Assembly: GCA_010093605.1 (NCBI GenBank)
Contig: MU004193.1
Coordinates: forward strand, 1,309,520 to 1,373,519
Reading direction: 5' to 3'
Length of the DNA stretch: 64,000 nucleotides
From: Lophium mytilinum
Taxonomy: Eukaryota > Ascomycota > Dothideomycetes > Mytilinidiales > Mytilinidiaceae
Made by a program: the position numbers and the translations under genes. The notes beneath the pieces were generated by a model. The model searched no databases. It was not told the DNA's origin and was given only the letters and a program-made list of their open reading frames with translations. Shown in pieces: positions 1 through 64,000 of the stretch. Every line of letters starts with the position of its first letter. Position 1 is the stretch's first letter.

Positions 1-148
1 TCAGGTTTACGATGTTTGAGAGAGAGGTTGCATTATCCACTTGATCTCAAGCCGGAACCGGGTATCCATCTCCACCAAGCCCAATATCAGCACTGCTCCA
101 CCACCACATCTCCACCCCAGAACACTCACCAGAAGCGCCTCAGTCTGC
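1..148. other. Left-edge 3' flank
   Basis: This is the downstream flank of the minus-strand MYND gene. I see no gene or clear signal in it. Confidence 0.5.
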
Positions 149-1668
149 TCAGAGCTCTCCCAAGACCAGGTCGTGCTCGGCCGGGATCATCGGGTGGAAG
201 ACGTCCTCGTGGGAGAGACGGATCTCGTCCACGCAACCGCAGAACTTTGTCTCCACGCCGCGTACGCGCTTGACCCCATTTCGCATCAACTCCCCACGCT
301 TCGGGTCCAACTTTGGCAGCACCGCGTGGACGCATTCGTAGATGCTGTCGTCCACCGAGGCCCCATGGAGCGCCATTGCGTCTCCACCCTTCTTGACGAG
401 GTACTCGTAGTAAATGGCCGTAAGAGTCTCGTCAGCGTCCTCTGGCATCAGTTGCTTGTACCCGAAGAACCCCTCCGGGCGCAAGTCCTCCTTCTTCGAG
501 ATGACGTACTGCTTGAGGTACCACACCGCCTGGTGGAACTCTCGACTGAATAGGACCGTCTCCACGTGAGGAAAGCCCTGGAGGGGGCCATCGAGGCCCT
601 TTGACTTGAACAACGTTACCAAGGCGGGCTCGTTGCCAGGCTCTGGGCGCTTGTTGTTGTTGTTGGCGGCTTCGACGAATTGTCGGAAGTTGCACTTCTT
701 CATCAGCTCGATGTAGAGCTTGCCGAGATCCGTGATGTTGGGGTGTTGTGTCATGTTGCAGACACAGAAGGCAAAGAGGCGGTACGTCTCCTCGGTGACA
801 TCAGGCGCCATGCCGTAGAAAAGCTTGTAGAACAGCATGTAGCAACGAGCCTCGGTGTCGGTCCAGGCGCTCGTGATTGCTGCGTACTGCTGCTGGCTCT
901 GGACTTTCGGTAAATGAAGACCACGCCACGCCGTCAGATGAGTGTCATGTTCCTTGGTTTCTAGATCGAGGATGTGGGTGTTCTTGGTGAACCAAGCAGA
1001 GAAGCGGGGTTTGCAGTCTGGATCTGCAAGAAGAAGCTCACAGGCGGCCTGAACCTTCTCTTTCATGATGCGCTTGTTGTGCCACTTGAGTATGTCGTCG
1101 GTCGTGATGTTGAGTTCTTTGGCGTCCAGGATCTCCAGGTAGACTTGACGAAGACGCTCCGCATCGCCTCCGGTGGTCGCCTTGGAGAAGCCGAACATTC
1201 GATAAATGCTCGAGTACCATAGTGGTTCACCGTACCTCAGGACGTTCTCAAAGCGAGCCGCGAAGGACATGCTACAATTCTCCTTGTGCTCCTTTCGCCA
1301 CATCTTGCTCTGACATTCCGTGCCACAGTATCTGACCGCCTTGCACTTGACACAAGCCTTGGAGTTGGGTTTGCCGCAATTCTGGCAGCCGGTTGCGAAA
1401 ATCTCGCCGGTCGGGCTCCACGAGTAGGAAGAATTGAGACAGGTTTGAAAGTCGATGTCTGGACTGAACGACTCGGGGCCAACGAATGGATGAAGCGGAT
1501 CGAGATCGGGAGGAGTAGTGTCGCAGACTTCGGAGTCGGTGGTGCTGGCTGTGGTTTCTTCGACATACCGAGAGCTTGTAGCGGGAGTAGGAGATCTATA
1601 GCGAGAGCTGTGAGCAATTGAAGGACCGTGAGACGATATGGAGGGACCTACCTAGCTGTACTAGTCAT
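149..1668 (-). CDS. MYND zinc-finger protein
   Basis: A 491-residue protein from two exons, 1668..1652 and 1607..149. The first exon is only 17 bases; the intron (GTAGGT donor, CAG acceptor, 44 bases) restores one frame that totals 492 codons. Around residues 95-135 lies a MYND finger: CQNC, then CVKC, YCGTEC, and a final HKENC, which gives all eight metal ligands in order. MYND fingers bind zinc and usually bind proline-rich peptides of partner proteins. The 350 residues behind it are mostly helical by eye and not a SET domain, so this is not a SMYD-type methyltransferase. A start at the internal ATG at 1303 would cut the finger in half and is rejected. The specific partner or role is unknown. 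Confidence 0.8.
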
Positions 1669-2654
1669 CTTGAGCTTCCTCAACCCACCCGCTAAGGTTT
1701 CCGTCGCGTCGGACATGATGTCGCTGGTCTGTCTGATTGAACTGGCACAATTGACGATTAGCCCAGAGGTTCGCTGCGGTCGTGAGTATGCGCGCGTTAG
1801 TGACGGTCACGGCGTGCGAGTCCTCGAGGAAGAGGCGCGACACGAGGCAAGCGTAGCAACGGTTTGGTGTTGACACGGGCGAGCTGGAGGAGGAAGCTTT
1901 GGCGGGGCGCGGGGTTTTGTAGCTGGGGAGATCTTGCGGCCAAGCCGCTAGGCAGATGGATCTTCCGCGGCCGCCAATCGGAGGATCTCAGGTGGGGCAA
2001 CCCTATTTCTAGCCTTCAGCCTCGCAGTCCGAAGCATCAACCTCCGTCGCGCCATATCGGACTTCATATCACACTGTCAGCTCGCGTACTACCCAATCGT
2101 ACTGTGGTCCCGTGGTACTCACCGAGGGACTGGTAGCCCCCACTCCGGGAACCATCCGCTCAACGTGGAAGCCAGGCTGTTGGATTCCATGCGGAATGAT
2201 GCTAGGGCGCCCTCTGGTCGGTTTCCTTCCCGTTTCCTCTCTGTCGAACGTATGGACGCTCTTTTCAATCTCTCGAAGTTCGATTGTGTTTTCAATATGT
2301 TTAGTCCAGTGGCGTGCATAAGTTCCGAAAAGGTCGTCATATCTTCAAGACTATTCAAAATCAATCTTCTCTGAACTACTGAGCCCTCAAAGCATCACTC
2401 CCACGCATTAGATCCCCACTAACTATCTTCCCTGTCCGCAACGTGGGTGATCGACCGAGGTCAGATTTTGGGGAAGATGCGCTTTGGTGGTCGAGTCCGG
2501 TCGGATGTCACTCGATCCTCGAGGCGTCCTGAGCTCCGTCCGTGGCGGTCTCCATAGCCACACAGCGTCATGCTCTGCATATCCTTAGGCGACCCCTCGC
2601 TCTCGTGGCAATCTTGTGAACCTCGAGCTTCAACAATCTTGACTACTCGCAACC
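1669..2654. other. Intergenic, divergent promoter region
   Basis: About 1 kb between the divergent MYND and rhodopsin-domain genes. Short open frames occur on both strands, but none has a recognisable domain or a convincing start context. Confidence 0.5.
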
Positions 2655-4461
2655 ATGCCTATGTCAAGGGAGACGGCCGCAATTGTTACTGCGGTTGTCT
2701 TGCTCGCCGTATCAACTACGTTCGTCTGGTGTCGTCTTGCCATCCGGTTCTTTATGGTACGGGCTCCTGGAAAAGATGATCTCTTTTGCTTCATTGCTAT
2801 GGTGGGTGGCCTCTGGGTGGAAAATATCCTATGCTTGCTAAGTACGATCAGCTGTTCAATATCCTCGAAACAATTTCCATGTTTTACGGTAAGTGCTGTT
2901 GAACTTGAGGGATTGACAGCCTCCCAAGGATCAGTCTCGAAGGTGATCCATCGCTATGACCCCCGGCTAACAAAGTTATTGTCATAGAAATCAAATTCGG
3001 CAGTGGCAAACATATCTGGCAGCTTTCCCCAGAAGATATCCGGAATCAACTTTTGGTAATTCCATCCTGGCTTCAAGAGTTCTACCGCTAACAAAAGCAA
3101 GGCGGTCTTTATTAGCCAGCCTCCCTACATCCTATGCCTTGCATTTGTCAAGTTCTCAATCCTTTGCCAATACCGTCGTGTGTTCTCAACCTTCATTCGA
3201 CGAATATGTCTCGCGATGCAGGTTTTCGTTGGTGTCTTCACCATCGCATTCTGCTTCCTCTTCGCATTCCAGTGCACTCCAGTCAAAGGGTTCTGGGATG
3301 TCAATGCTCGACATCACTGTTATGACCTCGACACTGTTCAGTTCATCTTCGTCGGTATAAACGTCGCCACGGATCTCGCACTCCTCGCCATACCAATGCC
3401 AATCTTCAGAAACATGAAACTCCGGAAAGCAGAAAAGCGAAGCCTGATCGTTATTTTCGCCCTAGGTGGCTTTTCGGCGGTCACCTGTCTCCTGCGCGTA
3501 CCATACATTGTTCTGTCCACCCACTCCGTGGATTCAACATACCAAAACCACGGACTCATCATCTGGTCTCGGGTCGAGCTGAACGTGGCTATTTTCTGCG
3601 CCTGTCTCCCAGCCCTGCGTGTACCACTTGCACGCTGGTTCCCGAAGGTGTGGCGCCGGTCCTCGGAAATTCTTTCATCCCGCACCCGTCGTTCCACATA
3701 TGGAGGAGGTACGACACTGAACAACACGACTATCAATACCGGCTCAACTCCCGAGATGTCGGAGGAGGACGACTTCGACCTTAGCGGCCTAAGCAAGCTG
3801 AAAAGAGCAAACCACTGCCGAGTTCGAAGCGACGAGCACGATCGAGAGGATCTAAACGTCATTGTAGGAGGGAATCGCCAATCCGACTATTTCAACGGAG
3901 CGATTCATCCAACGCCTCCGAATAGTTTGATGGGCGTTGAATCAATACACATCTTCACAATTATGGAGCAGAGAATAGAGACGAGAGAGAGCCGGCCCAC
4001 ATCAGACGGTTCGAGGGGGATGCCAATGGGATGGAGTGAGCCAGGGAGTCGAAGTACAAGCCGAAAGCCTGGTTCAACGAGGTCGCCCATCATCAGCCAG
4101 CAGAGCAGCCCAGCAATACCGCAAGCGAGTGCTTGGAAGTGGAACGTAAACCGACGAAGCTCAGGCTCTATGACGTGCGTAGATGAAGACGACATGTGGT
4201 GGAAGCAGGAGAAGAGGGAGTCCTTTCGTAAGTCATTACCTCCGGAAGCGTACTTATGATCATACTGATAAGAGACTGCCAGTCAACGCGTGGGCTCTGT
4301 ACATCACCTCTGCTTTCGGCCTCAATAGCGCTGATAACCCGACCCTCCCTTCAGAGCCACTGTCCACGTACAATCCGACAACAATAACTTGGCAATATCC
4401 GCAACGGAGACGGAGATCTCGGAGATATTCTCTGTGTAGCGGAGATGGGCTTACGCCGTAA
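2655..4461 (+). CDS. Fungal rhodopsin-domain integral membrane protein
   Basis: A plasma-membrane-type seven-helix protein of the fungal rhodopsin-like family (PF20684, often called PTH11- or SAT5-like). Exons are 2655..2801, 2843 (or 2852)..2888, 2988..3055 and 3102..4227, with a likely last exon 4283..4461; this totals 521 codons. If the last GTAAGT intron is retained, the protein ends at 4259 instead. The N-terminal helix (AAIVTAVVLLAVSTTFVW) is followed by the family hallmark charged pair in GKDD. Later come IKFGSGKHIWQL, FVKFSILCQYRRVF, the loop QCTPVKGFWD, and LALLAIPMPIFRNMKL. The tail after residue 330 is polar and probably cytosolic. Members are receptors or orphan membrane proteins; the ligand is unknown. 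The exact first-intron acceptor is uncertain by nine bases. Confidence 0.85.
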
Positions 4462-4563
4462 TTTTATCAATGTCAACATATATCTAATGTTGTCGACAGC
4501 TTGTGAAGGTCAAAGACGCGTGACCCTTGGATACCTAACCTCTCTGGTAAATGATGAACAGGT

Positions 4564-4577
4564 CGCCTCACGTGAGG
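4564..4577. promoter_or_regulatory. Palindrome around a CACGTG box
   Basis: GCCTCACGTGAGGC reads the same on both strands. CACGTG is the core recognised by fungal bHLH factors such as Cbf1-type proteins. Binding here is inferred only from the motif. Confidence 0.3.
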
Positions 4578-5583
4578 CTAGATCCGCCCCAGAAATTCCG
4601 GTTTTGTCTAGGTATAAAGCGCACGCGGGGACTGCCTTTCTCTGTGGTGAGAGCTTCTCGGGTCTACTGAAGAACTTCATCGACAGATCGACCTATTCAT
4701 CGCATCGTTGTCGCTTAGCGCTTCGAAAAAAGTGGCAGGCCAGGGCAATGAAATAGTGTGAGTTTGGGTGGATCAGATCAAACACCCAGTCGCACCCTAC
4801 CATATAGAGGCTCCGTCGTCGCGACTAAACGATGATGATACTCAATTCCTACGTAGGTAGGTTCTTCTTAGTCTAAAAAGTGCCTATGCTCTGCTCTATC
4901 GACAAAAACAGATACTCAACACCACCACTATGAAACGGACTTAATACTTCAGTCAGTATCTAGTTGCTTCACTGTTCATCACCACCATTTGATCACTGAA
5001 ACCGCCAAACCTCCACCAACCATTGTTTCGTCCAATGCCGATTTTGCACTCGACTCCCGCCAGTCCTCCAGACCATGGCATTGTTGGATGTTGTTGGACT
5101 AAGATCCGCACAAGGACTTCCGAGGGCATCACACAGTATCTCGATGATTGTTGATCTCCCAAGGCCCACAAGGCCAAGCCTTCTCACATCTTCCGATTTT
5201 GCAATGAACTTCAACGCGCCTCCTTCCTGTCCAGGAATCTAATTGCAAGCGGACGATTTATACCCCTCCACCAGAAGTTTTGAGAAAGGATTCGTCAGCG
5301 CTCACATGATCCTAATCACATGCTCGACTACCTCGTTACCATTACGGCGGAATACTTCTAAATGGGAAGGTCACGAGTGTCACTTTGCATTAGTTCAGTG
5401 CTACGAGTACAGGGATATATTCTGAATATAAGAGGATATTCGAGGGGTCTTTCCTTACTCTACATACTCTAGTTTCTCAGGGGAATGGCGTGTTCGATGA
5501 AAATGGCGTGTCAAGGTCGACGATCACCTAGCCAGCGAGAGAGATCCTATAGTGCAAAGAATCTCTATTTCTTATTCAGCGCT

Positions 5584-5600
5584 CACGTGCGCATCACGTG
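5584..5600. promoter_or_regulatory. Paired CACGTG boxes
   Basis: Two CACGTG hexamers start at 5584 and 5595, 11 bases apart, about one helical turn, so two dimeric factors could sit on the same face. They lie upstream of the methyltransferase start at 5886. Function is inferred. Confidence 0.35.
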
Positions 5601-5885
5601 ACGCAATGATCCTAATGGTCTCCAGGTCAATCTTCCAGAGGTCTACTCTCAACACGAAACTATTTCAATCAAATGGTGGACTTGTCAATCCGGCTTTCTT
5701 TTCTGTTGCACGGAAACAAGAGAACCTCGTTGTCGGTACATGAATCCCGAGGGAGGGGTAACCCAGCGGCTTGAGCCCTGAGCGTACTACGTACCTCCAT
5801 TTAACACCGGCGTCTTTCGAAGATTGATCTAATCAGCTCCGGGGACCTTGTACCGTCTTAGGCATCTTAAAATACTATTTTTACC

Positions 5886-7419
5886 ATGGCAGACCACACC
5901 CTGCCGGACCCCCAGGCCATTGCGCAAACGGTAGCCGCTGCGCAGGCCGCAGAAGAGCAGCTAGTCGTCGACGAGCAGCAGAACACGGCCGGGGAGTACG
6001 ATTCTCTGGATCATTCCAGTCTTGTAGGAACGGAATTAGAGGTAGATGTATGGCCAATCCTACTCCATATAAATTAAGCACGGGCGAGCTTATTTGGCTA
6101 GTCTGCGGGGGACAAAGATTCGACGCTTGGAGATGAACTCAACTCGTGCGGACTTCCTTGATCTTTTGAATGAGACTTTTAGTAGTTGACTTTTGAAAGT
6201 AATGCCACCTCTGTAGCCAGTTCGGTGTTGCAGGGAAACTGGGAGCATGGAAGAAGGTATCATTCGTACAAAACTGGCAGTAAGGTTTCATAGTTTCCCT
6301 GTTGGGCCTTTGCTACTGACGCGATATCAAGCATACTTCATTCCTAACGACGATGTATGTAATCTTCTATCTCAACTTTTCGTTTGCTTACGTTTTGCCA
6401 TAGGAAGAGAAAGATCGACTTGGTATGATCCGTACAACTATCTTCTCATGTACGACCCTGACGGTCCCCTAGAGCTTCAGCATAAGATCTGGTACATAGT
6501 CCTCAGCGGTAGACTGTACCTTGCTCCTCTCAATCTAGACACCCTCCACAATGCGCTTGACCTTGGTTGCGGAACCGGCGGTACTTCTCAAACTCTACAT
6601 TCATCAATATCACATCTAACTTCATACTAGCATGGGTCATGGACTTCGCCGACGCCCACCCCAAATGCAAGATAGTCGGGACCGATCTCTCGCCCATCCA
6701 GCCCACCGCCGTGCCCGAAAACGCCGAGTTCATAGTCGACGACGCAAGCTCCGACTGGGCCTTTGGCAAGAAATTCGACTACATCCACACCCGCTCCATC
6801 ACCTCGGGCATCAAAGACTGGGATCGCTTGTTGAAGCAAGCTTTCGACCACCTGAATCCAGGCGGCTGGGTTGAGCTTCATGAACTGCACATGCCTATCA
6901 AGTGTGATGACGGCACCGCCTCTCCGAACTCTGCGATTATCAAGTGGAGTGTCGAGATCTATGAAGCGAGCTTGAAATTTGGCATTGACATGCTCGCGAG
7001 CTTGAAGCACGCAGAACGCTTGCGGGAAATCGGGTTTACGGAGGTCCAGGAGACGCATATCAAATGGCCCATCGGACCGTGGCCGAAGGGGAATAAGGAG
7101 AAGCAGATTGGTGCTATGTTCCAGCAAGACATTGCTGGGAATCTCAAGGGCGTTAGCCAGAAGCTTTTCACGCAGGTTCTGGGGCAGTCGCAGGAGGAGT
7201 TTGAGGTGTTCATCAACCAGGCGCAGGATGACATGTATAACCCAAAGGTACGTTCGTGGTTTTCCTGTGTCGCCAAAGTTTGCAGTGGCTAATCGTGAGA
7301 ATAGATTCATACGTATTTTCCAGTGTAAGCCAAATTTCCCCGCGCTACAATTATGTTCCGCGACGTACTAATCACCTATCTAAATCAGTGACATTTTCTG
7401 GGCCCAGAAGCCGTTTTGA
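5886..7419 (+). CDS. SAM-dependent methyltransferase (TAM/LaeA-like fold)
   Basis: A class I methyltransferase of 358 residues in nine exons: 5886..6041, 6102..6145, 6221..6279, 6332..6354, 6404..6422, 6473..6580, 6631..7247, 7305..7324 and 7389..7419 (1,077 bases, in phase throughout). The spliced protein gives the family order: acidic N-terminus with DKDSTLGDELNS, then WEHGRRYHSYKTGTYFIPND, EEKDRLELQHKIW, motif I LDLGCGTGAWVMDFADAHP, then GTDLSPIQP, VDDASSDWAF and LNPGGWVELHE, ending WAQKPF. Motif I and the acidic residue in GTDLS bind SAM. Relatives include LaeA-type regulators and many uncharacterised enzymes, so the substrate cannot be named. Several exons are tiny (19, 20, 23 and 31 bases). 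No polyketide or peptide synthetase lies nearby. Confidence 0.9.
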
Positions 7420-7648
7420 GGGGTTGGCGCATCATCCTTCTGTAAATGTCAATGTCCCACTGTCTAGTTAAACTAGCATACTTTAGAAACTGTTAACAAG
7501 TCGTTACGTAGCGTGGATGCAACTTCTCAATGAATGATAGAATCAATTCATGGACGACGGCTTCTTTTAGACTAAATATACTGACTGCGGTGTCTCGTCA
7601 GAGATATCTGCACTCGTTCCTGTAGCACGTGCAGTGTTTCAATGTACA

Positions 7649-7811
7649 GTGACAGGCCACAAGTCTGGGCACACTGGTATGCCACTGCTTGGGGTACCCC
7701 ACAGGCTTTCGAGGACTCAGGGGCGATGTCAAGCTTCAAGCAGTGCAGATTTTACTGCCTCTTGACTGATTGCCTGCTCAGCAACCAGGCTCCCCCTTGA
7801 AGTGGTGTCTA
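7649..7811. repeat. Direct repeat copy A (about 160 bp)
   Basis: Matches 7878-8037 at roughly 80 percent by eye, sharing blocks such as CCACTGCTTGGGGTACCCC and ATGTCAAGCTTCAAGCAGTG. Each copy contains CACTGCTTG and its inverse CAAGCAGTG about 60 bases apart, so either copy could fold into a weak hairpin. Confidence 0.7.
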
Positions 7812-7877
7812 CATAATGAGCGATATTTGAACCAAAAATAAATAAAATCGTGGGCCTCGACTTATGGTTTGTCAGTT

Positions 7878-8037
7878 AGTGATAGGCCAGAAGTCCGCAC
7901 ACTGCTTTACCACTGCTTGGGGTACCCCCATAGGGTTTCGAAGACTCGACGGCAATGTCAAGCTTCAAGCAGTGCAAATTAGACTGCCTCTTGACTAATT
8001 GCCTACTTAGCAGCTAGGCCGCCCCCAACAGTAGTGT
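7878..8037. repeat. Direct repeat copy B (about 160 bp)
   Basis: Second copy of the block at 7649-7811, in the same orientation and about 230 bases downstream. It lies directly before the first tandem membrane-protein unit, so it may be part of a duplicated promoter segment. Confidence 0.7.
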
Positions 8038-8241
8038 TGAGTGGGCAAGTTGGAGCCGGAAGTCGTGGAAGGTGCACTTCGTCTCATTTATGCTCACATA
8101 TCGACATTTTCTCACTTTCTCTTCTCAGCCACAACACTCCGACTCACTAACCCCATCCTTCCTCCACCTCATCTCTCGGCTCTCGATTGTCTTAAGAAGC
8201 GCCCAACTATCCTCCACCGTCTCCGATATCGATAGTCTACT

Positions 8242-8712
8242 ATGGCTATCGGCCGCCGCGACAGGATACGTACAACACTCGCGCTCCTTTTGACAATCGG
8301 AATCCTCGGTGTGGCCACAGTTGCGGTACTTGGTGCACTCCATTTCTTCAACAAAGACGCTCACTCGCACATTTCCTGCCATGGCCTGCTCCTCACTAAC
8401 TGCAGTGGGCTCTCGATGAACTGCAGTAGCCTATTCCCCATCTACAACAGCTCGCTCCCCATCATCAACAACTCGCTCCCCATCAACAACAACTCGCTCC
8501 CTAAAGCCTGCACGTACTCGCTCTCCACGGACTACGCATACTGGCTCCCTGCAAACTGCACATACTCGAACCGAACGAAATACGCATACTTGCTCCCCGT
8601 GGACCGCGAATTCTGGCTCCCCACAAACTGCACATACTCGCTCTCTTCAAAGTACAGTGGCCTTGCGGCTACATTCAAGCATATTGGTAGAGTTGAACCT
8701 CCTCCCTTCTAA
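8242..8712 (+). CDS. Small single-pass membrane protein, glycosylation-rich (tandem unit 1)
   Basis: A 156-residue protein I do not recognise. A short basic N-terminus (MAIGRRDRIRTT) is followed by one hydrophobic helix (about residues 12-33) and an extracytosolic part with eight N-glycosylation sequons (NCS, NSS, NNS, NCT, NRT). That part is built of short repeats: NNSLPI-like units three times, then NCTYS-like units. The layout predicts a type II membrane protein with a heavily glycosylated ectodomain. The start and its leader (TCGATAGTCTACTATGGCTATCGG) closely resemble those of the two units downstream. The 3' end (TTGGTAGAGTTGAAC) also recurs in unit 2, so the three arose by tandem duplication. 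Function is unknown. Confidence 0.6.
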   Translation: MAIGRRDRIRTTLALLLTIGILGVATVAVLGALHFFNKDAHSHISCHGLLLTNCSGLSMNCSSLFPIYNSSLPIINNSLPINNNSLPKACTYSLSTDYAYWLPANCTYSNRTKYAYLLPVDREFWLPTNCTYSLSSKYSGLAATFKHIGRVEPPPF

Positions 8713-8965
8713 TTCGGCGAGGCACTATAAGCAGTGGAGAAAGAGCTGGGGAGTCGTGGAAGGCGCACGTCTTCTCACACCTCGTCCTTCCTGAATATTC
8801 TCTCTCTCTCGCCTTCTCTCCCTCAACATCATCACCTCTATTCAACGACAGCGCCCTTGATACGCCTCATCTCTATTTTACTCTGGGTCAGATTAACCTA
8901 GCTCGCTTATCTTGAACGGACCCAATCATTCCTCGCCGTACTCTTACCGAAATCCGAAGTCTATC
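8713..8965. other. Leader/promoter of tandem unit 2
   Basis: Contains GGCACTATAAGCAGTGG and GAGTCGTGGAAGGCGCAC, both with counterparts before unit 3 (9170-9225), and the second also before unit 1 (8061-8077). A CT-rich pyrimidine tract follows, as is common before fungal start sites. Confidence 0.5.
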
Positions 8966-9076
8966 ATGGCTAGTGGCCGCTACATCGAAAGACGCATAGT
9001 GCTCGGAACCTTTGTGACACTCTGGACCATCGGCTTTATCACTTTGGTGATACTGAGCTTGGTTCTCTTTCTGTAG
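8966..9076 (+). CDS. Very short membrane peptide (tandem unit 2, probably truncated copy)
   Basis: MASGRYIERR is followed by a hydrophobic helix and a stop after 36 residues. Bases after the stop still resemble the coding sequence of unit 1 (GACGCAGACACACCCACTCG versus GACGCTCACTCGCAC) and its 3' end. The copy therefore either lost its ectodomain or now encodes only a membrane micropeptide. The middle repeat region of unit 1 is absent. Confidence 0.4.
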   Translation: MASGRYIERRIVLGTFVTLWTIGFITLVILSLVLFL

Positions 9077-9433
9077 GACGCAGACACACCCACTCGTCCG
9101 CTGGCTGCAGTAGCCTCGCAACTCCACCAGTTTCCCAAGTTGGTAGAGTTGAACAGACATCCTTCCATTTCGGCATGGCACCCTATGCAGTGGCAGGAAG
9201 TGCTGTGGAGCCGTGGAAGGTGCACAACCCTCACGCCTCATCCTTCCTGAACTTTCTTTCTCGCCTTCTCACTCTCTCCCCAACATCATCACCTCTCCTC
9301 GACATCATCAGCTCTCCTCAACGACAGCACCCTTAGGACGCCCTATCTTTACTCTACCCTGGTTCACCTTAGCTCGCTTATTTTGAACGCACCCAATCAT
9401 TGCCCATCGCACCCTCGCCGATATCCGGCGTCT
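9077..9433. other. Leader/promoter of tandem unit 3
   Basis: Duplicated leader with GAGCCGTGGAAGGTGCAC near 9208-9225 and a long CT-rich tract. The sequence before the start (GATATCCGGCGTCTATG) parallels units 1 and 2. Confidence 0.5.
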
Positions 9434-9550
9434 ATGATGGCTAGTGGCCGCCACTACAAAACAGGCCGCAGAACACGGATAACAGCCGCGATCCTCGTGT
9501 CCGTTATTATCGCACTCATCGCAATCAGCGTACCTGGCAGGCTCCTATAG
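9434..9550 (+). CDS. Short membrane peptide or anchor exon (tandem unit 3)
   Basis: Starts MMASGRHYKTGRRTR and continues into one hydrophobic helix (AAILVSVIIALIAIS), stopping after 38 residues if unspliced. A GT at 9530 directly after the helix and an AG at 9591-9592 would remove 63 bases and fuse the helix in frame to the GH64 enzyme behind it. It is then either a free 38-residue peptide or the membrane-anchor exon of that enzyme. Confidence 0.4.
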   Translation: MMASGRHYKTGRRTRITAAILVSVIIALIAISVPGRLL

Positions 9551-9586
9551 GATTTGACCTTCAAGCACACTTTTCCATATCCAAGC

Positions 9587-10855
9587 ATGAAGAGATTCCT
9601 TCAGAAGCTAAGCTCTAAAAACGAGTCCCCCTCCGATGACGTACCTCAATCCGATGGCCCTTCAGACGACTCTCCTCAATTCGTACAGCGAGCTGCAACC
9701 GGGAACCAGCAAGTTCTGGCAGCAGCTTCAGGAACACTGAACATCGCTCTTCAAAATCGAACTTCTTCGAACACGGTGTATGCATACATCACTGGACTGG
9801 CTCTTCAGAAGAACAACGCCCCGCTTTTCATAGAATCTGATGGCAGGACGATATACTACCCCAAATCACCATCCTCACCTGGGGCGTCGCTGGCGGCGAA
9901 CTGTGCCATTCGTCTCGGAGCACCAGGATCCACCACCACCGTCAACATCCCCAAGATAGCAGGCGGCCGCATCTGGTTCTCAGTGAACGCACCCCTCGTC
10001 TTCAAGATCAACCCCGGCCCAGCGATCGTGGAGCCCTCCGTGACCAACCCCAGCGATCCAAACATCAACCTCTCCTGGGCCTTCTGCGAGTTCACCTACA
10101 ACGACTCCCAACTCTTCGCCAACATCAGCTACGTCGACTTCGTGAGCATCCCCGTCTCCCTCACTCTCACCAACACCTCCAACGTCACCCAACACATCTC
10201 CGGCATGCCCTCCAACGGTCTCACCACCGTCATCAACGGCCTCCGTGCCCAAGCCGCCAAAGACCACCAGCCCTGGGACCAGCTCGTCTACAGCCACAAC
10301 GGCACCCCCCTCCGCGTGCTAAGCCCCAACAACCTTCTCGTCGAGCACCCCTCCGCCTTCCAAACCTACTGGACCCCCTACATCCAAAGCGTCTGGGCCA
10401 AGTTCTCCGCCGCACCCATCCACATCAACTCCCAAGCCGCGTTCGGCACCGTCTCCGGCAGCGTCGCCAACCACCAGCTCAGCCTCGGCGCCGCGGGCTC
10501 CTTCGCGCAGCCCTCCGCGCGCGACATCTTCACGTGCAGTACTGGCCCGTTTGCGACGGGGTCGAATGCGGAGCGCAACACGGTGATTCCGAGGTTGTCG
10601 GCGGCGTTTAATCGTAGCACGTTGCTGTTGTCGGATACGTTCCCAAATGGTGTGAGTCGCGGGGAGTATTATCAGAATCCGGTGACGAATCATTATTCGC
10701 GCGTGGTGCATGCAGCGAATTTGGATGGGAAGGGGTATGCGTTCCCGTATGATGATGTTACGCCGGATGGGGGCGTGGATCAGTCGGGCGCGGTGATGGA
10801 GGGGAGTCCGAAGTTGTTTACTGTGGCGGTTGGGGGTGGAGGGGCGCATACGTAG
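9587..10855 (+). CDS. GH64-type beta-1,3-glucanase
   Basis: Resembles the glycoside hydrolase family 64 (laminaripentaose-producing type, thaumatin-like fold), which cleaves beta-1,3-glucan of fungal walls. Family features by eye: an N-terminal beta-rich part with YITGLAL, FIESDGRTIYYP and GGRIWFSV, then WAFCEFTYND, LPHase-like VEHPSAFQTYWTPYI and a C-terminal FPYDDV segment. The first ATG in frame is at 9587 and gives 422 residues beginning MKRFLQKLSSKNESPSDD. This start is polar and has no signal peptide, which is odd for an enzyme acting on the wall. A splice from the hydrophobic unit directly upstream would supply an anchor. The catalytic acids cannot be assigned safely by eye. Confidence 0.75.
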   Translation: MKRFLQKLSSKNESPSDDVPQSDGPSDDSPQFVQRAATGNQQVLAAASGTLNIALQNRTSSNTVYAYITGLALQKNNAPLFIESDGRTIYYPKSPSSPGASLAANCAIRLGAPGSTTTVNIPKIAGGRIWFSVNAPLVFKINPGPAIVEPSVTNPSDPNINLSWAFCEFTYNDSQLFANISYVDFVSIPVSLTLTNTSNVTQHISGMPSNGLTTVINGLRAQAAKDHQPWDQLVYSHNGTPLRVLSPNNLLVEHPSAFQTYWTPYIQSVWAKFSAAPIHINSQAAFGTVSGSVANHQLSLGAAGSFAQPSARDIFTCSTGPFATGSNAERNTVIPRLSAAFNRSTLLLSDTFPNGVSRGEYYQNPVTNHYSRVVHAANLDGKGYAFPYDDVTPDGGVDQSGAVMEGSPKLFTVAVGGGGAHT

Positions 10856-12111
10856 TGGTGCGCGGCGGCAGTGTGTATGTTTGACTTTGTGTAAACGCCT
10901 GTGTACTTGGTCTTGTGTAGGTGAAGTCGGAGGTAGACTGGTCTTTCGTTAACTTGGCCTTCTGGGATGGATGTCCGGATTAGACGAATGGTTAGGAATG
11001 GAATGCGTTCATTTTTACTTCAGTGACTGCTCGTCTCTTACTGCAAGTCCCCTGATGCCTGCTCCATGGGTTTGCCTTCGAGAGAATCCCTCGCATCAAA
11101 CGCCCTATTGCTCCCAAAAACCGCCCTGCAAACCTCACATCAGGCAATACGTATCGTAACAGCAAGACGACTACGAGGCGAAATAGTTAACGAATAAGTC
11201 GACGAGCGCGATGGCTCCTCCTCCCATCATAGATTAAAGCCAGCAGAGGAAGCCCCTATCATGTTAGTCGTGAAGCCATGCTACACAGGCGGCTACGCAA
11301 GGGATTTCATGACTGCTACAACTACCAGTGATTCGAAAATGATATACTCTCCTATTCTTAAGAGACTTAAGAGTATCCAAGAGAACACAGGGTCACAGAG
11401 AAATTTACAAACCCGATGAAAAACGAGATAGCACTAATAGTGCTACAAAACTGGCATGACGAATTGACATCCTGCACTTGAAACAGGAAGAGCGCAGACG
11501 TCAGGAAGAAGCACAAAATGGAGATTACTTTAATCCCACACTTCGAGGTAAGGCTGAGGTACGAGATGACGGCGCAGTGGTCATTTTCGAGGCGTCTGCA
11601 TAAGGTACCACTCGGGTGCCACAGCCGCTTTCGTGTCGATTATAATTGAAAGCGCCGTTTTGGGGTCCATGATGGCTGAGGAAGCATTGCTACACGAATG
11701 CAAGGGGATTAGCTTGCTTGTTACGGTCTATGCTAAATCGTGTGGTCTAGGCACAGTCGAAGCATGGAAATCGTGATCTGATGGCAATGGCGGACTGTGG
11801 ATGATTGAAGGATGAGGAAGATAGGTGTGGACGTCGAACTCATAAGCGTGCCAAGAAAGGATCACGTGACTTGACTATATGTAGGTTTACACCCTGAATA
11901 TTCATTCAGTGGTCTGTCAGTCTTCATTACGTCCTGTATACGTTATCGTTATAGATACCGCTTGCTTTGAAACCCCCACGGCAATGATTCCTGTGACATC
12001 TAGGCCATGGTTCTACACCTATCGAAGCACTCCCAAATATCAACTCCAAAGCAATGCCTGTAATCCCAAACCCCGATTTTGCGCTCACAAGTACGACATT
12101 CAAGTCCATAC
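10856..12111. other. Intergenic
   Basis: About 1.25 kb between convergent genes. I see no supportable gene. A TCACGTGA-type box lies at 11862-11869. Confidence 0.5.
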
Positions 12112-13501
12112 CTACTCTCGATACTCCTTATTGAATGCCCGCCCTATCACCATCCTCCTAACCTCGCTCGTCCCAGCACCGATCTCATACAGCTTCGCAT
12201 CCCGCAGCAACCTCCCTACCGGGACCTCATTCATATACCCCATCCCACCCATGAGCTGAATGGCATCTAGCGTGCATTCTGTCGCGCGCTCAGCAGCGTA
12301 TAGAATGGCGCCTGCGCAGTCCTGGGTTAAAATGGGCTGGCCGTTGTCTACCGCTGCGGCAACGGCGTAGGTGTAGGAGGAGGCCGCTTTGTACTTGGTG
12401 TACATGTCTGCGAGCTTTCCTTGGACGAGCTGATTGTGGGCGATTGGTGTGTTGAACTGTTTGCGAGTGTGGGTATACGGGAGAGTGACGTCGAGAGCGG
12501 CTTGCATGAGACCTAGCGGTCCAGCACTCAGAACGAGTCGCTCGAGGTCCAGTCCCTCCATCAGTACGGTCACACCCTTGTTCAAGGCTCCCAGCACGTT
12601 CTCCTTCGGCACGAATACGTCGTCGAAGACTAGTTCCCCGGTGTTTGAGCCCCGCATTCCTAGCTTATCGAGTTTCTTCGCGCAAGAAAAGCCTTTGGTG
12701 GTAGTCTCAACGATGAATGCCGTTATACCCTTACTCGCTGCATCCGGTACCGTCTTAGCATAGACGATGATATAATGCGCATCCGGACCCTAATCAAATC
12801 AGCAACCCATCCTCTCTAAACCAAACCCCACCCTACTCACATTCGTAATCCACATCTTCGTCCCATTCAGCAAATACCCCCCATCCACCTCCTTCGCCGT
12901 CATCTTCATACTCACCACATCCGACCCCGCCGAATGCTCCGACATGGCCAACGCCCCAATCTTCTCCCCCGCAATCAGCCCCGGCAGATACTTCGCCTTC
13001 TGCGCCTCGGACCCATTCAGCATGAACTGGTTCACGCACAGCTGCGAGTGCGCGGCGTACGACAGCGCAATGCTGCCCGACGCCCGGCTTATCTCCTCCA
13101 TGATCACGCAGTGGGCTTGGTAGCCCATCCCCAGGCCGCCGTAGGCCTCGTCGGCCGTCACGCCGAGGAAGCCGGCTTCGCCTAGTTTTGGCCATATCTC
13201 GTTGGGGAAGGCGTTGGAGGAGTCGGTTTTTTGGGCGAGGTCTTCGGGGATTTCGCGTCCTGAGGGTGCGTTTAGCTTGGGCCACAGATGTTATATTTAA
13301 AGTGGAAATCGGGGGCTTACTCGTAAACTCCTGCACGCTCTCCCGGAGCTCATCCAGCTCCTCCTTCGCCGGCGCGACGAAGCCCTTCGGATGCTTGGAG
13401 CTCGCTGCTCGCCGCGTGTTGAGGGGTGTGAAGGCGGGTCTCTGGCGACTTAGCTGGCGGACGCTGCGCGCGAAGAGTCGGGGTGGTATTATGGCGGCCA
13501 T
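12112..13501 (-). CDS. ivdA: Isovaleryl-CoA dehydrogenase, mitochondrial
   Basis: Oxidises isovaleryl-CoA to 3-methylcrotonyl-CoA in leucine degradation, using FAD. Exons 13501..13321, 13259..12841 and 12789..12112 give 425 residues. The basic N-terminus ([19 protein letters not shown]) is a mitochondrial presequence. Both acyl-CoA dehydrogenase signatures are present: [13 protein letters not shown] and [20 protein letters not shown] followed by [12 protein letters not shown]. The glutamate in GLDLERLVL matches the non-canonical catalytic base that separates isovaleryl-CoA dehydrogenases from other family members. The methylcrotonyl-CoA carboxylase beta gene, next step but one product of the pathway, lies 5 kb away. 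The gene symbol follows Aspergillus usage by homology. Confidence 0.95.
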
Positions 13502-13937
13502 TGTGGTTGTGAGGGCTGATGCGGCGAGTTTGTGATGGCGTTGCGTCTTAAAGATGCGGAGGTGAAAGTGTGGGGTCGGCCAGTGTCGGCGTTAGGTTTT
13601 CGCAACTCGGAGCGAGGCTGAGATGTGTGAATTACCTGCCGGATACCGGATGGTGCATTTTGGATGTTTCTGTGTTAGGCGTGTGGTGCCGTGGCATCCG
13701 AGCTGTTTTTGCTGTGATGGAGTTCGTTTAGGCTTCAGAGGAGTTAGGTGTATCCATGGATTTAGCTGAATACGACCTGGGAATCGAGAATTGCATGTAT
13801 CAACGCTACCATGAAAATGATAGTCCTGACACTTTGAATTGATATTCTAGACTATCATCCCGTTTATATACCCACTTCTTAGAAGTTCCCGCACGCTGTC
13901 CCATTCACTATAGCCTCCTACCAAACATCTTCACCCT
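13502..13937. other. Intergenic
   Basis: Short promoter region of the dehydrogenase gene plus the 3' flank of the next minus-strand gene. Nothing else seen. Confidence 0.5.
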
Positions 13938-14531
13938 TCACGCCCCCTTCACAATCTCCTCCACACTCTTCATCTTCCCCCCATTATTCTCCCCCACATC
14001 CAACGCCACCAAAAACCGACTCACGCAGTTATACCCCGCCACTACCGCCGTCAACTCCACCACATCCCGCTCGCCCAGCCACTTCTTCACCTCCCCAAAC
14101 ACCCCCTCCTCCACCACCACCCCTCTCGTCATCTGATCTGTATAAGCCACCACCGCCCACTCTCTCTCCGTCAACCCCCCTTCTCCCCCTGTACCCCCTT
14201 TCCCGACATCCTCCCCTCTCAGCACTGTCGCTAGCCCCTCGGCCTTTATTCCGGCTTTGAAAGCGAGCGGCGCGTGCGAGTTCCACTCGTGCACGGCGGA
14301 GTTTAGCACCGCGACGCGGGAGATGGCGAGTTCGCGGATGGAGGCATCGAATTGGGTCTGTGTGCGCAGCGCGCCGATGAAGGAGTTCCAACCGTCGGCG
14401 ACGGGTGGGGAGTGGAGGAGTGCGAGGTCGAGGGGGATTAGAGGTCGTGGAGCACGCCGGGCGGCGATGCGGCTGTAGACGGGCTCGAGGGAAGGCGAAG
14501 GAGGGGTTTTGGGGGCGTAAGGGAGGCGCAT
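13938..14531 (-). CDS. Carboxymuconolactone decarboxylase-like protein
   Basis: A single-exon protein of 197 residues with the carboxymuconolactone decarboxylase/AhpD fold (PF02627). The core is recognisable in IRELAISRVAVLNSAVHEWNSH and LTEREWAVVAYTDQM. The AhpD CxxC pair is missing; the E..SH portion resembles decarboxylase-type members rather than peroxidase-type members. It lies next to an intradiol dioxygenase and a muconate-lactonizing enzyme, which suggests work on a muconolactone-type intermediate, but the family is broad and this is inference. A low-complexity Gly/Glu stretch (GEDVGKGGTGGEGG) interrupts the middle. Confidence 0.75.
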   Translation of the reverse strand: MRLPYAPKTPPSPSLEPVYSRIAARRAPRPLIPLDLALLHSPPVADGWNSFIGALRTQTQFDASIRELAISRVAVLNSAVHEWNSHAPLAFKAGIKAEGLATVLRGEDVGKGGTGGEGGLTEREWAVVAYTDQMTRGVVVEEGVFGEVKKWLGERDVVELTAVVAGYNCVSRFLVALDVGENNGGKMKSVEEIVKGA

Positions 14532-15019
14532 TGTGGGGTTCGCGGGTGTGTTGTAGGTACTGGGGCGGCGTGTGGTTGAGGTTGTAGTCGGTGGGGTTGA
14601 GAAGGATGAGAGCTCGGAGGGAAGAGCGAGAAGAGGTGGGATCTAGCTGGGTTTAAGTACTTGTAGTTCATACGCGTTAGTTAGGTATCGGCATTTCAAG
14701 ATGACTGTTGCGGCATCGAAGGAGCATTGCGGCGCTCCGATACTCGGATTGCTGAGATCTAGGTAGCTCGTTCTAGAGCTATATATTACAATGAGATGGT
14801 GTTATCGGTGGGCTTAAAAGTGCCCCGTTCTAGAAATTCAAATGTGGTTCATATACAGTATATACATGATTCAATGAAGTATGTAGAGGAGAGGAAATCG
14901 TCTGAAGAAGTCGCTCTCCCGGAATGCATAGCTGACTAAGCCACCCATCTCTCAGACTCAGGAACCAAAACGCAAACTCCATGCAAAATCATCGCTACAT
15001 TCATCATGCTTTATCAAAT
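14532..15019. other. Intergenic
   Basis: About 490 bases between two minus-strand genes. No gene or clear structure seen. Confidence 0.5.
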
Positions 15020-16028
15020 CTACAACCGAGCAACGCCTTCCATGGGCGCAGTCTTTTCTCCCCGCGGTGCTAATCTTATGTTATATTCAAGATCAAGCTT
15101 GGCGTTGGGGTCCTTGGAAGGATAGAAGTCGATGAGCAAGTCGTCCTTGACGGCAAACACAGTGTCGTTGGAGACATATGGGTCATCGCGGGGATATAGC
15201 TGGGTGGTCACGGGCTTGTATCCTTCGGCAGTCATCTGGAAATGGTATTAGCAGCCAAATTCAAGATATATCTCGATTTGGAGCCACTTACCATCAAGTG
15301 AATATGAGCCGGCCTCATCGGATGACGATCCAATGCTCGGAAAATAGCACCAGCAGCACCATCAGTAGGGAGGGAGTACGCAGTCGGCTTCAGGCAGTAA
15401 AACCAGTATTCGCCCTTCTCGTTGCACCTGAATTTTCCCCTCAGGTTATTGGGCGCCTGGTTGTCTGGGTCTTGGAAATCGTATTTGCCATTGGCAGATG
15501 CTTGCCAGATGTCGATAACAGCTCCGGGAATAGGCTTCTTGGTGTCAAGGTCGGTAATCACGCCATGCATAAGCGTCTTCTGCCCATTCGGGGGAGCGTT
15601 TATGATGATAGAGCCGCCGTTCTCGCGGAATGGAGCATTGGGGCTCCAGAAGGGGCCCAAGATAGAGGAGGAGGTGGGTTCTTCGCCAGATTCGTTGATG
15701 TGCTTGTGTGCGATCTCGTCCACCAGTCTTTGTCTCTTTATCAGCGAAGTCGCAAGTCTACGCTCACGGATACTCACGATTCAAGACCAACAACGTCGGA
15801 GACGCGATGGGCTTCGTTCCTCGTAGCAGTCGAAGTTTGACCGATTAAATTAACAAAGGCGACACCGGCCATCCACTCGTCAACAGTAAGCTCAACCTCT
15901 CGGGTAAAGTCGTGGAGATGCTTGATCAATGAGGCCATGATCTCCCTGGTGCGAGGGTCGGTCTTGGGCCCCATCGCGTCAATGACGCTCTGGGTGAAGT
16001 GTGGGTTGAATCGCTCAGATCCGGACAT
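15020..16028 (-). CDS. Intradiol ring-cleavage dioxygenase (catechol or hydroxyquinol 1,2-type)
   Basis: Non-haem Fe(III) dioxygenase that opens the ring of a catechol between its two hydroxyls. Exons 16028..15778, 15727..15292 and 15235..15020 give 300 residues. It has the all-helical N-terminal dioxygenase domain ([33 protein letters not shown]) followed by the catalytic barrel. Candidate metal ligands are a tyrosine in the GPFWSPNAP-to-GEYWFY region (Tyr in [13 protein letters not shown]) and the histidines of RPAHIHLM. Length and domain order fit catechol/hydroxyquinol 1,2-dioxygenases rather than protocatechuate 3,4-dioxygenase. It is divergently paired with a muconate-lactonizing enzyme gene whose substrate would be its product. 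Exact substrate is uncertain. Confidence 0.92.
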
Positions 16029-16619
16029 GTTTGCGGTAGTGAGTATGAGCTGTGTTGACAAAGTGACAAGGGAAATGCTAATGCAGCAATGGTAATATGA
16101 AATGATGTTGAAGTAACAATGCTTTGTTCGAGGACTATTCCACGACCAGCCGTCTATATTATATTCTCTCCCCCATTGCACGATCCCGTCACAGCCGTCC
16201 CTCTTGGCCGGTGTCAGGTCACAAGTGCTACGAATCATAGCTAGAAGCTGGCGGCATATCAACCGGCTATTCGACCGGATCCCTTAGGCTTTCGTGAAAA
16301 CCCCTCGATCCCCCAGAACCCCACATCTGGGGCAGCTACTACCCAATCAGAAGAGCGGCATTGGGGGTAGGAATAATCATCCCTGGATGAATGCTTTGCC
16401 GGTCGTGTTCCCGTCCTTGCACCCCGCACACTACCACTAGACCCCCACTAATGATGCGGGTGCTAATTCGGTATATACTTTTTTTCTACTCGCGTTTTAT
16501 TTACTTTCAATTCCGAGCACAGCTTCCGAGTCGGATTATCCGGGAGTCGAACCATGCTGACATCTTTGGTCGCAAGATCGTGCTGACGTTCTACTTGCAT
16601 TGCTTCACATTTCAGGAGA
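16029..16619. promoter_or_regulatory. Shared divergent promoter region
   Basis: 591 bases separate the start codons of the dioxygenase and the lactonizing enzyme, which point away from each other. Co-regulation by aromatic substrates is likely for such a pair but is inferred. No specific operator could be named. Confidence 0.55.
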
Positions 16620-17848
16620 ATGAAGCACCACTTGATGATAGGGACTTGGACCCCGCCTGGCAGCATCTATACCGTGGAGTTTGACGATGAAGCTCTCAGT
16701 ATAACTTTGATCAAAACGACCAATATCCCAGAAGATGAGCCGATATCATGGATGACTTTTGATGTAAGCTGCTATTAAAAACGCGAAGCAACCGCTAACA
16801 TTCCGCAGCATGCTCGAAAGAACATCTATGGAGCTTCAATGAAAAAATGGTCGAGCTATACTGTGAAGAGCCCTACTGAGATTATACACCATGCTTCGCA
16901 TCCCCTAGGAGGCCACCGTACGTCCAACTTCGCCCCTTTCGAAGAGCTGGCTTGACCTCAACTCCTCCAGCGAAAGCGGCCTCTGCCGATACCAAAACGC
17001 GGGCCATATTTGTCCTTGCTTCTAAGAAGCCGCCTTACCATGTATACGGGAACCCATTCTACGACTATGCAGGGTACGGCAATGTCTTTTCCGTGAACAA
17101 AGATGGAGGTCTGGAATCGAATGTCCAAAACTACGAGTACTCCGAGAAGTCAGCGATCCACGGCATGGTCTTTGATCCTTCAGAGTCATATATTTACTCC
17201 GCAGATATGTGGGCCAATAAGATCTGGACGCACAAGAAGGACAGCGAAACAGGTCATCTGACACTCGTTGGTAGCGTTGATGCGCCAGCTTCAGGGGACC
17301 ACCCGCGCTGGGTTGAGATACATCCTAGTGGGAAGTATCTGTACGCGCTGATGGAGGGAGGGAACAATCTCGCGGTATACGTGATTGACGAAAAGACACA
17401 CATGCCCGTGTTCACACACATCACATATCCCCTCATACCGCCAGGTACGCCGCCCCGATTTTAGGGCTAGATTCAAATTGACCGTGGTATAGGCATCCCG
17501 AATCCCAAAATATACCGCTCCGACGTCGTCTTCCTGACACAGAGTAGCAAGTATCTCTTCGCAACTTCCCGCGCCAACTCCTTTTCCCTGACTGGCTACA
17601 TCGCCGCCTTCAAGCTGAACTCAGTTGGCGCAATCGAGCGCCAGATCTGTCTGAACCCTACCCCGACCAGCGGGGGTCACTCAAACGCCGTGAGCCCTTG
17701 TCCGTGGACTGATGAGTGGCTGGCTTTGACGGACGATGAGAAGGGTGGTGTAGAGATCTATCGATGGAATGAGGAATTCCTTGCGAGGGTTGGGAGGCTC
17801 GAAATACCAGAGCCAGGATTCGGTATGAACGCTATCTGGTATGACTGA
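16620..17848 (+). CDS. Muconate-lactonizing enzyme, fungal propeller type (CMLE-like)
   Basis: A seven-bladed beta-propeller lactonizing enzyme like the Neurospora 3-carboxy-cis,cis-muconate cyclase of the beta-ketoadipate pathway. Exons 16620..16763, 16809..16917, 16971..17444 and 17493..17848 give 360 residues. Similarity runs end to end: HLMIGTWTPPGSIYTVEFDD, ISWMTFDHARKNIYGASMKK, SPTEIIHHASHPLGGH, the active-site region IHGMVFDPSE, HPRWVEIHPSGKYLYALMEG, TPTSGGHSNAVSPCPW and the C-terminal EPGFGMNAIWYD. Known key residues of the family (a His, an Arg and a Glu in those blocks) appear present. Next to a 1,2-dioxygenase it could act on cis,cis-muconate rather than the carboxylated form; which one cannot be told from sequence alone. 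Confidence 0.93.
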
Positions 17849-18430
17849 GGTTGCTCAGGCGAGTTACTGGCTGCCTGTATAGAGTCGTTGAGGGTTGCTC
17901 TGTATGCTTTGAGCTCGATGCTGAGCTGCAATGATACCATATGCACAGTAGTCTTGTTGATAGTAAGCTATCAGAACTAATGAAAAGAGTGCTTGTCTAC
18001 TTACTTGGGTACTCGATTGACCCAGGGCTTTACATCTCCCTTCTAGACCTCGGAAGGCTGATATGTATTTTGACATTATGAATTACCCGCAAATCTAACT
18101 ACGTTCACTCCAATCAGTGCTAGCTATGAGTTACAAACTCTCAACACTAAAGCGATTATAGTATTCATCCAAGTTCCTCCAGCAATGCTTCACCATTCTC
18201 GGTAAATCTACACTCCGGCAAAGTTCCTGATCCGAGCTGGCCTGCAAGCTACCATCCCAATTCATCAACCTAGGTACAGGAATACCCCGGAAACCCAGAA
18301 GCCGAAGCTAGCCGTCCCCGCGTTTTCGCGATCCATCAAGAACAACCTCACCCTCAGCAACCTTCACACTTTTCAAGCTTCAAAGCTCTGTACTTCCCAA
18401 CCTCTCCTACTTCCCAGGCCGTCCGCAACA
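17849..18430. other. Intergenic
   Basis: About 580 bases. The 3' flank of the lactonizing-enzyme gene and the promoter of the carboxylase gene; no gene seen. Confidence 0.5.
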
Positions 18431-20410
18431 ATGGCCACCGCAATCCCTTCCCGCGAGCTCCTCCACCTCTTCCGCTCCTCCCTACGCAGCTCCCCCGCCC
18501 GCCCTCACCTCCGCCTGCACCCCCGAACCTGCGCACGCGCAATCGCAACGCACACGCACTCGCAGCATGCCGAAGCCATCTCCATCCTCCCGACCGCCGT
18601 CGACACCAGCTCCGCGGACTTCAAGGAGAACAAGCGGCAGATGGACGAGCTGATGGGCAAGATGACGGAGCTGCACACTAAGATCGCGCGGGGCGGGCAC
18701 GAGAAGGCAAGGGCGAAGCATGTAGCCCGCGGGAAGATGTTGCCGAGGGACCGTGTCACGGCGCTTATAGACCCGGGGACGTCGTTTCTGGAGCTCTCGC
18801 AGCTCGCGGCGTATGAGGTGTATCCCGGGGAGGATGTGCCGGCGGGTGGGATCGTGACGGGAATAGGGACGGTGGAGGGGGTGACGTGTATGATCGTGGC
18901 GAATGATAGCACGTAAGATGTTCAGAGGGAATTTTTGGGGAATTGGGAGCTGACCGGGTGTGTAGGGTTAAGGGTGGGACATATTATCCTATCACTGTGA
19001 AGAAGCATTTGAGGGCGCAGGCGATTGCACAAGAGAACAGTAGGTTGATTGATCCTTTCGGGGGGGTGGGCTGCTAACGTGTGTAGGGCTACCTTGCATA
19101 TATCTGGTTGATTCGGGAGGAGCCAATTTGCCTCATCAGGCGGATGTGTTCCCTGATCGTGATCATTTTGGTCGTATTTTCTTCAATCAAGCTCGGAGTA
19201 CGCAATGCCTTCCTCTCTCTATGCTTCAATGCTGATATCATTCAGTGTCTTCCATTGGAATACCCCAAATCTCCGTCGTAATGGGTCCCTGCACAGCCGG
19301 AGGTGCCTATGTCCCCAGCATGTCCGACGAATCCATCATTGTCGCCGAACAAGGTCACATTTTCCTCGCCGGGCCTCCGTTAGTAAAAGCAGCCACCGGC
19401 GAGGTTGTCAGCGCAGAAGATCTCGGTGGCGGCAAACTTCATAGCGAAATCTCAGGTGTAACCGACTACCTAGCTGTCGACGACGCCCACGCCCTCGTTC
19501 TCGCTCGCCGGAGCATCAGTAACCTCAATTGGATCCGAGGCCAGACACCTCCCTCATCCGCAGTCGCCAAAACCTACAAAGAACCCATCCACGACCCCGC
19601 CGAGCTCTCCGGCATCGTCGGCACCAACCTCCGCCGCCAGATCCCCGCCCACGAAGTCATCGCCCGCATCGTCGACGGCAGCGTCTTCGCCGAATTCAAG
19701 CCAAACTACGGCTCAACCCTCGTAACTGGCTTCGCGCAAATCTACGGCCACCGCGTCGGCATAGTCGCCAACAACGGCATCCTCTTCTCCGAAAGCTCGC
19801 TCAAGGGCGCCCATTTCATCCAGCTCTGCGCTAAACGGCAGATCCCGCTCGTGTTCCTGCAGAATATCTCAGGCTTCATGGTCGGCGCGGACGCGGAGAA
19901 GGGCGGCATTGCGAAGAATGGCGCGAAGTTGGTTACGGCGGTCAGTTGTGCGGAAGTGCCGAAATTTACCGTTGTGTTTGGGGCTAGTGCGGGCGCGGGG
20001 AATTATGGCATGTGGTGAGTACCTTGCTGATCTCCTTTATCCCGATCTTGTGTCGACTTCTCTGTTTAACGTCAATTGCACATGGTCTTGATGGAGTCAC
20101 GTGGCTAACGTATTATAGCGGTCGCGCGTACTCTCCTCGCTTCCTTTGGACATGGCCAAATGCTCGAACCTCTGTCATGGGACCCGAGCAACTTTCGTCG
20201 GTCATGGAAGCGGTTGGCAAGTCAGTAGATCCCGATTTAAAAGCAAGAATCGAGCGCGAGAGCGAGGCGACGTTTGGCTCAGCGAGGCTCTGGGACGACG
20301 GTGTCATTCCACCAGAGCACACCCGGAGAGTTCTCGGAATGGGGTTGCAAGCTGCGATGGGCGGGCAGGCGAAGGAGGTGGAGACTACCTTCGGCGTGTT
20401 CAGGATGTAG
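18431..20410 (+). CDS. mccB: Methylcrotonoyl-CoA carboxylase beta subunit, mitochondrial
   Basis: The carboxyltransferase subunit of the biotin enzyme that makes 3-methylglutaconyl-CoA in leucine degradation. Exons 18431..18912, 18966..19039, 19087..19197, 19246..20014 and 20119..20410 give 575 residues. The Arg-rich, Ser-rich first 40 residues are a mitochondrial presequence. Carboxyltransferase landmarks: [68 protein letters not shown]-like [17 protein letters not shown] and [20 protein letters not shown]. The histidine-rich insertion [12 protein letters not shown] follows the presequence. The biotin-carrying alpha subunit is not in this window. The isovaleryl-CoA dehydrogenase gene, one step earlier in the pathway, lies about 5 kb upstream. 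Confidence 0.96.
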
Positions 20411-20991
20411 AGGCCATGCAAGAAAAAGAGCGCGTTTGTATTTCATAACGACACTTGGCGGGGCTTAGATCATGCATATCATCGTGCTTTCGCATTTTAG
20501 AGGAAATTTAATGTTCAAAAATTATGTTAAGGATGAATGGAGAGGTACAGTTATAACACTTATAACCAGTATGAATAGCCGAAGTAGAATCAATCCAACG
20601 TACCTCTCTTCCTTGCCGTCCCAAGTCCTTTCGGTCACTTGTACGACCCTCGAGTCTCAACGGTGAATGCTGAAAGTCCTAAAAAATCGAAAAGCAAAAA
20701 ACCACGACTGCCGCGCCTTTCGAACCAGCGGTCCCATAGGACACAGAGGGTTCGATTATACCAGCGGTCCCAGAGGACACAGAGGGTAAGGTTGCACTCA
20801 TCGGGGGGCCATTGGGCCACATTGGTGAGCGAGTCACGTAGTCATGATTCTGAAACCTTGCTAAGTTTAAACTTCATATGTAGGCTCTCCACGCTTATGT
20901 AATTCACAGCACTGCCCTACTAGATTATCGTACCGGACTTTTATGCTTTTCTCATTTCATCCCGCTCTAGTTCGTAGGAGGTGAAGTAAAA
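20411..20991. other. Intergenic
   Basis: The 3' flank of the carboxylase gene. Contains a short tandem duplication listed separately; no gene seen. Confidence 0.5.
20726..20789. repeat. Short tandem duplication (about 30 bp, two copies)
   Basis: The block CAGCGGTCCCATAGGACACA with its GAGGGTT tail is followed directly by a second, slightly changed copy. Too short and too few copies for a satellite. Confidence 0.6.
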
Positions 20992-21246
20992 ATGAAAGAT
21001 GGCGAGGGGATCAGATGTGGTACCATCATCGAGACTGGAAGTGCACCGAATGCGACTGTACCTACGCGTGCGATTCAGAATCTTACCTCAATCGGCATAG
21101 TCACGAAAAGCATCCTGCCAACCCAGCGCAAACGTACGCATGTGCCGAGCGGTATTGTCAGAAGTACGGTCATGTTCGATCGTCGGGCCAACTATAAGCG
21201 GCATTGCCAGGCTTACGCTGAGTTCCATGGTCATGATTTCGGCTGA
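20992..21246 (+). pseudogene. C2H2 zinc-finger relic
   Basis: In one frame from 21015 the translation contains WKCTECDCTYACDSESYLNR followed by HSHEKH, a C2H2-type finger, and YACAERYCQKYG, the first half of a second. The second half (FDRRANYKRHC) continues in another frame with no room for an intron between. This looks like a short finger protein that has shifted frame and decayed, or the remains of a larger gene. An unannotated exon join is less likely. Confidence 0.35.
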
Positions 21247-21597
21247 GCTTAAGACTTGGTTGAGGGTTGGTTGGATGTAATGCCAGATACGACGCCCCTT
21301 ATCATTGAAACCCTGTTTATTTGCTGCGAGTACAATGCCATTTAACCTACAATACTCGCATAACTGTTCTTAGCTGTACCCCTCTTAGGACCTACTCTGG
21401 TACTTTCGCCGATCCCCTCGCATTTTGCATCCGAAAAGGGCAATTCCCGCAAGACCGAGCACTTGTAAAACCAACACTTTCAGCTACATAGCCTTGCGTT
21501 CAAGTCTTTATATACTTAGCTCCCCTACTCACCCTCTAAGCCCTCACAACTCCACCCACCACCTCTTCCTCTCCATCCCCCCCCAAACCAATCAACT
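21247..21597. other. Intergenic
   Basis: No gene seen. The last 100 bases are pyrimidine-rich, as expected upstream of a fungal start codon. Confidence 0.4.
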
Positions 21598-21913
21598 ATG
21601 TGCCTCCTTCTTCTTCTAAAATGCTTTAAGAAGAAAAAACCTGGTGCCGCGATGGATCAATACCCACAGATGCAACACGCCGACGTCCAATCAGCGCCCT
21701 CGACCGTCCCACTCCCGCGATCAAGAATCCAACGCCGCAAATATGAGGAAGATCTTCGGAACTATGGCCCAGCAGTTGCGCAAGCGAATTGGGAGACTAG
21801 AAAGAAGAGAGCGGCGGGGGCTGTGAGAGCTTCGGCGGGGGCGGGCGGCGGGTGAGTTGTTGTTTCTGAGGTGGTGGGGTGACGGGGTGCTAATGGGGGA
21901 TAGGTGTTGAGTA
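21598..21913 (+). CDS. Small orphan protein with N-terminal Cys/Leu and Lys-rich start
   Basis: An 85-residue frame starting MCLLLLLKCFKKKKPGAA. The rest is polar with a basic, possibly helical middle (RRKYEEDLRNYG, ANWETRKKRAAGAV). A GTGAGT at the 3' end and an AG at about 21902-21903 would replace the last codons so that the protein ends in GGGC. A start with Cys flanked by Leu and Lys is reminiscent of lipid-modified membrane-tethered proteins, which is speculation. The ATG follows a typical CT-rich leader (CCCAAACCAATCAACT). I do not recognise the protein. Confidence 0.35.
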
Positions 21914-22189
21914 GAGGTTGGTGGGTTGGGTAATGGGAGGCTAAGGCGGGAGGCTAGAGGGGAGACGATAGGAGAGCTTTGTAGCTGTGGCGCTTAGCAA
22001 GGTGGTGTTGAGGATGGTCTCCCTTGGTCGAGGCGGGAAGAGAAGGGCAGCTGGGATTTTAGTGTGGGCTATAGAGGTGTCGGTCAATACGTTAGTCGAA
22101 TATAAGGGATAAAGTCTGCTATATTTGAAAAGAATGTTTGCGTTTGAGAGTTGGGAAAGAATATATGCCCCTTTGAGATAACCGAGGTT
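21914..22189. other. Intergenic
   Basis: Short G-rich stretch between convergent genes; nothing recognised. Confidence 0.4.
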
Positions 22190-25100
22190 TTACAACGTCC
22201 GTGCCATGGAAAGAGAAGGTGGACTAGGCTTCCCTGACCTCCTCCTGATACCCTTCGGCTTCGGTGGAGCAGGGCTGGGCTTCGGTCCTTTCGTCTTCTT
22301 CTCCAGCGATATCCTCGCTCTAGATACAAGATCCATTTTATCCTTGCACGACGTCTCCATTCGTAGCACAGTCTCGCGGTACAAGGTGCCACTTGTCCAA
22401 TCGTAGCTGCAGCCGACAGCGCGTTGCATGCCGCCTTCGCTACCGAGAAGCAGGAAGCAAATGGGAGGTCGAGCGGCTTCGAAGAGGGTCACTGTCATAG
22501 TGTTTGTGTCGACGAGGGTAAAGATCTAGGTGGTTTAGCTTGGTCTACGAAAGGTACCATACGAGAGACGAAAGTGTTGCAACACAGTAGAGTGGAATAG
22601 ACATACCTTCTGTTCCCCTAACTGGCTCTTCTGTGCTCTCTCCACCAAATCCCGTACGTCTGCATGCGTAGTCGGATCGACGGCAATGCAGTGGCCATCC
22701 TCGTATTCGTCATCAACTTCATGGCGTGAGAGCGGAGAGCCAAAGGGATGCCATCGAAGTCGACCTTTTCGGTCGCCAAAAATGAGAAATTCAATTTGGT
22801 CGATCGGGAGATATCCTTCAAAGCCGAAGAGCCATGGCTGAGTATTCCACAGCTTGCCCCCATACAGAGTGTGGATAAGCTTTGGAGCCACGAACAACAT
22901 TGGGACGGAGTAAAGAACGAAGACGATGCCCCAGCCTTTGATGACACGGTCGTCTATGATAAGTCGTACTATGTACTGAACGAGTTCAAATGTTCTTCGT
23001 TCGCGAGAATCAGTAGTCACCCCCCATGGAATGGTGTAATGATCCGCGATCCAATGCTCGTCCTTCTTAAGTCGATGGGCAATCCAGAGCATAACACCAC
23101 CAATAAGCACGGCGAGGGACGCGGTGTGTAGCATGAGCCGGACGAGTAATCGAGTCCAGGACCAGCGACGGCGGACGTTTACGGAGGCGAATGATTTCCA
23201 GCGGACGTTTGCGCCTCGAGCACCGTCTACGATGATTGTATTGTCTTCGCCGATCCCAGCGATCTGGCAAGTTGGGTATATGTCCCAAAGATTGACCTCG
23301 TATGCGTCGTCCATGTTGTGCCATGCCTGTGTCGGGTTCTTAGGTAGGATGCAAGCTAGGCGTTCGAGGAGGAGGTCGCTATCATTTGCGAGAGAAAGCC
23401 TATGCGAAGCGATTATATTAGTGCATTGTAGGGTTTCGAGCCTGTCTGTGGTTTAATACCTAGCAAAAGCCTGGAAATCGCTATCCGTCTGATCCACTTC
23501 CGGTCGCACTCGAAGGAGCCCCATCAAAGCATATGAGTGGTCTCCTTGCATATATTTGCCATGCTGCCGCGAATATAGGCACTGCAATCCAAGGGTGACC
23601 AACTCTAGCCTGCTGAGAATGAGATTACCCTCATAATGGTCGATGAGCTGCCGAGATGCGTTCTGGTCCTTCCAAACTAATGGGGCAAGTTGGTTCTTCT
23701 CCAGAATAAGCGGAGACGAGTGGTCATCTAGATCATCCGCAGTGTAGACTACGATCGGTTTACGAGCGGGGCTAAGGAGAACTTCCGGAAATGTCCATAA
23801 GCGCTCCCCCCATTGCCGTAACATGATGTCTCTGGTTGGCAATGGCATCCTAGGGTCATGGTCCGCGTGAGGTCCGACAATAATTGCTACTGCCTTGGCT
23901 CCACGAATGACATCGCTGAGACGGAAGATCTACGGTCGAGTTAGTACCACCTTAGCTTAATTACTTTCTGGAAGAGTGAGGAACATACGTCGTCTTGAAG
24001 TTGATCGGAATCTGGCATGCAGGAACATCCGATCCAAAAGGCGGAAAGACCTTCGGCTCGAGCGGCTTTCTCGGCGATATCAATCAGCAGTTGACAGTGG
24101 CTCTGAGATTCGCTGGGAAACTGCCCCGTGAAGTAGGATATGAAAAGATATGGCAACGGGCCCTTGTTGGATTGGTTCTCGGCGATCCAATCATCCACAG
24201 ACACTCTGTCGACCTCACCGAGGGTGGGTGAGGCTAGGTCTCGAATCACACAAAGATAGCGTGGGTGTAAGAGACGATTAGAGACTGGGTTTGTCTTTTG
24301 AGGTGCATGGTCTGTGTGCTTTTTCGCCGCTTTTTCTTCGAGCATATTTCGCGCCACCTAAGATGCGGTCAGAGAACTATTTCAAGATGAAAGGGATCAT
24401 GCTAAACGCGCCTTGGAGTAGCCGTGGAATTTGTATGGGAAGCAATCGTAACGACCTCCGTTGCGGACTTCGCCTTCAACATTTCCCGGAAAACCGATCT
24501 ACAGCTGTTGGTTAAATGTTTCCCAGAATGACCTCTTTCGGACATACCACTAGTACCAAAGCCATCGCAGCAGGTAGGTATTTCAGGCATAAAAGAGCTA
24601 GCTGTGTCTTTGTCACCTTTTCCGCATCGTATGGGATGTGACTCGCGGGCCAATTGGCAATACGTAGATGGAAGGGGCTGATGTTGCGTACGAAGGTACG
24701 GTTCCATGTTGCATGGCTAGACGAATCATCGTAGATAGTATCCACCGCTTGGACAGTGAGCTTTTCCGTTCGGCCGTTGAATGGTGAGATGTATCTGTCG
24801 TCGAGCTTGCCTTGAGCCATATAGTTAGCAGCTATGGTTATATTCGGTCAGAAGCTTCCAACCTTCCCGGTATCTCAACATAGAGTCTTTATTTCGGTAA
24901 GTTGTCGCTCCACCATATACCCACTGGGATGGTTTATAGAAGTGAGGATGTTTGAATTGGATGGAGCTTTGGCTGCTGAAGATGTGAAGGTACCCTTTTA
25001 GCGGAATTTCACGTTTCGGCTAGACATGCACGAGTTAGAACACGATATCGATTCAGGAACAGGTTTGAAGAATATAATCATTTTCGAAGAGACATACACC

Positions 25101-25890
25101 GTAAGATTCGTGATTCTCATCCGACTCGGGCCTTTCTGCCGGATTAATGAAAGTTCCCTTCTCGGCATCATCACCCCTCCGCCGGAACATCTGGTCGAAA
25201 CATCAATAGATACTCAACGAGCAAACATATTGACTACCTTTACTAGACGGCTTTCTCTCTTAGGTGCCACTGGCGCGGCTTGAACTGTTTGCGGAGTGCC
25301 CATTTGAAGCATTTGACTCGGTGGATACTGCTATACCTTATTGGGACGACCTCGTTAAAAGCCACCAGCGGACTCACATTCTGATAGTAATTATTCGCAC
25401 CGTATTGAGCGTATGCCGGATATTGGGCTTGATATGGGCCTTGATATGGGGCTTGATATGGGGCCTGATATGGGGCCTGATATGGGGTCTGATATGGGGC
25501 CTGATGTGGAGACTGTTGGCCAGAAAGTGGCGGGCTTTGATACATGTTTGATGTGGGATACGGACTGCCGTATATAGGCTGACCTTGTGACTGGGGAGGA
25601 CTCGTTGGAGCGAATTGCGTATTAGAACTTGGCGCACCGTAGCTACTTTGATATTGCGGTTGTGATGTCTGAGGGGGCGGGTAAGAGTTCATGCTCGAGT
25701 AAGGCTGTGCATAAGCGTGTCTGTTTGCAGGATCGAAGCCTCCACCATGAGCCTATTTAGAGCAAGGTTAGAATCTCTCGATAAGACACAGGCGATGTAT
25801 AGACTCTAAACTTACTGCATCTGTGTTTGATGAAATTGGTGAAACATTGCCTGGGACATGCCCACCTCCATGCCTTCTTGGTGCTGCCAT
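22190..25890 (-). CDS. HET-like membrane protein with Pro/Gln/Tyr-rich N-terminus
   Basis: About 1,036 residues in eleven exons: 25890..25816, 25752..25378, 25327..25238, 25190..25098, 25019..24863, 24810..24548, 24498..24408, 24357..23989, 23929..23460, 23399..22607 and 22525..22190. The first 150 residues are low complexity with tandem APYQ units, then come EKGTFINPAERPESDENHES and a conserved block (SHATWNRTFVRNISPFHLRI, YDAEKVTKTQLALLCLKYLP). The central part follows the heterokaryon-incompatibility (HET) order: LPYLFISYF, AEGLSAFWIGCSC, RLSDVIRGAKAV, RLWTFPEVLLSP and YALMGLLRVRP. Two hydrophobic helices (near LAVLIGGVMLWIAHRL and GIVFVLYSVPMLFVAP) follow, and the C-terminus is Pro/Lys-rich. 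HET proteins act in non-self recognition and cell death; the role here is inferred. The join between exons 7 and 8 does not close with a normal GT-AG pair. Confidence 0.75.
25425..25510 (-). repeat. 12-bp coding tandem repeat (APYQ units)
   Basis: The 12-base unit GATATGGGGCCT (plus strand) repeats about seven times with few changes and encodes APYQ/TPYQ/GPYQ units. Copy number is likely to vary between strains because of slippage. Confidence 0.85.
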
Positions 25891-27038
25891 GCTAGAGGAC
25901 TACAATACAACAAAAGATGTTCCAGTCTTTGGGTAAGTTTGAGATAGAGGTGCGTTGAAAAGTGACGGTAGATGGTCCCCGAGGTGCGGCAGAACCCGAG
26001 GGCTGTCGCTCAACTCGGCTCTTGATATATGCCATTACACCCGCCTCTTCTTATTTCGTTGTCTCGATGTCAAAGGCGGGGGCGGAGTGTTACCATTGGT
26101 GCCCCATGCGCGAAATGTGAGTCGGGGGAACAGATTGTGATAGAATGCGGAAGTCTGCATCAGGCTGAGCCTTATTTTAGGGTGCATTTCGGTCCGAAGA
26201 GTGCAAACATAGAAATGCTGAGCCCGTGCTATGCTTGCTCCTGCCTATCATACTTCCCATCACTATCATATGACCTTGCCTTTTACGCCCCATTTTACAG
26301 AGGCTATCAGCTTCTCGGCTAGAGAACGAAGCCACGATGCTGACCTTCCATGTACTTATCACTCATTGCCATGCATATGGATCCTGTGATCCGTGAGAAA
26401 GTCCAATAGCCACAGACACCATGCAACGAGGTTTCCGTGCTTCTGAACGCGTTGTTTGCAACCTGGAGCTCGGCGTAAACGTAAGATTAGGAGCGCCCCT
26501 GAGTGTCCGCCTGAGTAAGATGAAATCTTGAGAACTGTATGGTGCAAAGGCACCGCAGCTCTCTAACTGGAGTTTGCAAGTGAGGAGACTCAACGGCTGA
26601 TGGCGATATTCCTGGCAAGGCTGAAGGGTTGCATCGTGCCCCAAAGGTCGGAGAGGAGGTGGGGAAGCGGACCATGCAGCTAGCAAAATGGCGCTTGCTG
26701 AATCCGGCCTAGCAGTGTACTTTGCCCACACCTCAACCTCAGCCTTCCTGCACTTGTCGCCATGTCACCACACTTGCATGTTCTCCTTCGTATCAACTCG
26801 CCGCCATCACTGCAGCCTAGTGCTGGCCGGTTTCCTGGCCTCTCTTTGGGAGGCAGTGATCAGCCGTGAAGCACAGCCGAGTGGCTCGCATTCAAGTCCA
26901 AAGCCCCCAGCACATGCAGTATCTATTCCCCTGCCTAGGTCACTTCTTGTGACTGAAAATATGTTCGCAAATCACGAAGTGGGGTATGTCTTGCCGGCTT
27001 GGCCTTAGACATCGTTTCCGTCTGTAAGAGAGCTGTTC
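25891..27038. other. Intergenic, divergent promoter region
   Basis: About 1.1 kb between divergent HET-like and CorA-like genes. Short open frames on both strands show no domains; I see nothing supportable. Confidence 0.5.
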
Positions 27039-28757
27039 ATGAGGAGATGCTTCCATTACACACCCAACGCCCATACCATCTTATTGGTTGGCGGTATGAG
27101 CACCGTCACTCAGAATGGAACAGAGCTTGCCGCACTATGCAGTAGCAACAACAATACCCAGGTGTCTGATGATCTAGCTCTGGATGTGTTCCAATGGAGT
27201 CAAGGTAGGCATGCTCACAGCCCGGAATGGGTATACTTTGTACACCTCGCTGATCCGATATGTCTGAGAAGGGGTTCAAGTCGGGCAATATTATAATTTG
27301 CAACAAGTGTCTTTGTTAGGAAGCCTCCCACCGTGTGACCTTAGAGTGATGTATGCTCACATTAATGAAGCCACCGCGGCAGAGGCTAATCTAAACGATT
27401 TAGACTTGCACCTCTGGATATCCAATTCAACTATGAAACGAGAGGTCTACCAGCACTATTCAAGTATTATGAATTTCCAGAATCGTTCATTTTAGAAAGG
27501 AAACACTCCGTCACGCAAGCTTTCGGCACGAATGAATGGAATGATGGCGCGATGTGTAAGTCGATCGCAGAACCACTCCGGCGGCATCTTTAATACGTTA
27601 CTCAAACTACGCTCCTAGGCTCGTGGCTTCATTTCCTGTGTAAAAACATTCACATCGACCGCACAAGTTCTCCAGGTAACCCCGACAAGTGCGAAATCGT
27701 AAACGTCATCCCAAACACTATCGCACTTAGACAAGCGGATTATAGCTGGCTACGTTCAGGCTACCTGCTCAAACGAGTACCTCGGGTTTCCGCTAATACC
27801 TCTATCAATGGCAGCTCATCCAGTTCTGCTACAGTTCAGCCCCTCCCAGATCTCGTGACCCTCATATGCTTCGGAGCTCCAGACTCGCTCAAGCAAAGGT
27901 GCAATCGGCTGTTGCGAGGGCAACTATGGGAGAACTTCCTGAGTGATCCGTACGCCCTCTTCACTATGGTCATCGAAGAACTCTTTTTCCAGCTTGACCA
28001 TTCCGCCTGGAATCTTTCCGATGCATTCGGCACCATAGAACATGTATGCCGATATAAGTTCACAGATTTGCTAAATCGCCCTTTGGCTAATCATCAATCC
28101 ACAGCGAATTTTGACGAGCGTAGACCGTCCAGGACAAGCGGCAGATCACGTAGATTTCGTCTCCCTCCACACCATTGCTAAAGCCATCACCTACCTTAAT
28201 GAAGGAGTTGACGCTATGCTACTGACGCTAGAAGACATGGCAGCAACATACGATGAGAAAATGAGCCAGCCGGCCACTACATCCGCCATAAATTTGAAAG
28301 CTGAAATTCGCCATCGCCGCGGACTATTTCGGAGCACCCGATTGCGTTTACAAAGCCTCGAGAAACGCATGTCTAACATTATCAATCTAGTAAGCCAAGA
28401 CTACACTTCATCAACTAAGCCCATACCCCACTGATACACCCTGAGTCTTTCAATCTAGTCACACAGCAAGACAGCCGCGTCGTCCAGCGCGACAGCAGCG
28501 TAATGAAAATTATCGCCGTCGTCACGCTTTTCTTCCTCCCTTCGTCAACCATAGCTACGATTTTCGGTACTCAATTCTTCAATTTTGGGGATTTCGGCAA
28601 TGGGACGCCCGAGTTCAAGGTCAGCTCTTATTTCTGGATCTTCTGGCTGGTCAGCATTTGCACTACTGGGGCTGCGTTTGTGGTATGGTGGTTTTATTAT
28701 CGACGCATCAAAAGAGTGATTCAGAAGCGGGATGTGGCTCGTCAGAGCGGTGTGTGA
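27039..28757 (+). CDS. CorA-like two-helix membrane protein
   Basis: 460 residues in six exons: 27039..27204, 27308..27350, 27404..27555, 27619..28043, 28105..28389 and 28446..28757; all junctions close in phase. The order matches fungal CorA-like proteins: LAPLDIQFNYETRGLPALFK, ESFILERKHSVTQAFGT, SWLHFLCKNIHID, a long helical part, FNLVTQQDSRVVQRDSSVMK, then TM1 (IIAVVTLFFLPSSTIATIFG) and TM2 (YFWIFWLVSICTTGAAFVVW). In true CorA magnesium channels TM1 ends with a GMN motif that forms the pore entrance; here it reads GTQFFNF, so magnesium transport is doubtful. Such proteins are common near HET genes and may be membrane effectors or sensors rather than transporters; that is inference. Confidence 0.85.
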
Positions 28758-29233
28758 GAGGATTGAGATACGCTCCTTTTCATTCAAGCAGCCTTATCGA
28801 GCATCTATTTTGACTACGCTCATATTGGCAGTTCAATGCTTCTTCGTTCAAATGTCATTACCGATTCGGAGGACCCAACTTAAGCTATTGAATCGAATCA
28901 GACCGCCGTCATTAGTACGCTGCGTTCAGATTTCTTGCGTTCAGCTGCCACGACTGTTTTCTTGGAATGCGAACCTCAAAAGTTCGTATTGAGTTTCCAA
29001 GTACACTCGCGGAGCTTTCTCTACATTAGTCTTCCCGAATCCCAACGAGCGGATTGTGAGTATGGGTGGTATAGGGTGAGGGTTAGTAATCATATCCGAC
29101 TTTGAAGTAACACGATACGTCAATAGTAATCAGGCCGACTGTCTTTACGTCTCTTCTAAACTCACTTCCCTAACACATGTATGCCTCCATACTTCTACTC
29201 ATGAAGGTTCCAGCAGAGTAAGGTAAACCCGCA
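28758..29233. other. Intergenic
   Basis: About 480 bases between two plus-strand genes; no gene seen. Confidence 0.5.
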
Positions 29234-30318
29234 ATGTGGGATCCCAAGGAGATCAAAAACGTCGTCGTCTTCGGCGGCACCGGCGCGCAAGGCAAATCCG
29301 TCGTGAAGCGTAAATACTCCACAAATATCTTCCACAAGCACCTCTAAACCTAGCAGAACTTACCGCTACGGGACTCTATAACATCACAGTTCCAACCCGC
29401 AACCCCTCTACCCCGGCTGCTCTAGATCTCCTTACTTACAACAACACCCGCCTCCTCCAAGCATCCTACACCACCGCATCCGGCCTACACGCCATCTTCG
29501 CGAACCAAGACGCCGCTTTCATATCCTTCAACTCCTTCGCCCTCCGCGAACCAGACGAACTCTACTGGACCATTCGCGCCTACGAAATCGCCGCCGCGAG
29601 CGGGGTGAAGCACTTCGTCTACTCGGGTGCGCCGAATCGGCTCGCGGCGCACGGCTACGACGAAAAGTTCAGGAACGCGCATAATGCGGTCGCGGGGCAT
29701 TTAACGAGCTGGCTGGAAGCGCAGCCGACGACGCAGATGGCGTGGACGGTGGTTACGGGGGGCGTGTATATTGAGATGCTGGGGTCGCTGCTGAAGCCTG
29801 TGCAGGCGGGGGATGGGACGCTTGTGTTTGCGGCGCCGATTGGGGAGGGCAGTGTGCCGCTGATGCCGTTGGAGGATTATGGGGCGTTGGTTAAGTGGGT
29901 GTTGGGGCATCCGGAGGAGAGTGTGGGGAAGAGAATAGCAGGGGCGCCGTTTGTGACGTCTTGGCCAGAGTTGGTGGAGGCGTTTAAGGAGGCGACGGGG
30001 TTGGAAGCGGTGTTCAGGGATTTGACGAAGGAGGAGTGGTTTGAGGGGATTAAGGGGTATGTTGATCCTGACGAGAGGATGCCGAAGGGGGTGGCGGAGG
30101 ATGATGAGACGGCGACAACGTTTAAAAAGAGCTTTGGGGCGTGGTGGGATTTGTGGAAGTTCAATGAGAGAGATGTGGAGGTGGAGAGGAGGCAGAGGGA
30201 CTTTATGGAGGCAGTCAATCCGGGGAGGCCAAAGTCTGTTGCGGATTGGATGAAGAGGACGGGATATGACGGGGGATTGAAGGAGGCGTTGAAGATGAGG
30301 AAAGATGAGGAAGCGTGA
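29234..30318 (+). CDS. NmrA-like NAD(P)-binding protein
   Basis: A 345-residue short-chain-dehydrogenase-fold protein of the NmrA family from exons 29234..29309 and 29357..30318. The N-terminal Rossmann motif NVVVFGGTGAQGKSVVK binds the dinucleotide phosphate. It is followed by LYNITVPTRNPSTPAA, the Asn/Ser-containing strand FISFNSFALREPDE, and GVKHFVYSGAPNR. The catalytic tyrosine-lysine pair of true dehydrogenases is not evident, as in regulatory NmrA proteins that sense the NADP redox state. Many fungal members are of unknown role. GC content is high in the second exon (many GGGG/GCG runs), in line with other housekeeping-like genes here. Confidence 0.88.
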
Positions 30319-30673
30319 TTGATCGTGATGCTGGGAGGTGCCAACTGGCCGCCTCCTGTTCTAAATCTCTCTTGAAGACTTCAGTTATGTACCTGTAGTC
30401 GGGGAGCTCTTTGGTAAAGTGTGCGGGACTGCCGAGCTATATCGAGCATAATCTTCCGCTGATTGAACATGGCAGTTTGAGCTGCTTGTATAGCGATTGA
30501 TAATTGCGAAAATTAGGACGTCGACCGAAGGAAGGGATGGGAGATCTGACGCTAATACTATTACGGTTAGTACGCCAAGACAGCTTGCCTCGCGTGCCTC
30601 AAAATCCTTAAATATCGCACACGGACCTCATCACAACAACCACCTCCAACGACAACACAGGAACGCTTCGAAG
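30319..30673. other. Intergenic
   Basis: About 355 bases holding the promoter of the next gene; nothing specific seen. Confidence 0.4.
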
Positions 30674-31649
30674 ATGAGCAGAGGCAGCGCGTCAACGCGC
30701 AACAAGAAGAACCAGGCAAATCATGCTCGAAAGCAGCTCCGCAAGATGAAACTCAAGATCATGATCGATCACAGCGTCAAAACCCGTGACAGAAGGTGGT
30801 CGAAACAGCGGAGGCACCAATGGGTTGACAAGATTAGACACACCGAGGAAAAGGAAACCATGAAGTTCTTGTTGATGCAGCGGGTTAACGAGGACGTTCG
30901 CGCAGGCCGTGGGTACCCAGACTCGCACCTGCTCGGGATCCCGCGCGAAGTCCGCCAGCAGATCCTTCTTCACGTCATTCCACCCGACGTCCTTACCGAC
31001 GTCACCAACCTACAGCTCCGAAAGTTTTGCGCTATCCTCGCCAGTATCCATCCCAATGTTCGGGACGAGATGCCTTATGTCTACAAGCAATACGAGCGAG
31101 AGCGAGCCGAACTCGTGCAAACCCGCAACCGGAACCGCATCGTTTCTAGCCGCCTCATCACCGAGCTAATCAATCCTATTGCGGAAAATAGCATGCCCCA
31201 GAATAAGAAAGGCTCAGTCAAGTTCTGCAAGTTGAAGAAGCAGGGGAGGGTTAGATATCAACGTTGCTGGAAGTGTGGATATAGGCACTACGGCAACACT
31301 GTCGTGTGCAAACCGTACAAGAAACCCGAGGACGACGAATTGGGAGGATGGGGAAGTTATATAAGGGTCTCGACTGCAAATCAGATCGATAAGTGGGGTG
31401 CTGACGAGTGGCTGGCAAAGCTGAAGGTAGATGATCGGCTACGTCAAGGATGAGTAGCTTTACTGAAATATGACTGACCATTTCTAGGAGCGACCTGTAG
31501 GAAATCATCCGGCTCCGGGCGGGTTCGGAACCCCAGGAGAATTTGAAGGTCCACCCCCAGGAGGGTTCGGACCACCAGGTTGGGTTGGACCATCAGGATG
31601 CTTTGGAGGACCACAAGGCGGACCAGTGCTTTCAGGACCCGACGAATGA
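30674..31649 (+). CDS. Unrecognised basic protein with F-box-like motif, Cys knuckle and Gly/Pro tail
   Basis: 304 residues from exons 30674..31426 and 31488..31649. I do not recognise the family. The first ATG in good context is at 30674 (MSRGSASTRNKK). Residues 1-70 are strongly basic (KKNQANHARKQLRKMKLKI), probably nuclear or RNA-binding in character. LLGIPREVRQQILLHVIP near residue 95 resembles the leading helix of fungal F-box-like proteins. RCWKCGYRHYGNTVVC near 205 could bind zinc. Splicing with GTAGAT/TTCTAG and a CTGAC branch site adds a Gly/Pro-rich tail (GGFGTPGEFEGPPPGGFG and more) that a simple reading misses; unspliced, the protein stops at 31453. Confidence 0.6.
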
Positions 31650-32841
31650 ACAAATATCTGGTTGGATGCATCACTTGTAACCAATTGGATTGAGATTCAA
31701 CCAATAGTATCGGGGTTCTGTACAAATACCAACTCATGGTTTACACACTATCCTATATCACGTGACATCCGCTTCACTGAAGTCCTTTTCCACCATTCTG
31801 GCTCTGCTTAGCGTCCCTCATCATATTGACCAAAGCGTAGCGCATTGTACCATGTTTACTATTCATGTAGACCTACCAGACCTCCGTTGGGGTGGCTCTT
31901 GATGCTCACCTTCTTGTGTCAATTCCGTTGGCTATTCTAACAATGCTGCATGCTAAGCTATCTGTGTAAGAGATCCACGTCAATTCTACACGAAAGATAG
32001 TCCTAGGTATGAGGTGGCAAGGAAACCCAGAAACAGGTTACCTTGTGAAAGTGATAGCGGTAGTGCATAAGTACGCGCAGTCATATAGACTTTCGCTGGT
32101 TGTTCCTAGCTCGTGAAACACGCGACTGAAACTTAGTTTGACTGAGGCTGGCAAATTTATTTTATTAACATGGACACAAGTTTCTAGGGACATTCTGTCA
32201 CAGCAGCTTTGTTCACCATGTGCAAGAAATATTGGCGGTCCGGGTGGAATGTCCGGATCCCTAGCCGCGAAGGCGTAAGCAGCCAAGCAAACCGGGGGGC
32301 ACAGCGACCAGTCAGGCTCCGCGTTCACTGAAACTTGCAGTTCGCCTAAGCCAGTGCGGAGGACTGCCCCTTCTTGTGACGCCGAGCCTGCTAGTCAACC
32401 TTTAGATCTGAATTTGGACGTGAATCGATGGAAGATACGGCAGCGATCGTATGAGCAGTACAGCGACCAGCTCCGCCGCATGCAAGCCACCACTCGGCCA
32501 TTCGAGTACCCATTAGCAAAAAGAGAGATTGCAGAGCCGCCCACATAGGCAAATGAGTTGCTGTACGGGAGGCCCGATGCTGAACTGGGAGGCCGCCCAG
32601 GCTCTTCCTGTCTGCAGGACTTCTACATTATTTAAACACCTGCAATACCCGATAGAGCTCGAGCGAAAAGCCGACCACGATCTTACACTTCAGTCTTGTC
32701 AATCACACTTAAGCTTTGTCGCACTTCAGCCTCGTTGCACTTCAGCCTCGTTGCACTTCAGCCTTGTCGCACTTCAGCCTTGCCGCACTTCAATTTCTAA
32801 TACTACACTTTCAGCTTTTTTCCTCGACCGAGAGTAGAAAC
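31650..32841. other. Intergenic with a minisatellite
   Basis: About 1.2 kb. No supportable gene. A CACGTG box is at 31759 and a 16-base tandem repeat lies at 32686-32792. Confidence 0.5.
32686..32792. repeat. 16-bp minisatellite upstream of a CorA-like gene
   Basis: Unit GCACTTCAGCCTCGTT occurs four times almost perfectly at 32721-32784, plus a partial copy and two degenerate units before. It ends about 50 bases before the start codon at 32842 and so probably lies in the promoter or 5' UTR. Confidence 0.85.
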
Positions 32842-35800
32842 ATGGCCGAAGAATGCATCAACCGAATCCCAGACGCTTCGGAGTCAAATAATCTACCAGG
32901 AGGAGGCCTCGGCCCTCGACTGGAATCCACCGAGGCATTTCAGGAGCCTCCTGATATCGAGGACGTCGAGTTCCGCTATTCTCTTCTTGGTGGGTCTCTT
33001 TGCCAACTTATGCCCCTCTCAATACCCCTACCTAAGTGATACTAGATAAGCTAAAGTCGGAGGAATGCATCTCAATACCTGAAGAGGCAAAGCAAAAGTC
33101 CAGGGATCCATACCCATATGTATCGTTTGGGGACGAAGGTACAACCGGAAGTGTCACCGCATACGGAGATCTCATGCAGATCACTCAGTTTCTCGAGTTG
33201 AGCCGCTCAGGTTTCTTCTCTGTGGATCTTCCTCAAGTGCCGGAGCCGTACTTCGTTCAGGATCGAACACAAACACTCATGGATATTCGCAACCGCAACT
33301 ACACAGGTATATATGCGATTTTACAAGGAGTAGACTTTCCCGATGAGTCTTCAGAAATGAAGGTAGAATTCATCCACGATCGGTGGCCACTCTTCACAAC
33401 GAAATACGACTATATCACATTCAAAATCCAACATGTCGCATTTCAAGGTACCGTCTTTCAGCAGTACCATTATTCGACGGAGAAGGAACCTTTTGTAGTC
33501 CCCTCAGGCTTCAAAGTTTCAATATCAGCGGACTTGCGAATACGAGACTTGGACTTCATCGATCCCCAATACAAATTCAACGAAGAAGACCAGCCATCAG
33601 ATAACTATTCTCATCGTCTCAGCAAGAGTAAACACGGTTTCATTCTGAAGCACACGGGCTTAGTGTCGGACGACGATTTGCAGCCGCAGAAGGGAACCAA
33701 TGATTCCGTCGCTTTGGCCGTCTCCATTTTTGTTAACGGCGAACTGCAGGAGCTTGTTCAAGATTCCGAAGAAGATTCCGAGGATTGGTATTTCACCAAA
33801 CCCGGGAAGGGGTTCTTGATGGAGCCGTCAAAGCCCTTGCAGATAACAGTGGCTTTCAAATTGCTGCCATGCAAGAAAGATTGGGATGGCGGCAATTTTC
33901 CGATCACACAGCACAGCCTTCGCGAAATGCACAAGATGTTGGAAGCAAGTTCATTTACAAGACTAAAGCTGTCAGAAAATGATCTTCACATGGACTTCGT
34001 CATGCGACGAAATTTGGAGCATATACTCTCGGTTTGCAGTACTCCAGTGCCTCATACGTGTCGAAAAGGCTGTGAGGACGGAAAGCTATGCCCAGAGAAG
34101 ACAGCCATTGCTTTAACATGTGGAGATTTGTCGGGACATCGAATCGTCACATCAGCAAGTTTGTAGGTCAGACAGGACTGCTCAATTCCTCATTTAGCTG
34201 ACTAGTCAGTTTTGCTTTCCAATTCCTTCTTTCGATGTTCAAGTACCTCGAGAAATTCCGAAATCAGGCAGCCGCAGAACGCCATCCTACTCATTGCAAG
34301 TGCAACCAAAATGACAGAGCCGCCTGCGAATGGATGTTCTCCGGCTTGTTACAACGAAGGATCAAGGAAGTATGCAGGATGCACTTAATCTGGATAGGGC
34401 AAGCTGAAATAGTTGATGCCTGTTTTGGAGCGAACTACTGGGCCACTGGCAAACAAATCGCTGCAGCAGACACCCCCAGCTTGAAAGCTCTGACGGACAC
34501 ACCATTTCAATTAATAAAACTTGCTGATTTCAGGACGATGTTCAAACATAGTAAGGACGAAAAGCTCGTTAAGGCTCTTGAGCCTCTTCTTGAGCCTCTT
34601 GTGGGGCCTTGGATCAAGTCAATAGACACTGATAACGGACGAGAGTTTTACGCGTTCCCTCATCCTACAAGTATCCGCGCTGGAGTTCAAGAATTCCGAT
34701 TAGAAGACCATGTTTGGATTTGGAGAGCCTTTCAGTCGGTCAAGAGCCTTGGCCTTGGGAGCAAGTTGGAGAATTTTGAGCGTCCCCTGAGGCCAGGTGA
34801 TCTCAACACGGAGAGAGCGGCAAAGATCCCCCTGTCCTCGGACTACTCTCCGACAGTGTTTCAACGACATGTCCTGCGACGATTCACCACAGAGAATCCT
34901 GTTTCTAGACAAAGAATGCTTGCTGTTGCACGGTCAACGTCTGATAACAGATTTTATCTCCATTCTCGAGATACTGCGTTGCTCTACACAGAAACCTCTT
35001 CATTTTTTGCCAAATCCGGCACTTTCTGGAAAGCTACTATCGATGCACAGAGATTCCATGACGAGAACCAGGATTCAAGATGGGATAACCCGTTGCGTTA
35101 CGCGCTGGCCTTCATGATGGGTAGAAAAGGCCTTCAGATCAACGACAGATTGCCGGATGATCTTTCTAATGCTGCGAAAGACCTTTTGCTGCAGAGTTCG
35201 TCTGCAAATGGGCTCTTCCCAGGCGCGCTGAACGCAGAGACCAAGGAGCCCGAGCTCTTCCGAAACGAAGCACAAAGAGACTTTTATTGGCACCGAACCT
35301 TCGAAGTTCCTTACATCCTCTGGCACTTCAATTCAGAAAACCAAAAGGCCGAGGATTTTGGGATGTCTCCACCAAATCCGAGCAACAAACCTGCTGGACA
35401 GACAAATGAAATACTAGCAATATCACTAGCCTCGGGGTTGCACTCTACTCAACTGGAGATGAAGAGATGGATGCCTTTCAATAACCTCATTGTTCAAAAG
35501 AGCATAGTTGACTTGTCGGATGAATGGTTGTACAACCTGCCGAGTTTCCTAGATTTCACGCCGTCTGTCAATGACAAAGACGATGCAGAAATTAATGAGA
35601 AAGACGCCACAGACCACCAATTCAGGGGTGTCATCATCGACATCCCCAAGACTGAGCACAACAAAAAAGGCAAAAGTCAACCATACAGTAATGAAGGTCC
35701 ATGGAGTAACTTCGAGGTCTTGTGCAACAAGGAGATGTATGAGAAGCTTAAAGAACGGCGTACAGCAAAGAGCGCCAAGAAGAGGCTTATTTGGTCTCCA

Positions 35801-37249
35801 AATGCTAACCACTCGACTAAAAGGCTCTGCTGCCTTACATCTACCGGCGATGAGAAAGAATCCTTAGGGCTGTTCTACGACAGACACCATGTTAAGCTGA
35901 AATACTTATTCGATGAAGTAACGGCAACTGCGAACCTATGGACGACCGAGTTCCATTTGTCTTCTTATGAACTGCTCAAACCTTATCAAGACAAACAAAT
36001 GACTGATCTGGTGTTTCTAGGAGGCGATAGGGTAATTAGGAAGGCAGGTACAAGCTTCCGATTCGTTGGGGACTTTTTTGATCGCTACTGGACTTGCCAC
36101 GTTCTTGAATCCGAAGAGGACCGCAATCAAGGAATTGCAACGCGCCTCAAAGAGCTTATCGAGCCGAAGAGGCTATTACCTAAGGTCGAGCGGCGCAAAG
36201 AGCCGTGGAGACAGCGGAAGGTGTTAGAACTTCTTCTGTTTGACCGAATGCTCAAGAAGATAACGGGGCGTTACGAAGACATGATTGCGGAGACGAGTAG
36301 GCGACTCAGTGATTTATTTCCGCATACGACCACTGGTAAAGACGACCCCAAGAATATCATATTAGTCTCAAATGGATTATTCTCCGCGCCGATGAATAAC
36401 GATGCCTACCTGACTTTTAGTAAGGAATGGCCTCCCTTTCAATATACTTTACAAGTCATGGAAGAAGACTTGAAGGACACCCTAGAGAAGATCGACTTAT
36501 GGAGGGACCGTGAAGTAGCTCGACAGCCTGAGAGACCGCGCTGGACAAAGAACGACGAGAGTAGATATCGGGCAACGATAACTAAGCTCACGACTTCGAA
36601 TAACAATGAGATCCGAGATTTAAATCACTACCGAGCCACCATCCAATCTCTGAGAACGTCCCTCACGAGCGGGCTGGAGTCAACACGAAACGAACTGAGC
36701 TTCCGAAGCGCAGAGAACGTGCGTTTCTTCACCTACATCACGGTCATCTTTCTTCCACTTGGATTTGCTACAGCAATTTTCAGTATGGGCGACTCTTCTC
36801 CTAAACGCAAGACCTTGAAGGCCATGGTTGTCACGGCTATCATCACTTTACTTCTCACTATTGTTGTGCTGGTCAGCGTGCACACCTTGGAAAAAGCGCT
36901 CTTTCAACCTGTTGTCAAGATTTCTCGCCGATTGTCAAGGAGGCGCGTAGCACGGCCGGACAAATCAACGCCCTACAATGGGAGCTCGTCGTTCGACTCG
37001 TTACCAGAGTTCTCGGAACGCTCATTTACACAGGATGAACGTGGGTTCCCTTGTAGAAGATCCAGTGGAACAGAGGACGTAGCATCTGAAAGTCAAGATC
37101 AACCGGATACACCTTCTGGTGGCGAGCATACTGCAGGCAGGATACCCGGGAGCTGGGGACTTTGGGTTGGAGATTCGCGAAGAAGGAGGGAAACAAGAGA
37201 AGCGAGGATGCCGGACGATCCCAGGCTTGAAGAAGGAAAGCCAAATTGA
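32842..37249 (+). CDS. Large CorA-like membrane protein (1,434 residues)
   Basis: One gene in three exons: 32842..32989, 33046..34162 and 34210..37249. The second intron (GTAGGT, CTGAC branch, CAG) fuses what look like two separate reading frames. Residues 1-420 are a soluble beta-rich part I do not recognise, ending in a cysteine-rich stretch (CRKGCEDGKLC, then HCKCNQNDRAAC across the splice). The middle (about 430-1240) is mostly helical with charged repeats such as KALEPLLEPL. Two C-terminal helices (FFTYITVIFLPLGFATAIFS and MVVTAIITLLLTIVVLVSV) mark the CorA-like transmembrane part. The GMN pore motif is replaced by IFSMGDSS, so ion transport is uncertain. A polar cytosolic tail of about 100 residues follows. 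Large proteins of this kind recur in filamentous ascomycetes without an assigned role. Confidence 0.8.
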
Positions 37250-37654
37250 TGGAGGTATCAGCCCAGCGCTAAGCTGAGACCTAAGCAGATACTTATCACA
37301 TGACGCTAAATAAGTATAGTTCAATTAGGACTAGCGTGCTCGGCCTTATATCATCCTCGCTCGTCTATGATAAGTCCTCTTGGTCACGATGCTATAAGCA
37401 GGAATGAATACCTCTAGCCTGAACAGCTCAGTTACCGGGACGGGAAAGGAACTGCTTGGGTGCACATTATGATATCGAACTTCCTGCTGCCTGATATAAC
37501 CTTGACGCGATCGGGTGTCTCGGGAAGCAAAGGCCAAGGCAACAGCCAGTTCAAATAATCTAGCATCCATTCACATTCAAGGGCATGCTACGACACTAAC
37601 CATTATTCACCATCCACAAAGAACAGAGTTACGAGACCTTAGCGTCCGAGGAAA
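37250..37654. other. Intergenic
   Basis: About 400 bases; no gene seen. Confidence 0.5.
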
Positions 37655-38715
37655 ATGGAACCCCTAGTGCCGCAGACGGACACCTCCTTCCTGAGCGGCC
37701 TCGCAAGGTCCGTTCAAGCTCTGAAATCACTCTCGGCTTTGAATGCCAAACGTCTTTTCAGGAAAGCATTCACAAATTCAATAAGCGTGGCTGAAACCAC
37801 CCAGTTTCCACAACTCTCCCCATTTCTCCGACGTAACCATCCGCCTCCTCGACGCCTTCTCTGAGCCCGTTTACTCACTCCACGCACACAAGCTGGTCCT
37901 GAGTGCACACTCGCAAATTTTTGCAAACATCTTCAACGAGGAGCTTCAGGTATGCCTTCCTGCTCCAACGTCTTCACGTACTTTCTCACGCCTCATAGCA
38001 ACGATGGGCCCCAGTAATCGACATCCACGACGACGACCCCACCGCTTTCCTGGCTATGTTAGAGTACATGTATAGCGGCAGCTACAGTATCCCCGCGTCT
38101 ACATCTAGCTCACGCAGCTCTTCCCCAACCGGATCCGCGGAAGTAGACATCTCAGCGACCGATCTGATCTTCCACACCCGCCTCCACGCCCTCGCAACCA
38201 CCTACGCCATTCCTACCCTCCAGAACCTGTGCGCTAGGAACTTCGCTCTTGCATCAACCCCACCAAAGTCACCATTTCCTACCCCAACATGGTTCACAGC
38301 CGTGGAGCTCCACTATACGCTCCTCTGCCCTTCTTCCTCTCTTTCATCATTGATGATCGACACACTGGACCCTTTGAGCCTCGCCATCGCGCGCCAGATC
38401 TACTCAAATCGCACCGTTCTTCTTCGCGCAAGCTTAGAGGCTAGGGCAATGCTGAGGGAGCTGTTGGTGCGGTTTCCGCAGCTAGGAGCAGACGTGACGG
38501 GTGAGGCGAGGAGGGCGTGGAAAGAGAGCCCAAGGGGAGGGACGTTGATCGCATGCAAAGGGTGTAGGAGGTGGGTGGTGGCGTGTGTGGCAGAGGCGAT
38601 GATTTGTTGGAGGTGTGGGGAGGGTGTCGTCGGTGGTATCCCAAATGAGGCGAGGGACGGAGACAAGAAGGTAAGTAGATTTGGTAAGAAGGGAGGGTTT
38701 GTGTTGGGGAGGTAG
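37655..38715 (+). CDS. BTB/POZ domain protein
   Basis: 304 residues from exons 37655..37707, 37805..37949 and 37999..38715. After a short N-terminus the BTB fold runs through HFSDVTIRLLDAF, HAHKLVLSAHSQIFANIF and IDIHDDDPTAFLAMLEYMYSG, a dimerisation and cullin-adaptor module. A Ser-rich loop (STSSSRSSSPTGS) separates it from a helical back half resembling the usual BTB tail. Near the C-terminus CKGCRRWVVAC and CWRCG could form a small zinc site. No Kelch, MATH or ankyrin domain follows. Partner unknown. Confidence 0.85.
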
Positions 38716-38935
38716 AGGGGGCTTGAGAGGAAGAGGTGACACGGTGCGAGTGGTAATTTTTAATGTCTAATCGTAATGTCTAGTAGTAATGTTCAAGCAA
38801 CAACAACCTAACGGCCTTATCGTGATCTTGAAAATCGAATAGATATTCCGTTGATTCTTTATTACTGAACTAAGATGAATGCTGTAAAAACCCCGAGCAT
38901 ATCCTATTCAAATCCTAAACTCCTGCTCCGCTCGT
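38716..38935. other. Convergent 3' ends
   Basis: Short AT-richer spacer between convergent genes. Confidence 0.4.
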
Positions 38936-41900
38936 TCAAGCTCTTATCCCATCCCTCGGCAAAACCGTCCACCTATCCAAAAGCACGTCCACAATATCCT
39001 CCTCTTCCTCCTGTTTATCTTCCGGTTCATCTCCAATTGTCATACTTCCGCGAGAGTACGCCGACAACGGACCAAGCAGCCCTTGTCCGACGTCCTTGAC
39101 CAAGTCACGCTCTTCCACCACCGTCTTCTCACTAGTTCCTCGATCCTGTTCGGCATCAACCTTCTGTCGTTTCAGACCCCCTTGGGGGAAAGAGCCCTCC
39201 TCTGGCTCCACCTCCGCCACCCTCTTTGTAGCTTTCCCCTCCTTCTTAGCCTTGTCCACACGAATTCCAGTAATTTCATCTCGCCTTACAGGCGCCAATT
39301 TCGCATGATCAAACCCAGTCGTCTTCCGTAACGAAGGGCTTTCCGCATGAGGATTGGAAGGCGCAACGTTCTCGCCAGAAGTGCCGCTGCTGCTCCTCAC
39401 GTCCTCGATTTGCTCGGCTGCACGTGCAATAACAAAGCCAGTACTCGATTCGCGCCTTGCCGTTGGCTCACTCGGGGTGAGGATTAGACGATCGTGTCTG
39501 GGTAGTCGAGCAACGGGGTTGGTGACGAGGTGCTGAGGTGCTATCTCCATCACGCCCGAGACGCCAGACGGCACTCTTTCGCTGGTATCTTTTTTCCTCC
39601 TTTGAGCGTCAAGGACCCGTTGGCGGAAACCCTTCATCCCCAGTGAGGAGACAGGTTTGGGATCCGACGGTATCTTGCTAGTCGGCTTGGCGTAGTGGAG
39701 CGGATCATCCTCCACGAGCTCGACATCCTGGGCGTTGATCCCATGGCCGTTCTGCTGCACCAGCGCGGACACGTTCTTGATGGAAGCCTCAGGCTGAGTG
39801 CGCTGCGCCTGTGGGTTCTGCATATGCGCCGGGTTCCTGTCCATTGGCATGCCTGGCTGTAGCCCCAAGGAGCCGAGCATCGGCCCGGCCTGATGTCTTT
39901 GCTGCGTCACCATGTTGCTCGCGGCCAGTTGCTGTTGTTGTAACTGCAGCCGCATCTGGTACTGGCGCTGGGCTTCCTGCCGTCGGCTCTGCAAGTTCTG
40001 TGAGAGCGCGACAGGCTGGACGGGAAACGAGCCACCGCCAAAGTTCTGGTTGTATCCCTGCGGCATCGGCGAGCCTTCGGTCTTGTTCTTCCGCGCCGCG
40101 TCTCGTAGTATTTCTTTGTAGTCAGAGGAGAGATGAGAATGAGAGCTGAGATGAGATCGAAGATGATCAGCCAGTGGAAAACGACGCGGACAGTAGGAAC
40201 ATTGAAATCTCTTCGTGAGGATATGTTGCTCCAAGTTGGGTGCCGCAATTAGATCGCGAGCTGGGACCGGAGGGCCTTCGGGATCTTCCATATCGAGGTC
40301 AAGGTCCTCTTCGAGGGTGTCGGCTGGTGGATCGATATGACACGAGGGAATCTTTTCCTTCACATCGTACGCCACTCGTTTCTTCACTCGGGGACTATGA
40401 CGTATTAGCAATGTGATGGGTAGGCTGAATCTTTTCAATGTTCCAACTTACTTTCTGACCTTATCTTTCATAGACTTCTTCTCTTTGCGATTTGTCGAAT
40501 CCGATATATCGTTTTGTCGCCAGATACTAGACGGCGAAGAACGACGGGGTGAATCTGCGGGCCGCGCCGATGTTGAAATATCAGACGTGGAGCGGCCGCG
40601 ACTTCGCTTACGGTTACGATCTAGAGTAAAGCAAGTCAGTTTCAAAAGACGAGCAGAGGTAGGTGTGGTATACTCACCTCGATCAGGCGGCCTGAGGGCG
40701 TCTATTCTTCTATCCAGCTCGTCGCTTGATTGACGAGATGGGGGTGCGAATTCGGTATTGACTTCCTGGGGGACTATCTCCTCCATATCTTCCTCCTCGT
40801 CGGCCTCCGAGCCAGAATCCGAAATGAGAGCTTGTTCGCCGACCAGCCGAGCTATTTCTGGCCGGTTCGGGTCCATGAAACTCATCAGAACGGTGTCTCC
40901 CTGGCTCGGACGAGTGTTGCGCCGATTAGGTTTCTTTCGCTTCACATGAACATGAGGCGAAAGGGGTCTATATGGAGCATGGCCAGCAGACAACTTAGGT
41001 ATACGCTCTTCTGTCCTAGCGTCAACTCGAAGTTCCTCTTTCTCTTCCGAAGGCCGATACTCAGGGCTAGCTAGACTGAAGGCATCTTTCTGTGTGCTCG
41101 GCTTACGAGGGGATACATAACCCGATCCTTTTCTTTGATCTGCAAGGGTGGCATCGCCGTCCATGGTCTGACTTTTGGTGATCTTTGCCCCGCGGCGACG
41201 CTTCTTCGGTACGGGCGACTCGTCGCCATCAGTGTCGATAGCGGCAAGCCACTGTTCCTCTGTAAGCGAGTCATCTTGTCTAGCCTGGGTTGTCTCGCGA
41301 GCGCCATAACTATGGTTCTCTTCGTCTCGAAGTCCTGCCTCGGGGTTGTTGCGATTTTCTTCTGCACCACTGAAATTAAACGGGCTCTTAGCTTTCAGTG
41401 TATCTTCAACGTGGAGAAAGGAGTCAAAATCGAAACTCTCGAGGACATCCGGCCCATAAAATGATGGATAGCCAGGATCGGTGAACTGATCATGGTTAGA
41501 ATTGTCCGCTCTTTTCTCGGCATGATATCTCACCTCTTCGCCAATATTTCCGAATGGGGCACTGGAACCATGCATGGGAGGTCCTGGCACTGGCGGTGGA
41601 GGTGGTGCGGCAGCAAGTGTTTGTCCCGTACTTTAGGACGTCAATAGCTGCCACGGAATCTTGCTAGAGTAGGATTTTGCATAAACTTACTGGTCTCGAC
41701 TGTCTTCGGAATTCATGACAACGTCCGTATAAGTGGATGTCGGAGGAGCTTTGAGTAGTGACGATGATTGAGCCTGATCTCTATCCGTATTAGGTGTCGA
41801 TTCTGGACCTAGTAGTAGATTCGTTTCCTCATTTCCGTCACTGATGACATCCCCTTCTTGTTTCTTGGCATCAACATCTTCGATTTCCTCAGGCCACAGA

Positions 41901-44900
41901 TCACCTTGAGTTTCGTCGTCATCCGCATCATCGGAGGTCTCGTCTTCGGATGTCATAGTCTGCATACGCTCGAAATTGCCAATAGTAGAGTTACGAAACA
42001 GGTTCGTGGGTTCTTCTCGATCCACGTCGAGGTCTTTTGATGTCGGGGCGTCGATTTTAATTCGTGAGTAATGGAACTGATAACGGGGTTCTGCTGTCTG
42101 GAAGGGGGGTAACATATGGTTCTGGCTCTGGCCTTCCGTGGTCCCATCCTGGCTCTTGAGAGGTGTCTCGACTGTTTCTAAAGCATGCTGGTCAGCTTCT
42201 GCAGGTTCGTATCAAATAGTGACACCTGGCAGCACATACGCAAACGATTCTCCAAGCTCTTAACAAATCCTCTATTGGGTCTGCTCTTCCACCGCACCTC
42301 ATCGTAGCCACATCCACGACCCCGCTTGGTGCACCTGCTGCATATGGGCCTCGCGCCATCGCAGCTTGACTTCCTCTTCCGGCATGTCATGCACGCAACA
42401 CGCTTGTATGCATTAAGTCGGTTACCCTTCAGTTCATCAACTTCCTTTAACGACTCTTTGGTACCTGCCTCGCCATTGCTGCCACGAATCGCTGAGTTAT
42501 TCGAGTCCTGGGATTGCCTGGCTCCAATTAGCGAGCTGGAGAGCTCCGCGAGCTTGTAGGTTGATCCTTCTTTCTCTGCAACGGTGGCATTCTGGTCTTG
42601 TTGCTCAAGAACACGGGATTGAATTTGATGGCCTTGCTCACGGTCCTCGGATTGGACCCTCCCGTCTGATTCTTGCCTGCTTATCGTGTAGCGTCTTAAA
42701 CCTTCTTGCTCGAGAGCCTGCAGCTTTTGTGCATATTCCATTGGCGTCCGATTCTGAAACTCGACCTCTGTATCCGGCTTTAGTAATAGTTGGCTAGGCT
42801 CCTCCCCGTGATGCGAAGCTGGACCGGTAGAAGTGTATCCGGTAGAGGAAGAATATTTTGGAGGACCACTCCATGGGTTGTTGAAATCGATACCATTGTA
42901 GCTGGTCATGCCATCGTGGACACTGGCGGGAAGAGCAGCCGACTGCTGCCAAGTAGACGCGCCGTAGGCTTGCTGCTGCTTGGTAGCATAAAAAGCTGTT
43001 TCTGATGCGCAGATGTCTCCACCCCGCCGATCTACGCGGTCTCGATCCTCCAGTGCCAATCTGAGGCGTTTTTTTTGCGACTCGAGGAGCATGAGTTGCG
43101 TTTCGTAGTCTTGTAGTGCTTGGCTTTTCGGGGCTCCAGTCTCAGGCGCATTGACTCCTGCGACTGACGCAAGGGTGGCAGAGCTTTGCCATGGACTCTG
43201 AAATACAGTTTGGGCGAGTTCAAAGCGAGAATTTGACTTCTGAGAACTCTGCAGAGGTTCCTTCTTGTTTGGGATAGCCTGCTTCCACCTTGGCACATTT
43301 GACTCAGCCTCCTGCACAGGAGAGATGCCTCCAGGTGCAGTTCCTCTTTTAGCTGCCGCGATCTCTCTCTTCGTAGGGTGCTTGAGGACCATGAGTGACA
43401 TCTGATAGTCACGGAGCGCCTGGTAATCTATAGGTCCGGGTGTATATTGAGCTGCCTGGTGGTTTATAGGTCCAGGTCTGTATTGAGCCGCCCTTGCTTC
43501 CTCTTGCTGTTGAGATTCCTTCTGGCGCTTTTTCCATTGTTGCTCGAGTAGCATGGGTTGATATGAGTCGGCTTGTTGTAAGTGATTTTGAAGCATCGGG
43601 TTCCCTGGTGATGGTAGCATTGGTGAGGTCTGTTCATACGACGGGTATGTTCGCGTTTGCTGGGTCGGAAATGGCATCGACTGATCTGGAAGCTGTACCT
43701 GGACAGCGCCAGGCAAGCTAGATTCGTTGTGATTACTCGACTGAGGGACTTCTTGCACATCTTCTATTCGTATCATCTTTAATCGCTTCTTATTCTCTTG
43801 GGGCCCACCGCAAATTAGTCTTAGCTGATACTCGTGTAACGCATGATCTTTAGCTTGAGTGTCTAGTTGGCCATGGGTGTTGCCACTCTCGTTCTCGTGG
43901 GCGTCGGCCGGCTCATGGTCTAGTGTCGCGCTTGAATTCGACATGCTCATGCGACGATCGAAGACTCGTGGTTCAGCAAAACGTGGATTAGCAAAATGTA
44001 TATCTGAGGTCCGTGGATCAGGTATTCGAACGTCAGAGGCTCGAGAGTCTGGTAGCTGGGCGCCAGGTTCCTGTGAAGACGAGCATCTTCGTTGATATGG
44101 GTCGCCACTAGACCGAATTCCAAAACCCCTGGTCGCAGTATCTAGCTCCTCATCTCTCCCCTCAGGTGGAGATTCCAGCTTATGACGTTCCAATCTCCGT
44201 TTGAGAATGCGATGGAACTGCTTAGGATTGATGAACAAGGGCGGGTCTTCTACTGGTCCATTGTTGATGCCTGTGCGCGCAGGTCTTTTGCTTTCCGATG
44301 GATCGAGACCATGAGGGTTGGAAAAGGTCACGGGAAATTCGTCGTCGCCCGATGCACCCGCCAAGAATGTATCAAAGTCGAAATTTGCGAGAACATCGTA
44401 ATCATCCGCGTTGCCAAGATCAAGGCTGGGTGCGTTGCTGGATACATTATCACTTACCTTCGAAAGAGACGCATCCATTGGCGTCAACGGTGTCGAAGGC
44501 ACAGGAGTCGGCTGGGACGCGATACGCTGAATTGCCATTTGTTGTTGCATTTGCTGGTAGGCCTGGTTGGCAGTGTATTGACTGGCATGTTGCTCAGCCT
44601 GAGCCTGGGCCTGCGCCTGCGCGTATCTCTGAGTCTGAGCCTGAATCTGAGCTGAAAATTGAGCCTGAGCTGGTTTTTGCCGCGGTCGCATCTGCATTTG
44701 TGATAACATGTGTCGTTGCTGCTGAGCCTGCGCCTGAGCCTGCGCCAGCACGTTCCTCTGTGTCTGAGCTGAAGTCTGAGATGAAGCCTGAGCCTGAGCA
44801 TACTTTTGCTGCGGTTGCATCTGCATTTGTGATGGCATGTGTGGTGGCAAGCAGCTTGCAGTCGGAGTTGGGGGCTCCGCTGTGAAACTGCTCAATAATC

Positions 44901-46397
44901 CACCTCCTCCGCTCCGCCGTCGGCCTTCCTCAGCTTCCTCTTGCGCCTCTGCCATCTTTAGTGCAGCCAGACCTGCACCTGCTTCGATATCGCTTTCGGC
45001 ATTGGTATTGTAGATATCAGGAGAAGTGTATGGCGAGATCGCCGGGGGCTTGATGGGACTGTTGTGTATATCTGGAATGAGAGTATGCGTTTTTGGGTCC
45101 ATATGCCGGGGAGATCGTGCCACGTCGTCTCCCCTTCGATAGCCCGGCCGAACTAGAGATTCCTCAGCAGGTTTCTGTTGTTGTGATAGATGCAATGCTT
45201 CTTTCTGCTGGGCAGCCGGAAGAAGGAGCCCTTGTCTCGGATTTAGCGCTTCTTCTGAACCTAAATCAACTTCAGAACGCGGAGGCACAGCGTCCATGGC
45301 GATTAGCGAGTCGATCGATGGTAGTGTTTGCTGCTGCACAAGCGACTGAGCACTGCGATAGGTTTTAGGTGAAAGGCCTTCCTCCGCCTTAGCCATAGCA
45401 GGATGACGAAGTATATCTCTCTCAATCTTCACGCAGAATCGATGATAGGCTTTATGCACGCGACGTTTCGAACGGCGAGCGGGTGTGGCCCCCTCAACAA
45501 GGCTTTGGAAAGACTGGATCCTCCTCAAAAGCTTTTGGACATGCTTGGTGCATTTTAGAAGGTCCTCGGGGGTGATTGGTTCGTCATCGCTGCCTGAATC
45601 GGACCCCCCAATGGTATCATCGGAATCGTCGGACAAAGGATCAGGGGTATTCCCCTTTAAAGCAGTAATCTTTCTTATGGAGACAGATGCTGCCAAAGGC
45701 GGATGCGCTATAAGGTTGATGGTAGAAGTTCTTGAAGGATTTGTCGAGCCGCGAAGGGTTTCGGAGTCGTCCAGAGAGATATTGTCAAGCTTTTTCTCTA
45801 GCAAGCTGAGGTTCTCCAATGATTCTTGATGACGTTTGTGAAGAGCACGGATGTTCTCTCGCTCCTCACGAAGCAGGGAGGCTTCCTTTCTGAACAGAGT
45901 TAGAATACATCTAGGCAGACACCGTGGAGTACAAACCCTCTGGCCCTATCTCCAGCAAATGAAAGCACTTTGAGAAGAAGCAACAGACTTGTCTTCAGAC
46001 TGTCTAATCGTCTCCTCATCAACTCGACTCTTTGCTCTTTGAGCGGCCATGCCAGCCGGCCGAGAGTCGTGATTGATTTCTTTCCATCTTTTCCAATCTT
46101 GGTTCGTTTTTCAACGACCTGGCGAATATCACCGAAGACAGTCTCACATCGTTTCAGGATGTTTTCTGCATCGTTCAGAGCTGCTTTCGAAGCTAAGCAC
46201 CTCGTGTCTTCCTCTTTCAGAACGTTTCCGACGCTGTCCAGCACATTGGCAGTGAGAGCAACATCACCGGCGATATCGGTGATATCCTGATCCGCGCGTG
46301 AGGATGATTCTGCGAATGTGTATAGCGTGGTAGAGAGTTTCACGCCAGCGCCTGCGATGCCAATAATTGACGCCGTAAGCCCTATCAGTTCTGCCAT
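38936..46397 (-). CDS. Giant multi-domain regulator: STAND-type N-domain, NF-YA-like helix, Zn2Cys6 and C2H2
   Basis: About 2,392 residues in six exons: 46397..45937, 45889..42240, 42177..41691, 41630..40678, 40620..40452 and 40394..38936 (7,179 bases, all phases close). Residues 1-150 match the fungal N-terminal domain of STAND proteins (MAELIGLTASIIGIAGAGVK), followed by a coiled coil. Residues about 506-592 are Gln/Ala-rich with a 43-residue tandem duplication. At about 703 lies PLFINPKQFHRILKRRLERH, nearly the NF-YA/HAP2 subunit-association helix, without the DNA-binding half. At about 1318-1349 is a Zn2Cys6 cluster (CMTCRKRKSSC, CSRC, GRGCGY) with a linker and coiled coil; at about 1970 a C2H2 finger (FQCSYCPRRFPLADHLRSHL). 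The motif VLxxFDFDxFL occurs twice (about 651 and 1591). Probably a nuclear regulator; targets unknown. Separate genes would need several coincidental splice-phase matches. Confidence 0.8.
44578..44835 (-). repeat. 129-bp coding tandem duplication in Gln-rich region
   Basis: Two adjacent 43-codon copies, each starting SQMQM and carrying AQTQR and AQAQAQA. Period measured from CATTTGTGAT at 44695 and 44824 is 129 bases. In frame, so the protein is lengthened and not broken. Confidence 0.8.
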
Positions 46398-47113
46398 GAT
46401 TATCAGGCTGCAACCGTGCAGATGGCGCCGTCAAAGGGATGATGGCGAGGGCTAGAAGCTCCTATCCCAGCATTGTAAGGGAAGAGACACGAAAAGACAT
46501 ATTCAAATCACACTGAATGGAAACAAACTGAGAAATGGCGGTGCTCAAGGAAATTGAGAGGCGGGGAAGAGAGCTGAGGACGTTGGAAACCGGGGGCTGT
46601 GCACTTTGGACTGGATGCCTGGCGCTTCCTTGCAGTGCAACCACCGAAAGATCAAACCGTATGTAGGTCCTCGTGAAAGTGTAATAACAGCATTCTGATA
46701 GCTAGTCTATTTCTCTGGGGCTACTCGCAAACAGAGTTGCGATATACGTGGATTGAGTCGTGAGGTTGCTAGGCCTTGGCAAAAGCGGGATGCCTAGGTG
46801 AGACGGAAGGAGGTGGCAAGCACAACGACCACCGAGACTTGAGACGTCCGCCATCATGACAACGCTGTTATGGCTCCACTCCAACCTCAATACAGCTTGA
46901 TATTGCATCCAACAATCGACTGCATCACATTGAGCTACCGCAGTCGCTCCAGACGTCCTGCCATTTGCTCCTTCGCGGCCTCTGAGCCCCATCCCACTGA
47001 CTCACCAGCGACTCATCCCTCTATCACTCTAGAGCTCACCTGATTGCGCGCATCAAGCTTAGGCCTTGTTGCCACCATATAAGACCAACAGGGCCCTTCT
47101 TTCAACAGCAAGC
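46398..47113. other. Intergenic, divergent promoter region
   Basis: About 715 bases between divergent genes; nothing recognised. Confidence 0.5.
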
Positions 47114-49138
47114 ATGCCGAAGAAACACAACCCGGTCTTTGCCAAACCTCAAGGCTCTGTCCACCCTTCGCTGGAACAGCGACCGATCCTATCCAACCCA
47201 TCCGCCCCGAAGACAGTCAATGAACGGATAAACCAATTGCGTCGAGAGCAAGCGCCAAGGGCTACGGCAGAGAGGAGGAATGAGATAATAGACGTGGTAA
47301 CTCAGCGCACTGTCCCGCCGGCGTTGCGGCATATCTTGAACATACCAGAGATTGACCCTCCGAAACCAAAGCCAGGCAGACCTCAAGGACAAGTTCGAAC
47401 GCGACGTCCTCCCCCAGGCCCAGCGCCACCTGCGAGCTGGCTTAGCCAAAGCCAATACGCCCCGCCAGAAGCGCGGAAGCTTCCAACATACTCGAGATAC
47501 GGTATATCAAAATTTGGGAGACTTGCGACTACACATGATGGAGAACGGGTACGTTGGTAGCCTTGGACAAACGCACTCCTCCAGTCAATATGGATTCTGC
47601 AACTTTGGTCGCGTTCATTGCTATAAATTTGGTTGCATACAATTAACCGTGGATTCTTCCTTCATCACCAGCAATAGAACTCCCAAACAGCATCTCAAGT
47701 GCTGCAGCTTCTCAAAATCCACAGACACGGAAATATAGACCTACGTATGTCTAAGTTACTAATGTTTTCGCAGAAACTACCACAATCAAAGAGTCTCGTC
47801 GACCTATGCATGAAGACACTAGCATCCAACTGGCATTGGCTTGCAGAATTCGAGCAACATTATCTTTCCACCCTACCCATTCATCTGAAAGAGCATCTGC
47901 TTAGCTACTTGTCCCTTTACGGAGCAGAAGGGTCGCCGGACCTGAAGACTTTCAAGCTGCTCTTTCTCAATGAGACCGAAGTTGACGGAGGGACTGGTAG
48001 CAGTGAGGTCAAGCAACTGGATCTTACTGGCCTGTTGAGTGACGCACTCACATTGTCGGATATTAACAAATACATATCTCGCCAGCGCTCTGCGGTGGAG
48101 CCCTCACATGACTCAAGCACGACTTCTTCCGCTCCCGAGAATCTCGAAGACGATGTAGTAGAGTCCTGGGAAGACGAGATCGACTCGCCACATGCCACGT
48201 CACTTCAGCCTTTCCGTTTCCCAAACCTCACCCGCCTTTCTCTTGCGAACCCGGGCCATCAAGCCTCATGGACTGCGCTGCTTGCCACTTGTTCGAGCCT
48301 CAAACATCTGACCCACCTTTCACTAGCTTATTGGCCCACACCTTCAACAACCCCTAACGCTGCTACTACATCCATGGTGTCCAAACACGCGAAACCCGTT
48401 GCGCTCGGCGGAAGCCACATGTATTCTCAGCTCGATGGCGACTGGCACGAGGCAGCTAATATACTTCGCCGACTCAGCCTCGTAACATACCGCCTACGCT
48501 GGCTTGATCTGGAAGGCTGCGATTGGTACAAAGCGCTGATATGGGATTCGCCCAGTTACCAGAGTCAAATAAGGCGGGGCCAAGGGAACAATCGTCCCCA
48601 AGGGGTGCGTAGGTTTCCTGACTTCTTTGAGTCCCCCGAGAATCATCCAGACGAAGACGACTGGGATGCCAAGAATCATGGTAGTCCCGGCCCAGACTGG
48701 AACGGGGCGTGGGAGCGTGTTGAGACTCTTGTGCTCAGTCAAGGCTGGGTGCCGACCAATATCGGTGCTATCCAAGGCCTGCCGTCTAGCGCAATAGCCG
48801 TGTATCTCCTCACTTGGCTGAAGAAGAAGGAGGAGAAGCGCAAGAAAAAGGCTAGGGCGGGCCGGGAGCGAAGCTTGAGCAGTTCGATGGGGAAAATGAG
48901 TCTTTCCAATTCCTCGAGTGGTATGGATAGTAGCCTGAGTCCACTGAGAACGCCGAGTGGTATCACATGTGGGCATTGGGTGGAGAAGGAAAAAGACATA
49001 AGAAATATCGAGGACCAGATCAAGCTGTTGCGGAGAGCAGGCCGTAGCTTGAGGATCAAGTTTCTTCATGGCTGGGGCGAAGGGGACGACGATAGCGAGG
49101 ACGAGGGAGATGAGGAGGTCGGTAAGGGGGAGATGTAG
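47114..49138 (+). CDS. Leucine-rich-repeat-like conserved fungal protein
   Basis: 599 residues from exons 47114..47548 and 47774..49138, phase 0 at the join (DGER then KLPQSKSLVDLC). The N-terminus (MPKKHNPVFAKPQGSVHPSL, VNERINQLRREQAPRAT) and the following RTVPPALRHILNIPEID and ASWL blocks look like a conserved fungal family whose name I do not know. The second exon has HYLSTLPIHLKEHLLSYLSLYG and leucine-rich segments (FPNLTRLSLANPGH, LKHLTHLSLAYWP, YRLRWLDLEGCDWY), consistent with a few LRRs. The last 100 residues are Lys-rich then acidic. The intron is 225 bases, far longer than its neighbours, so an additional small exon could be hidden there. Confidence 0.7.
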
Positions 49139-49847
49139 TGATTCTAGCGGTGAGTTGCAGTATTTTGGTTGGTCTGCAGCTGTGTCCGCAGGCACTTCTT
49201 GAACCAAGCTACTAGCCTGAGATCCCTTTGCTGGCCTTATATGAAAAAAAAGTTTAGCTATGTCCTACGGATGCCACCCGGAAGTGATGTTGTCTGGTTT
49301 TGGCGCGTAGGATCAAGAGGGAGCCCCCCGCAGCACCAAAGGGGCCAATCGGCTCTTATTGAGAACACATCCGGTTGCTGTCTCAGCCTTGCAGTTGCCA
49401 AGCATCTCAGGAGCACTTGGGCGTTAAGGCCGCATGAAGGGTAGAGCTCTTGCAGTCTTGCATGGAAGGCTACGCTCCAACGAGCCATTGACATGTCGAA
49501 GTCGTGTCGCCTACTCGCTTTGTCGCTTGCGAGGCAGAATCGCTCTGCCACACACACCCTGACGCCCTCCGCTGCTGCCTGCATCCGGCTTGAACCCCGA
49601 AAGCTGAACCAATTCTATGAGTTTGACAGGCCAGGATAATTTCAAAGTTCGGTCGCACCAAACAGCTTCCATAATCCGATCACGCTCCTACACGCCACAA
49701 CTACGAGCAAGAAAGATCCTCCAGATTTAACCTCGCCGCTCGCCTGCAAAATCTCTCGCCGGCGGACATTCATCATACGAGCGACGGTCTCTGCCATCGA
49801 CTAAGCTTGCTACATCAACACACAGACGAAACACCACGCCCGACCCT
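49139..49847. other. Intergenic
   Basis: About 710 bases. No gene or clear structure seen. The accessory HET-rich part begins to its right. Confidence 0.5.
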
Positions 49848-52199
49848 ATGAGGAAGCGGGCTGCATCCGAGCTGCCTACCTATGAGGCCACGGCTCGTGT
49901 CAACGGAGAGCTCTCCAAAATGCTGGACCCCTTGGAAGAGCATTCTAAGCATGCTGAATCATCAGAAAGTGCCTTAGAAGCTTCTGAAACTTCTTCTGCA
50001 TCATCACCATCATCGTCATCGTCATCTGATTATCCGGAAAACTCAAAAAATGGCCCTAGACGGTCCAATACGCGTTATTGCAACGGGTGTGATTATATGA
50101 TACCCGAAGTGTACATTTCGGGTAAAGAAAGGGATATTGATCAGATCGGTACTGAAAACTTCGGGCACCTTCTTTAGTGGGGGAAGGATACGAGTCTGCA
50201 ACGCCTCAAGGACGGTGCCAGCTCTGGATGTCAAGGCTGTGAGCTATTCTCTGACGCCATCACTACGTACAAAGATGGGGGCTTGCCGCTGGCCGAGCTG
50301 ATTCAGCTGAACACCAGAGTCGAGCTTTGGAGAAAAGCAGGGGGGTATTCAATTGAAGTGATTAAGCTGCCGCTCCTTCCTTTTACTGGTCTGCGGTCGT
50401 TCGACCTGGAAACTTTCCGCGACAAATGTATGCGCACAGTGACGCTCAACGCATTCTCAACATGCGGTACCCCCCGAGGCTTTCCCATTGCTGATCAACA
50501 CATAGACTTACACGGTGCCAAAACGTGTAACGGCTCACAATACTACGATATCAAAAGTCCCTTGCCTGCAGAAGACACGTCGTCTAAACAGACTTTTCGG
50601 GCTCTTAAGGACTGGATCAGCGATTGCATACACTACCATGCATTCTGCAAACCAAGTAAAACACAGGACCTGCCAAAGCGAGTTCTTGAACTAACCAACA
50701 CCCACATTTATCTTCGCGAGCACTTGGGGATATCTCATGTTTGCGCTTGTCTTAGTCATTGCTGGTGCGCGAAAGGCCCGGCGCTCAAACTTACCAGGGC
50801 AACCACTGAAATGTTCAAATGCGGCGTGCCTGTTCGTGAGCTGCCGAAAACGTTCTCAGATGCGGTTCAAGTTTGTAGGAGACTCAACATTCACTACCTC
50901 TGGATTGACGCACTATGTGAGAGTGGCTACTGTTAGCAGTGTTGCTCTACCGCTAATCCAAGCACAAACAGGCATCCTACAAGAAGACGATCAGGATGAC
51001 TGGAAGGAAGCTGCCACAACCGTGGCTTCTATCTACGAGAATGCCTTTGTCACGATTGCTGCTTCGGGGTCAAAAAGTAGTGAATCGGGTTGCTTTTCGT
51101 GGGTCGAGCCTCAATACAAAGCCAGAAGAATGCAACATACCGGGCTGTACGTTAGGCAACGGCCCGGGAAGTTTCCACGTCCGCGAATCCCTTCGGAACT
51201 TCATGATACGGCCTCGGATTGGCCGCTATTAGGTCGGGTTGGGTGTTTCAAGAGAGACGGCTATCATCTCGAATAATCCATTTTGGCAAGAACCAGGTGT
51301 ACTGGGAGTGCAGATCCAAGTTCCTATCGGAAGACGGCTCACAAAATGGAGATAAGCCATTGACAGATGGGTCGGAGAAAGACTATTTCCTTGGTATCCT
51401 TTCTCTGAGCTACCCAACTACAGATCCTGTGACGATTTGGCAAGCAACCGTAAAGGATTATCCGATGCTGCAACTGACTTACGAGAGCGACCGCTTACCG
51501 GCTATCGCGTCCATAGTCGAGCGCATGATGCGAATTCGGAAGGGCGATTCTTACTTTGCGGGAATGTGGAAAACTAGTCTACTTGGAGATCTTGCTTGGG
51601 TCTCTCACGATGGCGGCGTTCGCCCAAGACCTTCGACATATGCCCCGTTTTGGTCATGGGCAGCATCTTCAGGGGGTATTGACTGGGAGCCGCTTTGTGA
51701 ATCAAAATCACCTACAACACAAGTAGTTGACATCAACTATACTGCTGTTGGACCCCCTCACCTCGGAGAAGTACGAAACGCCAGCATCACGCTCAGAGGT
51801 TCCACTTTCACAGCCACATATTCGAGGCTGAAATATGGTCGACCTCAAAAATTCATGATTAAGAACATTTACCCCGCGTGTGAAGTCATCAAAGTGCGGA
51901 CAGGTTTTTACGGCCCCGAGAAGGACTACGACTACTCTACAAGTGAACGGCCGGTCAAATCAGGGGATCCTGTTACAGTCTTATTCCTTGGTTTCATTAC
52001 ACCCTACACATTAGTAGGGATTGTTCTTCGAAGTTCTTCAGAGACAGAGTTTGAGAGGCTTGGGCTCCTACAACTTGACCATGTAAAAACTGAATCGCTG
52101 ATGAAGGGACCAGCAGATGGGCCCAAAGCCAAAGCTTATGAGAAGATAGTAAATGATCATATTGCGTCACTACCTATCCAGGAGCTCAGAATTATCTAG
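49848..52199 (+). pseudogene. HET-domain gene, interrupted
   Basis: A heterokaryon-incompatibility protein gene of about 700 codons. The N-terminus is polar with a long Ser run. A Cys-rich lead (RYCNGCDYMIPE, SGCQGCELF) precedes the HET domain, whose blocks are visible in order: LSHCWCAKGPALKLT, LPKTFSDAVQVCRRL, YLWIDAL, then after a normal intron CILQEDDQDDWKEAATTVAS and GWVFQERRLSSRIIHFG. The C-terminal half has the family's YAPFWSWAA and the closing LGLLQLDHV. The frame looks interrupted at about two places, so I call it a probable pseudogene; unusual splicing could explain part of this. Recent decay is likely because the protein is otherwise well preserved. Confidence 0.7.
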
Positions 52200-52714
52200 A
52201 TTGTTTGCCGTAGCAATGGGCACCGAGTGAGATGGCTCTCACGGCCGGGCAGGGAGCAATCTGGAGCAGCATCACCGCACTTGCTATCATCTCCCATTTG
52301 TTCAAGTACGGTGTAATATTATGCTACTTTGATTCGCCCTCTCTCCCTACGCACGGTAATGATACAAATCGCCGTGAGTTCAGACTTCTTCCACGCTGCT
52401 CTTGCTCCATCTTTGAGACACCTCCGATGACACCAGCTGAAAGTCTTCAACAGGAACGAATCACACGTCGGTGTAACTCAAGTATAGTATAATCTATAGA
52501 ATCTGTTGAATAGTTCTTTCCCCATACGTACAACCTCGATATTCGGTAGAATAATTACAGCGCTTACGCAGCTGCACCATGAATGCTGCGCCACCACCAG
52601 CCTGACCAAACCCTGTCACGTCCCCCAGCCTCCCGCAGACCTCCAGGCTTCCTCTACCGTTTTCTCAAGGTTCCTCGACAGTCCGATTCCTATATCCCAC
52701 AATCTTCTTCAGCC
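52200..52714. other. Intergenic
   Basis: About 515 bases between two HET genes. Open frame continues upstream of the chosen start of the next gene to 52583, so the true start may lie in here. Confidence 0.4.
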
Positions 52715-54316
52715 ATGTGGCTGCTCAACACCGACTCTCTCACCCTTGAATTTTTCGTGCCTAGCCGTGTCCCCGATTATGTCATCCTCTCGCACCGTTG
52801 GTGCGCGCAGGGCGCCGAAGAGTGTACCTTCGACGACATGACCTGGGCTACTGTTTTGAGCGAAACCAGTCCAGTACGAAAGAAAGAAGGCTTTTCTAAA
52901 GTGCAGGGCGCTTGCAGATTGGCTGCGCGAGACGGCTACGCTTGGATTTGGATCGACAGCTGTTGTATTGACAAGTCCAGTTCTGCAGAGCTGCAAGAAT
53001 CCATCAATTCTATGTGGAATTACTACGCGCAATCGAACATTTGCTATGTGTACATGGCAGATGTCCCCAATTCAGAAGTTGGTTGGGGCGAGAGCTTCCA
53101 CAGGAGCGAGTGGTTCACCCGGGGCTGGACATTACAAGAGTTGCTGGCGCCGACTTGCGTTGAGTTTTATACGGAAGACTGGGCACCTATCGGTACAAAG
53201 TTCGAAAGGCACAAGGAGATTGCGGAAATAACGAGGATTGACCCGGATATCCTCGTTCGGACCCAGGATATTGATCTATTCAGTGCTGCGCAGAGACTTT
53301 CATGGGCAGCGCATCGGAAAGTCACTAGAGAAGAAGACGAAGCATATTCACTTCTAGGCCTGTTCGATGTCAATATGCCGCTTCTTTACGGAGAAGGCCG
53401 GGAAAAAGCTTTCATCAGGCTCCAGGAAGCAATCTACAACTCCACGGCCGACCACACTCTATTCTTGTTTCGCTACAGCGCGCATCAGGACGACCAGCCT
53501 TTATTAGCGGACTCGCCGACACGCTTCTGCGAGAGGCAAGACTGTACTTCCTGCGTAGCGGACGTAGTCCAGTGTCTACCTTCGAATGAACGGTATACCG
53601 ACTTCATTGCGTCTACAAGGTGGTACCACCAAGCCCATGAGCAGATAATGACAACTGTCACGTCCTTGCGAAATGAGATTTCAACAACGCTACTACTACT
53701 GGATTACCATGTCGTTGCCGACAAACTTAAGTTTTTCGATGAGCATGATCGGCAGTCACTTGTCAGAGTAACTCATGTAGTTGTTCTCAACCATGCCCTA
53801 GAAAAATACGAGAATGGTGCCTTATGCTTACTACTCCGCCGAGGGCCATCCTTAGAAGCCTTTCGACGCATCAAAGCCTTCCCGGCTTATCTACCCCACC
53901 TCGGGGATTTTGCATCGGTGATGCAGAAAACCAAAATTCTTATTTGTCCTGGCCCAGGCACTCTGGGACAAAACAACTGCGCCAATACTATATTTTCAGT
54001 GGCAGATTCATTCCTCGTTCAGACGTGGAGTGCCAAAGGCGGTATAACCCACTCGATATTGCCCGTGCCAGGACAGCAAAACACAGACTTCGAGGTCCAA
54101 ACGGACGTTCGAACGAGGAACTATAAGAATCCAAATCTTGCGGCGGCAGTTTCGTGCTTGATTGTTGACCCTTCCGATTCAAGCTCGGTGTTTTCCGTGC
54201 GACTGATATGCACTGACAAAACGTGGTCGATTAGAGAAGTCTCTGAGACGAAGGAGGGAAAACGGCCACGGAAAAAGCGCGTCGTACTTCCTTCGACTGG
54301 TTTTGCTGATCGTTAA
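52715..54316 (+). CDS. HET-domain protein (HET-E-like N-terminal type)
   Basis: Single exon, 533 residues from the ATG at 52715; an in-frame ATG at 52583 would add 44. The chosen start MWLLNTDSLTLEFF matches the usual beginning of this HET subtype (R-LLNT). HET blocks follow: VPDYVILSHRW, GFSKVQGACRLAARDG, AWIWIDSCCIDKSSSAELQE, SEWFTRGWTLQELLAP and DEAYSLLGLFDVNMPLLYGEG, with KAFIRLQEAI. This N-terminal HET type is the one that heads WD-repeat NLRs such as HET-E, but here no NACHT or WD repeats follow; instead there is about 250 residues of variable C-terminus. Such proteins trigger cell death on non-self recognition, or act as short effectors partnered with a separate receptor. Confidence 0.9.
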   Translation: MWLLNTDSLTLEFFVPSRVPDYVILSHRWCAQGAEECTFDDMTWATVLSETSPVRKKEGFSKVQGACRLAARDGYAWIWIDSCCIDKSSSAELQESINSMWNYYAQSNICYVYMADVPNSEVGWGESFHRSEWFTRGWTLQELLAPTCVEFYTEDWAPIGTKFERHKEIAEITRIDPDILVRTQDIDLFSAAQRLSWAAHRKVTREEDEAYSLLGLFDVNMPLLYGEGREKAFIRLQEAIYNSTADHTLFLFRYSAHQDDQPLLADSPTRFCERQDCTSCVADVVQCLPSNERYTDFIASTRWYHQAHEQIMTTVTSLRNEISTTLLLLDYHVVADKLKFFDEHDRQSLVRVTHVVVLNHALEKYENGALCLLLRRGPSLEAFRRIKAFPAYLPHLGDFASVMQKTKILICPGPGTLGQNNCANTIFSVADSFLVQTWSAKGGITHSILPVPGQQNTDFEVQTDVRTRNYKNPNLAAAVSCLIVDPSDSSSVFSVRLICTDKTWSIREVSETKEGKRPRKKRVVLPSTGFADR

Positions 54317-56252
<1,936 letters not shown>

Positions 56253-56997
56253 GCTGGCAATATGAAAAGTCTCGCGAGTCAAGGGAGATCATACGATTCA
56301 TGTTGCCCAGCTGCTGCTGTGTCGTGCATATCGAGTACGTTGTTGCTCTTGTGGCTGGCACCTGCACCGCCGTCTCGACTCTGACTACTACTTACAAGCT
56401 AAGTCTTTACAATACACCGCTCGATCGCCGAAGGATACTTCGCGAAGTTTGGTGCCATCTGCTACGTTTGCTACTCGCAAACAATGCGGCACGTTCACCA
56501 AAGACCTAAATTCAAGATATGACCATGAATTTCGAGCTTTAAAAGCACTAACCAGCAAGTGACTGACTGGCTCGCTTAGTTATGGCCACGAGAAACATTT
56601 ACTACTATGGACGGCTTCCCTTTAATCAACCAACGAAACGAACACGGTATCTCACCTTTCCCTATGTTCGACTTCTCCAAGAAATTGTACTACGCTCACG
56701 TTAGTATAAGCAGTAAGCTTGGAATATCTCGAGCAGTCTTTCTACAGGGGCCTAATACTATGCCGTGCTTATGGGCTTATGGAGCGAGCTAACGATCCTA
56801 GGGAAGATCTTCCGGTGTACTAGTACCTGAACTCTATTTAATCTCGAAACCCCGCACTTCTCTTTCCGAATCCCTGACGGAATTTCTTAGATACCCTCAA
56901 CATCGTTGCCTTTCCTTTCTTCTAGATCTCGCCTCCGTTCATTCATACCTCTTTCCGTCAGCACGACTCCTCCTTCATTAGCGTCCTCTCCCTCAAA
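56253..56997. other. Intergenic
   Basis: About 745 bases; short frames only, nothing supportable. Confidence 0.5.
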
Positions 56998-57936
56998 ATG
57001 ACCACAACTCAGGCCAAATCCCACCCACTCCCCACCTATCTTCTCATCAAAGTCCTCGCTACCATTCTTCGCACAATCTACGCCCTTTTCCTCGCCTCTC
57101 CCAGCCCAAAACCAACCTCCACGCTCTTTATTCCATCCCGGAACTCTAAACGCACTATCAAAGTCCACGTCTACGCCCCTCCTTCCCCCAAACCCACCAA
57201 AGCTCCCCACCCCGTCCTCCTCAACTTCCACGGCTCCGGCTTCGTCGTTGACATGCACGGCTCCGATGCCCCATTCTGCCGTCAAATCGCCTCTGCAACC
57301 GGCCTCACCGTCCTCGACTGCGACTACCGCAAAGCGCCCGAGCACCCCTTCCCCGCCGCCCTCGAAGACGTCGAGGACGCGATGCGGTACGTGCTCAGTC
57401 GACCAGAAGAGTACGACGCTACTCAAACCCACCTCTCCGGCTTCAGCGCTGGTGCGAATCTCGCGTTAGCGGTGTGTGGCGTACCTCTCAGAGATTTAGG
57501 GACGGGTTTCATTAGGGAGAGAGTGCGGAAAGTAGTCGCGTTCTACCCGCCTTTAGATCTGGCTACGAGTCCTGCCACAAAACGGGCGCCGGATGGGAGT
57601 GCGGGCACGCTGCCGGTGCCGGTGGCTAAGCTCTTTAATACGTGCTATATTACCCCGGGGCAAGAAGCGACGGATCCGAGGATTTCGTGTAAGAATATGG
57701 CGCCGGAGGCGTTTGCTAAGGAGGCGTTCATCGTGACGTGTGGGAAGGACGATCTGGCGTTTGAGGCGGAGGAGTTGGCGAGTAGAATGGCGGAGAGGGA
57801 GGGGTGTAGGGTGGAGTGGAAGAGGGTGGAGGGGGTGGATCATGCGTGGGATAAGAGTTGCAAGAAGGGGAGTGAGGAGGATGAAAAGAGGGCGGAGGCG
57901 TATGAGTGGGCTGTGGAGTTTTTGAAGGGCGTGTAG
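56998..57936 (+). CDS. Alpha/beta-hydrolase (esterase/lipase, HSL-like)
   Basis: Single exon, 312 residues. The oxyanion-hole motif reads LLNFHGSGFV (HGGG variant), the nucleophile elbow is GFSAGAN, and the remaining triad residues are probably Asp in CGKDDLAFE and His in GVDHAWD. This fits the alpha/beta hydrolase fold-3 group of esterases. A hydrophobic segment near the start (LLIKVLATILRTIYALFLAS) may be a membrane anchor. Substrate unknown. Codon use is more GC-rich toward the 3' end than its HET neighbours. Confidence 0.88.
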   Translation: MTTTQAKSHPLPTYLLIKVLATILRTIYALFLASPSPKPTSTLFIPSRNSKRTIKVHVYAPPSPKPTKAPHPVLLNFHGSGFVVDMHGSDAPFCRQIASATGLTVLDCDYRKAPEHPFPAALEDVEDAMRYVLSRPEEYDATQTHLSGFSAGANLALAVCGVPLRDLGTGFIRERVRKVVAFYPPLDLATSPATKRAPDGSAGTLPVPVAKLFNTCYITPGQEATDPRISCKNMAPEAFAKEAFIVTCGKDDLAFEAEELASRMAEREGCRVEWKRVEGVDHAWDKSCKKGSEEDEKRAEAYEWAVEFLKGV

Positions 57937-58248
57937 GAGTTTAGTAAATCAAGCTACCAAGCAAGCGCAGGATAGGGGCGATGGGTCAAAAACAATATGT
58001 CAGAGTACCAAAGTCTTAGAAGATCCAGTCCAGTGACGGTAAAGCTCAATTCAGGATAGCCTGGATTCTGCGGTCACGAACCCTAGTTCCATCTACTGCG
58101 TGTATGATGGTGAAGCGGTCGAACTCCTGTTAGCAAATTGAAAACATCAGGAAAGTATGTAAAATACATTATAATAGGTAGCGAAGACCAACCGAGATAG
58201 TGGATTTGTATTTAGGAGCTTGAAAATCCATATTACTATAGAGCGTGG
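57937..58248. other. Intergenic
   Basis: About 310 bases between convergent elements; nothing seen. Confidence 0.4.
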
Positions 58249-59691
58249 CTAAACAGTTGCAATTGTTGTGTCCACAGCGTGTTGGAAATTGTCGCAGTGC
58301 TCTTTCTTATTCATGTACATTATACCAAGGCGACTAAACTTGTCAGCTTGCTTTAAGTCACGGCCCAATACCAAAGCATAGTGCAGCTCTTCCTCCCATT
58401 GAAGATACTGGCTCTCTTCATCTGCCTCGCTTTCTTCACATTCATCGTCCTCTTCATGTTTCTCATTATTATCATTCTCCTCGTTCTCTTCACAATCCTC
58501 ATCGCTCTTCATTTCCTTTACCCTATCTTCATCGTCTTTGGTCTGCGCAGCCGGCACGAATCCCATATACAAGCACCAGACACGTCTTACATCCCCTGAT
58601 CTGGGGTAAGAAGTACCCTCAGGCCACTCCCTGGCGGATGGTAACCATTCCCCAGCAGGGATCGTATCTAAATAGAGGCGCATGACGGAGTCTTCCAGAG
58701 AATGATCCTGTGGTTCAGATCAAATAGCGTTTGACTTGCTCAACAAACAATCTACATAAGACAGGGCAGTAGGTTGTAAGAGGTCACCTCGACTGTTTGC
58801 AACAGCGAGGGTAGATTGTGCAGGTATCCGGGAGCTGGGAATTAGACCCACGCTTTTGCCACCGATCCCCTCAAGATGATGTATCCTGCTTTGACTCCGC
58901 CGGTAGGATCTGATGTCGAGAGTGTACAGTTCGAGTCAATTAATTTGCGCCTCAAAATGGAATGATCGTTGGATAGCGTATAAGATGGGTGCATCAACCG
59001 AAGCCCAGCTCCAAGAAGGTGCACGAAACGATGGTGCTAGCGGATTCCACATTTCATGTTCGAGAGGAGCATCCACTGCTCGTTGCCACATGAGACCACT
59101 TTCAAAGTCATTTTTCCATAAGCCAGCCAGATACTCATCATCAAATTTCGATTGGAATTTCTTCGCGACTGCGGAGATTGCTGGTAGTTTGTCGGAGGAT
59201 TTGGTAAGTTGCCTTGCCGAGCATGTCCCCACGATATAGTTATACCATTTTTGATATATTGAAGGCAAGTCTTCCCCTTCGAGTAAGGCTTGGAGGTTGT
59301 ACAAATGGCCTGTTTCAGCAACATAGTCTCCAGCCCCACATTCACAGCGCCATTTCGTTTCACATTCCCAGTGAAGTTCGCGGTTGTTGAAGGAAAGGAG
59401 CCGACGTGCAAGCAATCGTTCCTGAAATGCCTATCCACGCAATGAGAGCGGCTCGTCCTCGAAGAAATGCCCATAGTGTTGAATACAGGGAGAGAGATAA
59501 ACAGGAGGCGTGTTCTTGCCGTTGGCGGTGGTGAAAGACGTGTAAAGAGAAATATCACCCGAAACGAGAGAATCATTACGCAGGCCCAGAAACCCATGCT
59601 CATCGCTAAGGGAGGAAGTAGCCTCAAACTTAAATCCTACTCGCCGACAAATCAAGCCCGAGCTAGGTCACCAATTCGCGGTGGTGTATGA
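58249..59691 (-). pseudogene. HET-domain gene relic
   Basis: Remains of a HET gene. Fragments recognisable as the middle and end of the family are present (AFQERLLARRLLSF, HWECETKW, DEYLAGLWKND, APSWSWASVD, then VWCLYMGF and LVLGRDLKQADKFSRLGI). The front of the HET domain is missing and the frame is broken at several points. An acidic Asp/Glu/Asn-rich low-complexity insert lies near the C-terminal end. It is a decayed paralogue of the neighbouring HET genes. Confidence 0.65.
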
Positions 59692-60476
59692 TTCTTGCTT
59701 GTGGGTGAACGACGTTATAAATAGTTCGGGATTGTAAAACAGCGCATCTTTCAACGGCTTGTTGAATACTATACTCTAATATTCTTAGGCAAGTAACTTA
59801 TGTTCTCCAATGCGGGCAGCTGGAGTGCAAATTACAGCAGAGATTGTAGGAGGAAGCCAGCATTGGGCTAGCAACTACAGAGTCTAGTACATTAGCCAGC
59901 CTTTGCAAGAACGCTGCTAAACCTCTCTATACAAGATATTCTTTGATTCACCCACTCACGTGACACTCTGGCCCCAAATCCACGGCGCAACATCATCCCG
60001 CCTCGCTAAACCTCCCTACTTTGGCTATTCCTAAACAAGTCGACGCTGCTAGCGAGCTGCAAATACGAGGTAATGAGCTAGGAAATTTAGCCCGACTTTT
60101 AAGCGCTAAGCCTCCATAGACGAGTTAAAGACGTCACTGGGCGAATTATATGCCGCCCTACTTTTTGACTCCAGCCGAATTCCTAAAGGGATATATATAT
60201 AGATTGTATATTGCAATCCGTTCAAGTAGAATACAGTTGTGCGCCTCTCTCCAAGTTTTGGCACTGTCAGTTGATTCTCAGCAGACATCATCACCGCACC
60301 ATTTTCCGACTTTCTTGCGACTTTCAAATTGGGTGTCACCTGATACTGACAACAACTTTGAGGGATCGTCAAGACACCAAAACATCAACACTCAAGCGAG
60401 ATCCACGACAACTTCAATCAACCATTCAAAGATCCACCTATCAACCCTAAAAATCAACCCATCCAAACTCCGCACC
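59692..60476. other. Intergenic
   Basis: About 785 bases, AT-rich, with a CACGTG box at 59957. It is the promoter side of the MDR gene; no gene seen. Confidence 0.5.
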
Positions 60477-61502
60477 ATGGCTCTCCCCACAACAATGAAA
60501 GCCTGGCAATACACCACAACCAAAGGTGGCCTCATCCCCAACCTGAAACTCAACCCTACCGCCTCCTTCCCCGTCGCAAAAGACCCCTCAACCCAACACA
60601 TCGTCCAAATCTTCTCCACCTGCCTGAACCCCGTCGACGTCAAGCCCGCCGAAGCCATGCCCTCCTTCATGCTGCCGAAACCCGCCACCCCCGGCATCGA
60701 CTTCGTCGGCAAAATGGTCGTGCCCGCCAAGAACTCGGACCTGAAGGCCGGGCAAGTTGTTTTCGGTGGCGCGGGGCTGAGTCCGTTCGCTGGTGGTGCG
60801 TGTGCTGAGTACGCCATCGTGGACATCAAAGGCGCGGCGGCCCTGCCGGCCGGCGTGAGCGAGAGCGATGCCGCTACGATCGGGGTGGCGGGTATGACGG
60901 CGTATCAGACGATCGTGCCGCACGTCAAAGCCAACGACCGGGTCTTCCTCAACGGTGGCTCGGGGGGTGTGGGCGTTCTGGGGATTCAGATCGCGAAAGC
61001 GGTAGGCTGCCATGTCACGACTGCGTGCTCGACTGCGAATGTGGAGTTGTGCAAGAGCCTGGGGGCGGACGATGTGATTGATTACAAGAAGGGTAGTGTG
61101 GTGGAGGCGTTGAAGAGCAAGCCGCCTTTCGACCATGTCGTCGACAACGTGGGCAATGATCCGAATTTGTACTGGAATGCGCACCATTATATGAAGAAGT
61201 CGGCAAAGTTTATTGGGATTGCTGGGGAGCCGACACTGAAGTTCGTTATGTTCAGCGCGAAAGTTCGGTTGTGGCCTGGGTTCTTGGGTGGCGGGAAGAG
61301 GAAGTTTGAGGGATTCTTTGCGCAGCAGAACATAGATGAGTTGATGAGGATTGCCGGTTATATGAAGGAGGGGAAAATCAGGGCCGTCATTGATGAGAGG
61401 TTCCCATTTGAGAAGGCGCCCGATGCTTTTCGGAGGTTGAAGACAGGACGGGCGAGGGGGAAGGTCATGGTTGACGTTTCAGCTGGAGGCGGGAACGCGT
61501 GA
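60477..61502 (+). CDS. Quinone-oxidoreductase-like MDR protein
   Basis: Single exon, 341 residues, start ATG at 60477 (MALPTTMKAWQYTTTKGG). A zinc-independent medium-chain dehydrogenase/reductase: GroES-like front with LNPVDVKPAE and TPGIDFVGKMV, then the NADPH-binding Rossmann motif NGGSGGVGVLGIQIAKAVGC and LGADDVIDYKKGSV. No structural-zinc cysteine cluster is seen. The family reduces quinones or enones with NADPH. The C-terminus AFRRLKTGRARGKVMVDV is typical. The substrate is unknown; an upstream in-frame extension from 60150 lacks an early ATG and is not used. Confidence 0.9.
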   Translation: MALPTTMKAWQYTTTKGGLIPNLKLNPTASFPVAKDPSTQHIVQIFSTCLNPVDVKPAEAMPSFMLPKPATPGIDFVGKMVVPAKNSDLKAGQVVFGGAGLSPFAGGACAEYAIVDIKGAAALPAGVSESDAATIGVAGMTAYQTIVPHVKANDRVFLNGGSGGVGVLGIQIAKAVGCHVTTACSTANVELCKSLGADDVIDYKKGSVVEALKSKPPFDHVVDNVGNDPNLYWNAHHYMKKSAKFIGIAGEPTLKFVMFSAKVRLWPGFLGGGKRKFEGFFAQQNIDELMRIAGYMKEGKIRAVIDERFPFEKAPDAFRRLKTGRARGKVMVDVSAGGGNA

Positions 61503-61565
61503 GGTTCAGTTGCTGTATTCTGTGTTTTGCTTTTCTGTCGTGCAGATAATTGTAGTAAAGTTTCA

Positions 61566-64000
61566 TCATATAATTCGAATAGTTTGACGCGTCCATGGCC
61601 CCGCCTCTTTTACAGCAGAGAAGACTCCTACCCTCTGAAATTCTGGCAATGTAGCCAGGGCATTTTCTGTCCTCAGTACGAGACCATATGTCTGAGCTCG
61701 TAAGTCTGTACGAGGGATGGTCAAAACCCGAAGCGCAACAAGCTGGCCTTGCTTCGAACCGGTCTCGATGGAGGTGCTATCGTCCGAGAGCCAGTCCGGG
61801 AAGAAATCGAGAATTTTGTCGTCTTGGCTCCCGCTGAACTTCAAGCGATGCTTTCCAGTGTCAAAGCGTGTGCGATGTCGTGGTTTGAGCAGGGAAACCT
61901 CGGAGACAGGACCAGTGACATCGAGCAGACCAGCATCCACTAGGCCCCTCGAGTCGATGACGTTCTCGCCTTTAGATGAAACAAGCATCTGGTTCACCGT
62001 CATCTCAACAATGATATTCTCCGCCTTGAATTTGACGTCTCCAAAGTTGATGTACGGGAGGAGATCCACGCGACCGTTCACTGAAGCCCATGACCACGAC
62101 GGAGCGCAGTAAAGTGGCTGCTTCTTTTCCAGATGTCTCACTCTCCAAAGAAGTCCCAGTTCCACGAACACCGAGCTCCACAAACCAGCAAGGTAGGGTG
62201 TCTGAGCTCTGTCCTGGACCAACTCTGCAATCCCAGATATCGCTACGAGCTTGTCGGTCGGATACGTGAGGGCCCCTTCGGAATATGCAAACACAAGGCT
62301 ATACCACCGCTGATTGAACTCGATCTGCTCCCGCAAGCCGAGTCCAGAGGCAGCTCCAAGTGATTTCAGCACATCGAGTGCTCCTCGAACGCCTCGTGAG
62401 GCAGACCGATCAATGTAGTTGTCCCTACTAAAGCCAGCAAAACTCAAAAGTCGAGTCAGGATGTTCTCGTCAACCCAATCGAATAGCCGTCCATTGTGTA
62501 CTACATACGGTAGTTTCTCATACCTGGAGCCCTGTTCATCGAACTCGGAGGCCTGCATGGTATTGCATTCGAATAAGACCACATCGGAACAGAAATGGAC
62601 CAGGCGACGCGACAGCAACCTCTCTTGGAACGCCCACGCTCGCTTGGTCAATGGCGCTGTTTCCACTCGTGTGTCGAAGAGTGTCTTGATTGACGGCTTC
62701 TGGGCCGAGAGATAGTATCTCGTCTTCCCCGAAGTGACAAGGCTCCATGTCTCTGAAGGGGCAGGGCGTTTCCGAAAGCAGCCTCCATTTGAATCCTTTG
62801 ATGCGGTCGCCGAAAGAACGCATGCTGCATTGGAATACACCAGTCTCATGGCCGAAGACTCCTTTGCCCAATCATCCTCACAGTCTTGCAAAATGCACCT
62901 GTTGAAGGTTAAGCAGAGAGCTCCACCAATCTAATACCATCCACTTACAGAGAGTCAATCCAAAGGTATGATAGACCGAGATGGCGTGTGATGTAGACGG
63001 CTTCTTGAAAGTTCTTGGAGAGTGCATCGTTGTCGATCCCTTCTCGGGTCATGGAGGGATAATTCGTTGTCTCAAGTTTGTAGTCAATATCACCTCCCCA
63101 GCAGTGTGAGAGGGCCACGAAATCTGGCGCTGGATGTTGATTAAGGTCTGCTCCCAGTACTATCCTCAGCTCAGGGATTTCGGCTGTTCCTACATAGAGT
63201 AGTCGTGTTGGGATGAAAGCGAAGCCAGGAGTGTGCGGCTTGCATAGTTCGTGTTTTCTACACTCTTTAATCCAATTTTTGATTTTTGCAATGATAGAGA
63301 GAGTTCCTGTATAATCTAGGACATCTGGCTTTTCTTCTAGAACACCTTGCGCACACTATCAGTCTATGCATCTGAGATCGGCTAGTTATTCAGCGGCACA
63401 TACCTTCCGCAATGCATAGTTCCTTAAATTGAGGGCCAATGGGAGTCTCAAGCCTGATGAGAAATTGCAGGCCATATTCCTTGCCGAACGAGCTCCCTCG
63501 ATGGAGCTTAATCGTGACATTGAGAGCCTCATCTTGATTGGCTGATGGAAGTCCAAAAGACGGTGTTCTTTGAGAGATAGTGCCATAGTTTCCATAAGAG
63601 ATTCCCGAATTAGTTTGGGTGCTTGTTTCCAGCCTCTGGCTCGATAGGGCTTCGCACAGAGGACATCCCCGCCATGAACGTTGCATCTCCTCAAGCGTCG
63701 CGTAGAATCGATGTGTTTCCTTGGTCCGAACGAACATGATCCAAGATCCGAAAAGAAGGCCGGATCGCCCGAGCACACGGCGGCAGTGGTCGCAAAGAGT
63801 AGACTTCTCGAAGGGGTCCACTCTTCGATACCGAGGTAGACGAAATATCCAATGACGAAAAGTACAAGTATAAAATATCAATGACAGCCGAGAGACAATG
63901 GCCCAGAGAATCATGCCAGTAGCTACAGCGAAAATTAGACCTCCACACATAGCATAGCTGAAGAGAAGTGGGAAGAGAGCGATGCCAAATACCCATGCCG
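61566..64000 (-). CDS. HET-domain protein with N-terminal membrane segments (5' partial)
   Basis: A HET protein running off the right edge. Exons: from the edge (open frame, first ATG in frame at 63950) to 63404, then 63345..62949 and 62898..61566. The N-terminus is hydrophobic (ALFPLLFSYAMCGGLIFAVA and ILWAIVSRLSLIFY), predicting two membrane helices, rare for HET proteins. A Cys-pair lead follows (CDHCRRVLG, GCPLCEAL). HET blocks: FIPTRLLYVG, VALSHCWGGDID, LSKNFQEAVYITRHLGLSYL, WIDSLCILQDCEDDWAKESS, APLTKRAWAFQERLLSRRLV; then APSWSWASVNG and the closing RVGVFSA. The frame appears whole within the window. The true start may lie outside. Confidence 0.88.

What the first reader, a model, noticed from the sequence alone, without database searches (positions are those of the whole stretch)
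38936..46397. A 2,392-residue protein joining STAND-type, NF-YA-like, Zn2Cys6 and C2H2 modules
Seen: six exons whose phases all close into one frame, with a fungal STAND N-domain at the front, an NF-YA/HAP2-like helix at about 703, a Zn2Cys6 cluster near 1318-1349 and a C2H2 finger near 1970. Known: STAND N-domains normally head NLR-like receptors; Zn2Cys6 and C2H2 are DNA-binding; NF-YA helices bind the HAP3/HAP5 dimer. Inferred: a single regulator linking a receptor-type sensing domain to transcription. I am not aware of a described protein with this order.
Basis: partly seen in the sequence, partly recalled or inferred. Interest (0 to 1): 0.85.

Follow-up and report, generated by a model that had tools for sequence, protein, structure and literature searches.

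The report
Mosaic gene built from gene fragments
A fungal gene that starts with a cell-death-type domain appears to have been stitched together, in reading frame, from copied pieces of about a dozen other genes, many of them gene regulators, so it looks like a patchwork of bait or binding pieces rather than an ordinary multi-domain regulator.

Summary
The gene holds up as one minus-strand gene model, 46397-38936. A further in-frame 48-nt intron, at the place of a donor-gene intron, makes 2,376 residues more likely. The four modules are present but weaker than claimed. PF17111 (25.2 bits, cut-off 27.2) and C2H2 (20.8, cut-off 25.2) miss their cut-offs. NF-YA is only the A1 helix, without the DNA-binding A2 half.

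A frame-blind DNA search finds pieces of 7 other genes of the same genome at 70-92% identity. Protein searches add 6 more genes, some weakly. Donors include SWI1, SNF2, HAP2, a LisH gene, a CRZ1-like gene, RAD52, SAS10 and a RhoGEF. Four introns sit at donor intron positions, so genomic DNA was copied rather than mRNA. Pooled dN/dS of five young pieces is 0.24, so the copies look constrained.

Most likely it is a HeLo-like scaffold carrying captured binding segments as baits or competitors. The mosaic is well supported; the function is inferred.

The parts
38936..46397 (-). whole coding span, 7 exons, 2,376 aa (2,392 aa if the 48-nt intron 41533-41486 is retained)
   Evidence: open frame with a single terminal stop
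45937..46397 (-). exon 1: HeLo-like / PigL_N (PF17111-type) helical N-domain; paralogues on C16 and C19 45-46% identical (genome search) or 42% (local tblastn)
45890..45936 (-). intron 1, 47 nt, GTTTGT..CAG, branch-like CTAAC
44869..45039 (-). captured piece of a RhoGEF gene (RGF3/ROM2-like, C13:1482k), 80% DNA identity over 174 bp
44173..44259 (-). NF-YA/HAP2 A1 helix (subunit-binding), without the A2 DNA-binding half
43945..44160 (-). captured piece of an Arg/Asp-repeat protein gene (C13:1700k), 84% over 68 bp and 71% over 144 bp of the gene
43033..43119 (-). ALQDYxxQLMLLExQ motif of a LisH gene (SOM1/FLO8-like, C11:916k); degenerate copies by eye at 43419-43363 and 43842-43780
42821..42984 (-). 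captured piece of a probable transcription factor gene (C1:2150.8k; Fungal_trans match below cut-off), 88% DNA over 164 bp
42161..42426 (-). Zn2Cys6 cluster plus linker, nearest to a Zn2Cys6 gene on C8:1119k (70% DNA over 173 bp); spans intron 2
42178..42239 (-). intron 2, 62 nt, donor site GTATGT at the same position as in the C8 gene
41855..42049 (-). piece related to a very long acidic reading frame (C6:2036k, TOM1/HUWE1-like by recall), 45% in the genome search, 37% in the local tblastn; partly low-complexity
41631..41690 (-). intron 3, 60 nt, GTAAGT..AAG; least certain junction
41360..41740 (-). C-terminal piece of the LisH (SOM1/FLO8-like) gene on C11 with the FDFDSFL motif; contains the intron 41533-41486
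41486..41533 (-). additional in-frame 48-nt intron at the position of a LisH-gene intron
41102..41323 (-). piece of an SNF2-family ATPase gene, from the end of its SnAC domain (C17:1131k)
40779..40943 (-). captured piece of an unidentified gene on C2:2577k, 92% DNA over 165 bp
40136..40783 (-). CRZ1-like region in two stretches (FAPPSRQ segment at 40783-40679 next to intron 40677-40621, and 40306-40136 with one C2H2 finger at 40201-40139); the SAS10 piece lies between them
40351..40461 (-). SAS10 C-terminal piece copied together with its 57-nt intron (40451-40395), 89% over 111 bp
39671..40095 (-). captured piece of SWI1 (C3:1148.5k); 40095-39728 is 87% identical over 368 bp without gaps and ends just inside the ARID match
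39266..39568 (-). piece of the RAD52 C-terminal region (C16:548k)
38960..38992 (-). C-terminal tail VDVLLDRWTVL shared with other PF17111-type loci

Best explanation
This is one gene on a HeLo-like (PF17111-type) N-domain plus VDxLLxxWTxL-tail scaffold. Its long, mostly disordered middle was assembled by repeated in-frame insertion of short genomic-DNA copies of about 13 other genes, introns included, and then kept under purifying selection. SHOWN by sequence: the pieces and their donors, introns at donor positions, differing divergence of the pieces, and constraint on those tested. INFERRED: disorder (from composition), the direction of copying (from conserved full-length genes into this one), and function. 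I think the pieces serve as binding surfaces cut off from the DNA-binding or catalytic parts of their parents. Examples are the NF-YA A1 helix without A2, SWI1 with only the start of ARID, SNF2 without ATPase and RAD52 without its N-terminal domain. The protein would then occupy or mimic the partners of HAP3/HAP5, SWI/SNF, the LisH regulator, CRZ1 and RAD52 as bait or competitor, with the helical N-domain as signalling output and the intact Zn2Cys6 cluster possibly placing it on DNA. I put the mosaic structure at about 0.9 and the bait/competitor function at about 0.35; the score below is for the whole statement.
For: Frame-blind DNA search of the whole gene: 9 matches, 1 self and 8 non-self in 7 genes, E from 4e-124 to 6e-10. 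Protein matches in 6 further genes: HAP2, RAD52 and CRZ1-like, SNF2 and the LisH gene, the C6:2036k frame. Control: the 1,010-aa Q-rich SWI1 frame searched the same way hits only itself and this gene (one control). Introns at donor positions: the C8 Zn2Cys6 gene, the LisH gene and the CRZ1-like gene, and SAS10 at 89% across the intron. dS differs by piece (0.27, 0.35, 0.38, 0.41, 0.64, 0.92, 1.1, 2.5, saturated in two), and the SAS10 piece sits between two CRZ1-like stretches, which suggests stepwise capture. Pooled dN/dS is 0.24, bootstrap 0.16-0.35, 305 codons of 5 pieces; a drifting copy should give at least 0.5. Similar loci: a C6 locus with kinase, bromodomain and SH3 matches carries the LisH-gene C-terminus at 93.6% DNA over 345 bp and matches three more genes, and the C16 PF17111-type locus carries 250 bp 86% identical to a Zn2Cys6 gene at C19:788k. 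An isolated NF-YA A1 peptide is enough to bind NF-YB/C (PMC6900064, passages). PF17111 is listed as HeLo-like in PMC9815663 (passages).
Against: No transcript, binding or phenotype data. Only 1,046 of 2,376 residues are covered by donors at E <= 1e-3, and 148 of these are the N-domain. PF17111 and PF00096 are below their cut-offs. The HeLo reading rests on paralogues and literature: the single-sequence AF2 model of exon 1 is four helices at pLDDT 62, and Foldseek found no match at E <= 0.001. No nucleotide-binding domain. Some donors are not known nuclear regulators (RhoGEF, repeat protein, C2 gene). Six donors are seen only at protein level, some weakly (CRZ1-like finger E = 0.004, SNF2 E = 5e-6, an acidic C6 match E = 2e-7). 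dN/dS of the SAS10 and CRZ1-like pieces was not computed. No ortholog in any other fungus could be examined.
Confidence: 0.5

Rival explanations
1. Passive patchwork: breaks in a disordered, repeat-rich middle were repaired with templated genomic filler. Only in-frame, open inserts survived, and the pieces have no specific function.
For: Piece sizes (68-368 bp) and genomic-DNA templates with introns fit templated repair. In Magnaporthe oryzae, break repair inserted coding sequence from elsewhere in the genome (PMC9684475, passages). Native-frame capture is partly forced by the need for an open frame (my argument, not computed).
Against: Pooled dN/dS 0.24 with 0 of 2,000 bootstrap values at or above 0.5. 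By my own count 7 of 13 donors are transcription or chromatin genes (names from Pfam matches plus recall); no genome-wide background was computed, and disordered regulators may simply be tolerated better.
Confidence: 0.3
2. One reading: a working transcription regulator that couples a receptor-type N-domain to DNA through Zn2Cys6 and C2H2.
For: The Zn2Cys6 cluster is intact (PF00172 33.6 bits) and followed by the same linker as in the C8 gene. FDFDSFL-type segments and basic stretches are present.
Against: No Fungal_trans domain in the gene's exons and a single C2H2 finger below cut-off. NF-YA A2, most of ARID and the SNF2 ATPase are missing.
Confidence: 0.2
3. Two adjacent genes wrongly joined: one ends after the Zn2Cys6 exon or at the stop near 41687, the other carries the C2H2 half.
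For: Intron 41690-41631 has an AAG acceptor, and the nearest LisH-gene intron does not lie at the matching place.
Against: The last exon carries the tail VDxLLxxWTxL, found in 711,460 six-frame residues of fetched, partly overlapping sequence only at PF17111-type loci (window, C16, C19, C4); that the C16 and C19 tails belong to those genes is inferred from position. Intron 2 joins Zn2Cys6 and linker as in the C8 gene.
Confidence: 0.1
4. A rolling-circle or cut-and-paste transposon gathered the fragments, as Helitrons and Pack-MULEs do, and was then turned into a gene.
For: Fungal Helitrons are reported to capture genes and gene fragments (PMC4289320, start of abstract in the listing).
Against: The gene has a native scaffold with paralogues, pieces of different divergence and one long open frame. 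Transposon ends were not searched for.
Confidence: 0.05

Closest known systems
Integrated decoys of NLR receptors (plant NLR-IDs; putative CHK2-derived kinase in Sordariales NLRs, PMC12258605, passages seen)
   Same: Host protein pieces fused to a protein with an immune-type N-domain; a kinase-bearing mosaic locus also exists in this genome (C6)
   Different: No nucleotide-binding domain or repeats found here; many small pieces of about 13 genes rather than one folded domain; no effector known
HeLo-like proteins (PF17111, named Helo_like_N in PMC9815663, passages seen; PigL_N in the Pfam copy used here)
   Same: N-terminal helical domain type, 42-46% identical to two paralogues in the genome
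   Different: Below the Pfam cut-off; no amyloid motif looked for; very long mosaic C-terminal part
NF-YA A1-only competitors (synthetic NF-YA peptides, PMC6900064, passages seen)
   Same: Only the NF-YB/C-binding helix is present, DNA-binding part absent
   Different: Natural, embedded in a 2.4-kaa protein; binding not tested
Helitron / Pack-MULE chimaeras of gene fragments (PMC4289320, PMC3288121, PMC1947982, listings only)
   Same: Genomic fragments of several genes joined
   Different: Native scaffold with paralogues, pieces of different divergence, constrained long open frame; no transposon ends examined
Zn2Cys6 transcription factors
   Same: Intact CX2CX6CX6CX2CX6C cluster plus linker
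   Different: No Fungal_trans domain; cluster region captured from, or related by duplication to, a C8 gene

Membership tests
HeLo-like / PigL_N (PF17111) | profile score over the curated cut-off | tested here: not met
   25.2 bits against 27.2 on the spliced N-terminus; clear paralogues on C16 and C19
HeLo-like / PigL_N (PF17111) | four-helix bundle | tested here: inconclusive
   four helices predicted at pLDDT 62; no Foldseek match at E <= 0.001
NLR / STAND receptor | NACHT, NB-ARC or other nucleotide-binding domain | tested here: not met
   Pfam scan of six exon pieces, E up to 10, and of the spliced N-terminus, E up to 0.1
NLR / STAND receptor | C-terminal ankyrin, WD or TPR repeats | tested here: not met
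   none
NF-YA / HAP2 | A1 subunit-binding helix | tested here: met
   PF02045 29.8 bits against 27; HapB chain 4g91_A E = 1e-6
NF-YA / HAP2 | A2 DNA-binding segment | tested here: not met
   only profile positions 2-25 of 56 matched; the genome's own HAP2 matches 2-56
Zn2Cys6 transcription factor | binuclear zinc cluster | tested here: met
   PF00172 33.6 bits against 21
Zn2Cys6 transcription factor | Fungal_trans middle homology region (usual, not universal) | tested here: not met
   no match in the exons
C2H2 transcription factor | finger(s) over the curated cut-off | tested here: not met
   one finger, 20.8 bits against 25.2; the CRZ1-like donor shows two matched stretches at 54.4 bits
Integrated decoy | piece derived from a host protein | tested here: met
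Integrated decoy | fused to a receptor with a nucleotide-binding core | tested here: not met
Integrated decoy | piece binds or is modified by a pathogen effector | not testable with these tools
   no partner data
mRNA-mediated (retro) chimaera | introns of the donors lost | tested here: not met
   four introns at donor positions
Helitron or other transposon capture | terminal signatures and flanking duplications | not tested
   no transposon-end search was run

The most novel reading that the evidence does not exclude
A fungal 'poly-decoy' sentinel. A HeLo-like death-domain scaffold has repeatedly copied short, exposed binding segments of core nuclear regulators (CCAAT complex, SWI/SNF, a LisH regulator, CRZ1, RAD52, SAS10) into one protein, so that any agent attacking those regulators also hits the sentinel and triggers a response. 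The C6 and C16 loci would be further members of a genome-wide, DNA-copying bait-capture process.
Probability: 0.2. Interest if true: 0.93.

Novelty: new variant of a known kind. Interest (0 to 1): 0.76.

Why it matters
It is a readable case of a gene built by serial capture of coding DNA: about 13 donors, introns carried along, pieces of different divergence, all in one constrained frame. That makes it possible to test how such fragments are acquired, whether regulators and disordered segments are favoured, and whether fungal death-domain proteins collect baits as plant immune receptors do. It also warns that domain lists of such proteins (NF-YA, C2H2, Zn2Cys6) can mislead, because the domains may be partial copies of other genes.

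Tried and rejected
A 2,399-residue model (intron-2 acceptor at 42199) was dropped for 42178, which aligns without a gap to the C8 gene. The other splice sets were dropped as weaker by splice-site quality. Whole-frame pairwise alignments over-extended into low-complexity sequence, so identities and dN/dS were recomputed on core pieces.

Rows dropped before counting. In one search (24 rows: 1 self, 23 others) 18 rows lie over the Zn2Cys6 cluster only and were treated as generic zinc-cluster matches, leaving 5 rows in 4 genes. A second weak HAP2 match over residues 881-916 (E = 0.002 in a small database) was not counted. From the pooled dN/dS I left out the pieces with saturated or very short alignments (HAP2, RAD52, SNF2, C6:2036k, Zn2Cys6; single values), and I computed none for SAS10, the CRZ1-like or the LisH-gene pieces.

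The sigma-70 and terminator scan says nothing for a fungus. Foldseek on the exon-1 model gave generic helical bundles. The paper searches showed no description of such a gene. They cover only the held open-access library, by fixed terms, and several listings were partial (15 of 66, 15 of 16, 10 of 13, 10 of 81, 8 of 280), so absence is weak. Ortholog scans of the viral and prokaryote collections were not run, since the gene is fungal; no fungal collection beyond its own genome was on hand.
Full report
WHAT WAS CLAIMED.

THE GENE. The frames, splice sites and phases are as described. With introns 45936-45890, 42239-42178, 41690-41631, 40677-40621 and 40451-40395 the protein is exactly 2,392 residues with one terminal stop. 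I first missed the 42178 acceptor and obtained 2,399. Comparing the junction with the Zn2Cys6 gene on C8 shows that the later acceptor fits: this gene then reads LENRLQTVETPLKSQDGT, and the C8 gene, spliced at its own sites by eye, reads LEARLQQVETMLKSQDAT. A sixth intron, 41533-41486 (48 nt, in frame), is likely, because the LisH donor gene has its intron at the same place. That gives 2,376 residues. The weak junction is 41690-41631 (AAG acceptor). That the two halves belong together is supported by the C-terminal tail VDxLLxxWTxL. In 711,460 six-frame residues of fetched, partly overlapping sequence it occurs at four distinct places: this gene and the PF17111-type loci on C16, C19 and C4. 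Two further rows are this gene fetched again. In the C4 gene the motif lies inside a long frame rather than at the end. The link between N-domain and tail on C16 and C19 is by position; their exons were not modelled.

THE MODULES. Zn2Cys6 scores 33.6 bits (cut-off 21). NF-YA scores 29.8 (cut-off 27) but only over profile positions 2-25 of 56. The C2H2 finger scores 20.8 (cut-off 25.2). The spliced N-terminus scores 25.2 against PF17111 (cut-off 27.2). Its identity as a divergent member of this group rests on two paralogues, C16:614k and C19:781k, at 45-46% identity. PMC9815663 calls PF17111 HeLo-like (Helo_like_N) and describes HeLo domains as cell-death-inducing four-helix bundles (passages). 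No nucleotide-binding domain was found. The genome holds two PF02045 matches, this one and a full HAP2.

THE MOSAIC. Searching the gene's pieces against its own genome gave an unexpected result. A frame-blind DNA search of the whole 7,462-bp span returned 9 matches. One is self and 8 are non-self, in 7 genes: SWI1 (ARID protein) 87% over 368 bp; an unidentified C2 gene 92% over 165 bp; a probable transcription factor on C1 88% over 164 bp; a RhoGEF 80% over 174 bp; SAS10 89% over 111 bp; an Arg/Asp-repeat protein 84% over 68 bp and 71% over 144 bp; and a Zn2Cys6 gene on C8 70% over 173 bp. Pfam supports ARID, RhoGEF with the RGF3 domain, and Sas10; the C1 gene's Fungal_trans match is below cut-off, and the repeat protein and the C2 frame have no match. 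Protein searches add HAP2, RAD52 (E = 1e-13) and a CRZ1-like gene (E = 0.004 for the finger region), SNF2 (E = 5e-6) and a LisH gene of SOM1/FLO8 type (E = 1e-6), and a very long acidic frame on C6 (E = 2e-7). That is 13 donors, not counting the N-domain paralogues. The names SOM1/FLO8, CRZ1, ROM2, SWI1 and TOM1/HUWE1 are partly from recall; Pfam gives LisH, C2H2, RhoGEF, ARID and nothing for the C6 piece scanned. Local tblastn at E <= 1e-3 covers 1,046 of 2,376 residues, 148 of them the N-domain. The hits are not simply due to Q-rich sequence: the 1,010-residue Q-rich SWI1 frame, searched the same way, hits only itself and this gene. This is one control.

HOW IT AROSE. The copies were made from genomic DNA in at least four cases. 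The SAS10 piece runs through a 57-nt intron at 89% identity. Introns at donor positions are also present in the Zn2Cys6, LisH-gene and CRZ1-like pieces. Four of the six introns of the 7-exon model are thus at donor positions. In the five pieces drawn the borders lie inside exons of this gene. In the C1 donor, however, the piece starts within a few bases of what looks by eye like an acceptor site, so exon shuffling is not excluded for that one. dS between piece and donor ranges from 0.27 (C2 gene), 0.35 (SWI1), 0.38, 0.41 and 0.64 up to 2.5 and saturation, and the SAS10 piece lies between two CRZ1-like stretches, so captures look serial. The estimates are rough because the pieces are short. Break repair with genomic filler is a plausible route. 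In M. oryzae it inserts coding sequence from elsewhere, with 2-3 bp microhomology at three of four junctions in two mutants (PMC9684475, passages). The direction of copying is inferred from the donors being recognisable full genes.

IS IT CONSTRAINED? Over 305 codons of five young pieces (SWI1, C2, C1, RhoGEF, repeat protein) the pooled dN/dS is 0.24 (bootstrap 0.16-0.35; 0 of 2,000 replicates at or above 0.5). If the copies were drifting, the pairwise value should be at least about 0.5 even with frozen donors. The SAS10 piece is also young and was not included. This argues that the sequence of the pieces matters. It does not say what they do.

IT IS PROBABLY NOT ALONE. The C16 PF17111-type locus has ULD_2, Vac7 and Zn2Cys6 matches, all over cut-off. 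Its Zn2Cys6 region is 86% identical over 250 bp to a Zn2Cys6 gene at C19:788k. That gene lies about 6 kb downstream of the C19 paralogue's N-domain, so local duplication plus rearrangement is an alternative to capture there. A locus at C6:648-658k combines kinase, bromodomain and SH3 matches. It carries the LisH-gene C-terminus at 93.6% DNA identity over 345 bp, intron region included, and one of its frames matches C8:597.6k (85% and 68%), C1:1405k (61%, with two stops inside) and C19:1331k (59%). The last two could be ordinary domain relatives. Exon structures of these loci were not modelled.

WHAT IT MAY DO. Several donor pieces are binding or disordered segments separated from the catalytic or DNA-binding parts: NF-YA A1 without A2; SWI1 to just inside the start of its ARID match; SNF2 from the end of SnAC without ATPase; RAD52 C-terminal; one finger of the CRZ1-like array. 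The Zn2Cys6 cluster is the exception and is intact. Isolated NF-YA A1 peptides of 29 down to 16 residues bind NF-YB/C (Kd 0.7 to 2.9 uM for four of them; shorter or differently cut ones bind worse), and a stapled version inhibits assembly (PMC6900064, passages). I therefore favour bait or competitor over activator. A sensor reading (integrated decoys) has a fungal precedent in Sordariales NLRs with a CHK2-derived kinase, described there as putative (PMC12258605, passages), but this protein lacks the NLR core. Passive accumulation in a tolerant disordered region remains the main rival. It is weakened by the dN/dS result and, less surely, by the share of regulators among donors (7 of 13 by my count, no background computed).

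VERDICT. The interpretation as a single designed regulator is only partly supported. The mosaic made from many genes is the real finding. The paper searches showed no description of it; they cover only the held open-access library, and some listings were partial.

Noticed in passing
L047 (G000:C6:648000-657900): Another mosaic-looking locus: kinase, bromodomain, LisH-gene C-terminus (93.6% DNA) and SH3 matches, plus a zinc-ribbon match below cut-off, in neighbouring minus-strand frames; upstream C2H2-like sequence resembles, by recall, fungal NLR-associated regions (no Pfam match).
   Followed up: partly
L065 (G000:C16:613900-620900): PF17111-type paralogue locus with ULD_2, Vac7 and Zn2Cys6 matches and the same VDxLLxxWTxL tail; its zinc-cluster region is 86% DNA-identical over 250 bp to a gene at C19:788k.
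   Followed up: partly
L060 (G000:C4:2048k): PF17111-type gene where VDRLLRMWTTL sits inside a long open frame rather than at its end.
   Followed up: no
window 34205-37249 (+): Long frame next door with a CorA-like match (31.1 bits, cut-off 27) in its C-terminal part.
   Followed up: no
window 37785-38715 (+): Two overlapping frames that look by eye like a BTB/POZ-type protein interrupted by an intron; the second frame (37999-38712) had no Pfam match, the first was not scanned.
   Followed up: no
G000 whole genome: 25 match rows to PF17111 at E <= 0.001 (at least two rows belong to one gene), the best 184 bits on C10.
   Followed up: no
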